Source: Pseudomonadota bacterium
GTDB taxonomy: Bacteria > Pseudomonadota > Gammaproteobacteria > Acidiferrobacterales > Acidiferrobacteraceae
Assembly (NCBI GenBank): GCA_021816625.1
Contig: JAKAXM010000006.1
Location: 1 to 64,000, forward strand
Direction of reading: 5' to 3'
Length of the DNA: 64,000 nt
Part shown: in pieces, positions 1 through 64,000 of the stretch
How positions within the stretch are numbered: the stretch's first letter is position 1
How the letters are laid out: every line of letters starts with the position of its first letter
The notes under the pieces: generated by a model
What the model was told of the DNA's origin: nothing
The model's input: the letters and a program-made list of their open reading frames with translations, nothing else
Database searches by the model: none
Program-made: the position numbers and the translations under genes

Positions 1-123
1 GCGGCCAGCACGTCGGGATCAGGCAGGTTGTCAGAGTCCGACAAGGATTCGTCCTTCAGCCAAGAGATATCCAGGCTCGCTTTGTCGCGGGCAACGATTT
101 CGTCGTAAGTGTAGGCGCGCCAG
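1..123 (-). pseudogene. hsdM: hsdM C-terminal remnant (type I restriction methyltransferase)
   Basis: Read on the minus strand, the first ~123 bases encode YDEIVARDKASLDISWLKDE followed by an acidic Asn-Leu-Pro-Asp-Pro-Asp segment. This is typical of the C-terminal part of the HsdM subunit of type I restriction-modification systems, which methylates adenine with HsdS. The frame continues off the left edge. Upstream it stops resembling HsdM where an IS21-type end begins (about 124), and a toxin gene rather than the rest of hsdM lies beyond the element. The visible piece is therefore a 5'-truncated remnant, unless the gene was rearranged elsewhere. Family recognised by eye from a short segment. 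Confidence 0.6.
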
Positions 124-130
124 CTGCATA

Positions 131-199
131 TTCCGAAGCAAGATGACCAAGGATTCCGATCGAACGTGACCACGGATTCCGATCCATCGTGACCGACGT
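131..199 (+). repeat. Three tandem 23-base terminal repeats of the IS21 element
   Basis: Units begin at 131, 154 and 177. Each starts TTCCGA and contains TGACC at the same phase (144, 167, 190). Multiple spaced repeats at the ends are characteristic of IS21-family transposase binding sites. Confidence 0.6.
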
Positions 200-296
200 C
201 GTGTCGGCCGAGGATCATCCCGCCTGATAAGTCCGAGAGCGCACCGGGTCCCCCATTTCGCGGGCTATCCTCCCTGATTTTTCCACAGGAGAGGAC

Positions 297-1184
297 ATGC
301 CCGCCCCGAGGAAGACCATGCGTAAGATCAAAGACGTTCTGCGACTGAAATACGAAGCGGGGCTTACCCACGACCGGATCGCCCGGGCCTGTGGGGTGGC
401 CAAGGGCACGGTCGCGAAGTATGTGGAGCGCGCCCAGGCCGCCGGCCTGTCCTGGCCGTTGCCCGCAGACCTGGACGACACGGCGCTCGAGGCGCGCCTC
501 TTTCCGCGCGCACCGGGGCTCGTGACCGCCCACGCGCCACTCGATTGCGGCTACCTCCACCAGGAGATGAAGCGCCCCGGGGTGACCCTCATGCTGTTGT
601 GGGAGGAGTACGCCCACGCCCATCCGGGGCAGGCCTACGGCTACAGCCAGTTCTGCCTGCTCTACAAGACCTTCCGCCAAAGCCTCCAACGCTCCATGCG
701 CCAGATCTATCCGGCCGGCGAGAAGATCTTCATCGACTATAGCGGCGACAAGGTCGCCATCATCGATCGCGCCACGGGCGAAATCCGCTTCGCCGAGATC
801 TTCGTGGCCGTGCTCGGGGCCTCGGCGTACGCCTATGCCGAGGCCACCTGGACGCAGAAACTGCCCGACTGGATCGCCGCCCATGTGCGCCTCTTCGCGC
901 ACCTGATGTCGGTGCCCGCTCTCCTCATGCCGGATTATGTTGCCGGCAACATAATCGATCACGAGCAACGACGCGATCTTCTGGAGATCCTGGAAGACCG
1001 TTATGAGCGCCGCTCGACGATCGTGACCAGCCAATTCGCGGTGGAACACTGGCATGAGTGGATTAACGATCCCACCCTGGCCGATGCTATCCTAGATCGC
1101 CTGGTGCACCACAGCTAACGCCTGACACTGACAGGCGATTCTATGCGGAAACTGAAGAGACCGAAGGAGATCGAAAACACCTAA
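297..1184 (+). pseudogene. istA'-'istB in-frame deletion fusion
   Basis: Residues 1 to ~212 match the IstA transposase N-terminus: a helix-turn-helix (LTHDRIARACGVAKGTVAKY) and the start of the DDE domain with DYSGDK. The protein then jumps to the last ~48 residues of the IstB helper ATPase (EDRYERRSTIVTSQ, then WHEWINDPTLADAILDRL). Most of IstA, including later catalytic residues, and all of the IstB ATPase core are gone. A TAA at 1116-1118 stops this fusion after 273 residues. The same frame continues beyond it with the expected IstB tail (RLTLTGDSMRKLKRPKEIE) to a stop at 1182-1184, so the TAA is best read as a point mutation of a Tyr codon. The junction coincides with a perfect 24-base palindrome. 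Confidence 0.7.
933..956. repeat. Perfect 24-base palindrome at the istA/istB junction
   Basis: The 12-base arm GATTATGTTGCC is followed directly by its exact reverse complement. It sits where IstA similarity ends and IstB similarity begins. Confidence 0.85.
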
Positions 1185-1258
1185 ACCCACACCCCAACCC
1201 CGCGTCGCTTCGCTCCGATGGGGTGGCAGCAATGGCCGGAATGCGCACCAAAGCCGAT

Positions 1259-1585
1259 TCACTCAAAGATCGTGGCAACCCTGGCCAAAACTTCATCCAT
1301 GACCGTCACAGGCAGGCTTTCCACCTTGCGCCCATTGCGGGCATTGAGATCGAGCACGCGGGGCTGATCGCAACGGACAACGCCGGTTGTCTTGGTCCCG
1401 GCAAGAGGCACGACAAAGCCGATGCGGCGGGCAAAATCACCACCATTCGTGATTGGCAGGATCACAGGTAAGCCGGTCGCCCGGTTAAACTCATCCGGTG
1501 AGACGACGACGACCGGACGGTGTCCGCGTTGTTCGCGGCCGCGCGTCGGCTCCAGATCGACCATATAGACCTCGCCGCGCCTCAC
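1259..1585 (-). CDS. mazF: MazF/PemK-family endoribonuclease toxin
   Basis: A 108-residue protein of the MazF/ChpB/PemK toxin family, which cleaves mRNA at short sequences. Family marks are the N-terminal RRGEVYMVDLEPTRG, the following RGHRPVVVVSP strand-turn, the central ITNGG, and a C-terminal segment ending in EVLARVATIFE. The length is normal and no residue looks missing. The start ATG overlaps the stop of the antitoxin gene by four bases (ATGA), so the two are translationally coupled. The toxin follows its antitoxin, as usual. The IS21 remnant ends only 12 bases past its stop codon, so the element landed without cutting the toxin. Confidence 0.9.
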   Translation of the reverse strand: MRRGEVYMVDLEPTRGREQRGHRPVVVVSPDEFNRATGLPVILPITNGGDFARRIGFVVPLAGTKTTGVVRCDQPRVLDLNARNGRKVESLPVTVMDEVLARVATIFE

Positions 1586-1839
1586 AGAAGCTCGCGGCCT
1601 ATGGCGGGGGCATCAACCCATTCGCGTTCTTCGGGCGGCTGGGGTTGCGAATAGTCCGATGCGGCTAGAAGCTCAGCCATCGTGTAGCGTGGCCGCCCCT
1701 TCGGTTCGACAACGAGTCGTCCGTTATCGACGGCGAGGCCGACCGTGGCCCCAGCCGACAGCCGCAGAACATCGAGCAGCGCTGGGGGGACAGCGAGCAT
1801 GATAGAGCCACCGACCTTGCGTAGATTCGTGATGTGCAT
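1582..1839 (-). CDS. mazE: MazE/AbrB-family antitoxin
   Basis: An 85-residue antitoxin with an N-terminal AbrB/MazE swapped-hairpin DNA-binding domain (NLRKVGGSIMLAVPPALLDV) and a C-terminal tail rich in Pro, Glu and Trp that would wrap the toxin. I chose the ATG at 1839 because a GAGGGGG ribosome-binding site lies about 5 bases upstream. A GTG two codons earlier would overlap that site. MazE proteins normally autorepress their operon, and an AT-rich promoter lies just upstream. Confidence 0.88.
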   Translation of the reverse strand: MHITNLRKVGGSIMLAVPPALLDVLRLSAGATVGLAVDNGRLVVEPKGRPRYTMAELLAASDYSQPQPPEEREWVDAPAIGRELL

Positions 1840-1863
1840 AAGCACCCCCTCGAGTTATACATA

Positions 1864-1893
1864 AATATAACACTACGACCCCCGGGCCTGCAA
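1864..1893 (-). promoter_or_regulatory. Likely promoter of the mazEF pair
   Basis: On the minus strand, TTGCAG (1888-1893) and TATATT (1864-1869) are separated by 18 bases and lie about 25 bases before the antitoxin start. Positions fit a sigma-70 promoter. Inferred from sequence only. Confidence 0.45.
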
Positions 1894-1988
1894 CCCTATT
1901 TGGGGATTGTGCAATCCAAAGGCAGGTACATTGGAAATCGCTGCGGCAAGACATGAAAAAATTGAGCTGGCCGTTCCATAGAGCACAG

Positions 1989-2008
1989 GTGTAATCTATC
2001 GATTACAC
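1989..2008. promoter_or_regulatory. Operator-like inverted repeat GTGTAATC-N4-GATTACAC
   Basis: Two perfect 8-base arms with a 4-base spacer in the gene-free stretch between the mazE promoter and the first 220-bp repeat. The form is that of a binding site for a dimeric regulator. No matching regulator gene is in view. Nothing else recognisable was found from about 1895 to 2216. Confidence 0.4.
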
Positions 2009-2216
2009 TCCGTCAACGTCTTGATCCACAACGACCGACGCCATCAGAAACAAACGTTGCCTACCCAGCCATATCACCAAACGGTCGGGATCCGGTGACC
2101 GCCTCGCTTAGACCGTAGTGACAGAGACGCCTGGCAAAGGGGCTGCCGTAGCGTTGGGTTCGCGGAGATCGGATGCGCGCCCTTGGGGCGCCTCCGATTC
2201 CCCTATGCGGATCATC

Positions 2217-2436
2217 GTGCAACGCTCAGTTTTCCTGTAGCGAGAATGGCCCAAGTTGTTACACAACCCCGCATGGGGTCCAGAAACCTCGCCTTATGTC
2301 GGCGCAAAATGTCACAAAATGGACGAACGTAACGTACTGAATCACAAGGACAACCTGTGTGCGGCGCCGGATGGCGCCGAATATCTACACAATAGCCCGC
2401 GCAATATACGCGCAGTTATTTTGCCTTCCGATTCCA
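2217..2436. repeat. 220-bp direct repeat, copy 1
   Basis: As far as I can compare, it is identical base for base to 3258-3477. It contains GGCGCC-GGAT-GGCGCC and other short inverted repeats and no convincing gene. This copy is followed by the toxin-antitoxin pair, the other by a tRNA 3' end. Confidence 0.92.
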
Positions 2437-2528
2437 TTCCACGAAATGCGGACTTAGCCAGGAGCATACCCATTGACGTCTTCCCTTTTTATGTACATAA
2501 TTCTGCACATCAACGTACGGGATCATTT

Positions 2529-2753
2529 ATGAAGGAGACCACGCTCACCGAATTGCGCAATCACGTCAAGGACTATTTTGATGCCGTTGAAGGCGGGTCC
2601 ACCGTGCGCGTCTTCCGCAATGGCAAACCCATCGCCGAAATTGTTCCCATTCGCTCGGGGGTTCCCTCGTGGAAAAGGCACACGACACCGCTGACGGTTA
2701 AGGGCTTGTCACTGGGTCTGGAGATACTGAGTGATCGGGAAGAGTCGGCATGA
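2529..2753 (+). CDS. Phd/YefM-family antitoxin
   Basis: A 74-residue antitoxin starting MKETTLTELRNHVKDYFDAV and continuing VRVFRNGKPIAEIVPI, the classic Phd/YefM DNA-binding half. The short C-terminal tail would bind the toxin. The open frame extends far upstream into the 220-bp repeat, but family length and the start of homology fix the ATG at 2529. The ribosome-binding site is weak. The AT-rich stretch upstream has a short palindrome (ATGTACAT), a plausible autoregulatory operator. The stop overlaps the toxin start by four bases (ATGA). Confidence 0.85.
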   Translation: MKETTLTELRNHVKDYFDAVEGGSTVRVFRNGKPIAEIVPIRSGVPSWKRHTTPLTVKGLSLGLEILSDREESA

Positions 2754-3166
2754 GGGTGTTCCTGGACACCTCCGCTTTGGCAAAACGCTATGTTGCAGAG
2801 CTTGGAACCGGCAAGGTGGTACAGGTGTGCCAACAGGCAGATAGCCTAGCCGTTTGCGTCATTTGTCTGCCCGAACTCATTTCCACGTTGACCCGCCTTG
2901 TGCGGGAGAAGAAGATCACCAAAGCAGATTACCGAACGCTGAAAGGTAACGTGACGACGGATCTGGCAGATATCGATATCTGCCAACTGACTCCGGACGT
3001 CTTAGCCACGGGGGTTTCGCTGCTGGAGACGAATCCCCTTCGGGCGATGGATGCGCTGCATGTGGCCTGTGCAATCGCCGTCGAGACAGACCGCTTTGTC
3101 TCAGCCGATCATCGGCAACTTGCGGCCGCGCGAAAGGCGGGGCTCAGGATCGTCGATGTGTCATGA
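2750..3166 (+). CDS. vapC: VapC-type PIN-domain ribonuclease toxin
   Basis: A 138-residue PIN-domain protein. The acidic metal-binding residues are in place: Asp6 in FLDTSALAKRY, Glu in CLPELIS, Asp in RAMDALHVA, and Asp in SADHRQL near the end. VapC toxins cleave tRNA or rRNA until bound by their antitoxin. The partner here is of the Phd/YefM type rather than AbrB-like VapB, a mixed pairing that is common. The pair lies exactly between the two 220-bp repeats, so it could be gained or lost as one unit by recombination between them. Confidence 0.88.
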   Translation: MRVFLDTSALAKRYVAELGTGKVVQVCQQADSLAVCVICLPELISTLTRLVREKKITKADYRTLKGNVTTDLADIDICQLTPDVLATGVSLLETNPLRAMDALHVACAIAVETDRFVSADHRQLAAARKAGLRIVDVS

Positions 3167-3257
3167 CAGTCACCACAAACGACGCCGCTGATGGCTAGCC
3201 TATCCATCACGCGGTACGCTGAAGCCACGGCTGATTGCGCCCCTACGTGGATCTATG

Positions 3258-3477
3258 GTGCAACGCTCAGTTTTCCTGTAGCGAGAATGGCCCAAGTTGT
3301 TACACAACCCCGCATGGGGTCCAGAAACCTCGCCTTATGTCGGCGCAAAATGTCACAAAATGGACGAACGTAACGTACTGAATCACAAGGACAACCTGTG
3401 TGCGGCGCCGGATGGCGCCGAATATCTACACAATAGCCCGCGCAATATACGCGCAGTTATTTTGCCTTCCGATTCCA
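3258..3477. repeat. 220-bp direct repeat, copy 2
   Basis: Second copy of 2217-2436. It ends exactly where a partial tRNA begins (3477), so this repeat is probably the terminal sequence of an integrated element at its attachment site. Repeat unit length, start to start, is 1041 bp. Confidence 0.92.
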
Positions 3478-3511
3478 AAGGTCAGTGGTTCGAATCCACT
3501 AGGGCGCACCA
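3477..3511 (+). other. Partial tRNA 3' end, probable attachment-site scar
   Basis: A T-arm with 5-base stem and TTCGAAT loop (AGTGG/CCACT), then AGGGCGC, discriminator A and CCA. The acceptor strand would pair with a 5' GCGCCCT, as in many tRNA-Arg genes (identity inferred). No D-arm or anticodon arm precedes it: the 220-bp repeat does. Site-specific integrases often recombine at tRNA 3' ends, leaving such a fragment at the far end. The element body then lies to the left, ending here, with the intact tRNA beyond the window. Just after it, GCCCACTG (3512) and CAGTGGGC (3558) could pair. Confidence 0.7.
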
Positions 3512-3910
3512 GCCCACTGAAATCCCATCAGTTTCGTGTCCATCGGCCCGCCGCTCACAGTGGGCCTCGTTTGCCAACGCGCGAGTCCAACGCTTCTGAG
3601 CGTCGGCCTAAAACGGCAAGCGCGCTTGGATTATGGCGTGTGCCCACATGGAGTTCGACAGAGCCCCTTTATATAAATGGGAACGACAGCAATGTCCTTC
3701 ATGTGCCACCTTAGATCGTGCGAGCAAATCAAGCGGCACCGATCGCAGCGCCCATAGCCGGCATGTTCGAGGCGGCGACATGGTCGGCTGCGTTCGGTAT
3801 CCAACAATCTTTTAGAAAGACGAGACGCTCCGGGGCCAAGTTTCAGAGCCGTACGCCGGCGGCCCAGGGCGCCGACCGAGATCCCGGCCCGCAAGCGTAA
3901 GGCCATATTA
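3512..3910. other. Gene-free stretch between attachment scar and IS630
   Basis: No convincing gene. Short open frames on both strands, such as 3718-3900 (60 codons), show no family I recognise and no good ribosome-binding site. A TTTATATAAAT stretch near 3668 is AT-rich but not clearly a promoter. Confidence 0.4.
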
Positions 3911-3936
3911 CTGATCGGTTCACGAAATAGTGCGTA
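3911..3936 (+). repeat. Left terminal inverted repeat of the IS630 element
   Basis: Starts CTGATCGG and ends ATAGTGCGTA. It matches the reverse complement of 4996-5021 at 21 of 26 positions; the inner 12 bases are identical. Confidence 0.85.
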
Positions 3937-3955
3937 GTATGTTATACTATGGAGC

Positions 3956-4990
3956 ATGAGAAAACAAAACGATGCCCGGAAATTGGAAGCCTCGGCCCTG
4001 CACCTGCTGCGCCGACAGGTGGTGCAGGCAGTGCGCACTGGGATGACGCAAACCAAAGCCGCGCATACGTTCGGCGTAAGCCTACGGGCCGTGAGCAAAT
4101 GGGTGCGGATCGACCGGGAGGGCGGGCTGCGCGCGCTCAAGTTGAAGCGCCGGGGCCGACGCCCAGGCGCGGGGCGACTGAACGGCAGACAGGCCGCACG
4201 CCTGTGCGCCATGATTGTCGGCAAGATGCCCGATCAGCTGAAACTTCCGTTCTATCTGTGGACGCGCGAGGCCGTGGCCCAGCTGATTCAACGGGAATAC
4301 GGGATCGAGGTGTCGCTCGTTACCGTGGGGCGTTACCTGAAGCGCTGGGGCCTCAGTCCACAGAAACCGGTACGGCGTGCCTACGAGAGAAACGATGCCG
4401 CCATCGCCCACTGGTTGAAGCGGGAATACCCAGCGATTGCCCGTCAGGTGAAACGCGAAAAGGCTGTGATTTACTGGGGGGATGAGATGGGATTGCGCAG
4501 CGACCACGTGAGCGGCACGTGCTATGCCCCCGTCGGGCAAACCCCGGTAGTGCGGGCTACCGGACAGCGCTTTGGCTGCAACATGATCTCGGCGATCACC
4601 AATAAGGGCGCCTTGGCCTTCATGGTGTTTCAGGGAAAGTTCAAGGCCCCCGTCTTTGTGGCGTTCTTGCAGCGGCTGCTGAAGCAGATCCCGGGTCGCA
4701 TCTGTCTGATCGTGGATGGGCATCCGGTCCACCGCTCCGGCGACGTTCGGTATTTTGGGGAACAACACTCAAAGCGGCTGCGGCTCATCCGGATGCCGGG
4801 CTACTGTCCGGAACTGAACCCCGATGAGCTTCTCAACCAGGACGTCAAAACCAATGGCCTCGGCAAGAGCCGACCGACCAACCGGACTGAACTCGTGGCC
4901 ACCGTGCGCAGCCATCTACACCGACGCCAGAAGCAGCCGCAGGTGATCAGGAGTCTGTTTCAGGAGAAGCATGTTCGCTATGCGGCCTGA
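3956..4990 (+). CDS. IS630-family transposase
   Basis: A 344-residue transposase. The N-terminal third is a helix-turn-helix (TKAAHTFGVSLRAVSKWV, then the second winged-helix RGRRPGAGRL). The C-terminal DDE domain shows the first Asp in IYWGDEMGL, the second in LIVDGHPVHR and the Glu in CPELNPDELLNQ. Length and order fit the family. An ATG at 3949 is in another frame. A GGAG lies very close to the chosen start, so initiation may be inefficient. Confidence 0.88.
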   Translation: MRKQNDARKLEASALHLLRRQVVQAVRTGMTQTKAAHTFGVSLRAVSKWVRIDREGGLRALKLKRRGRRPGAGRLNGRQAARLCAMIVGKMPDQLKLPFYLWTREAVAQLIQREYGIEVSLVTVGRYLKRWGLSPQKPVRRAYERNDAAIAHWLKREYPAIARQVKREKAVIYWGDEMGLRSDHVSGTCYAPVGQTPVVRATGQRFGCNMISAITNKGALAFMVFQGKFKAPVFVAFLQRLLKQIPGRICLIVDGHPVHRSGDVRYFGEQHSKRLRLIRMPGYCPELNPDELLNQDVKTNGLGKSRPTNRTELVATVRSHLHRRQKQPQVIRSLFQEKHVRYAA

Positions 4991-4995
4991 GAAAG

Positions 4996-5021
4996 TACGC
5001 ACTATTTTGTGGTCGGCTCAG
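4996..5021 (-). repeat. Right terminal inverted repeat of the IS630 element
   Basis: Ends GGCTCAG followed by TA; partner of 3911-3936. Confidence 0.85.
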
Positions 5022-5281
5022 TAATACGGTCTTGGGTTGTAAGAACGAGGGTCTGCCGATCTTGCTGACGAAAGGAACGGCCCCTTATCGCCGCGCCTTC
5101 TCTAGGAGGGCCCGAAGCGACCGGCGCCTTCTACGCGGATGAACGGGGCCCCTCAGCACAGTCCTTGCGGCGGGGCGCGTGGGTTGTGCCGAGGCGCCCA
5201 CCCGTACGCGCGGGGGCGCGCAGGACTTTGGGGCTACGATGGGTTTGCTTTAAGCGAGGCCTGCCCGCGCTATGATAGGAT

Positions 5282-6421
5282 ATGCACGGCTACGAGCGTT
5301 GCATTGCCCACATCGACATGGATGCGTTCTACGCCTCTGTCGAGCTCCTACGCTACCCGGATCTTCGGGGCATACCGCTCGTGGTGGGGGGGCGCCGGGC
5401 CGAGGCTGCAGGACCTGGGATGCCCCCGCTGCGACGCCTGCGGGATTATCAGGGCCGGGGGGTCGTTACGACCGCGACCTACGAGGCGCGGGCCTTGGGC
5501 GTCCACTCGGGAATGAGTCTCATGCGGGCCGGACGCTACGCGCCCGCGGCCTTGCTTCTGGCACCGGATTTTCTCGCCTATCGCCACTACTCCGCCCTGT
5601 TCAAAGAGAGTGTGCGCGCGATCGCCCCGCACATGGAGGACAGGGGTATCGACGAGGTCTATCTCGACCTGAGCGAGGCGGCCGGGGAGCCGCGGGTCAT
5701 AGGACAACAGATAAAGGCCGCCGTGCGCGCAGCCACGGGTTTGTCCTGCTCCGTCGGTCTTGCCGGCAACAAGTTTCTGGCCAAGATCGCCTCCGATCTC
5801 GATAAGCCCGACGGTCTCACAGTCCTCGGTCCAGAAGACATCCCCACCCGCGTGTGGCCGCTCGATGTGGCCAAGATCAACGGGGTCGGGCCCAAGGCCG
5901 CCGCCAAGCTTCGTGGGCTCGGCATTGCGACCATCGGTGAATTGGCGCAAACGCGCCGTGAGCTACTCGATGACGCCTTTGGTCAACGTCTTGCCGGATG
6001 GCTCAAGGACGTGGCGCATGGTGTCGATCACCGGATGGTGGTGACATGCCAAGCGCCCAAATCCTTGAGCCGCGAGACGACCTTCGATCGGGACCTCCAT
6101 GCTCGGCACGACCGGGTGCAATTGGCCGCAACTTTGGCGAATCTATGCGAACGCCTGAGCGAGGATCTCGCAAAAAAACGAAGCGCGGCGCGGACCATAG
6201 GGGTCAAGCTGCGTTACAGCGACTTTCAGACCGTCACCCGGGACACGACCCAGGCCGTGCCCCTACGCCGGGCCTGCGACATCCTCGTTGCAGCCCGCGA
6301 ATGTCTGCGCCGCGTCCCGTTGGATCAGCGCCTACGCCTCTTAGGCGTGCGCGCCACGGGCCTTACACCAACGGGCACAAGCGCCCTAGAGCCGGCCCAG
6401 GGGGAGTTGCCGTTCTCCTAA
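5282..6421 (+). CDS. dinB: DNA polymerase IV, Y-family translesion polymerase
   Basis: A 379-residue Y-family polymerase that copies past damaged bases. Visible marks: IDMDAFYASVE near residue 11 (first catalytic Asp), TYEARALGVHSGM, the SIDE-like motif DRGIDEVYLDLSE, and a helix-hairpin-helix region WPLDVAKINGVGPKAAAKL. The C-terminal little-finger domain is present but no clear beta-clamp motif stands out. Between VVGG and RGVVTTATYEAR there is an extra ~20-residue segment (PLRRLRDYQG) not present in E. coli DinB. A -10-like TATGAT at 5271-5276 ends five bases before the ATG, so the message could be almost leaderless. No LexA box was seen. Confidence 0.92.
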   Translation: MHGYERCIAHIDMDAFYASVELLRYPDLRGIPLVVGGRRAEAAGPGMPPLRRLRDYQGRGVVTTATYEARALGVHSGMSLMRAGRYAPAALLLAPDFLAYRHYSALFKESVRAIAPHMEDRGIDEVYLDLSEAAGEPRVIGQQIKAAVRAATGLSCSVGLAGNKFLAKIASDLDKPDGLTVLGPEDIPTRVWPLDVAKINGVGPKAAAKLRGLGIATIGELAQTRRELLDDAFGQRLAGWLKDVAHGVDHRMVVTCQAPKSLSRETTFDRDLHARHDRVQLAATLANLCERLSEDLAKKRSAARTIGVKLRYSDFQTVTRDTTQAVPLRRACDILVAARECLRRVPLDQRLRLLGVRATGLTPTGTSALEPAQGELPFS

Positions 6422-6445
6422 GGTGCTGAAGGGGCGGCGTCGGAC

Positions 6446-8521
6446 TCAGGCGTGATGGCGGGCCGACAGCCACTGCACGAGTTCGGGCACAGTCATGGGG
6501 CTTGCCACGAACGTCCCTTCTACGTAATCGCACGAGAGCGCCTGCAAGGTCTCCGCCGCGGCCGCACTCGTCACGCCTTCTGCAAGGGTGCGATAGTGGA
6601 GCCTGTGACACAGATCAATGAGGTCGCGGACGATCTCGCGGCCTTTGCCGGGACCACTCAACTCAGCGACGAGATCTGCATCGATCTTCACGATATCGAG
6701 CGGCAGGGTATCAAGGGAGCCAAGCACCGCGCGGTCGGTCCCGTAACCCGAAACCGCGACCCGGCCGCCGAGCGCACGGAGTCGGTCGAGAAAACGGAGG
6801 GCGCGTGGGACATCCGCGACCAGGAGTTCGAGCGGCAGCTCGACTATAAGGAAGGAGGCGTCTAGGGCCTGCAGGCATTCCAGGAAGGCGTCGGCAAAAT
6901 CCGGGTCCTGCCAGTGCGCGGCAGCGAGACCCAGAAGGAGCGCCGGCCGCGCAGGCCCGGCGGCCAGCGCGGCCACATCGGCGATGGCGCGCTCGAAGAG
7001 ACGTAAGGTAAAGGGGATCAAGGCGCCCTTCTGCGCGATCATCAGCAGTAAATCGGCCGACGCCACGAACTCCGGCCGCGGTTCCTGCCACGCAGGAATG
7101 ATCTCCACGGCGACCACCGTTCCATCGGCCAGCCCGACGACGGGACGGTAATGGGGTACGAAACCCTCGGCGAGCAGCCCGGCCTGGGCGCCCCGCTCGA
7201 GGGCCGCCAGCACGGGGTTGGCAGTACCTGACGCCTCGATGAGGGCATCATATATCCGAAACCCCTGCCCATGGCGCTTGGCCCAGTACATCGCCATATC
7301 CGCCCGGCGCAGCAAGAGGGCGGCATCGATCCCGTGGTCCGGAAACAAGGCGGCACCTATGCTTGCCCCCACGCTACCGCTTCCCGCGGCAAGGGCGATC
7401 GGAGGCGCGAGCGCGTCTTGAATCTTAGCGGCAACCGCCAGTAACGCTGCCTCGCCGCCGCGCAGGCTTGGCAAGAGCAGGGCAAACTCATCACCCCCGA
7501 AACGCGCAACTACGTCGGAGGCCCGTACCGCTTGGGTGAGGCGGCGGCCTACCACCCGCAACACCTCGTCACCGGCGGCGTGGCCATAGCGGTCGTTGAT
7601 CGCCTTGAACTCGTTCAGATCGAGCGCCAGCACCGCAAAACTCTCCTGGGTGGCCTGGGCGTGGCGTAAGGTGCGATCGAGGTCGCGCGCGAACTGGATG
7701 CGATTGGGTAGGCCACAGAGCGGGTCGTACAGGGCCAAGTGTTGTAGGGCCTTGTTCGCCGCAGCCAGCTCCTCGGTGCGTTGCGCGACATGAAGCTCGA
7801 GATTGGCAGTAAGCTCTTTCAGCGCCTTATCCTGGCGCAGGCGCTCATCCATCTCCTCGCGCAGACGTCGGGACATCGTATTGAAGGCGACGAGGGCCCG
7901 GCTCACCTCGTCGCGCCCAGTCACCGGCGCCTGAAAGCCGAGGTGTCCCGCGCCCACCTGGCTTGCCGCATCCTCCAGAACCTTCAGTTTGCGCGCCAGA
8001 TAGGTCCCGAAGTAAAACCCGAAGAAAACGGCGAGCTCGATCTCGATGAAGGCCACGCCCTCCATATGGACGCGCGCTTGCGCCAGACGACGTGCAAGTG
8101 GCGCAAGCGACACGGCGAGATCCACGCGGCCATAGCGAACACCCGCCACGGTGATGGGTGCCGTCACCCCAAAGGATCCCGCATGGCCGGGGGTACGCCA
8201 ATAACCTTTATGGAAGATCAGGCGGTGTCCGCGCGCCGCGCCCTGCACGAGCACCTTGCCGTGCCGGTTAAGAATCCGTACCGCGGTAATCCCGGGATTG
8301 GTGAGGGCCTCTTTTATGATCGCCTCCAGGCCGCCGAGGTCTTGGGCGAGAACCCCGTTCTCCGCCGCCGAGGCCAGTAGGGCCGCCTCAGTGCGCGCAT
8401 GAGCGCGAACACGGGCCCGTCCTAGGTGGCTAAAAAACGTGATCGTGGTCGCGGTAATGATCGCCAGGAACAAGGCATCGAGTGCCGCCAAGGCGAGGAT
8501 GATCTTGGCGCGAAAGGACAT
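6446..8521 (-). CDS. Membrane diguanylate cyclase with degenerate EAL domain
   Basis: A 691-residue inner-membrane signalling protein. Order: TM helix (~7-30), periplasmic sensor segment (~31-152), TM helix (~155-175), HAMP (~176-228), a coiled linker, GGDEF (~265-425) and EAL-like domain (~437-687). The GGDEF motif is intact (RFGGDEFALLLP, 342-346), so c-di-GMP synthesis is likely. The EAL domain has lost catalytic positions: the signature reads VEII, the DDFGTG loop reads SGYGTD, and the QG near the end reads EG, although KID and AEGV remain. It is probably regulatory, not a phosphodiesterase. It starts four bases after the stop of a periplasmic binding protein gene, which may supply its signal. 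Confidence 0.88.
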   Translation of the reverse strand: MSFRAKIILALAALDALFLAIITATTITFFSHLGRARVRAHARTEAALLASAAENGVLAQDLGGLEAIIKEALTNPGITAVRILNRHGKVLVQGAARGHRLIFHKGYWRTPGHAGSFGVTAPITVAGVRYGRVDLAVSLAPLARRLAQARVHMEGVAFIEIELAVFFGFYFGTYLARKLKVLEDAASQVGAGHLGFQAPVTGRDEVSRALVAFNTMSRRLREEMDERLRQDKALKELTANLELHVAQRTEELAAANKALQHLALYDPLCGLPNRIQFARDLDRTLRHAQATQESFAVLALDLNEFKAINDRYGHAAGDEVLRVVGRRLTQAVRASDVVARFGGDEFALLLPSLRGGEAALLAVAAKIQDALAPPIALAAGSGSVGASIGAALFPDHGIDAALLLRRADMAMYWAKRHGQGFRIYDALIEASGTANPVLAALERGAQAGLLAEGFVPHYRPVVGLADGTVVAVEIIPAWQEPRPEFVASADLLLMIAQKGALIPFTLRLFERAIADVAALAAGPARPALLLGLAAAHWQDPDFADAFLECLQALDASFLIVELPLELLVADVPRALRFLDRLRALGGRVAVSGYGTDRAVLGSLDTLPLDIVKIDADLVAELSGPGKGREIVRDLIDLCHRLHYRTLAEGVTSAAAAETLQALSCDYVEGTFVASPMTVPELVQWLSARHHA

Positions 8522-8525
8522 GGCC

Positions 8526-9392
8526 TTAAGATCCGGCGCTCGGGATGAGGAGACGCCATTGCCGTATCACGTCGTAGTCCCGGTCATGCGCCACCACGAA
8601 GGCCCTGAGACCCAGGCGGGCAAGATCCGCGCGGCCTTGCCCGGTCCGTGCCAGGGCCAGGAAGGCAGTACGTAGCCGCTGGACGATCGCACGAGGGATA
8701 TCGGAGCGCGCTGCGAGCGGATGCGGGGGCAAGGGTGGCCCGGTCCACAAGATTCGGAGCTGATCGCGCACCGGCGCCGGGAAATCACGAAAGGTCTGCA
8801 CAACCCCGCCCCCGGCCCGGTAGAGCCCTTCCGCCACCGCCCGGTAGACCGAGCCATGAGACGCGACATAGACCGGGCGGATCGGGATGTGATCGCGCGC
8901 GAGCAGCGCCTGGGGCAGCATACTGGCAGCGAGCGATCCCGGAGCCGGAAAGGCAACGCGATGACCCGCAAGGGCGGCGAGGGTACCTAAGCGGCTATCG
9001 CGCCGCACGACAATGACTGACCGCAAATGTCCATCGCCCCGCAGAAAGGCCGTATAGCCTTTCTGTCTGTGTGCCAATAGGTACTGATAGGGATTGAGGT
9101 AGGCGATATCGTAAGCGCCACGATAGAGCCGACGCTCGAAGGTCGGTATGTTCTTTGCGGTCTCGAACTCGAGCCGTAGCCCCGCCGCACGGCCGACACT
9201 TTGCAAAACCGGCGTCCATGCCAGGGCGAGCGCGAGCGCCGAGCGCTGGGGCACGACCCCCACGGTAAGCGTCAGACGATGGCCCCACGCGACCCCGGGG
9301 GCGAGGACCGCCATGAGCGTGAGCACGCGGACGCCGTGGCCCCTGTGGGCGGTTGACGCGACGCCTTTCGTGCGTAAGACCCATCGCACCAT
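8526..9392 (-). CDS. PhnD-like periplasmic binding protein, probable sensor partner
   Basis: A 288-residue protein resembling the phosphonate/phosphite substrate-binding family (PhnD). Its signal peptide reads VLTLMAVLAPGVAWG. The mature part begins LTLTVGVVPQ and continues YDIAYLNPYQYLLAHRQKGY, the usual ligand-pocket segment. No permease or ATPase is nearby. It is co-transcribed with the downstream membrane diguanylate cyclase, so I infer it feeds ligand information to that sensor. I chose the ATG at 9392. An ATG at 9452 is also open but would add an uncharged, glycine-rich tail before the signal peptide. Confidence 0.75.
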   Translation of the reverse strand: MVRWVLRTKGVASTAHRGHGVRVLTLMAVLAPGVAWGHRLTLTVGVVPQRSALALALAWTPVLQSVGRAAGLRLEFETAKNIPTFERRLYRGAYDIAYLNPYQYLLAHRQKGYTAFLRGDGHLRSVIVVRRDSRLGTLAALAGHRVAFPAPGSLAASMLPQALLARDHIPIRPVYVASHGSVYRAVAEGLYRAGGGVVQTFRDFPAPVRDQLRILWTGPPLPPHPLAARSDIPRAIVQRLRTAFLALARTGQGRADLARLGLRAFVVAHDRDYDVIRQWRLLIPSAGS

Positions 9393-9582
9393 GAATTGGC
9401 AACTACCCCCCACGGGTCCGCCCGCCTTGGGCACGCCGCACCCGTCTGTCATCGGTTTTTGTAAGTGTAGCAGTCCCGGGGCCCGGGGATGCGCACTGGC
9501 CGATTGGCAAAGACCTGCTAAGGTTAGCGCATAAGCGCTAAACGCGCATCCACGAATCTCTTGAGCCTGAGGAAAGACACTA

Positions 9583-10482
9583 ATGAAACGCGATTACATG
9601 TTAGGGACGCTGTGCGTGGTGGCGGCAATGGGGGGGGCCGCGCCGGCCTGGGCGAGCCCTGTGAGCGCCAAGCCCTATGTGTTTGTCGCAGCACCGCGCG
9701 AGAACCGGGCCCGCGGCGAGCGGGATTACGGCCCGGTCGCGGCCTTCCTGACCAAGGTGCTGCACCATAAGGTCGTCTACAAGCATCCGGATGGGTGGCT
9801 CACCTATGAATTGTGGATATGGAAGGATCACGCCGATATCTATTTCGATGGCCCGCAGTTTGTCGCTTGGCGACTCCATAATCTGCATCAGACCCTGGGC
9901 CCACGGATTCCGCAGCCCCAGGATTGGCGTTTGTACACCTGGAAGGGCTCACCGATAAAGACAGTGGCGCAGGCCGGGGAGGGAACCATGCTGTGCGCGC
10001 CGCCCGTGCCGAACTTCGGCACGCTCTGGGTATCGGGGCTCTTTCCGAACCTGGCGCGGCAACCCTACATTCGCAACATGCACGGCTGGAAATCGATCTT
10101 TGCCGCGGTCACCGACCATAGCTGCATGACCGGCATAGGTCCACGACTTACCATCCATTACCTTGATCCCCATCAAGAAAAAATCACTGTCCTTAAAAGG
10201 AGCCGCCATTTCCCCAATCAGGCCTTCACGATCAGCGCCAAGTTGCCACGCTCCGTGCGCCATGCGATCGTCCGCGCGCTCTTGAGTCCGGCGGGAGAAA
10301 AAGCGATGATGCGACTGCGCAAACGTTTCGCGCACGGCCGAAGGCTCGTTCCCGGGCAGGTCGCGCAATATAACGGCGTGGACGTGGGTCTTGATGCGCA
10401 ATGGGGTACGGTGTATGCGAGCGGTATACATCGCTACCTCAAACAAGACGCCAAGAAAGAAGGGTTTGCGGTCGCTCAATAG
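9583..10482 (+). CDS. PhnD-like periplasmic binding protein
   Basis: A 299-residue secreted protein. The signal peptide ends at about AAPAWA-SP. The mature part (YVFVAAPRENRARGERDYGP, then WIWKDHADIYFDGPQFVAWR) has the spacing of the PhnD/phosphate-phosphonate binding superfamily, though diverged. A second lobe contains ALLSPAGEKAMMRLRKRF. It runs divergently from the cyclase-linked binding protein and is followed 44 bases later by another secreted binding protein. No transporter components are near. Ligand unknown. Confidence 0.65.
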   Translation: MKRDYMLGTLCVVAAMGGAAPAWASPVSAKPYVFVAAPRENRARGERDYGPVAAFLTKVLHHKVVYKHPDGWLTYELWIWKDHADIYFDGPQFVAWRLHNLHQTLGPRIPQPQDWRLYTWKGSPIKTVAQAGEGTMLCAPPVPNFGTLWVSGLFPNLARQPYIRNMHGWKSIFAAVTDHSCMTGIGPRLTIHYLDPHQEKITVLKRSRHFPNQAFTISAKLPRSVRHAIVRALLSPAGEKAMMRLRKRFAHGRRLVPGQVAQYNGVDVGLDAQWGTVYASGIHRYLKQDAKKEGFAVAQ

Positions 10483-10526
10483 CTCGGCCCCAGACCTTTA
10501 GGCAATCATCACCTTAAGGATAGACG

Positions 10527-11609
10527 ATGACTCAAAATATATGGAAATCCCTTCTGGGAGGAATGCTTTTAAGTACCGCCATGAGCTGCGCCTACGCGCG
10601 CGGCATACCACAGATCCCGGGCGCCCCGGTGATTCACGGGCATCCGGTCGTAAATACACCCAAGATGCTTATGTGGCCGCGCAACGCCAAGCCGGCGGCT
10701 GCGGATCTCACCGATCCGACGGCTGACCTCCTGTTCGATCTGCATGGGAGCATACAGGGTCGTGCCTGTCGGAACGTAGGCCTTGTCGTCTCGACCGAGG
10801 GCAATTATCACATGGCCCTCGATACGCTCTGGCACACGGTTGTTTTGCCGCGTTACGGCAAGACGATAGGGAGCTGGTATTACACGACGAGTCCGCCTGT
10901 CGCCATGCCGCAACTGGCCCACCATGACGACCTGAGTTTCGGTAACTTCTATCTGCATTGCCGCCCGAGTGTCGCAATCGCCGCCCCGCGACTCATTCAT
11001 AAACTCGAGGCGCACGGCTTTACCGAGGGCAAGCCGATTGCGCTCATGCGCAGCCGCGGCAATGTCCTGCTCGTGAAATACGGCAACCCCAAGCACATTC
11101 ACAGCATATGGGACCTAGGGCGCCCCGATATCCATCTGGTGACACCAAACCCTTACAACGAGCCAGGGGCGTTCCTGAACTATGCGACCTCGATCTATGA
11201 GATTGCAAAACACGACCCGCATCCGCCGCGCGGTTGGAACGCAAACCGCCTGTTCAACGCGATCTTCAATAGCCACGTGAAAGACAAGTGGCTGATCGGC
11301 GCGCGCATCCATCACCGCGATGAGCCATGGTCGGTCGCCTATGGCAAGGCCGATGTCGCCGTCATCATGTATCAACTCGGGAAATACACCAAGGCGGTAT
11401 TCCCCCATCTGTTTACGATCGTGCCGCTTGGAGGGACCGTTTCCAATCCTCGGCCGCTACCCGGCAACGAGACCGACACGACCTACCTGATCCGCGTGAA
11501 AGGGCATTTCACCGCCCGCCAGCGGGCGGCACGCCGCGACTTCATAAGAAGCCTTGAGTCGCGCGCGTTTACACGCATCCTGGAGCGTGACGGGCTGAGC
11601 CGACCGTAG
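10527..11609 (+). CDS. Secreted solute-binding-like protein
   Basis: A 360-residue protein with a signal peptide (SLLGGMLLSTAMSCAYA). The mature part has a binding-protein look: GNVLLVKYGNPKHIHSIWDL resembles the NP-K-I-x-S-x-x-D-L region of molybdate/sulfate-type binding proteins, and a later segment reads YGKADVAVIMYQLGKY. A ribosome-binding site (AAGGATAGACG) precedes the ATG. It probably forms an operon with the preceding PhnD-like gene; a terminator follows 33 bases after its stop. Family assignment is by fold-like pattern only and the ligand is not predictable. Confidence 0.6.
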   Translation: MTQNIWKSLLGGMLLSTAMSCAYARGIPQIPGAPVIHGHPVVNTPKMLMWPRNAKPAAADLTDPTADLLFDLHGSIQGRACRNVGLVVSTEGNYHMALDTLWHTVVLPRYGKTIGSWYYTTSPPVAMPQLAHHDDLSFGNFYLHCRPSVAIAAPRLIHKLEAHGFTEGKPIALMRSRGNVLLVKYGNPKHIHSIWDLGRPDIHLVTPNPYNEPGAFLNYATSIYEIAKHDPHPPRGWNANRLFNAIFNSHVKDKWLIGARIHHRDEPWSVAYGKADVAVIMYQLGKYTKAVFPHLFTIVPLGGTVSNPRPLPGNETDTTYLIRVKGHFTARQRAARRDFIRSLESRAFTRILERDGLSRP

Positions 11610-11642
11610 ACGAGGCAGGGATGGGGGCGCAGGCCACCCATC

Positions 11643-11687
11643 AGGCGCACCGGCCGTTTATCCATGCGGCTTGTGCGCCTTTTTTTG
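11643..11687 (+). terminator. Rho-independent terminator after the binding-protein pair
   Basis: Perfect 8-base arms AGGCGCAC and GTGCGCCT (11643-11650, 11673-11680) with a 22-base loop, followed by a run of T. Confidence 0.75.
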
Positions 11688-11765
11688 TGTCGACAGTCCT
11701 GCCTTGCTTAAGCCCTCGTCTCTCCTTAAAGTAAGCGGCTTCCTCACAGATTCAGAGACCGCCCG

Positions 11766-13973
11766 ATGACCCTTGAGAGCGCAAGCCAAAGCGCGCCCGA
11801 TTTCTGCACCGGAATGCACTCCTTTGGGGCCCTGTGGCCCGATTTCACAACCCACGGCGCACAGCCTGTGATCGCACCCGGCGAGCGCGCGATAAAAGAC
11901 GCACAGGACCGGACTGCCGCCTACCAGACGCTGCTCATGGCCGACGCCTTGCGCTATGTGACCCTCCAGATGTGCGCAGCGAAGGCCTCCGGGCACCCTG
12001 GCGGATTTGCCTCGAGTGCGGACGTGTACGCGGCGCTCGTGATGCTAGGTCACACGCACATCGTGACCGAGGTCGGCCATCACGCCCCCGGCTTTTACAG
12101 CGCGATGTTTCTCGATAAATCCCTCGAGAGGATCGGCATCCGGACTATGAGCGACCTCATGAGCCGGTTTCGCGAGCACGATGGGCTACTGGGCCACCTG
12201 TCCGGGGCGATCCCGGGAATACTGGCGCCGGCCGGCCCCTTGGGTCAGGGACAGCATTTCGCGATGGCAGGCGCTTTGCTGCACCCCAACGTCCTGTTCC
12301 CGGTAACCATAGGCGACGGCGGCCTGGGCGAACCCTACGTATTGAGCGCGATCAAACATTTCCATACGAGCTACCCGACGGTGACCAACTTCCTGCCGAC
12401 GCTCATCTGGAATGGTTATAGCCAGGAGCATCACTCGATGGTCTCGGGGCTCACCAACGATGAGATGCGCCGCTATTTCGAAGCCCATGGCTTCGCGCGC
12501 GTGATCTTGGTAGACGCCAAGGAATTCGATGACGCCGGACAACCAGGCGCCTACGTGGACTCGACCCGCTTTTCCCTGCCCCAGCGCCTCGCATTCGCAC
12601 AGGCGGTGCTCGTAGCCACCGACCAGGCGGCACGGGCCGCCCAAGGTGGGACACTGACCGCTCTTATCATCAAGCAGTTGAAGGGAGCCGGGGTTCACGC
12701 CCACGGCGCCAAGTCGCACAACCTGTACCCCGGAGACACACTGGATAAGCCGCAGATCGCCGCAAGCCTCGCGGCCCGGGCGCTTGCGCCCGCGGCCTGG
12801 GCCTTGGTGCGGGAGAACTTCGTGCGCGCCGGCGGGGGACCGGCGGCTGACACGGTCGCGACCGAACGGGTCTTTGCGCTCACAGAGCTTGGCGCATTTC
12901 CGGCCAAGGACTACCCGCGCGCCGAAAAGGCGATCCCATCGACGGCGGTGGGCGCGCTGGTTGCATGGCTGGGGGGACAAGATAAGCGCTTTGTCGTCAG
13001 CAATGCCGACGGCAACGAGGCCTCGGGACTCAAGAACATCAACGATGCCTTAAAGATCCGGCATCCGACCGTAGACGCCCTCTACAACCAGGAGCCGCAT
13101 GGCCAAGTCTATGAACCCTTGAGCGAGGACGCCTGCGCGGGCCTGGCCGCGGGCCTTGCGCTCTTCGGCGGCCGCAGCCTCTGGCTTTCCTATGAATCGT
13201 TTGCGATCAATGGCTGGCCGATCTATCAAACCGTAACCCAGGCCATGGCTGAGCTGCGCCGACGGACGCCCTCCGCGGTCTGCCTCTTTACGGCCGGCGC
13301 ACTCGAGCAAGGCCGTAACGGCTGGACTCACCAACGCCCGGAGATCGAGAATTATATTGCCGCGCAGATGCGCAACGGGAACGTCTATCTGCTGTTTCCG
13401 CCCGACGCCAATGCCGCGCAGGCCGCTTATGAATATGCGGCGACGAGTTGGAACAAGGGCATGGCCATCATTGCCTCAAAGAGCGCCTTGCCCGTCTATA
13501 TGAGCCTCGAGGAGGCGCGTCGCGGGGTACGTACGGGGGCTGCGGTCCTCTATGAGGGACCTGCCGGGAATCGGGGTCAGGTCGTCCTGGCCGCAGCCGG
13601 TGACATGATCTTTTTACCAGTATTTGCCGCCAAGGATATGCTCGAGGCTCAGGGCTTTGGCGTTCGCATCGTGGCCGTGATCAACCCCCGGCAGCTTTAT
13701 CGGCCCCAGGACGTGGCCGCCACGACCGTGGCGGAACCCGATACGGGCTTCATGGATGAGGCGCAATTTGCGCGGATGTTTGCAGGCGACCGCCTGCTCG
13801 CCATCACCGGCGGTCCGCCGGGGCCCCTGGAGCCCGTGCTAAACCGCAGCCGCGCACCCCTGCGCGCCACCTTGGCCTGGAAACGCGGAGACACGACCGC
13901 TCAGCCGTCCGAGCTCCTGGAGTTAAATGGCCTGAGCGCTTCCGCCATCGTCGCTCAGGTCCTGGCGCTCTAA
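11766..13973 (+). CDS. Phosphoketolase/transketolase-like thiamine-diphosphate enzyme
   Basis: A 735-residue ThDP enzyme. The N-terminal domain has a transketolase-like SGHPGGFASSADVY and the cofactor motif GDGGLGEP followed ~28 residues later by WNGYS. The middle domain has LSYESFAINGWP, like the YEAF segment of phosphoketolases, and the C-terminal domain ends TTAQPSELLELNGLSA, close to the TTTPFDMxxLN of phosphoketolases. I therefore favour a diverged phosphoketolase, cleaving a ketose phosphate to acetyl phosphate plus an aldose phosphate, over a true transketolase. Usual length is ~790, so this is slightly short. An acid-sugar kinase gene follows nine bases later, suggesting a shared pathway for C4-C6 sugar acids or phosphates. 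Confidence 0.7.
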   Translation: MTLESASQSAPDFCTGMHSFGALWPDFTTHGAQPVIAPGERAIKDAQDRTAAYQTLLMADALRYVTLQMCAAKASGHPGGFASSADVYAALVMLGHTHIVTEVGHHAPGFYSAMFLDKSLERIGIRTMSDLMSRFREHDGLLGHLSGAIPGILAPAGPLGQGQHFAMAGALLHPNVLFPVTIGDGGLGEPYVLSAIKHFHTSYPTVTNFLPTLIWNGYSQEHHSMVSGLTNDEMRRYFEAHGFARVILVDAKEFDDAGQPGAYVDSTRFSLPQRLAFAQAVLVATDQAARAAQGGTLTALIIKQLKGAGVHAHGAKSHNLYPGDTLDKPQIAASLAARALAPAAWALVRENFVRAGGGPAADTVATERVFALTELGAFPAKDYPRAEKAIPSTAVGALVAWLGGQDKRFVVSNADGNEASGLKNINDALKIRHPTVDALYNQEPHGQVYEPLSEDACAGLAAGLALFGGRSLWLSYESFAINGWPIYQTVTQAMAELRRRTPSAVCLFTAGALEQGRNGWTHQRPEIENYIAAQMRNGNVYLLFPPDANAAQAAYEYAATSWNKGMAIIASKSALPVYMSLEEARRGVRTGAAVLYEGPAGNRGQVVLAAAGDMIFLPVFAAKDMLEAQGFGVRIVAVINPRQLYRPQDVAATTVAEPDTGFMDEAQFARMFAGDRLLAITGGPPGPLEPVLNRSRAPLRATLAWKRGDTTAQPSELLELNGLSASAIVAQVLAL

Positions 13974-13982
13974 GGGGGCACC

Positions 13983-15320
13983 ATGACCACACCGCACCGG
14001 GCGGCCTTGAAGATCGTAGTCCTAGACGACGATCCGACGGGCGCACAGACCGTGCATTCGTGCCCCCTGCTCTTGCGCTGGGACACGTCGGCGTTGAAGG
14101 CCGCCTTGCAGGCCCCGGCAGGACTTTTCTTTATCCTGACCAACACCCGCAGCATGGCCGCCGACGATGCTGCCCGGACGGTCCGGGAGGTCTGTCGCAA
14201 CCTGCGTACCGCCTTGCAGGAGCTCGCGGCCGAAGGCGTCGTCATCCATCCGATCTATGTAAGTCGGTCCGACTCGACGCTGCGCGGCCATTATCCCATC
14301 GAGACCGACGTGATGGCGGCAGAGCTTGGGCCCTTCGATGCGCATTTTCTGGTGCCGGCCTTCTTCGAGGGCGGGCGCATCACTCGGGGCGCGCAGCATT
14401 ACATACTGATGGACGGCGTCCCGGTCCCCGTTCACGAAACGGAGTTTGCCCGCGATACGGTATTCGGCTACCGCCACAGTTACCTTCCCGACTACGTGGA
14501 GGAGAAAACAGCCGGGCGTATCCGGGCCGCCGATGTCGTCCATCTGTCCTTAGCGGAGATCCGTAGCGGATGTGCCGGGCAGCTGCAGGCCCTGTCCGGA
14601 AATATCTGCTGCGTCGTCGACGCTATCCAACAGACTGATCTCGACGGCTTTTGCCGGGATCTGCGCATTGCCGCAGGTGCCGGGAAGCGCTTTCTGTTTC
14701 GCAGTGCCGCAAGCCTGCTCACCTCGCTCGCCGCGCTCCCGCCCCAACCGCTGCCGGCCGAGGCCATGTCCACCTACGCCCAGAGTGCAGCCGGCGTCGT
14801 GCTGGTCGGTTCCCATGTCCGCAAGACCACTGAGCAACTGGTATTACTGTTGCGCGAACCGGGGGTCTGGGGTGTCGAGATCGACGTGGACCACGTCACC
14901 GACCCAGACAGCGAGGCGCGCGTGCAGACGATTTTAAAAGAGGTCTCAGCGGCGCAGGCGGCACACAAGACCGTCGCGCTCTACACGAGCCGGTCCGAAC
15001 GCCAATTCCCCGACACCGCCGCGCGGCTGAGCTTCGGGGCGGCGGTGTCGGCCTTCCTCATGCGTGTCGTACGCGGCTTGCCCCGGAGCATAGGGTTTTT
15101 GATCAGCAAGGGCGGGATCACCTCTAACGATGTGCTGAGCGTAGGTCTGGCCCTTGCAAGCTGCGAGGTGGTCGGACAGATACTGCCCGGCTGTTCCGTC
15201 GTTCTGTGCCCAGATGACCATCCGCGCCACCCGGCCATGCCCGTCGTGATCTTTCCCGGCAACGTGGGCGACGCGGAGGCCTTGCGGACCGTCTTTCGCC
15301 GCATGACCGCGCGCTACTGA
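13983..15320 (+). CDS. Four-carbon acid sugar kinase family protein (YgbK/OtnK-like)
   Basis: A 445-residue DUF1537/YgbK-family kinase; characterised members phosphorylate D-threonate or D-erythronate. Seen here: N-terminal VLDDDPTGAQTVH (substrate-binding domain signature), SRSDSTLRGHYPIE, FLVPAFFEGGRIT, and in the nucleotide-binding domain GFLISKGGITSNDV near residue 375. Length is normal. It follows the phosphoketolase-like gene after nine bases and ends four bases before the convergent glycosidase stop. Phosphorylation of a C4 acid next to an enzyme that could release a C4 aldose phosphate is suggestive, but the real substrates are unknown. Confidence 0.82.
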   Translation: MTTPHRAALKIVVLDDDPTGAQTVHSCPLLLRWDTSALKAALQAPAGLFFILTNTRSMAADDAARTVREVCRNLRTALQELAAEGVVIHPIYVSRSDSTLRGHYPIETDVMAAELGPFDAHFLVPAFFEGGRITRGAQHYILMDGVPVPVHETEFARDTVFGYRHSYLPDYVEEKTAGRIRAADVVHLSLAEIRSGCAGQLQALSGNICCVVDAIQQTDLDGFCRDLRIAAGAGKRFLFRSAASLLTSLAALPPQPLPAEAMSTYAQSAAGVVLVGSHVRKTTEQLVLLLREPGVWGVEIDVDHVTDPDSEARVQTILKEVSAAQAAHKTVALYTSRSERQFPDTAARLSFGAAVSAFLMRVVRGLPRSIGFLISKGGITSNDVLSVGLALASCEVVGQILPGCSVVLCPDDHPRHPAMPVVIFPGNVGDAEALRTVFRRMTARY

Positions 15321-15324
15321 TCCT

Positions 15325-17157
15325 TCACAGCTCGTCATTCACCCACCCACCCCTAAAGGGCCCGGAACCGGCGCGTGCCCGATGGGCGGCTGGCCCGCCC
15401 AGGGACAGGTTATGGGCGGTATTGATGAGCCCTACGTGTGAGAAGGCCTGCGGAAAGTTGCCGACCAGACGCCGTTGCTTGGTGTCGTACTCCTCGGCGA
15501 GCAGCCCCACATCATTGGCGACCCCGGCGACCCGCTCGAACACGGCGCAGGCCTTGGCCTTGTCACCATGGAGCGCGTAGTTGTCGGCCAACCAAAACGT
15601 ACAGGCCAAAAACGCCCCCTCGCCCGCATCCAGGCCGTCCTGGCCATCCGGCGTATAACGTCGCACAAAGCCATCACTCACGAGCTCGCGCTCGATCGCG
15701 CGCACCGTGTTAACCACGCGTTCATCGTGGGCTGGCAAAAAACCTACCAGCGCCAGCAGGAGCGCGGAGGCGTCGAGCTTGTCGCTGCCATAGCTTTGCA
15801 CGAAAGACTGTTTCTTCTCGTCATAGCCGTTCTGGCATACCTGGTCGTGTATGCGCTGGCGCAGGGCACGCCAGCGGTCCACCGGACCCTCTTGGCCGAA
15901 GTTTTCGACCGCCTTGACCGCGCGGTCGGCCGCCACCCAGGCCATGACCTGAGAAAAGACGTGGGGCCGGTTCGGACCGCGCTCTTCCCATAGCCCGGCG
16001 TCCGGCTGGTCCCAGCCTCCTTCCAAAAAATCCATGAGACCGCACTGAATGCCCCAACTGTTCTGGTCGTCGTGAAAACCCTGGCTACGGCTGAGGTGCA
16101 GGGCGTCCATCACCTCGCCATAGACGTCGATCTGGCACTGCTTGTAGGCGGCGTTACCCAAACGCACCGGCCGGCTGTGCGCGTAGCCTGGCAACCATGG
16201 GGCCTCGCGTTCTTCCAAAGAGCGCTCACCGCCCAGCCCGTACATGATCTGGATGCGTCCCGGCTGCCCCGCCACCGCCCGGCACAACCAGTCGCGCCAA
16301 GCGCGCGCCTCCTTGCGGAACCCCGCAAGACCCAGGGCGTACAAGGTGAATGTGGCGTCACGTAACCAGCAATAGCGGTAGTCCCAGTTGCGGGGGCCGC
16401 CCAGATCCTCCGGCAAGGACGTCGTCGCCGCCGCCACAATTCCGCCCGTAGGGTTGAAGGTGAGGGCCTTGAGCGTGAGCGCAGAACGCCGCACCAGGGG
16501 GGCGTAAGGACCCTCCTTGGGCATATGGCGGGCCCACTCGGTCCAAAAGGCCTCTGTTTGGGCCAAGGCCTGCTCCGGATCACGCCGCTTGGGTTCCGGG
16601 CGATACGAGGCACTGCGGGTGAGCACGAATGCCGCCTGTTGTCCCGCCGCCACCGTGAACGCGGCGTGGACCTCGCCGCCGGTCCGCACGAGCGGGCAGG
16701 GGGCATAGAGGAAATAGGCGTCGGGCCCGGCAAAGGCGTGCAGCCGGGATTCGTCGATCTGGACCCAGGGCAGCACCGACCCGTACTCGAGCCGCAGCCG
16801 CAGGGCGAGACGCATAGGCACTACGCCGGCCCGACCGTATAGAACGCGGATCACGTCGGTGACGCCGCCTGAGCGCGGCGAGGGCATGAAGTCGACGAGA
16901 TCGACAGCGCCATCGTCAGTCTCGAAACGGGTCTCAAGCACCAGGGTGTCTTCGCGATAGCGGCGCACCACCCGGCGCACCCCGCCTGCGGGGCTCAGCA
17001 AAAAGCGGCCGTGGTCCTCCGTACCGAGCAGGCCCGCAAGGCAGGCCGGGGAGCTGAACGTAGGGACGCATAACCAGTCGATCGAGCCGTCGCGGGCCAC
17101 CAAGGCGGCCGTATGGGTATTGCCGATCACGGCGTAGTCTTCTATCGGTGCACTCAT
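15325..17157 (-). CDS. Glycoside hydrolase family 15 protein (trehalase/glucoamylase-like)
   Basis: A 610-residue cytosolic GH15 protein; no signal peptide. The N-terminal beta domain starts IEDYAVIGNTHTAALVARDG and SIDWLCVPTFSSPA, usual in bacterial GH15 proteins. The (alpha/alpha)6 catalytic domain has GPRNWDYRYCWLRDATF (254-270) and GLWEERGP with the likely general acid at Glu391 or Glu392. Members hydrolyse alpha-glucosidic bonds, often in trehalose or maltooligosaccharides, by inversion. It stands alone on the minus strand. Confidence 0.85.
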   Translation of the reverse strand: MSAPIEDYAVIGNTHTAALVARDGSIDWLCVPTFSSPACLAGLLGTEDHGRFLLSPAGGVRRVVRRYREDTLVLETRFETDDGAVDLVDFMPSPRSGGVTDVIRVLYGRAGVVPMRLALRLRLEYGSVLPWVQIDESRLHAFAGPDAYFLYAPCPLVRTGGEVHAAFTVAAGQQAAFVLTRSASYRPEPKRRDPEQALAQTEAFWTEWARHMPKEGPYAPLVRRSALTLKALTFNPTGGIVAAATTSLPEDLGGPRNWDYRYCWLRDATFTLYALGLAGFRKEARAWRDWLCRAVAGQPGRIQIMYGLGGERSLEEREAPWLPGYAHSRPVRLGNAAYKQCQIDVYGEVMDALHLSRSQGFHDDQNSWGIQCGLMDFLEGGWDQPDAGLWEERGPNRPHVFSQVMAWVAADRAVKAVENFGQEGPVDRWRALRQRIHDQVCQNGYDEKKQSFVQSYGSDKLDASALLLALVGFLPAHDERVVNTVRAIERELVSDGFVRRYTPDGQDGLDAGEGAFLACTFWLADNYALHGDKAKACAVFERVAGVANDVGLLAEEYDTKQRRLVGNFPQAFSHVGLINTAHNLSLGGPAAHRARAGSGPFRGGWVNDEL

Positions 17158-17336
17158 AGGCTCCGAGTCTCAAGGGGGCGATGGCGAGGTGCCGCGGCCC
17201 CCATCATACGAACGGCGGGACGGCCCCGCATCCGCCCCGCGCAGGGTGGGGCCCGCAGCCGTACTTGCGCCGAGGCCTGGTTTTCCTTATAGTGCGGCGT
17301 CTTTGCATCCGAATACGCCCCTTGGCGAGGCGCACC

Positions 17337-17543
17337 ATGAAAGCCGATATCCATCCAGAATACCGAACCATAACCGTTACCTGTGCTTGCGGGAACGTCT
17401 TCAAGACCGGCTCCACCCTGGCTCACGATCTGGCCGTCGAGGTGTGCTCGGTCTGCCACCCGTTCTATACGGGCAAGCAGAAGATCGTGGATAGCACAGG
17501 GCGCGTCGAGAAGTTCCGTCAGAAGTACGGCCTGCGCAAGTAG
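17337..17543 (+). CDS. rpmE: 50S ribosomal protein L31, zinc-binding form
   Basis: 68 residues: [20 protein letters not shown], then [20 protein letters not shown] and a basic end. The cysteines of the zinc-binding (C+) form are present (C16, C18 and the CSVCH pair). The frame is open further upstream, but the family start and length fix the ATG at 17337. Malic enzyme follows after 14 bases. Confidence 0.96.
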
Positions 17544-17557
17544 GCGGTCTTCGGCGT

Positions 17558-18820
17558 ATGACCGATAAGACACGGGAGGCGGCGCTCGCCTATCACGCGG
17601 CGCATCCACCCGGAAAGATCGCGATCACCGCCACGAAGCCCTGCGATACGCAAGGCGAGTTGGCGCTCGCGTATACCCCAGGGGTCGCCGAGCCCGTGCG
17701 CGCGATCGCCGCAGACCCTGAAGACGCCTACCGTTACACCGCCAAAGGCAATCTCGTAGCCGTCGTAAGCGATGGGACCGCGGTGCTCGGTCTTGGCAAT
17801 GTCGGGGCGCTCGCATCCAAGCCCGTGCTCGAGGGCAAGGCCGTGCTCTTTAAGCGCTTCGCGGATATCGATGTCTTCGATCTCGAGATCGACGCCCCGG
17901 ACCCGGAGCAGTTCATTGAGATCGTTGCCGCGCTGGCACCCACCTTCGGCGGCATCAACCTCGAAGATATCGCGGCGCCGGCCTGCTTTGCGATCGAAAA
18001 GGCCCTGCGCGAACGGCTGTCCATCCCGGTATTTCACGACGACCAGCACGGTACCGCCGTGATCGTCTGCGCGGGCCTCCTAAACGCCCTCGAACTGCAA
18101 GGCAAGTCCCTGCCGGGCGCGCGCATCGTCTGTCTGGGCGCCGGCGCGGCCGGTCTCACCTCCATGCGGCTGCTCATGCGGCTGGGGGCGCGGCGCGAAA
18201 ACATCAGCCTCGTGGATAGTCGCGGGGTGATCCATAGTGAACGCACCGACCTAAACGACTACAAACGCGAATTCGCTCATGTGACGACCTTGCGCACGCT
18301 GCGCGATGCCATGGCGGGGGCGGATGTGTTCGTTGGGGTCGCGGCAGCGGGACTCGTCGATGCCGCCATGGTGCAAAGCATGGCGGCGCGCCCGATCGTG
18401 TTCGCCTTGGCAAATCCGGTGCCGGAAATCCTGCCGGAACAGGCGCACGCCGCCCGTCCCGACCTCGTAATGGCCACCGGGCGCTCCGACTACCCCAATC
18501 AGATCAATAACGTCCTGGGCTTCCCGTTCATCTTTCGGGGAGCGCTTGACGTACGCGCGCGGCAGATCAACGAGGCCATGCAGCTCGCCGCCGTCCATGC
18601 CCTAAGCGCCCTCGGGCGGCTACCGGTGCCGGCGGAGGTCCTCAAGGCCTACCGGCTGGAGCGGCTCGAGTACGGCCCGGATTATTTCATACCGAAACCC
18701 CTCGATCCGCGTCTCCGGGACTGGGTGCCACCGGCGGTCGCGCGCGCCGCGATCGCAAGCGGCGTGGCCAAGGCCCCCTATCCCCGCCATTACCCCGCAG
18801 ACGCCGGCGCGCGGACTTAA
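17558..18820 (+). CDS. maeB: NAD(P)-dependent malic enzyme, short form
   Basis: A 420-residue malic enzyme converting malate to pyruvate and CO2. Seen: [30 protein letters not shown], the metal/substrate segment [13 protein letters not shown] and [12 protein letters not shown], a Rossmann motif [11 protein letters not shown], and ALANPVPEI. It lacks the C-terminal phosphotransacetylase domain of long MaeB proteins. It opens a four-gene run (malic enzyme, malate dehydrogenase-like, prmB) directly after rpmE, with an AT-containing gap of 59 bases before the next gene. Confidence 0.92.
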
Positions 18821-18879
18821 ATCGGGTTCCAAACGTCTATACTTTAAGTATGAAGGTCAGACGGCCGCGGGGGCCCGGA

Positions 18880-19812
18880 ATGAAGAAGATCTGTGTCGTG
18901 GGTAGTGGCCCTATCGGGGAAAGTACGGCGCAGATCCTCGCCCAGCGGGAGCTTTGCCAGGAGATCGTGTTGATAGCCAACCACGAGGATCTCGTGGAAG
19001 CAGCCGTCGTCGATCTGCTCCAGAGCGCAGCCCTTTTGGGCTTTGATACGCGCGTACGGGGCAGCACGGACATGAATGCGGTGGTCGGTGCCGACGCGGT
19101 CATCATTTCCGCCGGCACTCCCGAGCCCGCTCGCCTCGAGACCGACCCGGCCATCGACGCTAGCGCCGGGCTCGTAGCGGCCGCGGCGCGGGCGGCGGGC
19201 GCCCTGGCCCCAGAGGCGCTCCTCCTCGTGGTTAGCGATCCGGCCCCCCTCATGACCCATATCGCCTGGCACCAGAGTGGGCTCGAACGAGAACGGGTGA
19301 TAGGGGTAGCGGGCGCGCTCGACGCGGCGCGGATGGCAAGCCTCATCGCCATCGAGGCCGGACTCTCGGTGCGCGACGTACGGGCGCTAGTCATGGGCCG
19401 CTATGGCGATACGGTGTTACCGCTCCCCCGCTACAGCACGATAAGTGGCATACCGGTAAGCGAGTTCCTGAGCGAGGCCGCCATCGAGCGGGTGCTGCGG
19501 CGTATGCGCCAGGGGACGGTCCTGCCCCATAGGGCCATCGGGAACTCGGTAGCACCCGCAGAGGCAGTCGTGGCACTCATAGATGCCGTCGCCCGCAATC
19601 GGTCTCGGATCCTGCCCGCCGTATGCGTCCTGGACGGCGAGTATGGCGAGACCGGCGTCGCGCTGGATGTGCCCGCGGTCATAGGGGGCCAAGGTATCGA
19701 GAAGATCGTGGAGCTGCCGCTAAACGTCGCCGAACAACAGGCCTTGCATGCGTCTGCTGGAGCGGTCCGCGCGGATCTCGCACGCCTGCCCCCGCCCTAT
19801 CGATCGCCGTGA
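18880..19812 (+). CDS. Malate dehydrogenase-like protein lacking catalytic residues
   Basis: A 310-residue member of the lactate/malate dehydrogenase family, best resembling LDH-like MDH: VVGSGPIGESTAQILA, AWHQSGLERERVIGVAGALD, VLDGEYGETGVALDVP. Key residues differ. The catalytic His of GGHGD is Tyr (GRYGDTVLP). The mobile-loop Arg residues of PRKPGMTR are absent (PEPARLETD). The Asn of SNP is Asp (SDPAP). The acidic NAD-ribose residue after the second strand is Ala. Only the Asp/Arg pair of LDxAR is kept. It is unlikely to be a working malate dehydrogenase. I chose the ATG at 18880, which gives family length. ATG at 18850 is also possible: TATACT lies just upstream of it. Confidence 0.8.
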   Translation: MKKICVVGSGPIGESTAQILAQRELCQEIVLIANHEDLVEAAVVDLLQSAALLGFDTRVRGSTDMNAVVGADAVIISAGTPEPARLETDPAIDASAGLVAAAARAAGALAPEALLLVVSDPAPLMTHIAWHQSGLERERVIGVAGALDAARMASLIAIEAGLSVRDVRALVMGRYGDTVLPLPRYSTISGIPVSEFLSEAAIERVLRRMRQGTVLPHRAIGNSVAPAEAVVALIDAVARNRSRILPAVCVLDGEYGETGVALDVPAVIGGQGIEKIVELPLNVAEQQALHASAGAVRADLARLPPPYRSP

Positions 19813-20714
19813 GGGCGTTTGCCGCCCCGCGGACGGTCCGCGACTATGTCTTGTATGGGGAACGCAGGCTTCGCGCGGCGCGCGTGGGCTTTGGCCACGG
19901 CACCGACAACGCCCGCGATGAGGCGGCCTGGCTCGTCGCCGGGGCCTTGGGTATCGCGCCCCAGGCCTTGGCGGCACACCTCGCGCGCCGCCCCGACCGG
20001 GGGGCCGCCGCGCGCATCCGCGCCCTGTTGGCCGCCCGTATCCGCACCCGCCAACCGCTTGCCTATCTACTGCACGAGGCCTGGTTTGCAGGCCGCGCCT
20101 ACTATATCGACCCGCGCGCCATCGTTCCCCGCTCCTTGATCGGTGAGTTCCTCGCCCCCGGCGCACCATCGCCGCTTGCCGATCCTGAGATAAGCACCGT
20201 GCTCGACTTGTGTACCGGTAGTGGGGCGCTGGCGATCGCGGCCGCCTACGCCTTCCCCGCGGCCCGGGTCGACGCCGTCGACTTGTCGGCCGACGCCCTG
20301 GCGGTGGCCGCTCGCAATGTCCGCCGCCATGGGCTCGCCGCGCGCGTAAACCTGATCCAGAGCGACCTTTTTACGGCGCTGGCCGGTCGCCGCTACGATC
20401 TCATTCTAAGCAACCCCCCCTACGTCCCGCGCGCGGACATGGCCGCCCTCCCTCGCGAATATCGCGCCGAACCGGCGCTGGCGCTGGTCGCGGGCGACGA
20501 TGGCCTGGCGCTCGCCCTACCCATTCTGCGCACAGCCCCCCACCACCTGACCGCAGACGGCCGTCTGGTCCTGGAGCTCGGTGCGACGCGCGCCGCGCTC
20601 GAGTCGCGGTTTCCCGACCAGGCCTTCTTGTGGCTTTCGACGGTGGGTGATGAGTCCGTGGGGTATTGGCACCGCGACGACCTGCTCGCCTGGGCGCAGC
20701 AAACCCGCCGTTAA
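19809..20714 (+). CDS. prmB: PrmB-type N5-glutamine methyltransferase
   Basis: A 301-residue SAM-dependent methyltransferase that in its best-known form methylates a glutamine of ribosomal protein L3. Helical N-terminal domain (TVRDYVLYGERRL, then NARDEAAWLVAGALGI), then PLAYLLHEAWFAGRAYYID, the SAM motif VLDLCTGSGALAI (~residue 135), and the catalytic SNPPYVPR. PrmC is related, but the WFxG..YYID segment and SNPPYVPR favour PrmB. The GTG start overlaps the preceding stop (GTGA), indicating translational coupling. Confidence 0.85.
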   Translation: MRAFAAPRTVRDYVLYGERRLRAARVGFGHGTDNARDEAAWLVAGALGIAPQALAAHLARRPDRGAAARIRALLAARIRTRQPLAYLLHEAWFAGRAYYIDPRAIVPRSLIGEFLAPGAPSPLADPEISTVLDLCTGSGALAIAAAYAFPAARVDAVDLSADALAVAARNVRRHGLAARVNLIQSDLFTALAGRRYDLILSNPPYVPRADMAALPREYRAEPALALVAGDDGLALALPILRTAPHHLTADGRLVLELGATRAALESRFPDQAFLWLSTVGDESVGYWHRDDLLAWAQQTRR

Positions 20715-20722
20715 ACCGAGCG

Positions 20723-20754
20723 TGGTCCGGAAATACGCCGGCTCCGGCGGACCA
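20723..20754. other. Inverted repeat between convergent prmB and the lipoprotein gene
   Basis: TGGTCCG and CGGACCA enclose a second stem GCCGG/CCGGC. Position suits a shared 3' hairpin, but there is no T run. Confidence 0.35.
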
Positions 20755-21198
20755 TCAGCGTGCCCGACAGGGGCCGCTACGGTGGCCCGTGAACGCCTGA
20801 TGTTCCCGCAAAGTGCCAAGCGGGGTGTTCATGGCGATGCGGGCCTCACCCCGGAAACTGCGCCGATCCGGGGCTAGGCGCAGGCGCACTAAGATCGCCG
20901 CGGCCACGGTCCCACGCCCGCCGGGGGCTGCGAGTTGGCAGCGTTCGCGTAAGACGACGACCGCACCCTGTACGACGAGGGGGCCTACGATGCGACAGCG
21001 CCCCCCTTCGTGACGGAGGATGTCGCGGATCCGTACGCGACCATCCGGCAGACAAGTCGAATAATGGAGCGGGGCCACCGGCCCCAGGGTTCGCAGCCGC
21101 CACTCGCCGGGCGCGACCTGCAATTGCCCGGCGCAGCCGGCCGCATAAAGGGCGGCCGCCGTCCCCAGGATCAAGACCCACGCCTTACGATCAAGCAT
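20755..21198 (-). CDS. DUF3617-like small lipoprotein
   Basis: A 147-residue protein with an N-terminal hydrophobic segment ending YAAGC, a lipobox-like cleavage site, then VAPGEWRL and later CLPDGRVRIRDIL with paired cysteines. This arrangement matches the DUF3617 family of unknown function, found in the periplasm. The ATG at 21198 is preceded by GGAGGGG at proper spacing; longer frames lack this. It sits downstream of the beta-oxidation genes after a 41-base gap and may be the last gene of another unit or stand alone. Confidence 0.6.
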   Translation of the reverse strand: MLDRKAWVLILGTAAALYAAGCAGQLQVAPGEWRLRTLGPVAPLHYSTCLPDGRVRIRDILRHEGGRCRIVGPLVVQGAVVVLRERCQLAAPGGRGTVAAAILVRLRLAPDRRSFRGEARIAMNTPLGTLREHQAFTGHRSGPCRAR

Positions 21199-21239
21199 AA
21201 CAACGCCCCTCCACGCGCCGCGACCGCCGCCGGCCATCG

Positions 21240-22928
21240 CTATGACGGCCGCTTACCCTCATCACGGTCCTTGTAAAGCGCCTCTATCGCCGCCGCGTAG
21301 CGCGCCTCTATCCACTGACGCCGCACCTTCAAAGTCGGCGTCAAATAACCGTTTTCGGTAGTCCATGGGCCCGCCACCCGCAGCACGCGGCGGATACGGG
21401 TATAGCCGGGGAAGTTCCCAAGCTGGGCATTGGCGCGATCCCGCAGGATACGTTCATTGTCGATCGCGCTGACGGCAAGCAATGCGAGATCGCCCCGCCC
21501 CTCCCCGACCACCAGGGCCTGTTCGAAGGCGGTATCCGCTAGGATGGCCCGTTCGACATCGGCCGGCGCAACCTTCTCGCCGCTCGACAAGACGATGATG
21601 TCCTTGGCGCGACCGGTCACGTACAAAAGGCCGGCCGTGAGTCTCCCCAGATCCCCGGTATGAAAAAACCCGTCGGCGTCCAGCACCTCGGCACTGGCCT
21701 CCGGACGGTTCCAGTAACCAGCCATAACGTTCGGACCCTTGACGCAGATCTCCTCCTTTACGATGCGCACCTGCACATTGTCGAGGGGGCGTCCGACCGA
21801 GGCCAGGTCACGGTCGGCATAGCGGTTACAGCTGATCACAGGCGCGGTCTCGGTCAAACCATAGCCCTGCAAAAAATGCAGGCCGAGCCCGGAAAAAAAT
21901 CCGAGCAGGGACTCCGAGGCCGGCGCGCCGCCGATAAAGACGTAGCGCAAACGACCCCCAAGGCGGCGGCGCACGGCGCGCCCCACCGTAAGGTTATAAC
22001 AAAAGGCCTTGAGGGCGGTTCCCCACGATGCCCGCCTTTGGTGGACCTTAAACCCGAGCTCGGCGGCGCGCGTGACCCATCGCCAGCGCCGCGGCGCTCC
22101 TTGCAACTCATCTTGTAGGCGCGCGTAACTACGCTCGAAGATCTTTGGAACGCTCACAAGGATGGTCGGCCGCGCCGCCTGCAAGTCCGCGCCGAGCTCT
22201 GTTATGCCTCGCGAAAACACCGTGTGCGCGCCCATGGCGATCGCCACGTACTCGCCGACGGTGCGCTCGAGCATATGGGAGAGCGGCAGAAACGATAGGA
22301 AGCGATGGCGGCCGGCCGCTACCTCCGGGATCGCATCCAAGAGACCTTCGATATTGGCCAGCACATTGCCGTGGCTGAGCATCACACCCTTCGGACGCCC
22401 GGTGGTGCCCGAGGTGTACACGATGGTGGCGAGATCCTCACGCCCAACCGCGACCGGCGCAGGTCGGGGACCGGGGGCCGCGGCCAGCCAATGGGCGAAG
22501 GCCACAACCCCCCGCATCTCCTTCAATCCCACGATGCCGTCCAGGCCGCAGGCCAGTATCTCGGGGCTCGGCGCGCGATCGGTAAATAGCCAGCGGACGC
22601 CGGCATCGGTCAGACTATAGGCGATGTTATCGGGTCTATCATTGTAGAATAATGGAACTACGACGAGACCCAGGGATAACGCGGCCATGTCGCAGAAGAC
22701 CCAGTGGGGCGCGTTATAGGCGCAGATCCCGATACGGTCACCGCGGCGCAGGCCGCTTGCGGCCAGGGCCGCGGCGATCTCCTCCACGGCCGCACCCGCC
22801 TCCTGCCAGGTGTAGTCTCGCCAGGTCCGGCCGTCATGTCCGGTGTAGGCGCGCGCACCAGGGCTCGCTGCGACCCGTGCCGCAAACAAATCGGCGAGAC
22901 TGGCAAATGGGCGGCCCGCCACGATCAC
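21240..22928 (-). CDS. fadD: Long-chain acyl-CoA synthetase (AMP-binding)
   Basis: A 562-residue acyl-adenylate-forming ligase that activates fatty acids with ATP and CoA. Motifs: P-loop YTSGTTGRPKGVMLSHGN (~residue 165), the YGLTETAPV segment, and FHTGDLGRL with the hinge GRAKDIIVLSSGEKV. The C-terminal end carries the acyl-transfer lysine region (TLKVRRQWIEARY). The type is closest to long-chain ligases of the FadD15/FAA family. The start is GTG at 22928, overlapping the preceding stop as GTGA; a second GTG lies two codons on. It is the last gene of the beta-oxidation operon. Confidence 0.88.
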   Translation of the reverse strand: MIVAGRPFASLADLFAARVAASPGARAYTGHDGRTWRDYTWQEAGAAVEEIAAALAASGLRRGDRIGICAYNAPHWVFCDMAALSLGLVVVPLFYNDRPDNIAYSLTDAGVRWLFTDRAPSPEILACGLDGIVGLKEMRGVVAFAHWLAAAPGPRPAPVAVGREDLATIVYTSGTTGRPKGVMLSHGNVLANIEGLLDAIPEVAAGRHRFLSFLPLSHMLERTVGEYVAIAMGAHTVFSRGITELGADLQAARPTILVSVPKIFERSYARLQDELQGAPRRWRWVTRAAELGFKVHQRRASWGTALKAFCYNLTVGRAVRRRLGGRLRYVFIGGAPASESLLGFFSGLGLHFLQGYGLTETAPVISCNRYADRDLASVGRPLDNVQVRIVKEEICVKGPNVMAGYWNRPEASAEVLDADGFFHTGDLGRLTAGLLYVTGRAKDIIVLSSGEKVAPADVERAILADTAFEQALVVGEGRGDLALLAVSAIDNERILRDRANAQLGNFPGYTRIRRVLRVAGPWTTENGYLTPTLKVRRQWIEARYAAAIEALYKDRDEGKRPS

Positions 22929-24946
22929 TTGGTCAACGCCAGATGGGGGAAGACCCCAACTTCGGACCACGCGGCATCCGGACTGAAACGGGCGCCGTGA
23001 CGCCCGGTCAGTTCCTCGAGGCGGGCCCGCACCTCGGTCTTGCCCAACGCTTCGGCATAGGCAAGCGGTCCGCCCCGAAACGGGGCGAACCCGGTGCCGT
23101 AAACGAGGCCGATGTCGACGAGATCCGCATCGGCGACGAGCTGCAGACGGAGGCAACGCGCCGCCTCGTTGACGAGACGCATGATGAGGCGCTCGGCCAC
23201 GGCCGGGTCCGGCGGGGGCCGGCGGAACGTCCAGGCGCGGCGCCGCGGGTAGGTGTAGAACCCGCGTCCCGACTTCTTGCCCAGCCATCCGGCGGCCACC
23301 TGGCGCGCGAGCAGTGAGGGCACCGGCAGGTCCAGCGCCGCCCCAAGATTTTGGGCCACCGCGAGGCAGGTATCGAGACCTATGATGTCGGCCAGGGTGA
23401 TCGGGCCCATGGGCATCCCAAAGTCGGTCGCCGCGCGGTCGATCTCGGCGAGCGCCACCCCCTCCTCGGCGAGACTCATGGCCTCCAGCAGATAGGGCAG
23501 CAGGACCCGATTGACGAGGAAGCCGGGTGCGCTACGCACGACGATGGGCAAGCGGTCCAAGGCCACGGCCAGGCTACGCGCGGCAGCCAGGACCGGCGGG
23601 GCCGTGGCCGGCCCGGCAATGACCTCGATCAACGGCATCTTCGCGACCGGATTGAAGAAATGCAGACCGACCAGGCGCTCGGGGCGCGTCAGGACCGCGG
23701 CAAGTTCGTCCAAGGGAATACTCGAGGTGTTGGTTGCCATGATGGCATGAGCCGGAAGCCGCCCCTCGATCGCAGCCAACAAGGCACGCTTGGCATCCCG
23801 ATCCTCGGGTATGGCCTCGATGACCAGATCCGCCCGGGTAAGACCCGCCCCTTTCCCGTCCAAAAACAGACGGTCGGCGGCAAAGACGGCCGCACGCGGC
23901 GGGAGACGCCGGGCGAACAAGGCATGGGCCCGGCGCAAGGCCGCGGCCAGGATTGCGGGCTCACGATCCTGGAGGCTTACGCTAAAACCCTTCAAGGCCG
24001 CCCAGGCCGCGATCTCGGCGCCCATGACGCCGGCCCCAATGACGTGGATGCGACGCACATCGTGGGGCTCAGCGCGCGCCTGCCGCTTCAACTCCTCGGA
24101 CACCTCGAACAAGTGGACGAGGTGGCGACTGGCCGGGCTGACCAGCAGTTCGGCGCAAGACAAGGCCTCGGCCTCCAGGCCGGCCTGCCGACTCCACAAC
24201 GAGAGGATACGGCAAGGTGCCGGGTAGTGACCGCAATCGACCTGGGTCTTCAACCGCCACGACCAGGCGGCGCCAACATAGGGCCGCAGCCACGGCACGG
24301 CCAGCGCGGCCGCCCACCACGGCGGCCGCGCCCGTGCCGGCACCTTGTGCAGATAGGTGCGGGCGGCGGTCACGATCTCTCGTTCGGGCACACAGTCGTC
24401 GACAAGCCCTAGGGCATGGGCGCGGCGTGGGGCGAGCGAGCGCCCACTCAGCATAAGCGATAAGGCGGCGACCGCGCCGATCACCGCGGGTAGCCGCACC
24501 GTTCCGCCAAAACCCGGATGGATGCCGAGCCGCACCTCCGGCAGGCCCAGCGTCGTGCGGTCATCGTCGCAGGCGATGCGATAGCTGCAGGCGAGAGCGA
24601 GTTCAAGGCCGCCCCCCAGACAGGGTCCGTGGATGGCGGCGACCGACGGGTAGGGGAGCCGGCTCAAGCGTGTGAGCACCATTTGCCCGGCGCGTGTGAG
24701 CTCGGCGGCCCGCGCCGCGTCGGGTATGTGCCGGAATTCATGGATGTCGGCGCCCACCGAGAAGCCCTCGGGTTTCCCGGAACGGATCACAAGGCCGCGC
24801 AGGGACCGGGTTTCGAGTGTCGCCAATAGCTGGTCGAGCTCGCCCAGGACCTCGCGTGACAAGACGTTCTGGCGCCGGCCGGGGACATCCAGGATGAGTT
24901 CGGCGATGTCCCCGGCCTCTTTCAGGGTCCAGCTGCAGGCCCTCAT
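22925..24946 (-). CDS. fadB: FadB-like enoyl-CoA hydratase / 3-hydroxyacyl-CoA dehydrogenase
   Basis: A 673-residue bifunctional enzyme for steps two and three of beta-oxidation. The N-terminal crotonase domain (~1-200) has HGPCLGGGLELALAC and LGLPEVRLGIHPGFGG, with both catalytic Glu residues in place. The NAD-binding domain starts RIHVIGAGVMGAEIAAW (~310), with the catalytic His in GLHFFNPVAKMPLIEVI. Two C-terminal HAD domains follow (SAPGFLVNRVLLPY; DIGLVYGTGFAPFRGG). The ATG at 24946 overlaps the thiolase stop (ATGA). Shorter than E. coli FadB (~729), closer to the FadJ/peroxisomal type. Confidence 0.9.
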   Translation of the reverse strand: MRACSWTLKEAGDIAELILDVPGRRQNVLSREVLGELDQLLATLETRSLRGLVIRSGKPEGFSVGADIHEFRHIPDAARAAELTRAGQMVLTRLSRLPYPSVAAIHGPCLGGGLELALACSYRIACDDDRTTLGLPEVRLGIHPGFGGTVRLPAVIGAVAALSLMLSGRSLAPRRAHALGLVDDCVPEREIVTAARTYLHKVPARARPPWWAAALAVPWLRPYVGAAWSWRLKTQVDCGHYPAPCRILSLWSRQAGLEAEALSCAELLVSPASRHLVHLFEVSEELKRQARAEPHDVRRIHVIGAGVMGAEIAAWAALKGFSVSLQDREPAILAAALRRAHALFARRLPPRAAVFAADRLFLDGKGAGLTRADLVIEAIPEDRDAKRALLAAIEGRLPAHAIMATNTSSIPLDELAAVLTRPERLVGLHFFNPVAKMPLIEVIAGPATAPPVLAAARSLAVALDRLPIVVRSAPGFLVNRVLLPYLLEAMSLAEEGVALAEIDRAATDFGMPMGPITLADIIGLDTCLAVAQNLGAALDLPVPSLLARQVAAGWLGKKSGRGFYTYPRRRAWTFRRPPPDPAVAERLIMRLVNEAARCLRLQLVADADLVDIGLVYGTGFAPFRGGPLAYAEALGKTEVRARLEELTGRHGARFSPDAAWSEVGVFPHLALTK

Positions 24947-26232
24947 AGGCCACCCCCGCGGACCAGTAGGGCGCCACCCTGACCCCCGCCTATGCAAAGG
25001 GTCGCGAGTCCGAACGCGCCGGCCCGCAGCCGCCCGGAGCGGGCCAGATGCAAAACGAGCCGGGCGCCCGTGGCGCCGACCGGATGGCCGATCGCCACCG
25101 CCCCGCCTGCCGGGTTCAGGCAGGCGTCGTCGATGGGCCCGAGCGCCGCCGGCAGGTCCAGCTCATCGCGGGCATAATCGGCGCTGGCAAAGGCCGCCTG
25201 GCAGGCCAAGACCTGAGCGGCGAAGGCCTCGTTCAGTTCCACGTGAGCGAGATCGCTCGTACGGAGGCCATGGGCGGCCAGCAATCGGGCGGTCGCATGG
25301 ACCGGTCCCAAACCCATTTGCGCGGGATCCACCCCAGCCCAGGCATGGTCGACGATCTCCGCCAGCACCGGCAGCCGCCAGCGCCTAACCGCGGCCTCGC
25401 TCGCGAGGATGAGCAAGGCCGCGCCGTCGCTGATCTGCGAGCTGTTGCCGGAGGTCACAGTGCCGTAGCCGCGATCGAAGACGGGGCGCAGCTGCGCGAG
25501 TCGGTCTGGGCGCGCATCGGGGCGCACCCCGTCGTCGTGCCCGTAAAACGCACCGCGCGGCTCGTAGGCGGTCTCGATCTCGTCTGCCAAAACCCCGTCC
25601 GCTTGCGCGGCGGCCGCGCGCCGATGGCTTTGCAGGGCATAGTCGTCTTGGGCCGCGCGCGTGATCGCGAACCGGTGCGCCAGGATTTCGGCGGTCTGGC
25701 CCATCGACAGGCCCGCGACCGGATCGCTTAAACCGAGCAACAGAGAAAAGACCGGCTTTAGGTAGCGCGGACGCAGCCCCGCCAGGGCGCGCAGGCGTTG
25801 CAGCCCGCCCTTGGCGCGGGACACGTCTGCGAGCCAGCGCGTCATCGGCAAGGCCCATTGTACGGGCGCGCGACTCATGGCCTCGGTGCCGCCGGCCAGC
25901 ACCAGCTGGGCGCGGCCTGCGCTGATGCGGTCATAGGCGCTCGCCACGGCCTGCAGACCCGAACCGCAGTTACGCTGTACGGTGTGGGCCGGCACGCCAA
26001 AACCTGTGCCTAAGCGCAAACCCACGACGCGCGCGATGTTGGCCTCGTCGGCGGCCGGGATCACGCAGCCGAGGATCAATTCATCGAAATCGGGGGCATC
26101 GAACGGCTGGCGTGCCAGCAAGGCGCGTCCGGCGATGACCGCAAGATCGACGGCGCTAAACGGGCCTGGCCCGTTGCGTGCCTTCAAAAATGGGGTTCGC
26201 GCCCCGTCCACGACAAATACCCTGGCGCTCAT
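24943..26232 (-). CDS. fadA: Acetyl-CoA acyltransferase (thiolase)
   Basis: A 429-residue degradative thiolase, releasing acetyl-CoA in step four of beta-oxidation. The nucleophilic Cys lies in RNCGSGLQAVASAYD (~residue 92), catalytic His residues in ELNEAFAAQ and AVAIGHPVGATGAR, and the second Cys in LCIGGGQGGA. Length fits the FadI-like group. The ATG at 26232 has GAGGGAGGGTGT just upstream and overlaps the stop of the giant flavoprotein gene by four bases (ATGA). Confidence 0.92.
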   Translation of the reverse strand: MSARVFVVDGARTPFLKARNGPGPFSAVDLAVIAGRALLARQPFDAPDFDELILGCVIPAADEANIARVVGLRLGTGFGVPAHTVQRNCGSGLQAVASAYDRISAGRAQLVLAGGTEAMSRAPVQWALPMTRWLADVSRAKGGLQRLRALAGLRPRYLKPVFSLLLGLSDPVAGLSMGQTAEILAHRFAITRAAQDDYALQSHRRAAAAQADGVLADEIETAYEPRGAFYGHDDGVRPDARPDRLAQLRPVFDRGYGTVTSGNSSQISDGAALLILASEAAVRRWRLPVLAEIVDHAWAGVDPAQMGLGPVHATARLLAAHGLRTSDLAHVELNEAFAAQVLACQAAFASADYARDELDLPAALGPIDDACLNPAGGAVAIGHPVGATGARLVLHLARSGRLRAGAFGLATLCIGGGQGGALLVRGGGL

Positions 26233-29200
26233 ACACCCTCCCTCGCTTGGCGGTTTCCGGTTGTCCCCAAGGCCGCGAGTAGACCTTCGACCCAAGGGCG
26301 GACATCGCCTACGCAACGGATCGGCAGTACGGCGCCGGTCCGCGGCGCAAAGATCGGCGCCTCTCCGTCCGTATTGACGGCCACGATCTGGGTACCCGGA
26401 GCGATCCCCATGAGATGCTGCGGGGCGCCCGAAACGCCGAGCGCGAGCAAGATCCGGGGCGCAACCAACACACCCGTCTGTCCGATCTGAGCCTCGGCCG
26501 GCACAAGCCCGGATTCCTGGACCACCTTGCGCGTCGCGCCCAGCATGACCTCGCAGCCCATGATAACCGAGAGTGCCGCCTTAAGCTGCACGAGGTCGCG
26601 CGGCAACAGACCGGCCTCCGCCGCGCCGCTGCCTATGTCGATCACCACCTCGGCATCCGCAAGGCCTGCCGGGCCTCGTCGGCGGCGGCCTTGCGCCCAC
26701 GCCCCGCGGGCTTGGATCGGAGGCCCAAGATCTACGATAGTGCATTCTTCCGCCTCTACGGGCGCCTCGGCCGTAGGGTCCGGTGCGGCAATGAGGATGG
26801 CTGATGGCGGGCACGGGGTAAACCAGGCCTGCACGGCCGTGCCCCCCACGAGATCCTCGCCGCGCCGGGCGCGCACCCCCGGGTACAGGGGGCGCGCCAG
26901 GAGCCGCGCCAAGGCCCCGGCTAGCTGCGCCTGATCCGGGCCGCATACGATATATGCGGCGGACTGCAGATGCGTCGCCAGGGCCGCGGCCACGGCCGCC
27001 ACGGGACCCGTCACCGCGAGTCTGTGGGTGCGCCCGGCACAGCCATCCGGAGGCGCTAGCGCGTCGGGCGGCGCCAACCATAAGCCCGTCACTGCCGGCC
27101 CCAGCGTGCGCGCCACGGCGAGTGCGCACCGGCCCTGCGGGCCTGCGACCGCGACCACGGGACCCGGCGGTCCCACCGGCCCGATGTGCCAGGGACGGCG
27201 AGGCGCGGATCCGCGGCCCTGGGCACGGAGCCAAGCGGCGAGTGCCGCGGGCGTGGTCAGGACGGGGGACGAGACCGGTGCCGGCGCCGGCGGCGGGGCC
27301 GGCCGCGTTGGATAGCCTGCCTGCGTCTGCACCAGGGGCGGATCTCGCAAGACCGTGAGCCAATCCGCGACCGTGAACTCATCAGACCGGCCGGTCGCCG
27401 GGCAGCGGCAGGCGAGGACTAGCAGCCGGCCACTCGCCGCCGGGCGCGTGCCGTGGTCCCCCAGCCGGACGTAGTAGCCGCGTGCGGCGCCCCGCAGACC
27501 CGTCACGCCCGCCAGGAACTCGGCGCCCAAGGCGCCGGCCAGGGCCGCCAAGAACGGCGGGGCCGCGGGGCCGGCGAGCAGCACATCGGGCGCCAAGGGC
27601 TGCACAGCCGCGGCGAGCCGGCTCGCATCCCCGAGACCCGACACGACATGACCCACGACCGCCGCCCCTGCCGCGCGCAGGCGTTGCAGGAGATCCGGGA
27701 CCGGCACGGGGGTCACGACCAAGGCGGTCAGCCGCAGGCCGGGCGCGCGGTCGTATGCGATCAGCAACTGATCGAGCACCGCGAGATCCCCAGCGTCCAG
27801 ACGTAGATCGGCGCCCGCCCCCTCGCCGTCTGCGCGAATCAGCGCCACGGCATGGCCGCGCAGACCGGCAAAGACCGGTGGTAGTGGTCCCCGCAGCATC
27901 GGCCGCGCGAGCCCAACACAGGCCTCCTCATAGGCGGACGCTTCGGCAAACAGGGCGCGGCAGGCCCTTTCGTGCGACGCCGTGGCATCACTCAAGGCCG
28001 CTTCGAAGTCTTCCAGGGCGTGTGCGGCCAGGTCCCCTGCGGTCCGTGCCGCCAGCGCCCGCCGGCGTTCCACAGCCGCCACCCACACATAGAGCTCGGC
28101 CACCCAATCGACGAGGGCAAAGCCCGGGATCTGAGCGTCGCCGTCGGTTGCGATGCGCGGTGCCAGGGCCACGACGCGAACGCGCGCGAACTCCCAGAAA
28201 CGGCGCAAGGCCTCGTCCAGGGCCGGGCTGCCGGTCGGCTCGGGGTCGGGCGCCGCCGCCAGCCAGTCCGGTAAATCCTTCAATACCAGGAAACGCTGGA
28301 CCTCATTGGTCCCCTCGTAGATATTCAGGATGCGCGCATCGCGTCGCCATTTCTCGATCAGTTCCGATGTCGCCGCGGCGGCCGGACCACGGACATCCTC
28401 GATGGCCTGCAAGACCCGTTGCAGGCCTTCCGACACCAGGAACTTAGAGAGCGCGGCCTCGATGCGGAAGTCCCCGCGCGACAAGTCGGCGCGATCCATG
28501 AGGCCAATGAGCCGGGCCCCGAGGACCCGCGCCCGCTCCTGCTCATACCGGACCAGGGTCCAGGCCGCGGGATGGGCGGCAAGTAGCGCGTCGTAATCAT
28601 GCCGCAGACGCGCGATGAGACCATCGACACCCACCACGAGGCCACCGCGCCCGACGCTCAAGGTTTCGAGCGCATTCACCTGGCCGTGACCCGCAAAACC
28701 AATGATGTGGCTTACACATACGCGTACCCCCCGCAGACTGAGCTCGTTGGTGGGCGAGGCCTGCTGGCCCAGTTTGCGCTCGTCGCGGCCCACGCCGAGA
28801 CCCTCGGAACGTCTATCCACCATGAAGCCGGTCTCACCCTGCGGGCCTTGGGCGTAGAGACAGTAGCGGTCGGCGAGCGAGCCGTTGGTGATCCACATCT
28901 TGGCCCCGGACAACACGAAATACTCGTACACGGGCCCGGTGGGGGTCGCAACCGGGGTCCCCGCGTCGTCGTAGTCGTAGGCCTCCCCGGAGGCGAGGAC
29001 GATACGCCGCTTGCCGCGCCGCGGCACGGCGTCCCAGAGGCTGTCATCGAGATGCGCCCACCGCCCGTCGGGCAAGCGGTAACCGGTCCCCGCGGGCGTG
29101 AATGCGAGCCGGCCTTCGTCGAGCAGGATGCGCGGACCTGCGTCTGTCGCGAACGTATAGAGACCGGCCGGTCCGGCCGTCAGGGCGGCACGCTGCGGGT

Positions 29201-32200
29201 GGGCACGGGTCGCCACCGCCCCCGTATCGGAGCCCGCGCCGGGCTCCGTCAGGGCAAACGCACTGATCGCGCCATGGGCGAGGAAGGCGAGGAAACGCTC
29301 ATGGGCCGCAGCGCGCGCGGTCAATCGACTGCGCTCCTGCGCCACGTCGCAGGCCATAGCGTCGATTGCCTGCGCGAGACGCAGGGTCTGCGCGCCGATC
29401 GCCGTCAGATCCCCTTGTCGTCCCGCACCAAGCAGCGCGTCCCATGGCTCCCGCAGGCCCTGTGCCAAGTATTTGAGCGGCGATCCGCGTCCTAGGAACC
29501 GGGCCCTTATGATGGCCCCCAAGGCCATGAGCGTCCTTTTAATGGCCCAGGGACGGCCGCGCCGGGCCTGTGCCGCCAGGCGGCGCGTCTGGGCGCGCAG
29601 CTCATCGAATACGGTATCCGGGAGACGCGCCAGGGCTGCGGCCAGACGCGGGATGTCCTTCTGGAGACCCAGCAGCACGGGCATCGTGCCGATACTGGTG
29701 CTGGCCATGACCAAGAGTCCCGCGGACGTGTCGGCGCGACCCATGAGCAGGCTTGCAAGCACCGCATATTCGGCCTTGGAGGCCCCAAGGCCGCCCTGGG
29801 CCCGAGGCACTATGGTCGCAAAGGCCCGGCACGCCTTGAGCCGTGCGATGTCGGCAGCGGGTAGGGCGTGGCGCGCGTCTATGTAGCGCCCGTAGGGACC
29901 GCCCGCAGGGTCGCGAAACCCCGAGCGCAAAAGGTGCAGGACCTGCGCGCGGGCGTGGCGGAGCGCCGGATCGGAGAGGAAATCCTCGGGTATGAAGGCC
30001 ACGGCCGGCGCCAAGATCGCCCCCCACAAAAAACTTCCGCTGCGGTAGGTGAAGGTCGGGGGGGCAGCCAACCGCGTCAGGCGCAGGCGCGCGGGTTCAC
30101 GCGCAGGCCACACCGGGCGCGGCGGTTCTCCATAGGCATGCCGGCAAAAGGTCGCGGGCGCGCTATCGGGCGCCGCCGCCCACAGACGCTCCTCGAAGGC
30201 ACGCTCCACGTGCGGTCGCGGCTGGCCTGGCCATTGGGCGAGGACCATGGCATCGCGATAGCGGGGTGCGAGTTCGTCGTCTTCGGAATAGGCAAGCCCC
30301 CCGCAGACCTGGCCTGCGCACCAGGCAAGGCCGTGAACCGAAACCCCAAAACGCGTCTTGAGGAGCGCGACCGCGCGTCCAGGCTCCTGAGCGTAAAACG
30401 GGACGAGGGCCGCCACCAGGGCAAGGGCGTATTCGCTACGGGCGAGCAGGGACTTTACCGCCCCGAACTTGAGGATGGCCTCTATGCCGTCGCGATCACG
30501 GTAGGCGCCAGCAAATTGCACCCGGGACCGCGCATGGGCGTGGGCGCGATCAGCAAGCGCGGCGCCATGGCCGGCGAGCAGCGCCGCGTAATAGCGGGCG
30601 AAGACCGCGTCGACCAGAGGCGCTGCGCGTCGGGCGGCCGGGACGCGCGCGGGACGCGCGCTATCGAGCCCACAGGCCCGGGCGACCACGGAAAACCCCG
30701 CCCCCCGGCCGCCTAGACCATCGTCGGCACCCACATCGGGAAACCAGGCGGAGAGGCCGTCATCCTCGTCGGCGACCATGGCCGTAAGGCGCGGTAACCG
30801 CCGGCCCTGGCGGGCCTCGGCGAGCAGATGGTGGACGGCGGCAAACGCAAGCCCGCTGTCGTGATAGGACAAGGTCGCGATGGTAGTTTCCGGGCCCGCG
30901 CTCCGTCGGTGTAACAGGGTTACGAGATCGAGGCGATCGGCCTCCTCCCAACCGTGTGCAAGCCGCAGGAGGCGGGCCTTGGGGAAGAGTCGGGCGGTGG
31001 CAGCGCGCAGGGCCGGATCGACGCCCCATGGGGCCGCAACCGGTTCCGGGGCCGGACGCGACGGGGGCAACATTCCAGCCACCGCGGTCGCGAGCGCGCC
31101 ATAGGCCCCGCGCGCACCCAAGCGCACCAGCCGTTCGGGAAGCGCGGCCGCGGTACAGGCCCGTTGTACGGCCGCCTCGAACCCGGCTGTAAAGGCTGCG
31201 GGGCGATCGGAAAGCAGCGTCATGAGGGCCCGCAAGTCGGGCCGTTCGGCCATCGGCTCGCTCGTTACCCTGAGCATGCTCGTCACGCTACCATCGGGCC
31301 CGAAACGTTGCGCCGCCGGCAAGGCATAGACGAACCGGTGACGACTCGTGCGTACCCAATCGATGCCGGGCACCGCCAGGCGGCATGACTCGCACTTGAT
31401 GCAGTTTTCGGGAACCGTCCGTACACCCTCCCGCTGACCGGCCGGCACGTACACAGCGGCTGGACACAGACGCTGCAGCCGGAGCGCCTGTGAACCGGCC
31501 AGCGCCCGCGGGACATGGATATGGCGGGATGTTGAAGGCATGCGGGCCAGCGGTGCCAGGGCCGTCAAGGCGCTTTCCGGCTCCGGTGCCGGATAGGCAA
31601 ACAACTCGCGATAACGCCGCTCGGCGCGGTAAAAAGGGGTCGCATCCAAAGCGGCAGGACCGCGCGTGAGGACCATGATCGCGTCGGCCACCGTCCCCAA
31701 GGTCCCGGCAACCACGCCGGCGAGGGGTACGCGCCAGGCCGCCGGCGACAGCGCCGGCCACGCCTCGTTCAGGGCCGCCGCCACCCGGTCCCGCAAAAGC
31801 GGCAGACCGCGCCCATAGACATAGCCGAGGGCGCGCGCGAGCCGTGCCGTCTGGGCGGCGCGGACCGGGACCGGCCGGAACGCTCCGTCCCGGGCGCGCA
31901 GGAAGGTAACGGCAAGAGGCGGCACCGCAGAGCCGGCCCTCGTGCGGGGGAGGCTCGCCAGCGCCTTGAGAGCGGCGCGGTCGCCCCTTAGGGCCAAAAG
32001 GGCCCGCGCATAGGCACGCGCCCCGCCACTGGGTTCGGCGGCGAGCGAGCCGATCAGGGCCGGCAGGTGATCATAGAGCCAGGGGCTTGCGTGCAGGGCG
32101 GCGGGCCACGAGCGCGCGAACTGCGCATTATGATAATCGGGGCCGGCGCGCAGCCGCGCCCCATAGGCCGCACCCAAGGCGGTCGCCGAATAGTCGCCGC

Positions 32201-33224
32201 GCCCTCGCAGATCGAGAAAGGCGTCGGCAAAGGCCGCCCCCGTAGCCGCGGCCGGCCCCATGAAGTTGGGATAGGGGAGCTCGAGACCGAGCCCCACAGC
32301 CGCCCCGCCTACGGCAAGGCCCTCGTAGGCCGGCGCCACGCCCTCGTCAAGCCCCCCGGCGCGTATGACCTTTGCGCCGTAGGCGACCTGATGGGCGCCG
32401 GCCACGAGGGCGGCGACCTCGGGCAAGCCCAAAAACCATCGCAAAAGTTGCGCCGGATCGGCCGGGTTGTGATCGGCGAGCCGTTCCAAGGGGATCACGA
32501 GTCCGACCGAGAGCGAATCGCGATTGGTGTACACAAAGCCGCTGGCATGCAGGGGGGTGGTGCGAGCGCGGTAGCGGCCGTCGCGCAACACCCATTCCTG
32601 CGCCACCCCCTCTCCCGGGCCGACACCGAAACGCGCCTCAATGAGCGGCGCCGGCAAGGCCAGTACGGCCTTGATCCCCTGGGCGTAATGGACATCGGCG
32701 CGCTCGCGCGCGGCGTGGTTTAACAGGCCGCTCGCATCGCCTTCGGCGAGATAGACGAGGGGGGCGGTCACGGGTCCCCGGTCGGTGTCCACGCCGACCA
32801 CCCGATCCCCCTGAAATCTAAGCCCCGTTACCGTGGTGCGCGGTAAGAGCGTAGCGCCGGCAGCCAGCGCCCGGCTTGCCAGGAAACGGTCGAACAGCGG
32901 CCTTAGCACCGTCCAAGCGGCGCCGTAGTCGTTGCCGGGCACGGCGCGCGCCTCAAATCCGGCACAACCGCCACCACCGTGCACGAACAAGGTGCGCGCG
33001 ACGATGCGCCGCTCGCAAGGCGCGCGCGCGAAGTCCTCGGGCCCCAGGATATCGGGACGGCACAGGGTCTCGGCATGATAGACGCCACCCGACCAGTTCT
33101 CGGCGCCTGCGAATTGGGCACCCTCGAGGACCAGCACGCGCACGCCGGCCCGGGCCAACCGCAACGCCGCGGTGATCCCCGCCGGTCCCGCGCCTACGAT
33201 CAAGACTTCCGGCTCCTCGGCCAC
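26229..33224 (-). CDS. Giant ETF-QO / acyl-CoA dehydrogenase / ETF-beta / ETF-alpha fusion
   Basis: One uninterrupted frame of ~2331 residues. Order: ETF:quinone oxidoreductase (1 to ~680; FAD motif GAGPAG at 11-16; [4Fe-4S] ligands Cys587 in CPAAVY and Cys608, 611, 614 in CIKCESC); degenerate acyl-CoA dehydrogenase-like block (~690-1005; RYRDA at 988); canonical acyl-CoA dehydrogenase (~1060-1660; ALTEPGAGSD at 1324, KMWITNGS, catalytic-type Glu1637 in IYEGTNEVQR); ETF-beta-like (~1785-1965); Pro-rich linker (~1971-1987); ETF-alpha (~2020-2320; QIGQTG at 2246, GVSGAPQHL at 2263, VAVNTDGEAPIF). Normally these are four or five proteins. It should pass electrons from acyl-CoA through ETF FAD and Fe-S to quinone. 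I chose GTG at 33224, preceded by GGGGAGGAGCGACC; an ATG 40 codons upstream lacks a site and its extension has no homology. First gene of a coupled beta-oxidation operon. Confidence 0.9.
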   Translation of the reverse strand: MAEEPEVLIVGAGPAGITAALRLARAGVRVLVLEGAQFAGAENWSGGVYHAETLCRPDILGPEDFARAPCERRIVARTLFVHGGGGCAGFEARAVPGNDYGAAWTVLRPLFDRFLASRALAAGATLLPRTTVTGLRFQGDRVVGVDTDRGPVTAPLVYLAEGDASGLLNHAARERADVHYAQGIKAVLALPAPLIEARFGVGPGEGVAQEWVLRDGRYRARTTPLHASGFVYTNRDSLSVGLVIPLERLADHNPADPAQLLRWFLGLPEVAALVAGAHQVAYGAKVIRAGGLDEGVAPAYEGLAVGGAAVGLGLELPYPNFMGPAAATGAAFADAFLDLRGRGDYSATALGAAYGARLRAGPDYHNAQFARSWPAALHASPWLYDHLPALIGSLAAEPSGGARAYARALLALRGDRAALKALASLPRTRAGSAVPPLAVTFLRARDGAFRPVPVRAAQTARLARALGYVYGRGLPLLRDRVAAALNEAWPALSPAAWRVPLAGVVAGTLGTVADAIMVLTRGPAALDATPFYRAERRYRELFAYPAPEPESALTALAPLARMPSTSRHIHVPRALAGSQALRLQRLCPAAVYVPAGQREGVRTVPENCIKCESCRLAVPGIDWVRTSRHRFVYALPAAQRFGPDGSVTSMLRVTSEPMAERPDLRALMTLLSDRPAAFTAGFEAAVQRACTAAALPERLVRLGARGAYGALATAVAGMLPPSRPAPEPVAAPWGVDPALRAATARLFPKARLLRLAHGWEEADRLDLVTLLHRRSAGPETTIATLSYHDSGLAFAAVHHLLAEARQGRRLPRLTAMVADEDDGLSAWFPDVGADDGLGGRGAGFSVVARACGLDSARPARVPAARRAAPLVDAVFARYYAALLAGHGAALADRAHAHARSRVQFAGAYRDRDGIEAILKFGAVKSLLARSEYALALVAALVPFYAQEPGRAVALLKTRFGVSVHGLAWCAGQVCGGLAYSEDDELAPRYRDAMVLAQWPGQPRPHVERAFEERLWAAAPDSAPATFCRHAYGEPPRPVWPAREPARLRLTRLAAPPTFTYRSGSFLWGAILAPAVAFIPEDFLSDPALRHARAQVLHLLRSGFRDPAGGPYGRYIDARHALPAADIARLKACRAFATIVPRAQGGLGASKAEYAVLASLLMGRADTSAGLLVMASTSIGTMPVLLGLQKDIPRLAAALARLPDTVFDELRAQTRRLAAQARRGRPWAIKRTLMALGAIIRARFLGRGSPLKYLAQGLREPWDALLGAGRQGDLTAIGAQTLRLAQAIDAMACDVAQERSRLTARAAAHERFLAFLAHGAISAFALTEPGAGSDTGAVATRAHPQRAALTAGPAGLYTFATDAGPRILLDEGRLAFTPAGTGYRLPDGRWAHLDDSLWDAVPRRGKRRIVLASGEAYDYDDAGTPVATPTGPVYEYFVLSGAKMWITNGSLADRYCLYAQGPQGETGFMVDRRSEGLGVGRDERKLGQQASPTNELSLRGVRVCVSHIIGFAGHGQVNALETLSVGRGGLVVGVDGLIARLRHDYDALLAAHPAAWTLVRYEQERARVLGARLIGLMDRADLSRGDFRIEAALSKFLVSEGLQRVLQAIEDVRGPAAAATSELIEKWRRDARILNIYEGTNEVQRFLVLKDLPDWLAAAPDPEPTGSPALDEALRRFWEFARVRVVALAPRIATDGDAQIPGFALVDWVAELYVWVAAVERRRALAARTAGDLAAHALEDFEAALSDATASHERACRALFAEASAYEEACVGLARPMLRGPLPPVFAGLRGHAVALIRADGEGAGADLRLDAGDLAVLDQLLIAYDRAPGLRLTALVVTPVPVPDLLQRLRAAGAAVVGHVVSGLGDASRLAAAVQPLAPDVLLAGPAAPPFLAALAGALGAEFLAGVTGLRGAARGYYVRLGDHGTRPAASGRLLVLACRCPATGRSDEFTVADWLTVLRDPPLVQTQAGYPTRPAPPPAPAPVSSPVLTTPAALAAWLRAQGRGSAPRRPWHIGPVGPPGPVVAVAGPQGRCALAVARTLGPAVTGLWLAPPDALAPPDGCAGRTHRLAVTGPVAAVAAALATHLQSAAYIVCGPDQAQLAGALARLLARPLYPGVRARRGEDLVGGTAVQAWFTPCPPSAILIAAPDPTAEAPVEAEECTIVDLGPPIQARGAWAQGRRRRGPAGLADAEVVIDIGSGAAEAGLLPRDLVQLKAALSVIMGCEVMLGATRKVVQESGLVPAEAQIGQTGVLVAPRILLALGVSGAPQHLMGIAPGTQIVAVNTDGEAPIFAPRTGAVLPIRCVGDVRPWVEGLLAALGTTGNRQAREGV

Positions 33225-33242
33225 GGTCGCTCCTCCCCTCCC

Positions 33243-33248
33243 AGTATA
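33243..33248 (-). promoter_or_regulatory. Possible -10 element of the beta-oxidation operon
   Basis: TATACT on the minus strand, 18 bases before the GTG start. No good -35 is visible, so it may need an activator. The 137-base gap is shared with the divergent sor promoter. Confidence 0.35.
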
Positions 33249-33361
33249 GCCGCCGCCCCCGGGATGCCGGACCTGGCCGCGGCTTGGGTCGGATGGGTCG
33301 CGCCGGGACCGCAGCGTTACACTGCGTGTGCCGGCCCGGCCCAATTCGGAAGGAGGATGGC

Positions 33362-34327
33362 ATGCCTGGGACCATGTCCAACGCGACGGTAAGCGGCCGC
33401 GACAATCCCATCATCGCTATCAACATGGCGCGCATCGCCAACCGCCCCGAGAGTTACGAGACCATGCGCAAGGTCGGGCCCAAGGTCTGCATCACGACCG
33501 CCACGCACCCGGGCTTTCTGGGCTTCGATCAGCTCTTGCAGACGGGCATCCACCCCATGGCCGGACGCTACGGCGGCGGCGCCCTCGATATGCGCGAGAC
33601 CCTGAACCCGATCGCCATGTTCCAGTACACGGTCTGGAAAGACGCCAGATCGCACGAGGAGATGCATTACCAGCAGTTCGACACTATCTATGAATTGTGC
33701 GCGCACTGCTTGGCCATGGTGGTCGAAGGCCCCTGGGAGCCGCTCTACGAGGTCATCGCCTCCGACCTGCCCCCATCCATCGGTCTGAGCGACGTGCCCG
33801 CCCTCATGATGGCGCGGGCCGGCGCCCAGCAACCGGTGCCCAAGCTCGCGCTCGCCCGCCGTACCATCGTGCTAGGCGACCACGGCGTCATGCACGGCCA
33901 CGAGGCCGACTTCGAACAAGGCGTCAAGGACACCATGGCGTGGCTCAGGGATCATGCGCCCGGCATGGTGGGCTGGATGTTGCTGAAGCAGATCGGGGTC
34001 TCGGCGATCGGCTCGTTCCAGCTCGATCCGGAGGGGATGACCAAGGCGACGCTCGGGGCCAATCCACCCGCGTACGCCACAAACTACGGGGACAAGCCGC
34101 TCGACCATCCTCCGATCCCTCCCGCCACGCCGGCGCAATATTTTGTGCATATGGAATGGGAAGACCCGGAACTCGCTCACCAGGGACTGGGCAAGGTTCT
34201 TGTAAACGTCGCGGCCCGCAAGCTCCATAATCAAGGCGTTCTCGCTCACATAAACCGCGGTCCTTACTACATGCTGTTTGCCTCCATGATGGAGGAAGGC
34301 ACGTGGCGGGACCAGCTCGTACGTTAG
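33362..34327 (+). CDS. sor: Sulfur oxygenase reductase
   Basis: A 321-residue cytoplasmic enzyme that disproportionates elemental sulfur with oxygen to sulfite, thiosulfate and sulfide, without external cofactors. Compared with the characterised Acidianus enzyme, all active-site residues are present at a constant offset of 12: persulfide Cys43 (GPKVCITT), iron ligands His98 and His102 (SHEEMH) and Glu126 (GPWEPLYEV), plus Cys113 and Cys116 (LCAHC). The ATG at 33362 follows AGGAGG by five bases. An SQR-like gene follows after 8 bases; it could oxidise the sulfide made here and feed electrons to quinone. Confidence 0.95.
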   Translation: MPGTMSNATVSGRDNPIIAINMARIANRPESYETMRKVGPKVCITTATHPGFLGFDQLLQTGIHPMAGRYGGGALDMRETLNPIAMFQYTVWKDARSHEEMHYQQFDTIYELCAHCLAMVVEGPWEPLYEVIASDLPPSIGLSDVPALMMARAGAQQPVPKLALARRTIVLGDHGVMHGHEADFEQGVKDTMAWLRDHAPGMVGWMLLKQIGVSAIGSFQLDPEGMTKATLGANPPAYATNYGDKPLDHPPIPPATPAQYFVHMEWEDPELAHQGLGKVLVNVAARKLHNQGVLAHINRGPYYMLFASMMEEGTWRDQLVR

Positions 34328-34335
34328 GAGGTCCC

Positions 34336-35613
34336 ATGACCAATCACAAGCCGCAGGTGCTCGTATTGGGCGGTAATTTCGCGGGGCTCGCGAGCGCCCA
34401 AAAGATACGCGAATACGCGCGCGATGCCGTCGATATCACAGTTATCGACAGAAATCCTTATCTGCTCTTCATACCAAACATCCCGGCCGAGATATTCGAC
34501 AACCGCGACCCCGCCTCGAGCCTGCGCATGGATACGGCGGAGGCGTGGCGCGAGGCCCAGGTGAACTTCGTTCAGGGCACGGTATGCGCCATAGACCCCG
34601 ATACGCGTACCGTGGAATTTGTGCCCGGGGAGCGCGCCGGCGCACCCGTCGAGAGTCTTTGTTACGACTACCTGGTGGTCGCCTTCGGCTGCCGCCTCGC
34701 TTATGACAAGATCCCGGGCTTTACCCAGCACGGCCAGGCCGCATCCGATACCTATTACGGCAACAAATTGCGGCGTGTCCTCCACGAGGGCCAGTACAAG
34801 GGCGGGCCTATCGCCATCGGTTCGGCACGTTTTCATCAGGGCACGGCCGTCAAAGACCTCGTGCCCATGGCCGATGCCGCCTGCGAAGGGCCGCCGGTCG
34901 AGATGATGATGGCTATGGCCACGTGGCTCAAAAACCACGGCCTAGGCGGTCCTGACAAGATCACCGTGTTCACGCCGGGGCGCATGATCGCCGAGGACGC
35001 CGGGGAACAGGTGGTCAACTCGCTGCTCGGCATCGCGAGCTCCATGGGCTTTCACTACCGCAACAACGTGGGCGACATCGCCGAGGTAAGCAACGAGGGC
35101 CTGCGCTTCGCCCAAGGGGACGCGCTCGAGGCCGAACTTAAGATCTTGCTCCCCGACTGGGTCCCGCACGCCTTCATGAAGGATCTGCCGATAGTCGACG
35201 AGGAAGGGTTCGTCGTGACCGACATGCTGATGCGCAACCCGAAATACCCAGAGATCTTGGCATGCGGTGATGCCGCCGCCGTGACCGTACCCAAGCTTGG
35301 GGCGATCGGGCACCAGGAAAGCGAGATTGTAGGCCGGCAGATCGCCTGTGACGTCGGGCGCATCGGCCACGACATAGCCGCCGAACCCTTGAAGCCGCTG
35401 GTCTACTGCATCGGCGACATGGGCGACCATCAAGCATTTTATATTCGCTCGAACTCTTGGTATGGGGGCGACACCCAGGTTCTGAAAATGGGGCGGGTCC
35501 CTTATCTACTCAAGATGCAATACAAAGAGATGTTTTTCCGGACACGGGGAAAGATACCGCCCTGGGGGCTCGATGCCGCGCAATTCCTGGCCGAACGGCT
35601 ATTTGCGGCCTGA
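34336..35613 (+). CDS. sqr: Sulfide:quinone oxidoreductase-like flavoprotein
   Basis: A 425-residue FAD protein of the SQR/NDH-2 family. FAD motif VLVLGGNFAGLASAQ at the N-terminus, second dinucleotide-like region near 155-165, and LACGDAAAV (~309-315). Cys119, Cys183 (AACEGPPVE) and Cys358 (LVYCIGDMG) stand where SQR has its redox-active cysteines, so sulfide oxidation is more likely than NADH oxidation. The C-terminal amphipathic region (VPYLLKMQYKEMFFRTRGK) would hold it to the membrane. GGAGGT precedes the ATG. Coupled with sor upstream and a DUF1641 gene four bases downstream. Confidence 0.88.
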   Translation: MTNHKPQVLVLGGNFAGLASAQKIREYARDAVDITVIDRNPYLLFIPNIPAEIFDNRDPASSLRMDTAEAWREAQVNFVQGTVCAIDPDTRTVEFVPGERAGAPVESLCYDYLVVAFGCRLAYDKIPGFTQHGQAASDTYYGNKLRRVLHEGQYKGGPIAIGSARFHQGTAVKDLVPMADAACEGPPVEMMMAMATWLKNHGLGGPDKITVFTPGRMIAEDAGEQVVNSLLGIASSMGFHYRNNVGDIAEVSNEGLRFAQGDALEAELKILLPDWVPHAFMKDLPIVDEEGFVVTDMLMRNPKYPEILACGDAAAVTVPKLGAIGHQESEIVGRQIACDVGRIGHDIAAEPLKPLVYCIGDMGDHQAFYIRSNSWYGGDTQVLKMGRVPYLLKMQYKEMFFRTRGKIPPWGLDAAQFLAERLFAA

Positions 35614-35616
35614 GCG

Positions 35617-36777
35617 ATGAGCGGACCGCTACCGGAGACCGACCACGATACCGCGACCCCCGCGCTCACGATCCGCCAATGGCAGGCGCTGGGGCGTCTC
35701 GCGGAGCGCTGGGCGGCGATCGAGGAGGCCGCCAGCGGGCCTTTGGGGGACGCGGCGGCCGATGCGCTGCGACGCGTAAGCGAGAACACGCGCGAACAGG
35801 ATCTTGCCCGCCACGCGAAGGAACTACTGACCACGGTCAAGGCCCTGAGCGACGCAGGGTTGCTCGCGACCCTAAACGAGCACGCCGCCACCCTAAGCGA
35901 GGCCCTGCAGACGCTTTCTGGGCTTGCCGCCGGGCCTCGATTCGCAGCCACACTCGATGCCGCGTTCGCGGATCTCGCGACTTGGCACCGCTACGCGGCG
36001 CACCTCAGGGCGGCAGAGACATTCCTGGCCGGGACCGCGGGCCAGGCCCTCCTCGCGGACATCACCGACGCGGTGTCCGCGCTACCCGCCCGGGAACTGG
36101 TCCACGCGGGTGCCGCGACGGTCTCGGCCATTACGCTTTTGGCCGAGACCGGGGCACTTAAGGTCATCGCCGAGTCGCTGCCGGCGCTTGCCGAGACCGC
36201 GCGAACGTGGGCCCCGCTCGCCTCCGACGTCGCCGCCCTTTTTACGCGCGAGCTAGCCTCGATCCGAGCGGACCTGACCGTAGCGCATGATCTCGCGGGC
36301 CTCGTGCGCCGTCTGCAGGAATTCTGGGCGGGTCCGGCCGGGACTCATGCGGTGGCAGCCATGACCGAGATCGGCCGGCGGCTCGGTGACGAGGACGTAC
36401 CGGGCCTTGTGCGCGAGATCCTGGCGGTCCTCGTGGCTTGGCGGGACGCCGGCGCCCTGACCGCGCTACGCGAGGCCGCCGCGGTCGTTGCGGGCGGCGC
36501 GGCGCTCGCCGGCGGCCACATCCCAGGGGTGCCGGAAGAGGCCGGACTACGGGCATTCGTGGCGAGCCAAGGGCCGGTGATACATGCGCGCTGGCAAGAG
36601 CTACGCGCGCGCTACACGCGCCTAAAGGCCGAGACACCGGAACAGTCGGCTGGGGGATTAAAAGGTCTCTACACGCTGCTCATGGATCCGCGCGTCCAGG
36701 ATGGTGTGCGCGCGGCCACAACCTTACTCCAGGCGATCGCTGCCGCCCCGCAAGGCCCAGCCCGCCCCACCCGCTAA
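35617..36777 (+). CDS. DUF1641-like helical protein, SQR partner
   Basis: A 386-residue, Ala-rich, almost wholly helical protein without signal peptide or clear TM helix. The C-terminal part GGLKGLYTLLMDPRVQDGVR resembles the DUF1641 signature (GL..LL.DP.VQ.G). DUF1641 proteins are often encoded next to SQR-like flavoproteins, as here (start three bases after the sqr stop), and may help membrane attachment or assembly. Most family members are shorter; the internal repeats of helical segments suggest expansion. Function not established. Confidence 0.65.
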   Translation: MSGPLPETDHDTATPALTIRQWQALGRLAERWAAIEEAASGPLGDAAADALRRVSENTREQDLARHAKELLTTVKALSDAGLLATLNEHAATLSEALQTLSGLAAGPRFAATLDAAFADLATWHRYAAHLRAAETFLAGTAGQALLADITDAVSALPARELVHAGAATVSAITLLAETGALKVIAESLPALAETARTWAPLASDVAALFTRELASIRADLTVAHDLAGLVRRLQEFWAGPAGTHAVAAMTEIGRRLGDEDVPGLVREILAVLVAWRDAGALTALREAAAVVAGGAALAGGHIPGVPEEAGLRAFVASQGPVIHARWQELRARYTRLKAETPEQSAGGLKGLYTLLMDPRVQDGVRAATTLLQAIAAAPQGPARPTR

Positions 36778-36879
36778 GTGGCGGGTGCGGGCCGCCACCG
36801 GCCCCGGCGAATCCCCCTAAGGTCCCATGGACGGGCCTGCTCGGCCGGCGGATAGTAGCCCTACGGATGTATAAAGGCG

Positions 36880-36896
36880 GGCAGGGCTGCCCTGCC
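36880..36896. promoter_or_regulatory. Near-perfect hairpin/palindrome upstream of a methyltransferase gene
   Basis: GGCAGGGC-T-GCCCTGCC, 22 bases before the start codon. It could be an operator or a 5' leader structure; nothing decides between them. Confidence 0.35.
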
Positions 36897-36917
36897 GCGC
36901 ATCGACAGGGAGGTTCT

Positions 36918-37640
36918 ATGTCGATAGTCGTGGAACCCGTAAACCGGCGCCTGCCGGCAGCGGCCGCCACAGTGCCGGAAGGTCCGCGCGTAAACCTCGG
37001 TTGCGGGCCTGTGTTCGGGGAAAACTGGATCAACGTCGACGGCAGCCGCCGCGCACGGCTCGTTAGTCGAGCCCCGCGGCTCGACCGGCTGCTAGTAAGG
37101 CTCGGTTTGTTGCGCCCCAGCACATTTCATCCGGGCGTCGTGTACCATGACCTGCGCCGCCCCCTGCCCTGGAAAACGAACTCGGTTGCGGCCATATATG
37201 CAGGCGAGGTCTGGGAACACTTCGAATATCCGGACGCCGTCCGCGTGACCTGCGAATGTCATAGGGTGCTCATGCCCGGCGGGGCCCTGCGTCTGTGCGT
37301 ACCGGACGGCGTCGAGTTTTGGGAACGGTATCTATCGATCTTTATCGAAGAGCAAGCCAAGGACCGTGCCCACCAGGACGCGGCTCGTCTGCGGGCCCAC
37401 GTCCAGATGTATTTCGATGACATCTGCACGCGGCCCCCAGGCCTGAGATCCTTCGGTCACTACCACAAATGGCAGTACGACGAGGTACAGCTCATGGATC
37501 TGTTCACGCGCTGCGGCTTCGAGGAAGTGGCCCGGCGCGCGTTTCGGGACAGCCGCATCCCCGACATCGGCGCCATCGAACGCTCCGATTTTCTGATCGT
37601 CGAAGGCATCAAGGGCGCAGAACAGACCAGCCCTCGCTAG
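36918..37640 (+). CDS. Class I SAM-dependent methyltransferase
   Basis: A 240-residue methyltransferase: SAM motif VNLGCGPVFGENWINVDGS near residue 26, AGEVWEHFEYPDAVRVTCEC with the usual acidic post-II residue, and MPGGALRLCVPDG. Resembles small Methyltransf_11 proteins often found with glycan or lipid biosynthesis genes. The substrate cannot be told. AGGGAGG precedes the ATG. Its stop shares the CTAG with the convergent AsmA-like gene. Confidence 0.78.
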   Translation: MSIVVEPVNRRLPAAAATVPEGPRVNLGCGPVFGENWINVDGSRRARLVSRAPRLDRLLVRLGLLRPSTFHPGVVYHDLRRPLPWKTNSVAAIYAGEVWEHFEYPDAVRVTCECHRVLMPGGALRLCVPDGVEFWERYLSIFIEEQAKDRAHQDAARLRAHVQMYFDDICTRPPGLRSFGHYHKWQYDEVQLMDLFTRCGFEEVARRAFRDSRIPDIGAIERSDFLIVEGIKGAEQTSPR

Positions 37641-39595
37641 CGTCGCGTCCTATGGGCGATACTCTGCAGGGCCTGGCGACGAGCCCGCGGGCCGGCCTTA
37701 TTGAGCAGCGCCGGACAGTCGACCTTGTGACCGGGTGCGGTATCAATCAGAGGCAACAAGGCGGCGGCCGGCGTCAACAAGGCCCCCAAGGCGATGGCCG
37801 CCCCGGCCCGTTCGATCAAGGCCTTCCGCGACACACTAAATGTCGGCTTTTTGAACGTCCCACTGACATGGAGCGGGCCCCGGGCACTGACGATGGTGAC
37901 ATGCTTGGGCTTGGTGTAGACGGTCAGGTTCAAGGCCTGGCTTTGCATGTTGACAGTACCGGTCCCCAGGATGTTGGCAGAGGGGGTGTCGATCAAGAAG
38001 GTGCGGGTCTTTACCAAGCCGTTGCGGGCGCCGAGCCGGATGACGGCGCACGGGATCCGCTCCTGCTTCATGCCCGACAACCAGTCCAGGGCCGCGTTTC
38101 CGACATGGAGCTGGGCCAGGGCCACGTAGAGGTTGTTGACCGAGCCGTCCGCCAGCGCAAGCCCTAAGTGGCCGGTAGCGTGGGCGGCCATCTGGGCCAC
38201 TGAGTTGCCGGGGGCGCCCAGGGTGACGCGGCCGCCGATGCGCCCGGTGCTGGCCGGATGGAACTTGACCCGCGGAAACAGGAGGGCCAGATGGATGCCG
38301 CGCGCGATGGCCTTGAGGCTGGTGCGGTAGACCGGGCGGGTCGCGTTCATGAGGTAATCAGCTGTGACGAGACCGCCGGCCACACCGAAATCCAAGGGAT
38401 AGATGTGGACGATCCCGTGGTGGATGACGAGATGGGCAAAGAGCTTGCGGATACGCAGGTGGGAGGCGTATACGTGCTCGGCGCGGTAGACGACATCGGC
38501 GTTGAGCTTCATGAGATGGCTGCGCTTATAGGGCTTGGCAGGCAGCGCCTTGCCCGGGCCCTGGGCATGCGCGCTTACTTGCACATGCCCATTCACCTTC
38601 TTGGGCTTCGCCTTGACGAAGCCTGCCAGATCCTTGAAGTTGAGCATGTGGGAGACGAGCGTGGCGCGCATGAACAGGGGATGACCCGGGCGCACGCTGA
38701 TCGTACCCTCAAGGTCGCTCTTACCGACAAGCCCATGGAAATGGGTGAGATTCCAGGTTCGGCCGCGACGCGTCAACTGGCCCGTGATCTTGAAAGGTCC
38801 CGTTTGTGGTAAAGGCAGATTGACGGCCTTGTTGACCCGCCCAAGACCGGCCCCCGCGAGCAGGATGTGGAGGTTGACGTTCTTCAATGCCATGGGGGCG
38901 ATCAGCGTACCCTCAATCCGCGCGAGAAAACGCCCGATGCGAACCGTCACGAGCACGGGATAGGGGCTGCGGGTGCTCGTCACCTGGCGCAGGGAACCAA
39001 GCGCCCCGGTGAGGGTAAACGGCGAACCTTTGTAGCGCCCGTGGCCGGCGAGCAGCAAGCGCGTCGCCGGGTGGGCGCTGCGGATACTTAATATGAGGTC
39101 CGTGCGGGCCGGTACATCGCGCACACGGATCAGTCCGTGGGTGATCACGAGCCGGCCGATCCGCGGGGCGGTGGTGGGCTGGGAGGCCTTTTTATGGGGG
39201 GGCGTGAAGACCCAATTGGCACGGGCCGGACTCGGCTTGTCGAGGCGTATGACGGGGCGGCGCAGGACGAGCGAAGGTAGGACGATATGGCCGTGGACGA
39301 GCGGCCCTAGGGCGATGCGCACGCGCAGCTGTTTGACCGTGACCATAGGGCCACGCGCCCAAGGGGGATTCGCGACCGTGACATCGTTTAAGGTAAGGCG
39401 CGGAGCGAGCGACCAGTCGATGCCGACCGGACCGCGGATGAGCACTTGCCTATGGAGTTTGGCACTGCCCTCATGTTCGATCAGGCGTTTCAACAAAGGG
39501 GGCGCCAACCCGACGAGCACGGCCACGACGACGAGCGCGGTCAGAGCAACGCCACTTAGGATTTTGGCCCACAAGGGTACGCGCGTGCTCGCCAT
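37637..39595 (-). CDS. AsmA-family inner-membrane-anchored envelope protein
   Basis: A 652-residue protein with one N-terminal TM helix (ILSGVALTALVVVAVLVGLA) and a long periplasmic part of beta-rich repeats. The N-terminal AsmA domain shows LTLNDVTVANPPWARGP and LVLRRPVIRLDK; the C-terminal AsmA_2 part has LGTGTVNMQSQALNLTVYTK and GTFKKPTFSVS. AsmA-like (TAM/YhdP-type) proteins are thought to bridge membranes in phospholipid transport. The ATG at 39595 follows GGAGGTGTTC; an ATG two codons earlier would overlap this site. Confidence 0.85.
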   Translation of the reverse strand: MASTRVPLWAKILSGVALTALVVVAVLVGLAPPLLKRLIEHEGSAKLHRQVLIRGPVGIDWSLAPRLTLNDVTVANPPWARGPMVTVKQLRVRIALGPLVHGHIVLPSLVLRRPVIRLDKPSPARANWVFTPPHKKASQPTTAPRIGRLVITHGLIRVRDVPARTDLILSIRSAHPATRLLLAGHGRYKGSPFTLTGALGSLRQVTSTRSPYPVLVTVRIGRFLARIEGTLIAPMALKNVNLHILLAGAGLGRVNKAVNLPLPQTGPFKITGQLTRRGRTWNLTHFHGLVGKSDLEGTISVRPGHPLFMRATLVSHMLNFKDLAGFVKAKPKKVNGHVQVSAHAQGPGKALPAKPYKRSHLMKLNADVVYRAEHVYASHLRIRKLFAHLVIHHGIVHIYPLDFGVAGGLVTADYLMNATRPVYRTSLKAIARGIHLALLFPRVKFHPASTGRIGGRVTLGAPGNSVAQMAAHATGHLGLALADGSVNNLYVALAQLHVGNAALDWLSGMKQERIPCAVIRLGARNGLVKTRTFLIDTPSANILGTGTVNMQSQALNLTVYTKPKHVTIVSARGPLHVSGTFKKPTFSVSRKALIERAGAAIALGALLTPAAALLPLIDTAPGHKVDCPALLNKAGPRARRQALQSIAHRTRR

Positions 39596-39654
39596 GAACA
39601 CCTCCGCAGCGCAGCCTAGCGGACCTCGCCTGCGTCCGGTATCCCCACTTCGCC

Positions 39655-41268
39655 CTAATCGACGTAGACGGTGGGAAGATCCAGCACCTCTTCCACGGCC
39701 TCCCCGCCCACCGACAACACCGCCAAGGCCTGCCGATGATAGAGGCGGCGCATGAGGGCCGCCGGTATCAGGGCGAGCTCGCGCCCGGGCCGCACCAGGC
39801 GGCGCCCGAGGAGCCGCTCGAAGTAGGCTATGGTGTGCAGATCCTCCGTCCGGAGGCAGAGTTTCTGGCGAAAGTTCTGCAAGAGCGTGTCGGTCACGGC
39901 GCGATCGCCTAGGGCGGCGTAAAAGCTTGCAACCGACTGGGCCGATATGACGCCTACGACGCCAAAGGCCCGCCCCTTATCCCAGAAGTTGAGATCGGAG
40001 AGGCCGTCTTTGTTGGCGCTCACGATCTCCTGGTACTCGTCACACAAAAAGAGCAGGTGACGCGCACGGTCGGCGAGCGGGCGGCTTTGCAAATACTGAA
40101 AGAAGCGCAGTTTAAGGAAGGTGTAGACCACCTTGGCCCCGAGACCCCAAACGGCAAGCGGCAGATCGACCAAAAATACCGCGCCCGTGGCGAGCGGCTC
40201 GAGGGTCAAGCCGCCGCGCGACGGACAAAAGGCGTCGACGAGATCCGGGTGGGTGAAGGGCGTAAGGACCTGGGCGGCGCTCGCGAGTACGCCCGCGATC
40301 ACTTTGGCGTCGAAGCGCGTGAACACCCCCTCGTGGTAGGCCTGGTAGCTGCGCAAGAGCCGCAACGCCTGAGGACTAAGGCCGGCGGCCTCGGCGCGGA
40401 CCCGCCGATCGCAATCGGCACGCACATCCTCACGGAACAGGTAATCATATAGGCCGGCGAGGGTATAGCGGTCGGGCAGAAAGGACAGGACACCGAGCGC
40501 ATTGCGGCAGAGCTCCACGGCCGTTTCGATCCAGAATGGATCACTCGGGGAGCCGCCGAGCAGGAGCGCGGATTTAAGAAAGCTCGCGGCGGATTCGGGC
40601 GTAAGCCCCTGCAGGAGAGAGAAGGACCGGCGTCCTGGTCCGATGACGGTAAGCGACCGGCCCGTAGCGCGCGCGAGTGCAGCGGCGGCGCGCCCGAAAT
40701 CGCCTTTGACATCGAAGACGAGTCCGCCCAGGCCTTGGGCTAGGGTCTGCAACAAGATCGGCTGGATGACCGAGGTGGTCTTACCGGAACCGATGCCCCC
40801 CAAAATCAGGAGGTTTTGTCCGAGATCGGCGCCGGCGAGCACCGCCACTCGGCCACGGGGGCGTGCCCAAGGGGCACGGGCATGCGCGAGACCCGTGCCG
40901 GCCCCGAGCCAGAGGCGTGGTTGGGGGGAACCCGGGCGGGGGCGCCACCCCTGCCGGCCGATCCAGACGGCGAGCCCGAGAAGCGGCGCGCCCAACGCCC
41001 CCACCACACCGAGCAAGCGCCGCCCGCACCCCGCCCGCGGCTGGGGACGGGCCAGCGGGATGCCCAGCGGCTCGCGCAGAAAAAGCTCCGGGGGCGCAGG
41101 CAGGGGTTGCGCCGGCGCTGCCGTCAGGGCCGCGTGGAGCCGGCCGGGTTCGTCTAGGAGCCCCGCCGCCTCGAGCCGTTCACCGGCATCGAAGAGCGCG
41201 CGCAGGCGGCGGCGCTCGGTGCGACGGCGCAGGCGCTCCGAGAAGGATAAGGACGCGCGTGGATTCAT
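39655..41268 (-). CDS. VirD4/TraD-type conjugative coupling ATPase
   Basis: A 537-residue protein. An N-terminal hydrophobic stretch (~85-105, LLGVVGALGAPLLGLAVWIG) is followed by Walker A GGIGSGKTTS (157-166), FDVKGDFGRAAA, and Walker B LLFLCDEYQE (406-415) with a downstream sensor-like SAQSVASF. This is the layout of T4SS coupling proteins that bring the relaxase-DNA complex to the secretion channel. Its neighbour, divergent at 78 bases, is a MobA/MobL-like relaxase. No other transfer gene is in the window. Confidence 0.75.
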   Translation of the reverse strand: MNPRASLSFSERLRRRTERRRLRALFDAGERLEAAGLLDEPGRLHAALTAAPAQPLPAPPELFLREPLGIPLARPQPRAGCGRRLLGVVGALGAPLLGLAVWIGRQGWRPRPGSPQPRLWLGAGTGLAHARAPWARPRGRVAVLAGADLGQNLLILGGIGSGKTTSVIQPILLQTLAQGLGGLVFDVKGDFGRAAAALARATGRSLTVIGPGRRSFSLLQGLTPESAASFLKSALLLGGSPSDPFWIETAVELCRNALGVLSFLPDRYTLAGLYDYLFREDVRADCDRRVRAEAAGLSPQALRLLRSYQAYHEGVFTRFDAKVIAGVLASAAQVLTPFTHPDLVDAFCPSRGGLTLEPLATGAVFLVDLPLAVWGLGAKVVYTFLKLRFFQYLQSRPLADRARHLLFLCDEYQEIVSANKDGLSDLNFWDKGRAFGVVGVISAQSVASFYAALGDRAVTDTLLQNFRQKLCLRTEDLHTIAYFERLLGRRLVRPGRELALIPAALMRRLYHRQALAVLSVGGEAVEEVLDLPTVYVD

Positions 41269-41345
41269 AGGGGATTCCCGCGGTAAAAAGCGAGGCTAGC
41301 AGGCGGTAGACTGCGCGCCCACCCTGCTGAGTCCGGGGCCCCGTC

Positions 41346-42041
41346 ATGCCGAAAGCCGTCCGTATCCGTACCGTTCGCGATACCGTGGGCCAAGGTCCGG
41401 TGCGGGCGGCGGCCTATGGCGGGCGACGGCGTCTCTATGACGAGACACACGGCCGGACCTATGACTTTTCGCGGCGGCCAGGCCTCGCCTGGTCCGAGCT
41501 CAGCCTGCCGGCAGGCGCCGGTCCGGCAGCCCGGGATGCGGAAGAATTCTGGAATCGCTGGGGGCGCGCAGGCCGGGGAGGACGTTCGGGGTATACGCTT
41601 ATCGTGGTCCTACCGCCGGCGCTGCCCTTGTCGGCACAGGTGCACGGCGTGCGAGCCGCGCTGCACGAGAGCGTCGTTGCCGGCGGGCACGCGGCAGATT
41701 GGCATATCCATCACGACCGGCCGGGCAACCCCCACGCCCATGTCCTCGTAAGCGCCCTGACGTTGGACCGGAATGGGGCCTGGGTATGCCCCGCGACCGG
41801 CGCTGCGCGCGCGGCGCTCGCCGGACTCCGCGCGCGTCTCGAGGCCTGGGCCTGTGCCCCGTCCGAACCACGGCCACCAGGCGATCATCACATGCGTAAC
41901 GGGGAGATGAGTCGGACGGCCCAAGGGCGGGCAGCCGCGCAGGCCCTGCGGCCATGGCCACCGTCCCCGCCCTGCGGGAACTGGCTACGCCCGCGCGACC
42001 GCGAGTACCCCGCCTCCGCGCCCCTCTCGCGCGGCCGCTGA
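41346..42041 (+). CDS. MobA/MobL-family relaxase, short
   Basis: A 231-residue protein carrying the key relaxase motifs. Motif I is GPVRAAAYGGRRRLYDE with a candidate catalytic Tyr24; RTYDFSRRPGLAWSEL follows; the metal-binding motif III is HIHHDRPGNPHAHV (120-133). MobA/MobL proteins nick plasmid DNA at oriT and stay attached to the 5' end. The protein ends soon after the relaxase core with a Pro/Arg-rich tail and lacks the helicase or primase parts of larger relatives. No good ribosome-binding site precedes the ATG. No oriT was located. Confidence 0.72.
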   Translation: MPKAVRIRTVRDTVGQGPVRAAAYGGRRRLYDETHGRTYDFSRRPGLAWSELSLPAGAGPAARDAEEFWNRWGRAGRGGRSGYTLIVVLPPALPLSAQVHGVRAALHESVVAGGHAADWHIHHDRPGNPHAHVLVSALTLDRNGAWVCPATGAARAALAGLRARLEAWACAPSEPRPPGDHHMRNGEMSRTAQGRAAAQALRPWPPSPPCGNWLRPRDREYPASAPLSRGR

Positions 42042-42132
42042 GGGCTCAGCCATCTCGGACCTTCGGAGGGCCGAGGTGCGGTCCCGATGTGGTAGCTTGA
42101 GAGGCCTTGTAACCCGACCTCAAGGAGGCGGA

Positions 42133-42375
42133 ATGAATGGCCTTAGGCTTTTCGCCATGGTACTGGTGTTGCTGGGCATCCTGGCCGCGGTCTACGGAGG
42201 CTTTAGCTACACGCGCAAGACCAAAGAGGCCCAGCTGGGGCCGCTGTCGCTATCGGTCAAGCATAAACATCGGGTCGACATCCCCTTATGGGCCGGCGCC
42301 GGCGCAATCGCCGTAGGCGGCGTCTTGCTGCTCGTGGCAAACGGGCCCACCCAAGGGGGGAGCGCGGCGGGCTAG
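42133..42375 (+). CDS. Small two-helix membrane protein
   Basis: 80 residues with two hydrophobic segments (LFAMVLVLLGILAAVYGGF; AGAIAVGGVLLLVA) joined by a charged loop containing LGPLSLSVKHKHRVDIP. AAGGAGGCGGA precedes the ATG. Similar small membrane proteins are widespread and uncharacterised. It converges with the acetolactate synthase gene, four bases apart. Confidence 0.7.
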   Translation: MNGLRLFAMVLVLLGILAAVYGGFSYTRKTKEAQLGPLSLSVKHKHRVDIPLWAGAGAIAVGGVLLLVANGPTQGGSAAG

Positions 42376-42379
42376 ACCT

Positions 42380-44011
42380 TCAGGCCGGACAGATCATCTG
42401 GCCCAGTTCCTCGGTGAGGCGAATGTTTTCGGTATAGTCGACCGGACAATCGATTATGGTCACGGTGGGCAGACGCAAGGCCGCCTGCAAGGTCGGCAGC
42501 AGGTCTGCGGCGCGCTCGATGCGGTAGCCGCGCGCGCCGAATGCCTGCGCATACTGCACGAAATCGGGGTTCGTGAAGCGCACGTTACCCGCACGCCCGT
42601 AATGGAGCGTCTGTTTCCATTCGATCAAGCCATAACAAGAGTCGTTCCAAATAAGAATGACGATCGCGACCTTTAGGCGCATCGCAGTCTCTATTTCCTG
42701 GGAATTCATCAGAAATCCGGCGTCGCCCGTCACCGCCACGACGCGCCGCCCAGGACTTGCGAGCGCCGCCGCCACGGCGCCGGGCACGGCGATGCCCATG
42801 CTGGCAAAGCCATTGGATATGATGCAGGTATTGGGCCGCTCGGCATCGTAGAGTCGCGCCATCCAAAGCTTATGGGCCCCCACGTCGCAAACGACGATGT
42901 CATCGGGATCGAGGGCCGCGCGTAGGTCCCCCACCAGGCGCTGGGGCTTGATCGGAAAATCCTCGGCGTCCCGGAAGCCGTTGAGCTCCTGACGTATGAG
43001 CGCGCGCAGGTTGGCGAAGCGGTCCGGACACCTATGGCTCACGCGCTCGGCGATGGCGCTCAAGGTAACGGCGTAGTCGCCTATGACCCCGGCGGTCACG
43101 ATATAGTGGGCATCGATCTCCGCGGCGCGCAGGTCGATATGCACGATGCGGCGATCGGCCGTCTTATGCCAGAGCACCGGCGGATATTCGACGATGTCAT
43201 AGCCTATGCAGATGATGACGTCGGCGCGATCGAAACCGCAGGAGATATAGTCGTGGGCTTGCAGCCCAACCGTGCCCAGACACAGGGGGTGGGACGCGGG
43301 GATGGCGCCCTTGGCCATGAAGGTCGTGGCCACGGGGATATTGAGGTGTTCGGCAAAACGCACCAGGGCCTCGCAGCCGCGGCCCCGCACGACACCGTTG
43401 CCGGCCATGATGATCGGAAAGTTGGCGGCGGCAATGACGCTTGCCGCCTCCGCGACCTGTGAGGCGGCCGGGGACGGAGCGGGCGCGGCCTGGACCTTGA
43501 GGGGCGCGCCCGCCGCGGGGCGGGCGGCCACGTTTTCGGGAAAATCGATGAACGAGGCCCCCGGCTTTTCGATCTGGGCGAGCTTGAAGGCCTTGCGGAC
43601 CACCTCGCTTACGGTATCGGGCTCGAGGATCTGGACGGCGTACTTCGTGATCGGGGCAAACAGGTTCACCAGATTCAAGACCTGGTGCGACTCCTTGTGC
43701 AGGCGCAGGGTCGAGGCCTGTCCGGCGATGGCGACGAGGGGTGCGCGGTCCATATTGGCGTCCGCCACCCCCGTAACGAGGTTGGTGGCCCCGGGTCCGA
43801 GGGTTGCCAGACAGACACCAGCGCGATGCGTGAGCCGCCCATACACGTCGGCCATAAAGGCGGCGCCTTGTTCATGGCGCGTGGTGACGAACCGGATGGA
43901 CGATTCGAGCAGCGCGTCCATGAGCCCCAGGTTTTCTTCACCGGGTATGCCGAAGATGTACTCCACCCCCTCGTTTTCGAGGCAACGGACGAGGAGCTGG
44001 GCCGCGTTCAT
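42380..44011 (-). CDS. Acetolactate synthase large subunit (catabolic AlsS-like)
   Basis: A 543-residue ThDP enzyme joining two pyruvates to acetolactate. N-terminal EYIFGIPGEENLGLMDAL and RHEQGAAFMADVYGRL (catalytic Glu in the first domain: GIPGEE), LGPGATNLVTGVADANMD, and the C-terminal ThDP motif GDAGFLMNSQEIETAMRL followed by NDSCYGLIEW. No small regulatory subunit gene follows, and the ending differs from IlvB/IlvI, so a catabolic (AlsS-type) role or a related ThDP decarboxylase is possible. It lies 15 bases after dsbA on the same strand. Confidence 0.82.
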   Translation of the reverse strand: MNAAQLLVRCLENEGVEYIFGIPGEENLGLMDALLESSIRFVTTRHEQGAAFMADVYGRLTHRAGVCLATLGPGATNLVTGVADANMDRAPLVAIAGQASTLRLHKESHQVLNLVNLFAPITKYAVQILEPDTVSEVVRKAFKLAQIEKPGASFIDFPENVAARPAAGAPLKVQAAPAPSPAASQVAEAASVIAAANFPIIMAGNGVVRGRGCEALVRFAEHLNIPVATTFMAKGAIPASHPLCLGTVGLQAHDYISCGFDRADVIICIGYDIVEYPPVLWHKTADRRIVHIDLRAAEIDAHYIVTAGVIGDYAVTLSAIAERVSHRCPDRFANLRALIRQELNGFRDAEDFPIKPQRLVGDLRAALDPDDIVVCDVGAHKLWMARLYDAERPNTCIISNGFASMGIAVPGAVAAALASPGRRVVAVTGDAGFLMNSQEIETAMRLKVAIVILIWNDSCYGLIEWKQTLHYGRAGNVRFTNPDFVQYAQAFGARGYRIERAADLLPTLQAALRLPTVTIIDCPVDYTENIRLTEELGQMICPA

Positions 44012-44026
44012 GTCAACGCCTCCCGC

Positions 44027-44662
44027 TCAGTGATGCTGCGCGCGTGCGGCCTTGCGAACCAGGTAGTCGACAACCTTCAAGAGCTGACGGCGCCCCCCCG
44101 CGAGGCTTGGGTTAGTGCGGTAACGACCATCGACGATGAAGGTCGGCACGGAATGTATCCCCTCTTCGGTCTGCTGGGCGCGCGCCTTGCGTACCGCGAG
44201 CCCCACCCCAAAGGAGCGGTAGACCGCACGGAACCGTGCCGCGCTGACGTGACTGTGGTCCGCGACCCACGCCGATATGGTGGCGGCGTTGTCTAGCACC
44301 TCGTGATGTATATGGATGGCATTAAAAAACTTGTCGTGAAGGGCCTTCAAGAGACCTAAGTCCTCGAACGCAAAGAACGCCCGCGCCTGGGGGAGCCAGT
44401 AGGGGCTGATCGCCGCGGCCTGGCGCTCGAAGGTGACGTCGGCGGGCTTATGGGCAAGCCAGCGGTTCAATAGGGGCTCCAGATGAAAACAGTGCGGACA
44501 GCCGTACCAAAAGACCTCTTGCACCAGGATTTTGGGGCCCGGGGGCACTGGCTGGGTGGGACTGACACGCACATACTCCATGCTCTCGACGACACCCGCC
44601 GAAGCGGTGGCGGTGGCCACGAACGCCGCCAGAACCAGGGCCAGGGCCCACTGTCTCCTCAT
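44027..44662 (-). CDS. dsbA: Thiol:disulfide interchange protein DsbA
   Basis: A 211-residue periplasmic oxidoreductase with signal peptide (ALALVLAAFVATATASA) and the thioredoxin-fold active site FWYGCPHCFHLEP. The cis-Pro loop reads GIHSVPTFIVDGRY. It introduces disulfide bonds into exported proteins. CPHC is the classic DsbA motif. The ATG at 44662 follows GAGGAG by about eight bases; an ATG seven codons upstream is less well placed. TACAAT (44698-44703, minus strand) is a possible -10. Confidence 0.92.
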   Translation of the reverse strand: MRRQWALALVLAAFVATATASAGVVESMEYVRVSPTQPVPPGPKILVQEVFWYGCPHCFHLEPLLNRWLAHKPADVTFERQAAAISPYWLPQARAFFAFEDLGLLKALHDKFFNAIHIHHEVLDNAATISAWVADHSHVSAARFRAVYRSFGVGLAVRKARAQQTEEGIHSVPTFIVDGRYRTNPSLAGGRRQLLKVVDYLVRKAARAQHH

Positions 44663-44775
44663 TACCGCATCTCCTCTCGACACATTGACATAGCTCCATT
44701 GTAGCTGCTTTTGTGTTCCCCGCAGACAGCGGCTATCCTAGTGCCAAAACCTCGCGAGGCGTAGGAAACGCAATC

Positions 44776-45267
44776 ATGACGGGCCGATCCAAATTCGAGC
44801 TGGCCGAGTTTCTGACCCATCAGTACTTGTGCGAATCGTTGACCATTAAGGAGGTCGAGACCCTGCTCGAGTACACGGAACTCGTGCACTTTCGCAAGAA
44901 CGAGACCATCGCCGACATCGGCGAGGTGGGCGAGGCCCTGTACTTCGTCGTCAAGGGTGAGGTGGCCCTTTATTATGACGACGGGGGCCAAGAACACGAG
45001 GTCGGCCGCATGACCGAAGGCGAGCTCATGGGCGAGATGTCATTTTTCGACCGGAAGCCGCGGTCGGCGCGGATGCGTGCCAAAAGCGACGATACGCGGG
45101 TCCTTTTGCTTTCGCGCGCCAAATACAAACGTATGCGCGTCGAACACCCTTATATCGCGGTAAACCTCCTCGAGCACGCGGTGATCAGCCTCGATCATCT
45201 GTTCCGGCGGGTCAGCAACGACGTCGCCCGCTTCTCACAGTATATCCACGGCGGTATCAAGATGTAG
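44776..45267 (+). CDS. Stand-alone cyclic-nucleotide-binding domain protein
   Basis: A 163-residue protein consisting almost wholly of one cNMP-binding beta-roll: LVHFRKNETIADIGEVGEAL, FVVKGEVALYY, GELMGEMSFFDRKPRSARMRA. The phosphate-binding cassette is close to the consensus (GEMSFFDRKPRSA). There is no helix-turn-helix or other output domain, so it is not a Crp/Fnr regulator. It probably acts by protein contact. It runs divergently from dsbA and its 3' end overlaps the end of mpl by 11 bases. Confidence 0.8.
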   Translation: MTGRSKFELAEFLTHQYLCESLTIKEVETLLEYTELVHFRKNETIADIGEVGEALYFVVKGEVALYYDDGGQEHEVGRMTEGELMGEMSFFDRKPRSARMRAKSDDTRVLLLSRAKYKRMRVEHPYIAVNLLEHAVISLDHLFRRVSNDVARFSQYIHGGIKM

Positions 45268-46612
45268 GCCCGAGGGCGTCTAGGAGACGCCCGTGTAGAC
45301 CCGCGAATCCGCCATTGCTCATGATCACGATGTGATCGCCCGCCCGGGCGTCGGCCACGATGCCGCGGAGCAGCGCCTCGTGGTCGGTGTAGACCGTGGC
45401 CCGAGGACCGAGCGGCGCGAGTGCGCCCGCCACGTCCCAGCCGATATCGGATGGGGCATAGACATAGACGCGGGCCGCGGCCGCAAGCGATGGTCCCAGG
45501 GTGTCGCGGTGCACACCCTGACGCATGGTATTGGAGCGGGGCTCCAGGACCGCGAGCACGCGCGCCGGGGCCACGCGCGCCATCAGACCCTCCAGGGTCG
45601 CCTTGATCGCGGTCGGATGGTGGGCGAAATCATCGTAAACCGTGATCCCCCCGACCGTGCCCCGTACCTCCAGGCGGCGCTTGACCCCGGGAAAGGTCGC
45701 CAAGGCGGCCACCGCCACCGCCGGGGCGACGCCCGCAAACCGCGCGGCCGCGATCGCGGCCAGGGCATTGGCCATGTTGTGACGACCCAGCAGCGACCAG
45801 TGCACGCGGCCGACCTCCTGGCCACGCCAGCGCACGGCAAAGGCGCTGCCATCGGCCGCGAGCGGCTGTGCCTGCCAACCGTCGTCGCGCCCGAAATACT
45901 CGACCGGGGTCCATACACCCCCCGCCACGACGTCGGCGAGCGCCAAATCCGCGCCATTGGCGACGATCAGCCCGGTGCCCGGGACTATACGCAATAGATG
46001 CTGAAATTGCCGGACGATCGCGCCAAGATCCGGATAGATGTCGGCATGATCGTACTCTAGGTTATTGAGCACGGCGACCCGCGGCCGGTAATGCACGAAT
46101 TTGGCACGCTTGTCGAAAAAGGCCGTGTCGTATTCATCGGCCTCGACGACAAAGAAGGGCGACTCGGTGAGGCGCGCCGACACCCCGAAGCCTTGGGGTA
46201 CGCCGCCGATCAAGAAACCCGGGTCGAGACCGGCTTCTGCGAGGATCCAGGCAATAAGGCTCGTTACCGTGGTCTTGCCGTGGGTACCCGCGACCGCGAT
46301 CACGAACCGTCCGGCCAGGACATGGTGGGCGAGCCACTCGGGGCCGGAGACGTACGCTACGCCGCTGTTCAAGACCCGCTCGACTGCCGGGTTGCCGCGC
46401 GAGAGCGCATTGCCGATAACGACCATGTCCGGGGCCGGGACCGGCCACTCGTCATAACCGTCGAACACGGCGATACCGCTCGCGCGCAATTGATCGCTCA
46501 TGGGCGGATAGATGCCCCGGTCGGCGCCCGTTACGTCATAACCCCGGGCCCGCGCCAGCAACGCGAGCCCGCCCATGAAAGTGCCGCCGATTCCGAGGAT
46601 ATGGATGCGCAT
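45257..46612 (-). CDS. mpl: UDP-MurNAc:tripeptide ligase Mpl (cell-wall recycling)
   Basis: A 451-residue Mur ligase. It starts MRIHILGIGGTFMGGLALLA, has the ATP-binding loop AVAGTHGKTTVTSLIAWIL, VEADEYDTAFFDKRAKFVHY typical of Mpl rather than MurC, HADIYPDLGAIVRQF, and the C-terminal domain YDDFAHHPTAIKATL. It reattaches recycled L-Ala-D-Glu-mDAP to UDP-MurNAc. The ATG at 46612 overlaps the preceding stop by one base (TAATG), so the two are coupled. Confidence 0.95.
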   Translation of the reverse strand: MRIHILGIGGTFMGGLALLARARGYDVTGADRGIYPPMSDQLRASGIAVFDGYDEWPVPAPDMVVIGNALSRGNPAVERVLNSGVAYVSGPEWLAHHVLAGRFVIAVAGTHGKTTVTSLIAWILAEAGLDPGFLIGGVPQGFGVSARLTESPFFVVEADEYDTAFFDKRAKFVHYRPRVAVLNNLEYDHADIYPDLGAIVRQFQHLLRIVPGTGLIVANGADLALADVVAGGVWTPVEYFGRDDGWQAQPLAADGSAFAVRWRGQEVGRVHWSLLGRHNMANALAAIAAARFAGVAPAVAVAALATFPGVKRRLEVRGTVGGITVYDDFAHHPTAIKATLEGLMARVAPARVLAVLEPRSNTMRQGVHRDTLGPSLAAAARVYVYAPSDIGWDVAGALAPLGPRATVYTDHEALLRGIVADARAGDHIVIMSNGGFAGLHGRLLDALGPTS

Positions 46613-47112
46613 TAGCTCTTTGGTAAGGGAAATATCGTGATGAGGATCCAACCGCTAATGAAAATCCCGGTCAAGGTCATGAGCGCGCTCAAGACGAGCG
46701 GCAGCTCCAGGGCATGCCAGAGGATCTTGGTCACGATGGCGGCAAACCATAAGGCGAGCGCCACCGCCAATACCTCGGAGCCAAGCGCCCCAAAGCCTGG
46801 GCCGAATGACAAGGGCCAGGTAACGAGATTGATCAGGATGTTACTGCCGTAGACGGCGCTCAGGGTTTGACTATAACGGGTCCAGTATCGCCGGATCGCA
46901 AGGAAGGCCGCGATCCATAGACCAAGCAGCGAGGTCTGCATCACGGCAAACCCGAGACGCTGGCTCGCGTGGGAGAATCCGGTATCGACGGCGTAGTTTG
47001 TGCTGAGCGCAAGCGCCCCTGTGAGGACGAGCAAGGCGCGTGACGCCGGCAGATCCTGGGGACGTCCCGATAGCAGGCCTATATCGAGAAACAGCCTGAG
47101 GAGTCCCGTCAT
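46612..47112 (-). CDS. Hypothetical four-helix membrane protein upstream of mpl
   Basis: About 166 residues with four hydrophobic segments (ASRALLVLTGALALSTNY; VMQTSLLGLWIAAFLAI; ALGSEVLAVALALWFAAIV; ALMTLTGIFISGWILITIF). No family recognised. The start is uncertain: the frame is open to 47295, but the hydrophobic protein proper begins at the ATG at 47112, without a clear ribosome-binding site. Overlap with mpl by one base suggests co-translation. Confidence 0.6.
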   Translation of the reverse strand: MTGLLRLFLDIGLLSGRPQDLPASRALLVLTGALALSTNYAVDTGFSHASQRLGFAVMQTSLLGLWIAAFLAIRRYWTRYSQTLSAVYGSNILINLVTWPLSFGPGFGALGSEVLAVALALWFAAIVTKILWHALELPLVLSALMTLTGIFISGWILITIFPLPKS

Positions 47113-47257
47113 CGCGCAGGCCGACGCGCAGTCTGCGATCGCCTCACGGCGGCGCTCCCGGGGCGTGGACCGGTCCTGATGGTCGCCCACAGACCCGTGG
47201 ATTCCTGTGATTTGATGAATGGCAGAGCATAGTCGCATCATAAACCGCCTGCACTGC

Positions 47258-47286
47258 TTTAACAAAACGCGGGTACCCTCTACACT
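47258..47286 (+). promoter_or_regulatory. Probable promoter of rnd
   Basis: TTTAAC (47258-47263) and TACACT (47281-47286) are 17 bases apart. The ATG lies only nine bases past the -10, so the transcript would be leaderless or nearly so. Confidence 0.5.
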
Positions 47287-47295
47287 GCCCGGCAC

Positions 47296-48402
47296 ATGAC
47301 CGCACTTTTAACAGATCCTGGGGCACTCGCCGCGTTGTGCGCCGAGATCAGCGCGGCCCCCTGGGTGGGCCTGGATACGGAATTCGTGCGCGAGCGCACG
47401 TATTACGCGAAACTCTGCCTGATCCAGATCGCCACACCGCGCACGCTCGTCTTGATCGACCCCCTGGGTCTCGACATCGGTCCGCTCGGACAGGCCTTGG
47501 CGACCACCGGCCCAAAGATCCTGCATGCCGGACGTCAGGACCTCGAACTGCTCTTGCAGGAGACCGGGCGCTTGCCCTCCCCCTTGTTCGATACCCAGAT
47601 CGCGGCCGCCCTTGCCGGGCATGATGACCAGATCGGATATGCCGCACTCGTTGCGGCGGTTCTTAAGATCGAGCTCGCCAAGGACGTGACACGCACCAAT
47701 TGGGCGGCGCGCCCTTTGAGTGAACGTCAGCTGGCCTACGCGCAGGACGATGTCCGCCATCTCGAGCCTTTGCACGCCGAGTTGGGGGCGGCCCTGGCGC
47801 GCCTGGGACGCGCCGAGTGGCTACGCGAGGACTGCGCGGTCCTCGCGGACTTGGCCCTCTACCGCTTCGGGCCCGAGCAGTTCACGCGCCGCTATCGACA
47901 GGGTGCCGGGCTCGCGCCCCGCGCCCAAGCGATCTTTCAAGAGCTGCTGAGCTGGCGCGAGGGCATCGCTCGGGAGACCGATCTGCCGCGCAGCTGGGTC
48001 GTCAGCGATGCCGCGCTTTTGGAGCTGGCGCTACGGGCACCGAGCACCGTGGCGGGCTTCCAGAAACTGCGCGAATGGGATGAGCGGCACACCGAGCGCT
48101 ATGCCGCGGGCGCCCTGGCCGCGATCGCAGACGCCCCGCCGGCGCCGCTCTACCCCTGGCCGGCACCCCGTCTGCGTCCCGAGGAGGACGTCTTTTATCA
48201 GGCCCTGGTGGGCCTGGTGGACACGTGCGCGCGGGACCTCGGCATCCCGGCTGGGGTCCTGGGCTCGCGGCGAGCGCTAAAAGAGATCGTCCAGGGCGCG
48301 TCCCCCGGCAGTCTGGCCCGCGGGTGGCGGGCCGGGGTACTCGGCAGCGAAGGGGCGCGGCTCTTTGCCGAGATCGCGGCGTTTCATGACCAGTCTCGCT
48401 GA
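47296..48402 (+). CDS. rnd: Ribonuclease D
   Basis: A 368-residue 3'-5' exoribonuclease for tRNA 3' trimming. DEDD residues: VGLDTEFVRERTYYAKLCLI (Asp, Glu), HAGRQDLELL (Asp) and YAQDDVRHLEPL (Asp, with the preceding Tyr, i.e. DEDDy type). An HRDC domain follows (RTNWAARPLS..., then ELLSWREGIARETDLPRSWV). Length is normal. Its 3' end overlaps engB by 17 bases. Confidence 0.94.
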   Translation: MTALLTDPGALAALCAEISAAPWVGLDTEFVRERTYYAKLCLIQIATPRTLVLIDPLGLDIGPLGQALATTGPKILHAGRQDLELLLQETGRLPSPLFDTQIAAALAGHDDQIGYAALVAAVLKIELAKDVTRTNWAARPLSERQLAYAQDDVRHLEPLHAELGAALARLGRAEWLREDCAVLADLALYRFGPEQFTRRYRQGAGLAPRAQAIFQELLSWREGIARETDLPRSWVVSDAALLELALRAPSTVAGFQKLREWDERHTERYAAGALAAIADAPPAPLYPWPAPRLRPEEDVFYQALVGLVDTCARDLGIPAGVLGSRRALKEIVQGASPGSLARGWRAGVLGSEGARLFAEIAAFHDQSR

Positions 48403-48967
48403 CGCCGCCTTTCTGATGGGCGCGCCCCGCGTGCGCGACTTGCCCCCGGATACGGGCGCGGAGGTGGCCTTTGCCGGGCGCTCGAACGCCGGCAAATCCA
48501 GCGCCTTGAACGCACTGACGGGACGGAGCAGTCTCGCGCGGGTCAGCAAGACGCCGGGGCGCACTCAGCAGCTCAATGTCTTCGTCCTGGGACCGGCGCT
48601 GCGCCTCGTGGATCTGCCGGGCTATGGTTACGCCAAGGTCCCCCACGCACTCCGCCACGGCTTTGCGGCCTTGGCGAGCGACTATGTGGCGGCGCGTCAG
48701 AGTCTGCGCGGCCTGGTGCTGGTGGCGGATATCCGGCAAGGCCTCAAGGACGAAGATCACGGGCTACTCGCCCGGCGGCCGGGGCTGCCGGTACTCGTGC
48801 TGCTGTCCAAGGTCGATAAGCTCAATCGGGCCGAACGTGACCGGCGCTGGCGCGAGATCACCGCGGACCTGTCCGGACGAGCCACGCTACTCTCGTTTTC
48901 TGCCCATACCGGCGAAGGAGTGGCGGCGGCGCGGGCGGCCGTACTTGATTTCCTCGGCGGGCCGTAA
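48386..48967 (+). CDS. engB: Ribosome-biogenesis GTPase EngB (YsxC/YihA)
   Basis: A 193-residue GTPase: G1 AGRSNAGKSSALNAL, switch TPGRTQQLNVF, G3 LVDLPGYGYAKV, G4 LLSKVDKLN, and G5-like FSAHTGEGV. EngB helps late 50S assembly. The ATG at 48386 lies within the end of rnd and gives the family length; a longer frame adds only five residues of no likeness. It converges on polA, the same neighbourhood as in E. coli and pseudomonads. Confidence 0.94.
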   Translation: MTSLADAAFLMGAPRVRDLPPDTGAEVAFAGRSNAGKSSALNALTGRSSLARVSKTPGRTQQLNVFVLGPALRLVDLPGYGYAKVPHALRHGFAALASDYVAARQSLRGLVLVADIRQGLKDEDHGLLARRPGLPVLVLLSKVDKLNRAERDRRWREITADLSGRATLLSFSAHTGEGVAAARAAVLDFLGGP

Positions 48968-49037
48968 GCGCAGCAGGCGCCTGGCCCATCCTTTACCAGG
49001 CGCAGCGCAACCTATACTATCAGGGGAAAACGTGCAT

Positions 49038-49072
49038 AAAAAAACCCCGGGCACAAGGGAGAGGACCCGGGG
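49038..49072 (-). terminator. Rho-independent terminator of polA / candidate sRNA
   Basis: 7-bp GC stem (49045-49051 with 49066-49072), 14-base loop and seven T on the minus strand. Confidence 0.85.
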
Positions 49073-49145
49073 AAAAACGAGACCCTGGGCCTGACGGCCC
49101 AGGTTACCCACTCAGGGAGGAGAAGCGGGTAAAGGACTCACGTCC
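49038..49145 (-). ncRNA. Candidate small RNA with C-rich loops between engB and polA
   Basis: About 108 nt on the minus strand with four hairpins in a row. H1: GGAC-GUGA-GUCC (49134-49145, GNRA-type loop). H2: 7-bp stem ACCCGCU/AGUGGGU (one G-U) with the 11-nt loop UCUCCUCCCUG (49106-49130). H3: 8-bp stem CCUGGGCC/GGCCCAGG with GUCA loop (49084-49103). H4: terminator CCCCGGG/CCCGGGG with loop containing CCUCUCCC, then seven U. The loops could pair with Shine-Dalgarno sequences. Known sRNAs Spot 42 (enterobacteria) and ErsA (Pseudomonas) occupy the polA-engB gap. A weak TATAGG box precedes H1. It could instead be only the 3' region of polA. Confidence 0.6.
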
Positions 49146-49181
49146 TATAACCGTAGACAGAGGGGTCCGCGAGAAGTTCCG

Positions 49182-51836
49182 CTAGTGGGCCTCATCCCAG
49201 TTATGCCCCACCCCGCACTCGGCGACGAGTGGCACCGATAAGGCCGCTACCCCCTCCATACGGCTCACCACCGCCTCCCGCACGCGCTCTACTTCGGCCT
49301 CCGGGAGCTCAAAGACGAGCTCGTCGTGGACCTGCATGATCATGCGGGCTTCGAGGCGCGCGGCGGCGAGATAGGTGTGCACCGCGAGCATGGCCATCTT
49401 GATCAGATCGGCCGCCGTCCCTTGCAAGGGGGCGTTAATGGCCGTGCGCTCGGCGTATTGGCGCCGGCCCGTGTGGCTCGCCTTGATGTCCGGTATATAG
49501 AGGCGGCGCCCAAACAAGGTCTCCACATACCCTTGGCGGCGGGCCAGGAGGCGCATGTCCTCCATGTAGCGGTGGACCCCGGGATAGCGCCGAAAGTAGA
49601 GGTCACAGTATTCTTGGGCCTCGGCCTGGCCGATGTGGAGCTGGCGGGCGAGACCAAACGCCGACATACCGTACATCAGGCCGAAGTTGATGGCCTTGGC
49701 GGCGCGCCTCTGCTCATCCGTTACCGCCTCGAGACTGAGGCCGAAGACCTCGGCGGCCGTGGCCCGGTGGACATCCTTGCCTTCCTTGAACGCCCGGACC
49801 AGCCCCGCATCGCCCGACAGATGGGCCATGAGACGCAATTCGATCTGGGAATAGTCGGCCGACAAGATGCACAGGCCAGGGCCGGCCGCAAAGGCCTGAC
49901 GGATCCGCCGGCCCTCTTCGGTCCGCACCGGGATGTTCTGTAGGTTGGGGTCGCTCGATGATAGGCGTCCGGTGGCGGCAACGGCCTGATGATAGGTCGT
50001 ATGAATGCGTCCGGTCCGCGCATCGACCATGGACGGGAGCTTGTCGGTATAAGTGCTTTTGAGCTTAGCCAAGGCCCGGCACTCGAGGATGAGCGCGGGG
50101 AGGGGGTACTCGCTCGCGAGCTCCGCGAGCACCTCCTCAGCGGTCGAGGGTTGCCCCTTGGGGGTCCGCTTCTTGACCGGCAGGCCCTGCTCCCCGAACA
50201 AGATCTCCTGGATCTGCGCGGGCGAATTGAGATTGAAGGGCCGCCCTGCCAAGGCGTAGGCGCGCGCCTCCCGCTCGGTGAGTCCGGCGGCGAGCTCTGC
50301 GCTCTGGCGATGGAGCATGGCCGTATCGATGGCCACGCCGGCTGCCTCGACCTCCGCGAGCACTGGACTCAAGGGCCGCTCGATCGCCGTATAGACGTGC
50401 TGTAGGCGCGGCTCGGCCTCCAGACGCCCGCCGAGCTCCACAGCGAGATCGAGCAAGGTGGAGATGGCATCTCCGGCAGCGGCGGCCCATTCCGTAAGCG
50501 GCACGGCGGCGAGGGCGCGGCGTTCGCGGCCGGCCCTGAGGAGACTCGCGACCGTGGTGATGGGCCGGCTGAGATACTTCAGGGCAAGGGTATCGAGGTC
50601 GTGATTGGGGGCCCCGCTATCGAGGACGTAGGACATGAGCATCACATCGTCCCAACGCCGGCCGAGATCGCGGCCGTGGGGCATCAGGAGTCGCAATAGC
50701 CGCTTGCCATCGTGGACGGCCAGGGTAGGGCCGTCGCCCCCCAAGATCGGCGCGAGGGCGGTTAGGATCTCAGGAAAGGTGAGACCAGGCTCGAGATCCG
50801 AAGCGACAGGCACGACGGCGGCGGTCTCCCGGGTGCCCAGCACCACGGCAAGCACCCCCTCTGGCGGCCCCCACAGCGCAAAGCCCAGGACCGGCGCAGT
50901 CCGCCACGCCGCCACACGCTGCGCCAAGTCCGCGGGACTCGCGACTACCGCAGCCGCGGCCGCCCCGCTCGCCCCCCCGAGCTCGGCACGCCAGGCCTTG
51001 AATTCGAGTTCGCCGTAAAGAGCACGCAAACGCCCCTCATCGGGGCTCTGTAAGGTGAGCTCACGCGGACTTTGCGGCAGGGGGACGTCGCAACGGATGG
51101 TGATGAGTTCACGCGCAAGCCTAAGGGCCGTCGCCCCGGCACGCAGCGCCTCCCCGCTGCGGCCCGGGACCTCGTCGGCATGGGCAAGCAGGCCATCTAA
51201 CGAGCCGTAGGTCTGAAGCCAACGCACGGCCGTCTTCGGGCCCGCGCCGGGCACCCCGGGGACGTTATCGACCTTGTCGCCGACGATGGCCAGATAATCG
51301 ACGATGCGCTCGGGGGGCACGCCAAAGCGCGCGGTCACGCCGGCTGCGTCCAAGACCTGGTCGGTCATGGTATTGACCAAGGTGACACCCGGACCGACGA
51401 GCTGCGCCATATCCTTATCGCCAGTCGATATCACGACGGCAAGGTTCTGGGCGGCGGCGGCCTGCGCGAGGGTGCCGATCACATCGTCGGCCTCGACGCC
51501 GGGGACGGCGAGCAGCGCTATGCCGAGCGCCCGAATGACCTCATGGAGCCGCGGTATCTGCACACCCAGGTCCCCGGGCATGGCGGCGCGCTGGGCCTTA
51601 TAGTCGGCGTAGAGTTCGTCACGGAACGTGGGGCCGGGGGCATCGAACACCACGGCCATGAGATCCGGCTTGTAATCGCCGCGCAACTTCCGCAGCATGT
51701 TCACCACGCCATAAATAGCCCCCGTCGGCTCGCCGCGGGTATTGCGTAAATCGGGCATGGCGTGGAACGCCCGGTACAGATAGGATGAGCCGTCCACCAA
51801 CAGCAAGAGTTGCCCAGGATTCCCAGCCGGTATCAT
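49182..51836 (-). CDS. polA: DNA polymerase I
   Basis: An 884-residue Pol I. The 5' nuclease domain (1 to ~290) has LLLVDGSSYLYRAFHA, GVEADDVIGTLA, STGDKDMAQLV and IVGDKVDNVPGVPGAGPKTA, all intact. The 3'-5' exonuclease domain (~300-480) is degenerate: the DxE of E. coli reads FALWG at 319-323 and the KYDR Asp reads GKRLL (377-381). The polymerase has motif A DYSQIELRLMAH (661), motif B RRAAKAINFGLMYG (~710) and motif C VHDE (836-839). It should repair and process Okazaki fragments without proofreading. The ATG at 51836 overlaps the divergent gene's ATG. Confidence 0.95.
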   Translation of the reverse strand: MIPAGNPGQLLLLVDGSSYLYRAFHAMPDLRNTRGEPTGAIYGVVNMLRKLRGDYKPDLMAVVFDAPGPTFRDELYADYKAQRAAMPGDLGVQIPRLHEVIRALGIALLAVPGVEADDVIGTLAQAAAAQNLAVVISTGDKDMAQLVGPGVTLVNTMTDQVLDAAGVTARFGVPPERIVDYLAIVGDKVDNVPGVPGAGPKTAVRWLQTYGSLDGLLAHADEVPGRSGEALRAGATALRLARELITIRCDVPLPQSPRELTLQSPDEGRLRALYGELEFKAWRAELGGASGAAAAAVVASPADLAQRVAAWRTAPVLGFALWGPPEGVLAVVLGTRETAAVVPVASDLEPGLTFPEILTALAPILGGDGPTLAVHDGKRLLRLLMPHGRDLGRRWDDVMLMSYVLDSGAPNHDLDTLALKYLSRPITTVASLLRAGRERRALAAVPLTEWAAAAGDAISTLLDLAVELGGRLEAEPRLQHVYTAIERPLSPVLAEVEAAGVAIDTAMLHRQSAELAAGLTEREARAYALAGRPFNLNSPAQIQEILFGEQGLPVKKRTPKGQPSTAEEVLAELASEYPLPALILECRALAKLKSTYTDKLPSMVDARTGRIHTTYHQAVAATGRLSSSDPNLQNIPVRTEEGRRIRQAFAAGPGLCILSADYSQIELRLMAHLSGDAGLVRAFKEGKDVHRATAAEVFGLSLEAVTDEQRRAAKAINFGLMYGMSAFGLARQLHIGQAEAQEYCDLYFRRYPGVHRYMEDMRLLARRQGYVETLFGRRLYIPDIKASHTGRRQYAERTAINAPLQGTAADLIKMAMLAVHTYLAAARLEARMIMQVHDELVFELPEAEVERVREAVVSRMEGVAALSVPLVAECGVGHNWDEAH

Positions 51837-52587
51837 GACGCCCCCAAAACCTGAAAAACCCCTCATCAAAAGAAAACCTCCCGCCGTGCGCCCCGGCATT
51901 GCCGCCCCCGAAGGAGGGCTGTCGCGCGAGGCCTGGAAGATCTTCCAGATCATGGCCGAGTTCGTCGAGGGCTTCGAGGCCCTGGCACAGATCCGCCCAT
52001 CGGTCAGCATCTTCGGGTCGGCCCGCATCGCGCCCGACCACCCGTATTTCACATTGGCGGAAGATGTCGCCCGCAAACTGTCGGACGCGGGATTTAGCGT
52101 CGTAAGCGGCGGCGGCCCGGGCATCATGGAGGCCGCGAACAAGGGCGCCTATGCCGGGCCGTCGCCCAGCGTGGGCCTCAACATACGTCTACCCCACGAG
52201 CAAGCGGGAAACCCCTACCAGGATATCCGGCTGACCTTTCAGCACTTCTTTGCCCGCAAGGTGATGTTCGTGAAGTATGCCACAGCCTACGTGGTCATGC
52301 CCGGCGGCTTTGGCACCCTAGACGAGCTCATGGAGATCCTGACGCTTGTGCAGACCGGCAAGAGCCGTCGCATCCCGATCATCCTGGTCCATAGCCCCTT
52401 CTGGGCAGGACTTACCGACTGGTTCCGGACGACGATGATCGCCGACGGGGTCATCGATGAGCGCGACATGGAGCTGTTCGTAACCCTCGACCGGCCTGAA
52501 GAGATCATCGACGCCATCTTTCGTTACTACGAGTTGAGCGGCTTCGAGCCTTCCGAAGAGGAAAAGGAGATCCAGCTCAACCTGTAG
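51835..52587 (+). CDS. LOG-family (TIGR00730-type) nucleotide phosphoribohydrolase-like protein
   Basis: A 250-residue Rossmann-fold protein with the family signatures SIFGSARIAPDHPYF, VVSGGGPGIMEAANKGAY and MPGGFGTLDELMEILTLVQ. LOG proteins release the base from nucleoside monophosphates (cytokinin-type activity in some). The ATG used here shares bases with the polA start codon on the other strand and has no clear ribosome-binding site. Homology begins about residue 28, so a start at GTG or at ATG 51952 cannot be excluded. The C-terminus is rich in Glu. thrB follows after 18 bases. Confidence 0.82.
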   Translation: MTPPKPEKPLIKRKPPAVRPGIAAPEGGLSREAWKIFQIMAEFVEGFEALAQIRPSVSIFGSARIAPDHPYFTLAEDVARKLSDAGFSVVSGGGPGIMEAANKGAYAGPSPSVGLNIRLPHEQAGNPYQDIRLTFQHFFARKVMFVKYATAYVVMPGGFGTLDELMEILTLVQTGKSRRIPIILVHSPFWAGLTDWFRTTMIADGVIDERDMELFVTLDRPEEIIDAIFRYYELSGFEPSEEEKEIQLNL

Positions 52588-52605
52588 CCGGGGAGCGGGC
52601 GGCGC

Positions 52606-53565
52606 ATGTCAGTCTTTACACGCATAGAAGAAACGGAACTCGTAGCCTTTTTGAACGGCTATGCGATCGGTACGCTACGCTCGTTCACCGGTATCGAGAG
52701 CGGGATCGAAAACACGAACTACTTTGTCTCGACGACCGGCGGGGAGTACGTACTCACATTATTTGAGACCGTGGATCCCCACGAGCTGCCCTTTTTCCTG
52801 GATCTGATGGCCTACCTGGCCGAACAGGGCATCCCTTGCGCCCACCCCGTGCGCCCGCAGTCGGGGAGCTATATCGGGACCTTGCACGGCAAACCGGCGG
52901 CGCTCGTCATGCGCCTTTATGGACGCTCGGTGACCGCGCCCACCGCGGCGCAGTGCGCGGCCATCGGGGCCGTGCTCGCGCAACTACACGTGGCCGGCAA
53001 AGGCTTCGGGCGCAGCCGCCCCAATCCGCGCGGACCGCATTGGTGGCGGGCGACCGCCGAGCGTCTGAAGGGCCATCTGGATGCGGCCGACAGCGCCTTG
53101 CTTGCCGAGGAGCTGCGCTTTCAGGGTCTCTACCGCTTTGCCGACCTCCCGCGGGGTATCATCCATGCCGACTTATTTCGGGACAACGCCCTGCTCGATG
53201 GCGACCGCCTGGCGGGGGTCATCGACTTCTACTATGCCTGTTCCGACACCTGGCTCTACGACCTCGCGATCACGGTAAACGACTGGGCGAGCACCGAAAC
53301 CGGGGCGCTCGACCTTACGCGGGCACAGGCGCTCGTGACCGCCTACCAGTCGGTGCGGCCGCTGACGAGCATAGAGCGCGGGGCCTGGCCGGTCATGTTA
53401 CGCGGCGCCGCTTTGCGTTTCTGGCTGTCGCGCCTCACCGATCTCCACTTCCCAAGGGCCGGCGAGCTGACGCACACTAAAGACCCGCTCGTCTTCGCGC
53501 GCATACTGCGGGAACGCCGACGGGAGACACCCCGGCTGCGCGCCCTGTGGCGCCCGGGACCGTAG
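52606..53565 (+). CDS. thrB: Homoserine kinase, ThrB type II (ThrB2)
   Basis: A 319-residue kinase of the aminoglycoside-phosphotransferase fold: TGIESGIENTNYFVSTTGG (nucleotide-binding loop), GIIHADLFRDNALL (catalytic loop with Asp) and GVIDFYYACSDTWLYDLAI (metal-binding Asp). It phosphorylates homoserine on the way to threonine. Length and motifs match the non-GHMP ThrB family of proteobacteria. Confidence 0.93.
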   Translation: MSVFTRIEETELVAFLNGYAIGTLRSFTGIESGIENTNYFVSTTGGEYVLTLFETVDPHELPFFLDLMAYLAEQGIPCAHPVRPQSGSYIGTLHGKPAALVMRLYGRSVTAPTAAQCAAIGAVLAQLHVAGKGFGRSRPNPRGPHWWRATAERLKGHLDAADSALLAEELRFQGLYRFADLPRGIIHADLFRDNALLDGDRLAGVIDFYYACSDTWLYDLAITVNDWASTETGALDLTRAQALVTAYQSVRPLTSIERGAWPVMLRGAALRFWLSRLTDLHFPRAGELTHTKDPLVFARILRERRRETPRLRALWRPGP

Positions 53566-53608
53566 CGGATCGGGAGCGTGTAGGTACACGGAGCGGAGAC
53601 CTGAAACC

Positions 53609-54349
53609 ATGAACAAGGATGTGTCACAAGCATTGACGGGGATTGCGCGCGCTTACGGGCTCATGGCGGCGGACGCCGTATTTTGGAGCGGGGTCACGGT
53701 ACTCTATCTGGGCTGGGCGGCGATCCTGCTGCGACTCCCCTTCGTGGGCGAGGTGTTGCTCGTCTTAGTGACCCCCGCGGCGGCGGCCGGTGTGCTGCGC
53801 GAGGCCGACACGCCGCGCCCCGGGCGGCCCTTCTGGCCCCGGGCGGGTCAGGTCTTGGTGGGCGCCCTGCGCGATCATGATCTCGCGCTCCCGGTCATGA
53901 GCGTGGCTACCATCGCCCTCGGCGCCTGGGTCTTCGTGACGGTGCTTGCGATGATTTTGGGTATCGACGGTCTTACGCTGAGCGGCATCTTTGCCTACCG
54001 GACGCCGGTCGCAAGGCTTTTCACCGGCCTTTTGCTGTTGCTCTTCTGGGCCACCGAGACGGGCCTCGTCATGACCGCCCTCTATGTCCTAGCCGGCATC
54101 GTGCGGGGCGGACTGAGGCCGGTCGCCGCCCTCGAGTACGCCCTCGACCGGTGGCGTGAACAGCCCGTTCTAATCGCCCTGCAGGGCGCGCTGCTGGTCT
54201 TGCCCCTCATCCTGGCCTTCTACGCGGGGGCTTGGCTCAGCGCGGCCGTGGCCTTTGCGACCCTGATCCCGCTCAATCTTGCGGTCTCGGTCTGCCATGG
54301 CGGACTCAAAGGCACGGCAGCACCCTCACGGAGCCCCCTTGGTACGTGA
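53609..54349 (+). CDS. Multi-pass membrane protein, BPSS1780-like
   Basis: A 246-residue protein with about six hydrophobic helices (e.g. VTVLYLGWAAILLRLPFVGE; VMSVATIALGAWVFVTVLAMIL; LFTGLLLLLFWATETGLVM; ALQGALLVLPLILAFYAGAW). Layout resembles the BPSS1780 family of unknown function, often near thrB in betaproteobacteria and gammaproteobacteria. Its 3' end overlaps the end of the convergent GGDEF gene by 24 bases. Confidence 0.6.
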   Translation: MNKDVSQALTGIARAYGLMAADAVFWSGVTVLYLGWAAILLRLPFVGEVLLVLVTPAAAAGVLREADTPRPGRPFWPRAGQVLVGALRDHDLALPVMSVATIALGAWVFVTVLAMILGIDGLTLSGIFAYRTPVARLFTGLLLLLFWATETGLVMTALYVLAGIVRGGLRPVAALEYALDRWREQPVLIALQGALLVLPLILAFYAGAWLSAAVAFATLIPLNLAVSVCHGGLKGTAAPSRSPLGT

Positions 54350-55081
54350 GGCCTTGTGGGCGCGGACCTGATTGCCGCCCGCCTCCTGCGCGGCCCGCAG
54401 CGCCTCGTGGGCGTTCCCGAGGAAGCGCTCCAAGTCCTGACCGCGGCCGAATTCGGCGACGCCTGCACTCAAGGTGAGCGCGGCCTCCTCCCCCTTCAAG
54501 GGAAGGGGCGCCGCCGCGAGCGCCGAGCGTAGCCGTTCGGCGACCAGCAAACCTTGCTCGGCCTGGGTCTGAGGGAGTACGACCAGGAAGTCGCGGTCGT
54601 CGTAACGCCCCAGACGGTCCGGCAGCCGCAGGGTCTCCCCGAGCACGGCCGAGACCGCCTCCAAGACCGTGCCTTGAACCTCGGCGCCCAAGCGGTCGGT
54701 CAGCTGATCGATGCCATCCACGGAGAGACTCACGAGTGCCAAGGGCGTGCCGTAACGTTGCGACTGGGCCATGGCCTCGATCAGGCTCGAGGTAATGCCG
54801 CGGCGATTGAGGGTGCGCGTCACCTCGTCAACGAAGCCCGTTGGGCCGCCGGGATCGGCCGCCGGCATGGGTTTGGCGCGCACGATGCGTGCGGTCAGGG
54901 CATGGACCAGGGCGGCGAGGGCCGCAGCCTCCAGGATGGCGAAGAGCCACCACAGGTCCGGCCATAGGTGGCTCAGACCGATGGCGAGCGCCCCCAGCGC
55001 CAGGGCCAGACCACCCACCAGACCGAGGAAGGGCTTGCGCCGCAAGGCGCCCTGCTTGTTCAGGAAAAAAAACGGATTCAC
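54326..55081 (-). CDS. Membrane GGDEF-domain protein with degenerate active site
   Basis: A 251-residue protein: two N-terminal TM helices (LGLVGGLALALGALAIGLSHL; LWWLFAILEAAALAALVHAL), then a GGDEF-fold domain (~85-240; DEVTRTLNRRGITSSLIEAM, LVSLSVDGIDQLTDRLGAEV). The catalytic GG(D/E)EF reads RYDDRDF, so c-di-GMP synthesis is unlikely. The start is GTG at 55081. It follows uvrD after 76 bases. It may be a receptor or scaffold. Confidence 0.78.
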   Translation of the reverse strand: MNPFFFLNKQGALRRKPFLGLVGGLALALGALAIGLSHLWPDLWWLFAILEAAALAALVHALTARIVRAKPMPAADPGGPTGFVDEVTRTLNRRGITSSLIEAMAQSQRYGTPLALVSLSVDGIDQLTDRLGAEVQGTVLEAVSAVLGETLRLPDRLGRYDDRDFLVVLPQTQAEQGLLVAERLRSALAAAPLPLKGEEAALTLSAGVAEFGRGQDLERFLGNAHEALRAAQEAGGNQVRAHKASRTKGAP

Positions 55082-55157
55082 GACGGCCCCATCCCGAGCT
55101 CTGTAAAATTTATCCCTAGACTATAGGCGGCCGCCGCGACGGTTTCCAATCCACCCC

Positions 55158-57284
55158 TTACAAAACTTTGAGGCCCGCGTAGGCCAGTACGAGCCATTTG
55201 ACGCCCGCGCCGGCAAAGCGCACCTGGACCCGCGCGTGCTCGCCGCTTCCCTCGCTGTCTACGATCACGCCTTCACCAAAGGTGGCATGGGCCACCCGCC
55301 CACCCACCTGCGGCCCGGCGAGCGCCGTGGACGCCGGTCGCGCGATCTCGCCGCTAAACCGCGGGCGAACATGATCGAGCAGCCCGTCTGGGATCTCCAT
55401 CAGGAACCGGGAGGGAGGCGAATAGCGGTCCTCTCCATGGATGCGCCGGGTCTCGGCGTAGGTGAGCGTCAGGGCGCGCATCGCGCGCGTTATCCCAACG
55501 TAACAAAGCCTGCGCTCCTCCTCGAGACGGGTCTCATCGTACAAGGAGCGTTCGTGGGGAAACAGCCCCTCCTCGAGACCCGTAAGGAAGACCACCGGGA
55601 ATTCCAGGCCCTTGGCGGCATGCAAGGTCATGAGCTGGACCGAATCCTGGCCCTCCCCGGCCTGGCCCTCCCCGGCCTCCAGGGCGGCATGGGCCAGGAA
55701 CTCGAGTACCGGTTGGCCTTCGTGCTCCTCGGCCATGAAGAACCGCGCCGCCGAGGCCAGTTCTTCGAGGTTCTCGCTGCGCGCCTCGCCCCGCTCGCGC
55801 CCCTCTTCTCGGTAAAAGTCGAGCAGACCCGCACCTTTCGTTATGGTGTCGACCATGACGTCAAGGGGGGCCTGGGCGCTATCGGCGGCCAATCGCTCGA
55901 TCAAGGCCACGAAGCCGCGCACGGCCGCGGCCGCCCGGCCGGCGAGGCCACCGGCGCCGCTCAAGGCGAGCGCCGCCGTCCAAAGGGATACCCCCGCACC
56001 GCGCGCCTGAGCGCGCAGGGCGTCAACGGTACGCGCCCCGATGCCGCGGGTCGGGACGTTCACCACCCGCTCGAAGGCGGTATCGTCGTGGCGGTTCATG
56101 ATGAGGCGCAGGTAAGCGAGCGCGTCTTTGATCTCGGCGCGATCGAAGAAACGCAGCCCCCCATACACCCGGTAGGGTATGCCGGCCCGTACAAGCAACT
56201 CCTCGAAGAGCCGCGACTGCGCGTTGGAACGGTACAAGATAGCCACGTCGCGGGGCCGCGCCTCTTCGCTCAAGAGCTTGCGTATGCGTTCAACCACGAA
56301 CTGGGCCTCGTCGACCCCGCTGTAGGCGGCGTAGACGGCAACCGGGGCCCCTTCCTGGCCGGCCGTCCACAAGGTCTTGCCGAGCCGCTTAGCGTTATGG
56401 GAGATAACGGCGTTGGCGGCCTCGAGAATACGGCCGGTGGAGCGGTAATTCTGTTCGAGCCGTATGGTCTTCGTGCCCGGGAAATCGCGTTCGAAGCGCA
56501 GGATGTTCTCGATCTCGGCCCCGCGCCAGCCGTAAATGGATTGATCATCGTCGCCCACCACGAACAGGTGACCCCCGCCCCCGAAGAGGCGCAGCCACTC
56601 GTACTGGACGGCGTTGGTGTCCTGGAATTCGTCGACCAGTACGTGCTGGAACCGCCGCTGGTAGTGCGCGCGGATGGCGGGTTGGTCGCGCATGATCTCG
56701 AGGGTCGCCAACAAGAGTTCCGCGAAGTCCACGAGACCCTGATCCCGGCACAGGGTTTCATAGGCGGCGTAGACCTGCTGAAGGGCCCGCTGGGTGGGAT
56801 CGGCGGTGGCCGCCAGCTGCTTGGCGCGCCGTCCGGCATCCTTGTGCCCGTTGATGAAAGACTGCACGAGCCGGGGCGGGTAGCGCGACTCGTCTAGGGC
56901 CTGGGCGCGCAGTATGCGCTTGATCAGGCGCTGCTGATCGTCGCTGTCGATGATCTGAAAGGCCTCAGGGAGCTTGGCCTCGCGGAAATGGCTGCGCAAA
57001 AATCGGTGCGACAGTCCATGAAAGGTGCCGATCCATAGGCCGGTCACCGGTTGGCGCAAGAGGTGCTCTAGGCGCCGGCGCATTTCGGCGGCCGCCTTGT
57101 TCGTGAAGGTCACAGCCACGAAACCGAAGGGCGAGGCGCCCTGATCCACGAGCCATGCGATGCGCTGGGTGAGGACCCGGGTCTTGCCACTGCCGGCGCC
57201 GGCGAGGATGCGCATCGGCCCCGCCGGTGCGATGACGGCCGCGCGCTGGGCCTCGTTTAGGCCATCGACAAAGGGGGATTCCAT
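55158..57284 (-). CDS. uvrD: DNA helicase II (UvrD)
   Basis: A 708-residue SF1A helicase for nucleotide-excision and mismatch repair. Motifs: ILAGAGSGKTRVLTQRIAWL (I), VTFTNKAAAEM (Ia), LVDEFQDTN (II), VGDDDQSIYGWRGAEI (III), IRLEQNYRSTGRI (IV), LMTLHAAKGLEFPVVFLTG (V) and EERRLCYVGITRA (VI). UvrD and Rep are close; the C-terminal Tudor-like end (GGRVAHATFGEGVIVDSEGSG) favours UvrD/PcrA. The ATG at 57284 gives the family start. Confidence 0.93.
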   Translation of the reverse strand: MESPFVDGLNEAQRAAVIAPAGPMRILAGAGSGKTRVLTQRIAWLVDQGASPFGFVAVTFTNKAAAEMRRRLEHLLRQPVTGLWIGTFHGLSHRFLRSHFREAKLPEAFQIIDSDDQQRLIKRILRAQALDESRYPPRLVQSFINGHKDAGRRAKQLAATADPTQRALQQVYAAYETLCRDQGLVDFAELLLATLEIMRDQPAIRAHYQRRFQHVLVDEFQDTNAVQYEWLRLFGGGGHLFVVGDDDQSIYGWRGAEIENILRFERDFPGTKTIRLEQNYRSTGRILEAANAVISHNAKRLGKTLWTAGQEGAPVAVYAAYSGVDEAQFVVERIRKLLSEEARPRDVAILYRSNAQSRLFEELLVRAGIPYRVYGGLRFFDRAEIKDALAYLRLIMNRHDDTAFERVVNVPTRGIGARTVDALRAQARGAGVSLWTAALALSGAGGLAGRAAAAVRGFVALIERLAADSAQAPLDVMVDTITKGAGLLDFYREEGRERGEARSENLEELASAARFFMAEEHEGQPVLEFLAHAALEAGEGQAGEGQDSVQLMTLHAAKGLEFPVVFLTGLEEGLFPHERSLYDETRLEEERRLCYVGITRAMRALTLTYAETRRIHGEDRYSPPSRFLMEIPDGLLDHVRPRFSGEIARPASTALAGPQVGGRVAHATFGEGVIVDSEGSGEHARVQVRFAGAGVKWLVLAYAGLKVL

Positions 57285-57409
57285 GGCGCGAGTGTACCTT
57301 AGGCCCGCGCGCGCGCGAAACCCGATCCGGCACGGTCTCGCTTGTCGGCGCGCATTGCAATGATGGGCCAAGTCGTGTCAACTAGAAGACCTGTGCACGG
57401 GAGCACGTG

Positions 57410-57796
57410 ATGGACGAAATCAACGGTTTCGATCTCCATGCCGCCTGGATCCGGCGGGCCCAGACCGACCTCCGCGCCTTCCTCGAAGCCCTCGCCACGC
57501 GGCTTGAGGGCGCTCTGCCCGGACATGTGGAGGTTGAGCGTAAACGCGACGGCCTCTTCACGGCGAGCCGCCACGTGACCGCCATTACGGTACGTACCGA
57601 CGGAGGACGCTACATTCTCGAGGCCCAGGGCCCCGACATCCACACGGCGCGCCAACATGAGGTGCGCGGCGTCGTCCTGAAGTCCGAGACCCTACCCCTC
57701 GATCAATGGCTCACGGCCCTGGAAGAGGAACTCACGCGGCTTGCCGGCACGCTGCAGGGGGCCCGCGGCGTGTTGCAAGACTTTCTGACATCCTAA
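57410..57796 (+). CDS. Conserved hypothetical protein, first gene of PspA/YbjQ cluster
   Basis: 128 residues, soluble, no signal peptide or TM. An N-terminal helical part (AQTDLRAFLEALATRLEGAL), a central beta-rich part (TAITVRTDGGRYILEAQG), and a C-terminal helix. No family recognised. ATG at 57410 follows GGGAGCACGTG; a GTG one codon earlier is possible. The next gene starts 10 bases after the stop, and three further genes follow in tight array. Confidence 0.7.
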   Translation: MDEINGFDLHAAWIRRAQTDLRAFLEALATRLEGALPGHVEVERKRDGLFTASRHVTAITVRTDGGRYILEAQGPDIHTARQHEVRGVVLKSETLPLDQWLTALEEELTRLAGTLQGARGVLQDFLTS

Positions 57797-57806
57797 GGAG
57801 CCCGCC

Positions 57807-58706
57807 ATGCCTTTATTCCGACCCCCGGGAAGCAGCAACAACGGCGACGGCGGGTCGATCGCGCGCCAAGCGGCCTGGAACGAGGCGCTCGCCCACAGCA
57901 CCGTACCGGGATTCGTGAAGGACCGCCTGGCCCAGACCGTGGCCGGGACCCGGCCCTGGGTAACGACCGCCGGACCCGCCGGACTGCTGGCACAGCGCAG
58001 CCATGGCATACGGCCGCTCGGGCTCGTATCGGGCAACTGCTGGTTTCACTTCGGCTATTCCTGGACGCGCGGACACTACGAGGGCTGGCACACCGCCATC
58101 GACCGGCTGCGGCTGGAGGCCGCGCTCATGGGGGCCAACGCGGTCGTGGACGTGACGATGCGGGTGCGCCGGATGCCAGGCACCGAGAACGAGAGCCACA
58201 TGGACTATGCGGTCATGGGCACAGCGGTGCGGCTGGAGGGCCTCCCCGAATCGGCAAACCCGGCGCTGGCCACGGTCTCGGCCCTCGAATTCGCACGGCT
58301 CCTCGAGGCCGGGATCGTGCCGGTGGGCATCGCCATCGGGGCCCACTATGACTGGCTCGCGCTGCCGGGGGGCGTTACGCCGGGCGCGGCGACCTTCTGG
58401 AACCAAGAGATCACACCGCTGTCGACCTTCCTGACCCAGGTGCGGCGCCGGGCGCTCCAGGAGTTACGTGACGACGGGACGCGGCTCGGCAGTGGCGTAC
58501 TCGCCCATACTCAGCATACCGAGCTCTATGCTATCGAGCCTGACGAGAACAACCCCTACCCGCGCTTTCTGGCACGCTACATCGCCATAGGCACGGCCAT
58601 CCTACACGACAGCCGCAGCCGGCGGCAGTTTGGCGTGCGCCCTGTCATGAGCGTAAGCGACAGCGGGCGCCTCGGCGTAACCGATACCACAAGAGAGGTC
58701 CTGTGA
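57807..58706 (+). CDS. Tandem YbjQ-like (putative heavy-metal-binding) protein A
   Basis: A 299-residue cytosolic protein with two diverged YbjQ-fold copies. First copy: GIRPLGLVSGNCWFHFGYSW, RLRLEAALMGANAVVDVTMR, DYAVMGTAV. Second copy: GIVPVGIAIGAHYDWLAL and IAIGTAILHD. The YbjQ fold (PF01906) is a pentameric beta protein of unclear function. The cysteine content is low, so metal binding is doubtful. RBS AAGGAG is present. It precedes its paralogue and pspA. Confidence 0.7.
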   Translation: MPLFRPPGSSNNGDGGSIARQAAWNEALAHSTVPGFVKDRLAQTVAGTRPWVTTAGPAGLLAQRSHGIRPLGLVSGNCWFHFGYSWTRGHYEGWHTAIDRLRLEAALMGANAVVDVTMRVRRMPGTENESHMDYAVMGTAVRLEGLPESANPALATVSALEFARLLEAGIVPVGIAIGAHYDWLALPGGVTPGAATFWNQEITPLSTFLTQVRRRALQELRDDGTRLGSGVLAHTQHTELYAIEPDENNPYPRFLARYIAIGTAILHDSRSRRQFGVRPVMSVSDSGRLGVTDTTREVL

Positions 58707-58708
58707 CG

Positions 58709-59533
58709 ATGAGCGAGACCGTAGAAGGACTGCCCCAACACGCCCGTGAGCGCCTCCAGGGCCTGCGGGACACCAGCCGTCGGGGCGGGATTTTCACATC
58801 GGATTTTTCCGTAAACGAATTCCTGATGGTCGGCGAGGCCGGTTTCGAACCCCTGGGGCTTGTGGTCGGGTCCTGCATCTACCACACCGGCATCCAATAC
58901 GCAGGCTGGGCACGGAACCAGGAGATGGCGGTCCTGTCACAAGCTATGTACGAGGCACGCGAACTCGCCATGACGCGCATGGAACAAGAGGCGCAGTCCT
59001 TGTCCGCCGATGGCGTCGTGGGCGTGCGCCTCGAGGTCAAGCGCATGGACTGGGACAAGGACATCCTGGAGTTCCTGGCCATAGGGACGGCCATCGCCCA
59101 CGCGAAGGGCCACCCAGGTTTCAAGGGGCCGGCAGGCAAGCCCTTCACCTCTGACCTGTCGGGACAGGATCTGTGGATGCTATTGCAATCGGGATACCGC
59201 CCGCTGGCCTTGGTCATGGGGTCCTGCGTCTATCACGTTGCGCACCAGGGAATGTTCCAGTCTCTTGGTAACGTCGGACGCAACGTCGAGATGCCGCTCT
59301 TTACACAAGCCCTCTACGACGCCCGCGAGCTCGCCATGGAGCGGATGCAGCAGGAAGCCAAGGAGGCGGGCGCCGAGGGCGTGGTAGCCATGCAGCTCCA
59401 CGAGGGCTCCCACAACTGGCAACCGCACGTGATCGAATTCTTTGCGATCGGGACCGCCGTGAAACCAATCGAGGATGCAGCCATCATCCCCGAGCGCCTG
59501 GTTCCGCAGATCGTCATCCCCGTAAACGATTAG
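58709..59533 (+). CDS. Tandem YbjQ-like protein B
   Basis: A 274-residue paralogue of the preceding protein with two clear YbjQ-like copies. Copy one: PLGLVVGSCIYHTGIQYAGW, RMEQEAQSLSADGVVGVRLE, EFLAIGTAI. Copy two: PLALVMGSCVYHVAHQG, RMQQEAKEAGAEGVVAMQLH, EFFAIGTAV. ATG at 58709 is better spaced from GAGGTC than the GTG at 58703. pspA starts 11 bases after the stop. The layout suggests a complex with the PspA-type coat protein. Confidence 0.75.
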   Translation: MSETVEGLPQHARERLQGLRDTSRRGGIFTSDFSVNEFLMVGEAGFEPLGLVVGSCIYHTGIQYAGWARNQEMAVLSQAMYEARELAMTRMEQEAQSLSADGVVGVRLEVKRMDWDKDILEFLAIGTAIAHAKGHPGFKGPAGKPFTSDLSGQDLWMLLQSGYRPLALVMGSCVYHVAHQGMFQSLGNVGRNVEMPLFTQALYDARELAMERMQQEAKEAGAEGVVAMQLHEGSHNWQPHVIEFFAIGTAVKPIEDAAIIPERLVPQIVIPVND

Positions 59534-59544
59534 GGAGGTAGTCC

Positions 59545-60249
59545 ATGAGTCTCTTAAAGCGTGCCACGGAAATCATAGAGGCCAAATTCAATAAGCTCAT
59601 GAATGCGGCGGAGGACCCCAACGAGACCTTGGATCTGTCCTACGAAAAGATGCTCGCGGGACTTCAGGAGACCCGCCGGCACCTCGCAGATGTAGTGACC
59701 GAACAAAAGGTCCTGGAACAACAGATGGAGGCGGCTAAATCCGAGATCGCTCGCCATGAGGCCGACGCGAAGCTTGCCCTGGGCGCCAATCGCGAGGACC
59801 TGGCGCGCGCCGCGCTGACCCAAAAGCAAACGGCTACCGTGAAGCTCGCCTCGCTGACCGAGGCCCGCGACCACATTGCCGCCCAAGCGCAGAAGCTCGT
59901 CGAATACGAGCACAAGTTTCAAGACCGCATCGACGCCTTCCGGACACAAAAAGAGGTCCTAAAGAGCGAGTACGGCAGCGCCCAGGCCCAGGTCAAGGTC
60001 AACGAGTCGATGTCCGGGCTTAGCGAAAAGCTGGGCGGCATAGGCGAGAGCGTCCGCCGCGCCCAGGATAAGACCGCTCAGATGCAGGCGCGCGCCCAGG
60101 CGGTCGACACCTTGGCCGAGAGCGGCGTCCTAGACGATGGCGACGAGCGTTCGCAAGCCGAGCGGGAGCTTGAGCGGCTACGGTCAGGCAGCGCCGTCGA
60201 CGCGGAGCTTGCGCGCCTAAAGAACGAGGTCGCGGGAAGCAAAAAGTAA
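59545..60249 (+). CDS. PspA/IM30-family coiled-coil protein
   Basis: A 234-residue, almost fully helical protein: MSLLKRATEIIEAKFNKLMN, then AEDPNETLDLSYEKM and long coiled coils with LGANREDLARAALTQKQTAT. Family members form ESCRT-III-like coats that stabilise the inner membrane under stress. The DPxETLD near residue 23 is a family mark. GGGAGGTAGTCC precedes the ATG. There are no pspB, pspC or pspF genes; the partners here are the two YbjQ-like proteins. Confidence 0.88.
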   Translation: MSLLKRATEIIEAKFNKLMNAAEDPNETLDLSYEKMLAGLQETRRHLADVVTEQKVLEQQMEAAKSEIARHEADAKLALGANREDLARAALTQKQTATVKLASLTEARDHIAAQAQKLVEYEHKFQDRIDAFRTQKEVLKSEYGSAQAQVKVNESMSGLSEKLGGIGESVRRAQDKTAQMQARAQAVDTLAESGVLDDGDERSQAERELERLRSGSAVDAELARLKNEVAGSKK

Positions 60250-60500
60250 GGCCGGGGTTTTGGGATACCGCGGAACCTGTTCACCCCCATTGATGCCGGC
60301 GGCTCGGTGGCGGGACCGGGTCCTGATGAGCCCATCGCCATCGTTAGCGGACAGGACCGGGCATTATTGAGGTGATGGTGGCTAGTCCCGAAGGCCGTTG
60401 GGGTCGTGTGGGTATCACCGACGTCACGGGCCGTGGAAGCAAGGCCGCCTTGCGGACGATTCATCGGGGATTTTCTACCACTAGGCTCAAGTTGCGAGCC

Positions 60501-60971
60501 TTAGCCCTCGGCTCCCGCGTCTTGTGGGGCGATGAGCCGAAACCTGTATCCGTGACGCTCGAAGCCCAGGGCCTCGTAGAACATGTGAGCCCGTTGCGGC
60601 TTTAGGTTCGAGGAAAGGACAGCCTTATAACCGCGTTTTTGAGCCGCTACCTGAAGCGCATAGCGCACCATCATCTTCCCCACGTCCCGCCCCCGCCATC
60701 CTGGATCAACCGCGACATACTCAATGACTGCAGAGCAAGCGTTCCTATGGGCCAAGTTATCCATGATGAGCCGGGCGAAGGGGCCCGCTATACGCCCTTC
60801 GCTGACCGCGACATAAACCTTATAGTCTGGGTAACGCGCGGTCCGGTCGAAGACGTGCTGGGCCTGAACCAAGGTGAGCACCTCGCCGTCGTCTAGGTCA
60901 GGCTGCGCATACAAGCGGGGCACCTCGGAAAGATCCGCCTTAGACGCTAGCCCACAGAACGTCTCGCTCAT
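60501..60971 (-). CDS. GNAT-family N-acetyltransferase
   Basis: 156 residues. Acetyl-CoA-binding motif A reads VIEYVAVDPGWRGRDVGKMM (~85-104) and motif B reads HMFYEALGFERHGYRFRL. Substrate unknown. The ATG overlaps the stop of the flavin-reductase gene upstream (ATGA), so the two are coupled. The stretch between it and pspA (60250-60500) holds nothing I recognise apart from weak inverted repeats near 60325-60360. Confidence 0.82.
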   Translation of the reverse strand: MSETFCGLASKADLSEVPRLYAQPDLDDGEVLTLVQAQHVFDRTARYPDYKVYVAVSEGRIAGPFARLIMDNLAHRNACSAVIEYVAVDPGWRGRDVGKMMVRYALQVAAQKRGYKAVLSSNLKPQRAHMFYEALGFERHGYRFRLIAPQDAGAEG

Positions 60972-61630
60972 GAATTACCCCGTGCTATCAAAGCCCCATG
61001 CGACGCACAGAGGCGCGGGATTGTCCGCTCGCTGTGCGCGAACATCGTGTGGCCCATCATTCCTTGCTCAACTGCAAACACGGGTTTCTTTTCCTGAGCA
61101 AGCACGGCAGACTGAATAGCCTTTTTTAATGAGAGCAGCGCCGCAAGCAAGGCAGGCTTGATGTCGGGATGTTGAATGATGTCGTCTTCGCCAAGGCCCG
61201 AACCGAGTATAGGAACCGTGATGCATGCCTCGTCGACAAGGCGCGCCGACATGGTAGAGACGGTTTCGCGCAAGGCGGCTTGCGCATGCGTTGCGCGTGG
61301 CGACGCATTCAGAAAGACCACTGGTTTGTTCACAAACGTTTCGTTACCGACCATCCAATCCAACGCATTTTTCAGCGCGGCCGTGACGCCGCGTGCGTAT
61401 TCTGGGCTTGCAATAAGTAGCGCGTCAGAGGCCAGGATGTGTTCACGGAGAACGCGAACAGCTGCCGGTTCTGGCGCCCCAATGTCGGGATTGAATAGAG
61501 GCAGGTCGCCGAGACCGCGATAGAATGCTACTTCGATTCCGGCCGGCGCAACGCGTGTTACGGCGCGAAGCAAGGTTGTATGGAGCGATGCTTGCCGGAG
61601 GCGACCCGATATGGCTAGGACTTTCCTGAT
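60968..61630 (-). CDS. NADPH-dependent FMN reductase family protein, start unclear
   Basis: About 221 residues of flavodoxin-like NAD(P)H:FMN reductase: KVLAISGRLRQASLHTTLLR (FMN-phosphate loop), then ALLIASPEYARGVTAALKNA and LDWMVGNETFVNKPVVFLNA. The conserved N-terminus begins at 61627, but in that frame the codons before it are ATC, AAC and TAG, with no ATG, GTG or TTG. The only nearby ATG (61641) is in another frame and meets a stop after eight codons. Either one base has been lost near 61631-61640, or initiation is at ATC or an internal TTG (61573) without the FMN loop. It may be a recent pseudogene. Confidence 0.65.
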   Translation of the reverse strand: MRKVLAISGRLRQASLHTTLLRAVTRVAPAGIEVAFYRGLGDLPLFNPDIGAPEPAAVRVLREHILASDALLIASPEYARGVTAALKNALDWMVGNETFVNKPVVFLNASPRATHAQAALRETVSTMSARLVDEACITVPILGSGLGEDDIIQHPDIKPALLAALLSLKKAIQSAVLAQEKKPVFAVEQGMMGHTMFAHSERTIPRLCASHGALIARGNS

Positions 61631-61633
61631 GTT

Positions 61634-61939
61634 CTACGCATGGATTAAACGGCTGGCGCGCCTTCGCGCCCTGCTCGGATTGTGGATGAAAGTACCTGCC
61701 GGATATTCGTGTACGTCATCGTTAAACACGCCAGATGCCATGGAGACGGTTTGAGAACGCGGGAAATGTGTATCGCACTTCGCGAACTGGGCGGTAGCGT
61801 CAATGTCAAGAACTTGCGCTTTCGTTACTTTCGACTGTGGCCATAAGGATGCGCTTACGAATACCGGGATAGATTGCCGGTGCAGGAATATGTGGCCAGT
61901 GGGTTGAAACCGCGCCCTCAAGCTTACTGGCCATCGCAT
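61634..61939 (-). pseudogene. Cupin (ChrR-like) gene remnant
   Basis: The end of this minus-strand stretch encodes GVFNDDVHEYPAGTFIHNPS, close to the GVFsDe..dYPAGTyvRNPpG of ChrR-type cupins, preceded by a shortened version of the first half. The metal-binding His/Glu of the usual HxHxGGEE segment are missing and the C-terminal strand is gone. I read it as a decaying copy. The rest of 61634-62106 holds nothing else recognisable. Confidence 0.45.
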
Positions 61940-62106
61940 ATGTTTGGCTGATGCAACATAACCATGCGAATAGAGACTCCTGGGGCCGGGCGCTTCTTAA
62001 TAGGAAGACGGGCCATCTCTATCCCTCCCCCTCCCCCGGTGGGACTACCCTTCTCAAGCTGCTGACTTTATTGTTCTGCCACAACCGGGGCAGTGGTCAG
62101 AGGGCG

Positions 62107-63936
62107 CTATTCCACGGTGACCGATTTGGCGAGATTGCGCGGCTGATCGATGTCAGCGCCCTTGGAGACCGCGACGTGGTAGGCGAGGAGCTGAAGTAAG
62201 ACGGTATAGATGATGGGCGCAAGCAGATCATCGGTCGGGGGTACGGTGATGACGTGCGTCTGCGCGTCTTCTCGGATGCCATTGGCGCCGTCGGCGAAGA
62301 CGAAGAGCTCGCCGCCGCGGGCGCGCACTTCCTGGAGATTGGAATGGAGCTTCTCTAAGAGTTCGTTGTTTGGTGCGACTGCCACTACCGGCATGTCCGA
62401 ATCGACAAGTGCCAAGGGCCCATGTTTCAACTCGCCAGCCGGATAGGCCTCGGCATGGATGTAGGAGATCTCCTTGAGCTTCAAGGCCCCCTCCATGGCC
62501 ACCGGGTACTGCGTGCCCCGCCCCAGGAACAAGGCGTGCTGCTTGTTCGCAAAATACGGGACCCAGGCCTGCACGGCGGCGTCGAGGGCAAGCACCTGCT
62601 CGATCTGGGTGGGTAGACTGCGCAGGAGGTTCACGAGCTGGGCCTCGCCCGCGGGACCTAGGCCACGATGACGCCCCAGTACCGCCACCAACAAGAGCAA
62701 GGCGACCAGCTGGGTCGTGAAGGCCTTGGTGGAGGCGACCCCGATCTCGGGACCGGCCTGGGTCATCAAGACGAGCTCGGAGGCGCGTACGAGCGAACTC
62801 TCCGGGGCATTGCAGATCGACAGGGTGTGGGCAAGCCCGAGCTGCCGGGCGTAGGCCAAAGCGGCCAGGGTGTCTGCGGTCTCGCCGGATTGCGATAACG
62901 TCACGAACAAGGTGTTAGGCGCGAGGCGCGGCTTGCGGTAACGGAACTCGCTTGCGACCTCGACGGCGCACGGAAGCCCTGCGAGCCCCTCGAGCCAGTA
63001 GCGACCGACGAGACCGGCGTGGTAGCTCGTGCCACAAGCAACGATCTGGACAGCCTCGATCTGGGCAAAGATAACGGCGGCGGTATGACCAAAGGCCTCT
63101 TCATAGACGTTGTGGAGCCCAATCCGGTTTTCCAGGGTATCGGCAATGGCCCGTGGCTGCTCGTGGATCTCCTTTAACATGTAGTGGCGGTATTCGCCGC
63201 GGGCTACGGCATCGGCCGACATCTCGCTTTGCTTGATGGGCCGCTCGACTTGCTCGCCCTCGGCATTGTAGATGGTGACCGCCTCGCGGGTGATATCGGC
63301 GACGTCGCCCTCCTCGAGGAACATGAAGCGTTGGGTGACCGGTAACAAGGCGGCGACGTCGGAGGCGATAAAATGCTCCCCGATACCGATACCGATGACG
63401 AGCGGGCTGCCCCGGCGCGCGGCAACCAGCCTATCGGGTTCCTGATTGGTAATGACGCCGAGCGCATAGGCCCCGCGCAGACTGCCGAGGGCCGCACGCA
63501 CCGCCTGGAGCAGATCGCCGGTCTCGGCGAGCCGGCGGTAGATCTCGTGGACGATGACCTCGGTGTCGGTCTCGGAGGTGAACTCGTAGCCCAACTGCAT
63601 CTGGGCGCGGCGCAAGGCCTCGTGGTTCTCGATGATACCGTTATGGACGAGCGCCACGGTCTTGCGGCAGATATGCGGATGGGCGTTCTCGGTCGCCGGA
63701 CGGCCATGCGTGGCCCAGCGCGTATGGGCGATGCCGGTCCCGCCCGCAAGCCCCACGTCGAGACGGGCCTCGAGCTCACGGACTTTGCCGACCGAACGGG
63801 TACGGGCGATACAGCGGCCCTTATCGATGACCGCAACACCGGCCGAATCGTAACCGCGGTATTCGAGGCGCTTTAGGCCTTCGATCAGGATCGGGACCAC
63901 GTTGCGTTGCGCGACTGCCCCTACGATTCCACACAT
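62107..63936 (-). CDS. glmS: Glutamine:fructose-6-phosphate aminotransferase
   Basis: A 609-residue enzyme making glucosamine-6-phosphate for cell-wall synthesis. The N-terminal nucleophile is Cys2 (MCGIVGAVAQRNVVPILIEG), with HTRWATHG and HNGIIENHEAL in the glutaminase domain. Two SIS domains follow (ACGTSYHAGLVGRYWLE; SQSGETADTLAALAYA; FLGRGTQYPVAMEGALKLKE), and the end DQPRNLAKSVTVE is the conserved C-terminus. AAGGAG lies about 10 bases before the ATG. It follows glmU by 31 bases, the usual pair. No glmS riboswitch is seen in this short gap. Confidence 0.97.
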   Translation of the reverse strand: MCGIVGAVAQRNVVPILIEGLKRLEYRGYDSAGVAVIDKGRCIARTRSVGKVRELEARLDVGLAGGTGIAHTRWATHGRPATENAHPHICRKTVALVHNGIIENHEALRRAQMQLGYEFTSETDTEVIVHEIYRRLAETGDLLQAVRAALGSLRGAYALGVITNQEPDRLVAARRGSPLVIGIGIGEHFIASDVAALLPVTQRFMFLEEGDVADITREAVTIYNAEGEQVERPIKQSEMSADAVARGEYRHYMLKEIHEQPRAIADTLENRIGLHNVYEEAFGHTAAVIFAQIEAVQIVACGTSYHAGLVGRYWLEGLAGLPCAVEVASEFRYRKPRLAPNTLFVTLSQSGETADTLAALAYARQLGLAHTLSICNAPESSLVRASELVLMTQAGPEIGVASTKAFTTQLVALLLLVAVLGRHRGLGPAGEAQLVNLLRSLPTQIEQVLALDAAVQAWVPYFANKQHALFLGRGTQYPVAMEGALKLKEISYIHAEAYPAGELKHGPLALVDSDMPVVAVAPNNELLEKLHSNLQEVRARGGELFVFADGANGIREDAQTHVITVPPTDDLLAPIIYTVLLQLLAYHVAVSKGADIDQPRNLAKSVTVE

Positions 63937-63967
63937 AAATCCAGCGCTCCTTGACGCGCGCGGCCCG

Positions 63968-64000
63968 CTATTTCTCGGGACGCCGCCAACCGCTCACCGT
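63968..64000 (-). CDS. glmU: GlmU C-terminal end (partial, runs off the window)
   Basis: The last ten codons on the minus strand read TVSGWRRPEK then TAG. This fits the GWxRP(x)K ending of GlmU, the bifunctional N-acetylglucosamine-1-phosphate uridyltransferase/acetyltransferase, and its usual place upstream of glmS. The fragment is very short, so identification leans on gene order. Confidence 0.65.
   Translation of the reverse strand, partial: TVSGWRRPEK

Follow-up and report, generated by a model that had tools for sequence, protein, structure and literature searches.

The malate dehydrogenase (MDH) gene that is ordinary to its genus has probably become, in the lineage represented by a 64,000-nucleotide stretch of DNA from an acid-loving bacterium (hereafter the window), a catalytically dead pseudoenzyme whose fold is still maintained by selection. 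The residues presumably required for hydride transfer and for binding of the second carboxylate are gone, and the putative cofactor and substrate segments are nearly without similarity to those of relatives. As this cleft is rewritten and the rest of the protein evolves as slowly as intact MDHs, the sequence comparisons suggest that the fold remained under selection when catalysis was no longer selected.

The only LDH-like gene of the genome

The gene of the probable MDH-like pseudoenzyme lies at 18880..19812 on the forward strand (310 codons and a stop), with a frame that is intact from the ATG at 18880 (an alternative in-frame ATG is found at 18850) to the TGA at 19810-19812. Its product matches both domains of LDH-like enzymes above their Pfam cut-offs (Ldh_1_N, 71.1 bits; Ldh_1_C, 59.9 bits), its nearest solved relative is the Chloroflexus MDH (E 7e-67), and it is 54-58% identical to its working congeners. 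An earlier note on this DNA had described an open gene for a protein of LDH-like MDH fold, and both statements hold. For TIGR01763, the bacterial MDH equivalog model, the protein scores 253.2 bits, below the cut-off of 351.85, versus 358.4 and 363.6 for the two intact congeners tested, both above it.

The gene belongs to a malic enzyme/prmB cluster, as the same note had stated, where it stands after an rpmE-like and a malic enzyme gene and ahead of a prmB-like gene. The malic enzyme gene (17558..18820, forward strand), which is kept throughout the genus, ends 59 bases ahead of the ATG at 18880. It follows a ribosomal protein L31-like gene (17334..17543, forward strand), which we take to be rpmE, within a conserved rpmE-malic enzyme-[mdh]-prmB order. 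On the other side, the PrmB/PrmC-type methyltransferase gene (19809..20714, forward strand) has a GTG start that shares bases with the stop codon of its MDH-like neighbour (GTGA), and the same stop/start overlap is seen in three intact congeners. Further away in the window, adjacent acyl-CoA synthetase-like, FadB-like fusion and thiolase genes form a beta-oxidation set (21240-26316, reverse strand), and a four-carbon acid sugar kinase-like gene lies beside a GH15/trehalase-like gene of the opposite strand (13983-17157).

The genome that holds the window (2.19 Mb in 52 contigs, 99.14% complete, the window being part of a 105 kb contig) contains no second intact mdh: in a search of this genome at E values up to 1, the MDH-like protein matches itself alone, and it is also the only Ldh_1_N match. 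Similarly, profile searches of this genome detected neither a quinone-linked enzyme (Mqo, PF06039) nor an MDH of the Ldh_2 type. The search for another mdh or mqo that the earlier note had proposed thus returned neither, and the gene is not the paralogue which that note had taken it for. It is the single orthologue of the intact MDHs of four congeners, in the ancestral slot.

Cleft and core of the MDH-like protein

Residues are numbered here after the intact congener G008, a numbering that equals that of the window protein, counted from 18880, up to residue 212. Relative to G008, the protein carries R82E, R88T, N95S, N120D and H175Y, and has Ala at position 33. R82, R88, N95, N120, D148, R151 and H175 are kept in all 28 other MDHs compared (four from the genus and 24 rows from elsewhere in the order); among them, the window protein retains D148 and R151, together with glycines 8, 10 and 13 of the GxGxxG dinucleotide loop, present as GSGPIG at residues 8-13. 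For the catalytic His, the two mobile-loop Arg and the other named residues, we assume the roles given in the LDH/MDH literature.

Position 33, at the end of beta-2 (codon 18976..18978, forward strand), which we take to be the NAD-ribose acid site of most MDHs, has a separate history. Since it is already Gly in the four intact congeners, versus Asp in each of the 24 sequences that do not belong to the genus, absence of the acid is a genus trait that is separate from the loss of the other residues. Of the losses named in the earlier note, those of the catalytic His and of the Arg loop are confirmed, and the beta-2 acid does not belong with them. Gly33, which is found in the mdh of G008, G012, G003 and G005 alike, may reflect a changed cofactor preference of these intact enzymes, perhaps towards NADP.

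The changes are strongly clustered. Among 113 columns that are invariant in eight intact relatives (a set without L008 and L009), the window protein differs in 40, and these fall into 34 runs, versus 52.7 expected under permutation (P 0.0001). All 11 invariant columns are changed in the mobile Arg loop (residues 82-95; 19123..19164), which includes N95S and the replacement of both catalytic Arg, as are four of six in the V-T-N-P-V-D segment (residues 118-125; 19231..19254), which now reads V-S-D-P-A-P and includes N120D. A further four of six are changed at residues 172-180, where, in the alignment to relatives, Tyr replaces the catalytic His (codon 175; 19402..19404), and 11 of 17 in a rewritten helical segment (congener residues 209-237; 19504..19581), which has also lost three residues in frame. 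In the conserved core, by contrast, none of 17 invariant columns is changed at residues 126-171 (19255..19392), which contain D148 and R151, and none of eight at residues 181-208 (19420..19503), which contain the T187 position; all these segments are read on the forward strand.

A larger set gives the same picture. Against 26 intact sequences (without the incomplete G045 sequence and the second, divergent MDH of G039, with the G013 remnant outside the alignment and the one in-frame TAG of the G026 sequence read as X), 43 of 118 near-invariant columns are changed in the window protein, versus 0-4 for each of the 26 in leave-one-out comparisons. These 43 columns form 33 runs, versus 55.6 expected, and runs this few occurred in none of 50000 permutations.

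Identities to the congeners follow the same pattern. The Arg loop is 14% identical to those of congeners versus 93% between intact sequences, and identity to G003, G008 and G012 amounts to 0.14 for residues 82-95, 0.25 for 118-125 and 0.24-0.28 for 209-237, versus 0.79-0.86 for 181-208 and 0.64-0.70 for 238-306. The last two segments are 0.75-0.82 and 0.67-0.72 identical between intact congeners (G008 with G012 and G003). Outside the cleft (residues 126-171, 181-208 and the C-terminal quarter), conservation thus appears to be about equal to that of working relatives. The boundary between cleft and core was set post hoc, with the alignment in view; when the sites are instead fixed around established functional residues of MDHs, the contrast is weaker, though present in most of nine variants (Fisher P 0.001 to 0.19), in part owing to the retention of D148, R151 and the glycine loop. 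As for the origin of the rewritten Arg loop, a by-eye comparison with the bases of a congener loop revealed no shifted-frame match, and a pair of frameshifts is probably not its source.

Structure prediction suggests that the fold has survived these changes. The AlphaFold2 model of the MDH-like protein, built with eight relatives, has a pLDDT of 81.7 and a pTM of 0.84, with loops 80-88, 177-179 and 213-221 below 50, versus 89.5, 0.89 and no stretch below 50 for the model of an intact MDH (L002). Its best PDB match is again the Chloroflexus MDH (TM 0.84). The LDH-like bacterial MDHs (TIGR01763 / PRK06223; Chloroflexus aurantiacus 1guy, 1uxi and 4cl3) thus share with the window protein whole-length homology and predicted fold, as well as D148/R151, the glycine loop and the region of T187, a position at the tetramer's dimer-dimer interface. 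They differ from it in the replaced Arg loop, catalytic His and Asn residues, in the three residues missing from 209-237 and in the TIGR01763 score. According to alignments and PDB titles, engineered Chloroflexus dimer-dimer interface variants differ at positions matching 165 and 187 here; as both lie within the best-kept segments, oligomer contacts may persist, and the MDH oligomer may still form.

It is very improbable that the protein still works as a malate dehydrogenase whose active site is simply unusual. In favour of an active enzyme are the retained D148 and R151, the intact fold and the failure to detect another MDH, an Mqo or an Ldh_2 enzyme in this genome, but the His and both loop Arg, invariant in 28 of 28 relatives, have been lost along with N120 and N95. 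Furthermore, several congeners live without an LDH-like MDH, so that such an enzyme is not required. Given the replaced catalytic residues and the score below the curated cut-off, the protein should not be classified as a malate dehydrogenase, although it is built on the MDH fold.

A second alternative is that selection remodelled the cleft for another substrate or nucleotide, and that chemistry continues on the Rossmann scaffold. Retention of G8, G10 and G13 and of the D148/R151 pair, the intact predicted fold and the restriction of very fast change to the cleft are all compatible with such a new enzyme or ligand binder. However, the protein lacks the general acid/base His and both loop Arg, the model has very low confidence in the remodelled loops 80-88 and 213-221, and a conserved new site is found in no homologue, so that we consider this explanation unlikely. 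Indeed, no second protein with this rewritten cleft was detected in the genome contig collection (eight loci, aligned), nor in the family, the order or viral contigs; a single sequence from a single genome does not allow new conserved residues to be singled out.

Selection and decay at the mdh locus

If the gene has simply been released from selection, its core should have changed along with its cleft. On a fixed tree, the protein branch length of the window lineage is 0.277 for the core (prmB, 0.219; malic enzyme, 0.124) and 1.435 for the cleft, where other branches measure 0-0.10. Codon models (fitted to a set without L008) agree with this contrast: omega is raised in the cleft (0.21 versus 0.028, 2dlnL 43), and in the core it is 0.065 versus 0.113, a difference that is not significant, with a neutral core being rejected (2dlnL 39). 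Saturation at synonymous sites and a foreground branch length at or near its bound make the absolute omegas unreliable, so that only the contrast counts. Finally, in a neutral simulation that was run until the cleft had reached its observed identity, core identity would have dropped to 28%, and a stop was gained in 60 of 60 runs, the first one after a median of 43.5 substitutions. On the basis of clustered changes, branch lengths, codon fit and simulation, we reject uniform neutral decay. The signs of continued selection (core conservation, branch lengths and simulation) come from a single lineage and depend on a division into cleft and core that was made post hoc.

Decay of mdh is nonetheless well represented among the relatives, as the genus is losing this gene. 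Among the 18 genomes of the family, an intact orthologue is present in four (G003, G005, G008 and G012), the window carries the remodelled gene and G013 a remnant. In nine others (G001, G002, G004, G006, G007, G009, G010, G011 and G014), the gap between malic enzyme and prmB measures only 53-309 bases, with a 113-base trace of mdh in the slot of G007. The malic enzyme gene of G008 is not followed by prmB, which is found together with mdh at another position. The slots of G015 (where the contig ends) and of G016 and G017 (where no malic enzyme was found) were out of view. Ldh_1_N has no match in 11 of the 18 genomes, some of which are incomplete. G013 and G001 each encode a second, divergent LDH/MDH-like protein of 365-366 residues at another locus (L039:1971-3071, reverse strand, and L040:2437-3534, forward strand), with the HGD motif kept; this is perhaps a replacement enzyme.

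The G013 remnant provides a direct view of decay at this position. Its mdh slot contains pieces with stops and frame changes, 69% identical at the base level to the G008 gene over about 426 bases. In the 28 core columns that it covers, nine are changed in G013 versus one in the window protein (P 0.012); within the remnant itself, the pieces of which were located by similarity, changes affect 18 of 28 cleft columns versus nine of 28 core columns (P 0.03). The G013 pseudogene and the nine emptied slots share with the window gene the malic enzyme-prmB locus and, probably, the end of MDH catalysis. They part company over the marks of a pseudogene: G013 shows stops, frameshifts and core changes, whereas the window gene has an open frame, clustered changes and a kept core.

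These observations bear on a third alternative, namely that the window gene is a young pseudogene in which a stop has yet to appear, its frame perhaps being held open by coupled translation of prmB through the GTGA overlap. The remnants in G013 and G007 and the nine empty slots would make such a fate unsurprising, the stop/start overlap with prmB is shared by the window and three intact congeners, and single simulated runs stayed free of stops for up to 363 substitutions in spite of the much lower median. Coupling, however, guards the frame and not the amino acids, and 0 of 25 invariant columns are changed in residues 126-171 and 181-208 taken together, versus 11 of 11 in the Arg loop. As the core branch length is ordinary and the codon fit rejects a neutral core, we regard a decaying gene as quite unlikely. 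Our preferred reading remains a pseudoenzyme whose folded form is under continued selection. The suggestion of the earlier note that the gene may encode a moonlighting, regulatory or different-substrate protein accords with a rewritten cleft in a fold that otherwise remains under ordinary constraint. As related species have dropped mdh altogether, any new job of the protein would be specific to its lineage.

Metabolic setting and possible role of the probable pseudoenzyme

How the MDH step could be given up is suggested by the enzymes that the family retains. The earlier note had envisaged a quinone-linked replacement, an idea that we reject as far as PF06039 reaches: Mqo was found in none of the 18 family genomes, that of the window included, and the same model matches two control genomes. 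PEP carboxylase was likewise found in none of the 18. A classical 2-oxoglutarate dehydrogenase E1 exceeds the cut-off in none of them, with weak partial matches in all 18, which suggests that there is no closed cycle requiring MDH. Malic enzyme, on the other hand, is found in 16 of the 18 genomes, and a PYC/OadA-type carboxylase domain in all 18, although PF02436 does not tell pyruvate carboxylase from oxaloacetate decarboxylase. In addition, the genome of the window encodes a single fumarase-C-type protein, which scores best as an aspartate ammonia-lyase.

The more likely replacement of the MDH step would be a route from malate to pyruvate, through malic enzyme, and on to oxaloacetate, through the PYC/OadA-type carboxylase. 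In a pathway that lacks both PEP carboxylase and a classical 2-oxoglutarate dehydrogenase, the MDH step may have become dispensable because the adjacent malic enzyme would supply pyruvate and the PYC-type carboxylase oxaloacetate. The protein itself is predicted to convert little or no malate or oxaloacetate, and may instead act by binding a partner or a ligand, as a scaffold, sensor or regulator. We tentatively propose that catalysis was dropped in favour of the malic enzyme/carboxylase bypass of the genus, and that the fold and its oligomer interfaces were retained for use as a non-catalytic regulator or scaffold, perhaps acting on this very bypass.

A precedent comes from Arabidopsis. According to two articles (PMC8564385, PMC8042743), the plastidial NAD-MDH has a non-enzymatic role with the FtsH12-FtsHi complex (Schreier et al. 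2018), and its mutant is rescued by a non-functional variant. On this account, an MDH fold can perform an essential job that is not catalytic; the plant protein is, however, still an active enzyme in nature, whereas the bacterial protein of the window has lost the catalytic residues themselves. Our literature search, which covered titles and the beginnings of abstracts with subscription papers outside its scope, returned no bacterial MDH pseudoenzyme and nothing on malate metabolism in Acidiferrobacter.

MDH is usually regarded as a fixed component of central metabolism, and most genomes of this family have neither an LDH-like MDH nor Mqo. Within one genus and at one locus, there are an intact enzyme, a rewritten cleft with a preserved core, a pseudogene and clean deletions. 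For annotation, this is a warning, as such a gene will probably be labelled malate dehydrogenase and the pathway shown as complete. If the rewritten protein has a job, the locus would allow a direct comparison between a metabolic enzyme and the non-enzyme derived from it, with the congeners at 54-58% identity as controls. If that job is indeed one of regulator or scaffold, the window would offer a snapshot of the birth of a pseudoenzyme in a central carbon pathway.

Follow-up and report, generated by a model that had tools for sequence, protein, structure and literature searches.

An anti-hemB family (RF02837) small RNA with C-rich loops and a likely sigma-E-type promoter between polA and engB in an Acidiferrobacteraceae genome

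Introduction

ErsA of Pseudomonas aeruginosa is encoded in the polA-engB intergenic region (PMC8575079), depends on sigma-22 (AlgU, a sigma-E homologue) (PMC7565897) and, together with Hfq, represses algC at its ribosome-binding site (RBS) (PMC6321483). In Xanthomonas, the small RNA (sRNA) sX13 lies beside polA and uses its C-rich loops to repress G-rich mRNAs (PMC3771888). The anti-hemB family (Rfam RF02837, 'Burkholderia RNA 7') has a described member in B. cenocepacia, ncS04, reported as a transcript of 105 nt whose start has been mapped; it was detected on Northern panels, and its abundance was flat across the conditions and stresses tested (PMC5688073). The same study cites earlier work for binding of ncS04 to Hfq. 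No function of the RF02837 family was found in the open-access literature, in which no paper naming RF02837 by accession was found either. Here, we describe an RNA from the polA-engB gap of a gammaproteobacterium of the Acidiferrobacteraceae, located in the 64,000-nt stretch of contig JAKAXM010000006.1 that was analysed as a whole (hereafter, the window).

Results

A four-hairpin RNA of the RF02837 family is encoded behind polA

A preliminary description of the window had proposed a four-hairpin sRNA candidate with anti-Shine-Dalgarno loops in the polA-engB gap, and both the fold and the flanking genes proved to be as it had stated. The minus strand at 49145-49038 forms four consecutive hairpins, the last of which is a terminator with a U7 tail, and this segment had a minimum free energy of -54.8 kcal/mol (z -5.4 relative to dinucleotide-preserving shuffles, with 0 of 200 shuffles folding as well). 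The upstream neighbour on the same strand is polA, encoding DNA polymerase I (49182..52142, minus strand; the listed open reading frame (ORF), with a true start that is probably further in), which was assigned by NF004397/TIGR00593 matches far over the cut-off. Its stop codon, TAG, is at 49184-49182, and the sRNA begins 37 nt past it. On the other side, the GTPase gene engB/ysxC (48365..48967, plus strand; TIGR03598 match over the cut-off) is convergent with the sRNA.

Hairpin 1 (49134..49145, minus strand, as for all parts of the RNA) consists of a GGAC/GUCC stem and a GUGA loop. Hairpin 2 (49104..49132) has a loop of 11 nt, or of 8 nt when a single C-G pair spanning a bulge is included, that holds the nearly invariant anti-Shine-Dalgarno sequence CUCCUCCC (49122-49115). 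Hairpin 3 (49084..49103) has a GC-rich stem, while hairpin 4 (49045..49072) forms the stem of the intrinsic terminator, its loop carrying CCUCUCCC (49064-49057), and is followed by the U7 tail (49038..49044), a possible 3'-end site for Hfq.

The sole Rfam match within the window was RF02837, which covered 49131-49036 over the full model (1-81) and scored 55.3 bits, relative to a gathering cut-off of 49.5 (cmscan). The family's traits are present, namely a C-rich first hairpin (UCCUCCCUGAGCGGG), a middle hairpin and a GC-rich terminator with a U-run. The window RNA (49038..49145, ~107 nt, with a predicted 5' end near 49145) thus has the C-rich hairpin, linker hairpin and terminator in common with anti-hemB/ncS04, as well as about the same length (105 nt). 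Hairpin 1 lies outside the Rfam model, whereas the window RNA and its relatives have it. Adjacency to hemB was not found at the window locus, where the neighbours are polA and engB, and hemB is not part of the RF02837 model. The name of the family is probably explained by Dechloromonas (L127), where engB and a hemB-like ORF flank the RNA. Judged from the Rfam match and the fold, the window RNA is a new member of the known but little-studied and functionally uncharacterised anti-hemB family, and its sRNA gene is real.

The family is widespread and mostly syntenic

RF02837 matched at E≤0.001 in 55 of 60 relatives, 35 of which exceeded the cut-off. When genomes were drawn evenly over the class, matches at E≤0.001 were obtained in 168 of 369, although many of these are distant or uncertain members, since only 21 exceeded the cut-off. 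Across the Gammaproteobacteria, wherever the stretch was long enough, polA immediately preceded the RNA in the same orientation in almost every close homologue and in most of the distant ones, and engB was frequently convergent on the other side. A model built from 33 homologues (R1) gave matches beside engB in named records that included Dechloromonas, Ca. Thiodiazotropha and Spiribacter, among others.

A second, shorter RF02837-like RNA (~40 bits) was observed in several genomes of the genus (L040:2005-2094, with equivalents in L041-L047 from genus and family relatives), mostly near sugar-nucleotide epimerase-like genes. It carries the loop CCUCCUCCCUGA and a different upstream region, in which a conserved block (CTCCGACTTTCGTCCGATG ... 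AATAAT) resembles a direct repeat plus a -10 element and not a sigma-E promoter. This paralogue was not found in the window's own genome. RF02837-like or similar sRNAs were repeated in tandem over stretches of a few hundred bases in G226, G317 and G333 (four copies each), in G316, G205 and G161 (two each), and at L105:3105-3500, which suggests local duplication in several lineages.

Stems 2-4 covary, and loop sequences are conserved beyond the requirements of a terminator

Exactly four hairpins were formed by 53 of 55 homologues when these were folded individually. Covariation was assessed in an alignment of 33 sequences covering stems 2-4, in which the consensus structure was 94.7% paired. 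The preliminary description had named covariation of the stems in relatives as a check, and stems 2-4, including the GC-rich stem of hairpin 3, did show compensatory changes, with 80 such cells compared to 30 in shuffles. The covariation score was 0.312, relative to 0.168 in shuffled alignments (0 of 500 as high) and at most 0.078 when the structure was slid along the alignment. Stem 1 varied too much for alignment, and its support comes from the individual folds, from segment z scores and from an arm-swap test; in the latter, arms were chosen by folding, such that pairing with the own arm was favoured by construction, and the segment z scores and covariation therefore weigh more. Hairpin 1 segments had a mean z of -2.8 and hairpin 3 segments a mean z of -2.9 relative to shuffles, despite strongly differing sequences. 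The hairpin is thus kept in relatives while its sequence is very variable. The GNRA tetraloop noted previously is indeed present in the window RNA (GUGA) but had been over-read, as the hairpin 1 loops of relatives were GAUAA, GAUGA, GUUAU, ACAGA or longer, making a GNRA loop particular to the window sequence. In the other loops, the loop-2 core CCUCCCUGAG was invariant or nearly so, and the C-run of loop 4 was kept in 49 of 52 homologues.

A conserved sigma-E-type promoter precedes the RNA

Between polA and the RNA we identified a sigma-E/RpoE-type -35 element, GGAACTT (49174..49180, minus strand), 2 nt past the polA stop, and a -10 element, GTCTACG (49152..49158, minus strand), with a 16-nt spacer between GAACTT and TCTAC, a layout shared with the regions that precede rpoE and rpoH in relatives. 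An element of the form GAAC(C/T)[T]-N15..17-TC was present upstream in 56 of 65 homologues, relative to 1.3% of mononucleotide shuffles, and a stricter form in 35 of 65, relative to 0.03% of shuffles; the 65 homologues share ancestry, so that 56 of 65 does not amount to 56 independent events. The spacer was 16 nt in 45 of 57 homologue promoters, and a G preceded TC in 54 of 57. The promoter was absent in a few members (L144, L150, L157 and L165).

In E. coli, the autoregulated rpoE gene and rpoH have classical sigma-E promoters. In the clade of the window, GAAC(C/T)T-N16-TC was found upstream of rpoE in 29 of 30 genomes and GAACTT-N16/17-TC upstream of rpoH in 24 of 30, and the GAAC-type form upstream of both genes was present in the window's own genome too. 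At one rpoE locus (L171:1430-1500; G000:C12), the upstream sequence is GAACCT-N16-TCACT and the adjacent nadB-like ORF is divergent, which recalls the nadB-rpoE arrangement of E. coli. Genome-wide, a search for GAACTT-N-GTCTA matched the sRNA site alone, and GGAACTT-N-TC was not enriched over a reversed control; the promoter case consequently rests on conservation across species and on rpoE and rpoH. From this motif, we predict that the sRNA is likely under sigma-E control. No description of a sigma-E-type promoter for the anti-hemB family was found within the open-access literature searched, and this is apparently a new regulatory link.

The same sRNA family could instead be transcribed from a housekeeping sigma-70 promoter (TTGAAC...TATAAT-like), in which case the likeness to sigma-E promoters would be superficial and the RNA would stand outside the envelope stress response. 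Some homologues do have a T before GAAC and TATA after GTC, and in several (L020, L005 and L028) TTGAAC or TGAAC precedes a TATAAT-like box; the flat abundance of ncS04 in B. cenocepacia under the tested stresses would also fit. However, conservation falls on GAAC(T/C)T and GTC rather than on TTGACA/TATAAT, a sigma-70 scan of the sRNA upstream region found no promoter, and rpoE and rpoH carry the same GAACTT-GTC form. We therefore regard a sigma-70 promoter as unlikely.

The conserved promoter also strongly predicts an independent 5' end near 49145, and thus bears on whether the locus is merely a structured 3' untranslated region of polA with its terminator, or an sRNA processed from polA mRNA. 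The RNA is on the same strand as polA, begins close behind it and ends with a good terminator, and any readthrough from polA must cross it. Against this stand the position of the conserved promoter after the polA stop, the conservation of loop sequences beyond what a terminator needs, the occurrence of the family away from polA (beside hemB in L127, and as the paralogues of L040-L047) and the mapped start of ncS04, and such an origin appears very improbable. An sRNA with anti-Shine-Dalgarno loops in the polA-engB gap, as originally proposed, is the reading best supported by the family match, synteny, covariation and the dedicated promoter; the original proposal had recognised neither membership of RF02837 nor the sigma-E-type promoter.

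Relationship to other sRNAs encoded beside polA

ErsA and the window RNA have in common the polA-engB gap and a promoter of the sigma-22/sigma-E type, predicted for the window RNA by its motif. In contrast to the four hairpins and C-rich loops of the window RNA, ErsA is built from three stem-loops and pairs through an unstructured, U-rich domain II, which the window RNA lacks; these differences are drawn from the published description of ErsA rather than from its sequence. The earlier view that the RNA does not look like ErsA thus holds for architecture, in which the resemblance is weak, but position and promoter class are closer than had been thought. Weak R1 matches beside engB in Porticoccaceae (L105:3105-3215 and L105:3387-3500) and Motiliproteus (L123:3425-3517), each with a clear GTGAACTTTT-N-CCAGTC promoter, are possibly ErsA-like relatives.

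Like the window RNA, sX13 lies directly downstream of polA and has stems with C-rich loops, but it has three stems rather than four hairpins, an unstructured 5' end, and is Hfq-independent. Membership in the sX13 family was rejected (RF02232, 15 bits relative to a cut-off of 50). An Rfam scan around engB at 20 xanthomonad and rhodanobacterial loci returned no match.

In Photorhabdus, Pantoea, Rahnella, Buttiauxella and an aeromonad, it is Spot 42 that lies beside engB at this position. The window RNA had been judged unlike Spot 42, which agrees with the lack of an RF00021 match either at the gathering cut-off or at E≤0.5. Unlike the window RNA, the Spot 42 loci have neither a C-rich hairpin nor a GAACTT-GTC promoter; R1 scored them at ~17-22 bits, which is too weak for claiming descent. 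According to the literature, the alphaproteobacterial cuckoo RNAs and alpha-r7 resemble the window RNA in their C-rich anti-Shine-Dalgarno loops, and alpha-r7 is located at polA; no Rfam match over the cut-off to a family of the cuckoo/alpha-r7 type was found in the window.

Candidate targets and proposed mechanism

Loops 2 and 4 of the window RNA are exposed, and both resemble the anti-Shine-Dalgarno sequence. By analogy with the C-rich loops of sX13 and the action of ErsA at the algC RBS, the RNA would be expected to occlude G-rich ribosome-binding sites under envelope stress. In a whole-genome pattern search, long complementary target sites were not in excess over a reversed-pattern control. 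Two of eight off-locus loop-2 sites fell on start regions, just before start codons, and the gene behind one of them encodes a Cyc2-resembling protein of 492 aa that has a signal peptide and a CATCH haem motif. This outer-membrane cytochrome-porin candidate (L261:1501-2996; G000:C47) matched no model in Pfam or NCBIfam, and is called Cyc2-like because of its length and the CATCH motif that follows the signal peptide. In the site that precedes the start codon, 12 of 14 bases match the complement of the sRNA loop, and the ACAGGGAGA site was kept in most relatives of the same genus. Predicted pairing of this RBS with loop 2 was strong (-19.7 kcal/mol) and ranked second against 47 window ORFs, whereas its pairing energy with loop 4 was ordinary. 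Ribosome-binding sites are G-rich anyway, which biases such a ranking, and the Cyc2-like gene is accordingly a candidate target and a lead.

That the RNA acts as a sponge, sequestering Hfq or ribosomal 30S/anti-Shine-Dalgarno partners with no pairing to mRNA ribosome-binding sites, would agree with the resemblance of its loop to the 16S anti-Shine-Dalgarno sequence and with the lack of conspicuous long target sites. The near-invariant CUCCUCCCUGA loops nevertheless fit mRNA pairing, as with sX13, and we give the sponge function very little credence.

We consider it probable that the window RNA is an independently transcribed, trans-acting RF02837 sRNA that is sigma-E-dependent and uses C-rich loops to occlude G-rich ribosome-binding sites. 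Under envelope stress, released sigma-E would drive transcription of the RNA, starting shortly past polA and stopping at the terminator that the sRNA itself carries. With its CUCCUCCC and CUCUCCC loops exposed, the RNA would be able to base-pair with the G-rich Shine-Dalgarno regions of selected mRNAs, probably while Hfq is bound to the U-tail, and so lower their translation. These mRNAs would plausibly encode envelope proteins, among which the Cyc2-like outer-membrane cytochrome, with its RBS ACAGGGAGAAGAAG, is a speculative candidate.

Discussion

Of these results, it is the likely sigma-E promoter that a specialist would not have expected. It gives RF02837 a testable trigger (envelope stress), while the C-rich loops give the family a testable mechanism (RBS occlusion). 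More broadly, and only tentatively, many Gammaproteobacteria and some Betaproteobacteria outside the enterics may carry a sigma-E-driven, RBS-muting sRNA with C-rich loops in or beside the polA-engB gap, such that anti-hemB, the window RNA and perhaps ErsA would represent one ancient envelope-stress locus. In enterics, the CRP-controlled Spot 42 would have replaced it, and in the iron-oxidiser-like clade the RNA would repress a Cyc2-type outer-membrane cytochrome. The old remark that unrelated sRNAs lie beside polA thereby becomes a concrete question, namely whether they go back to a single ancestral stress sRNA or the site was taken up repeatedly.
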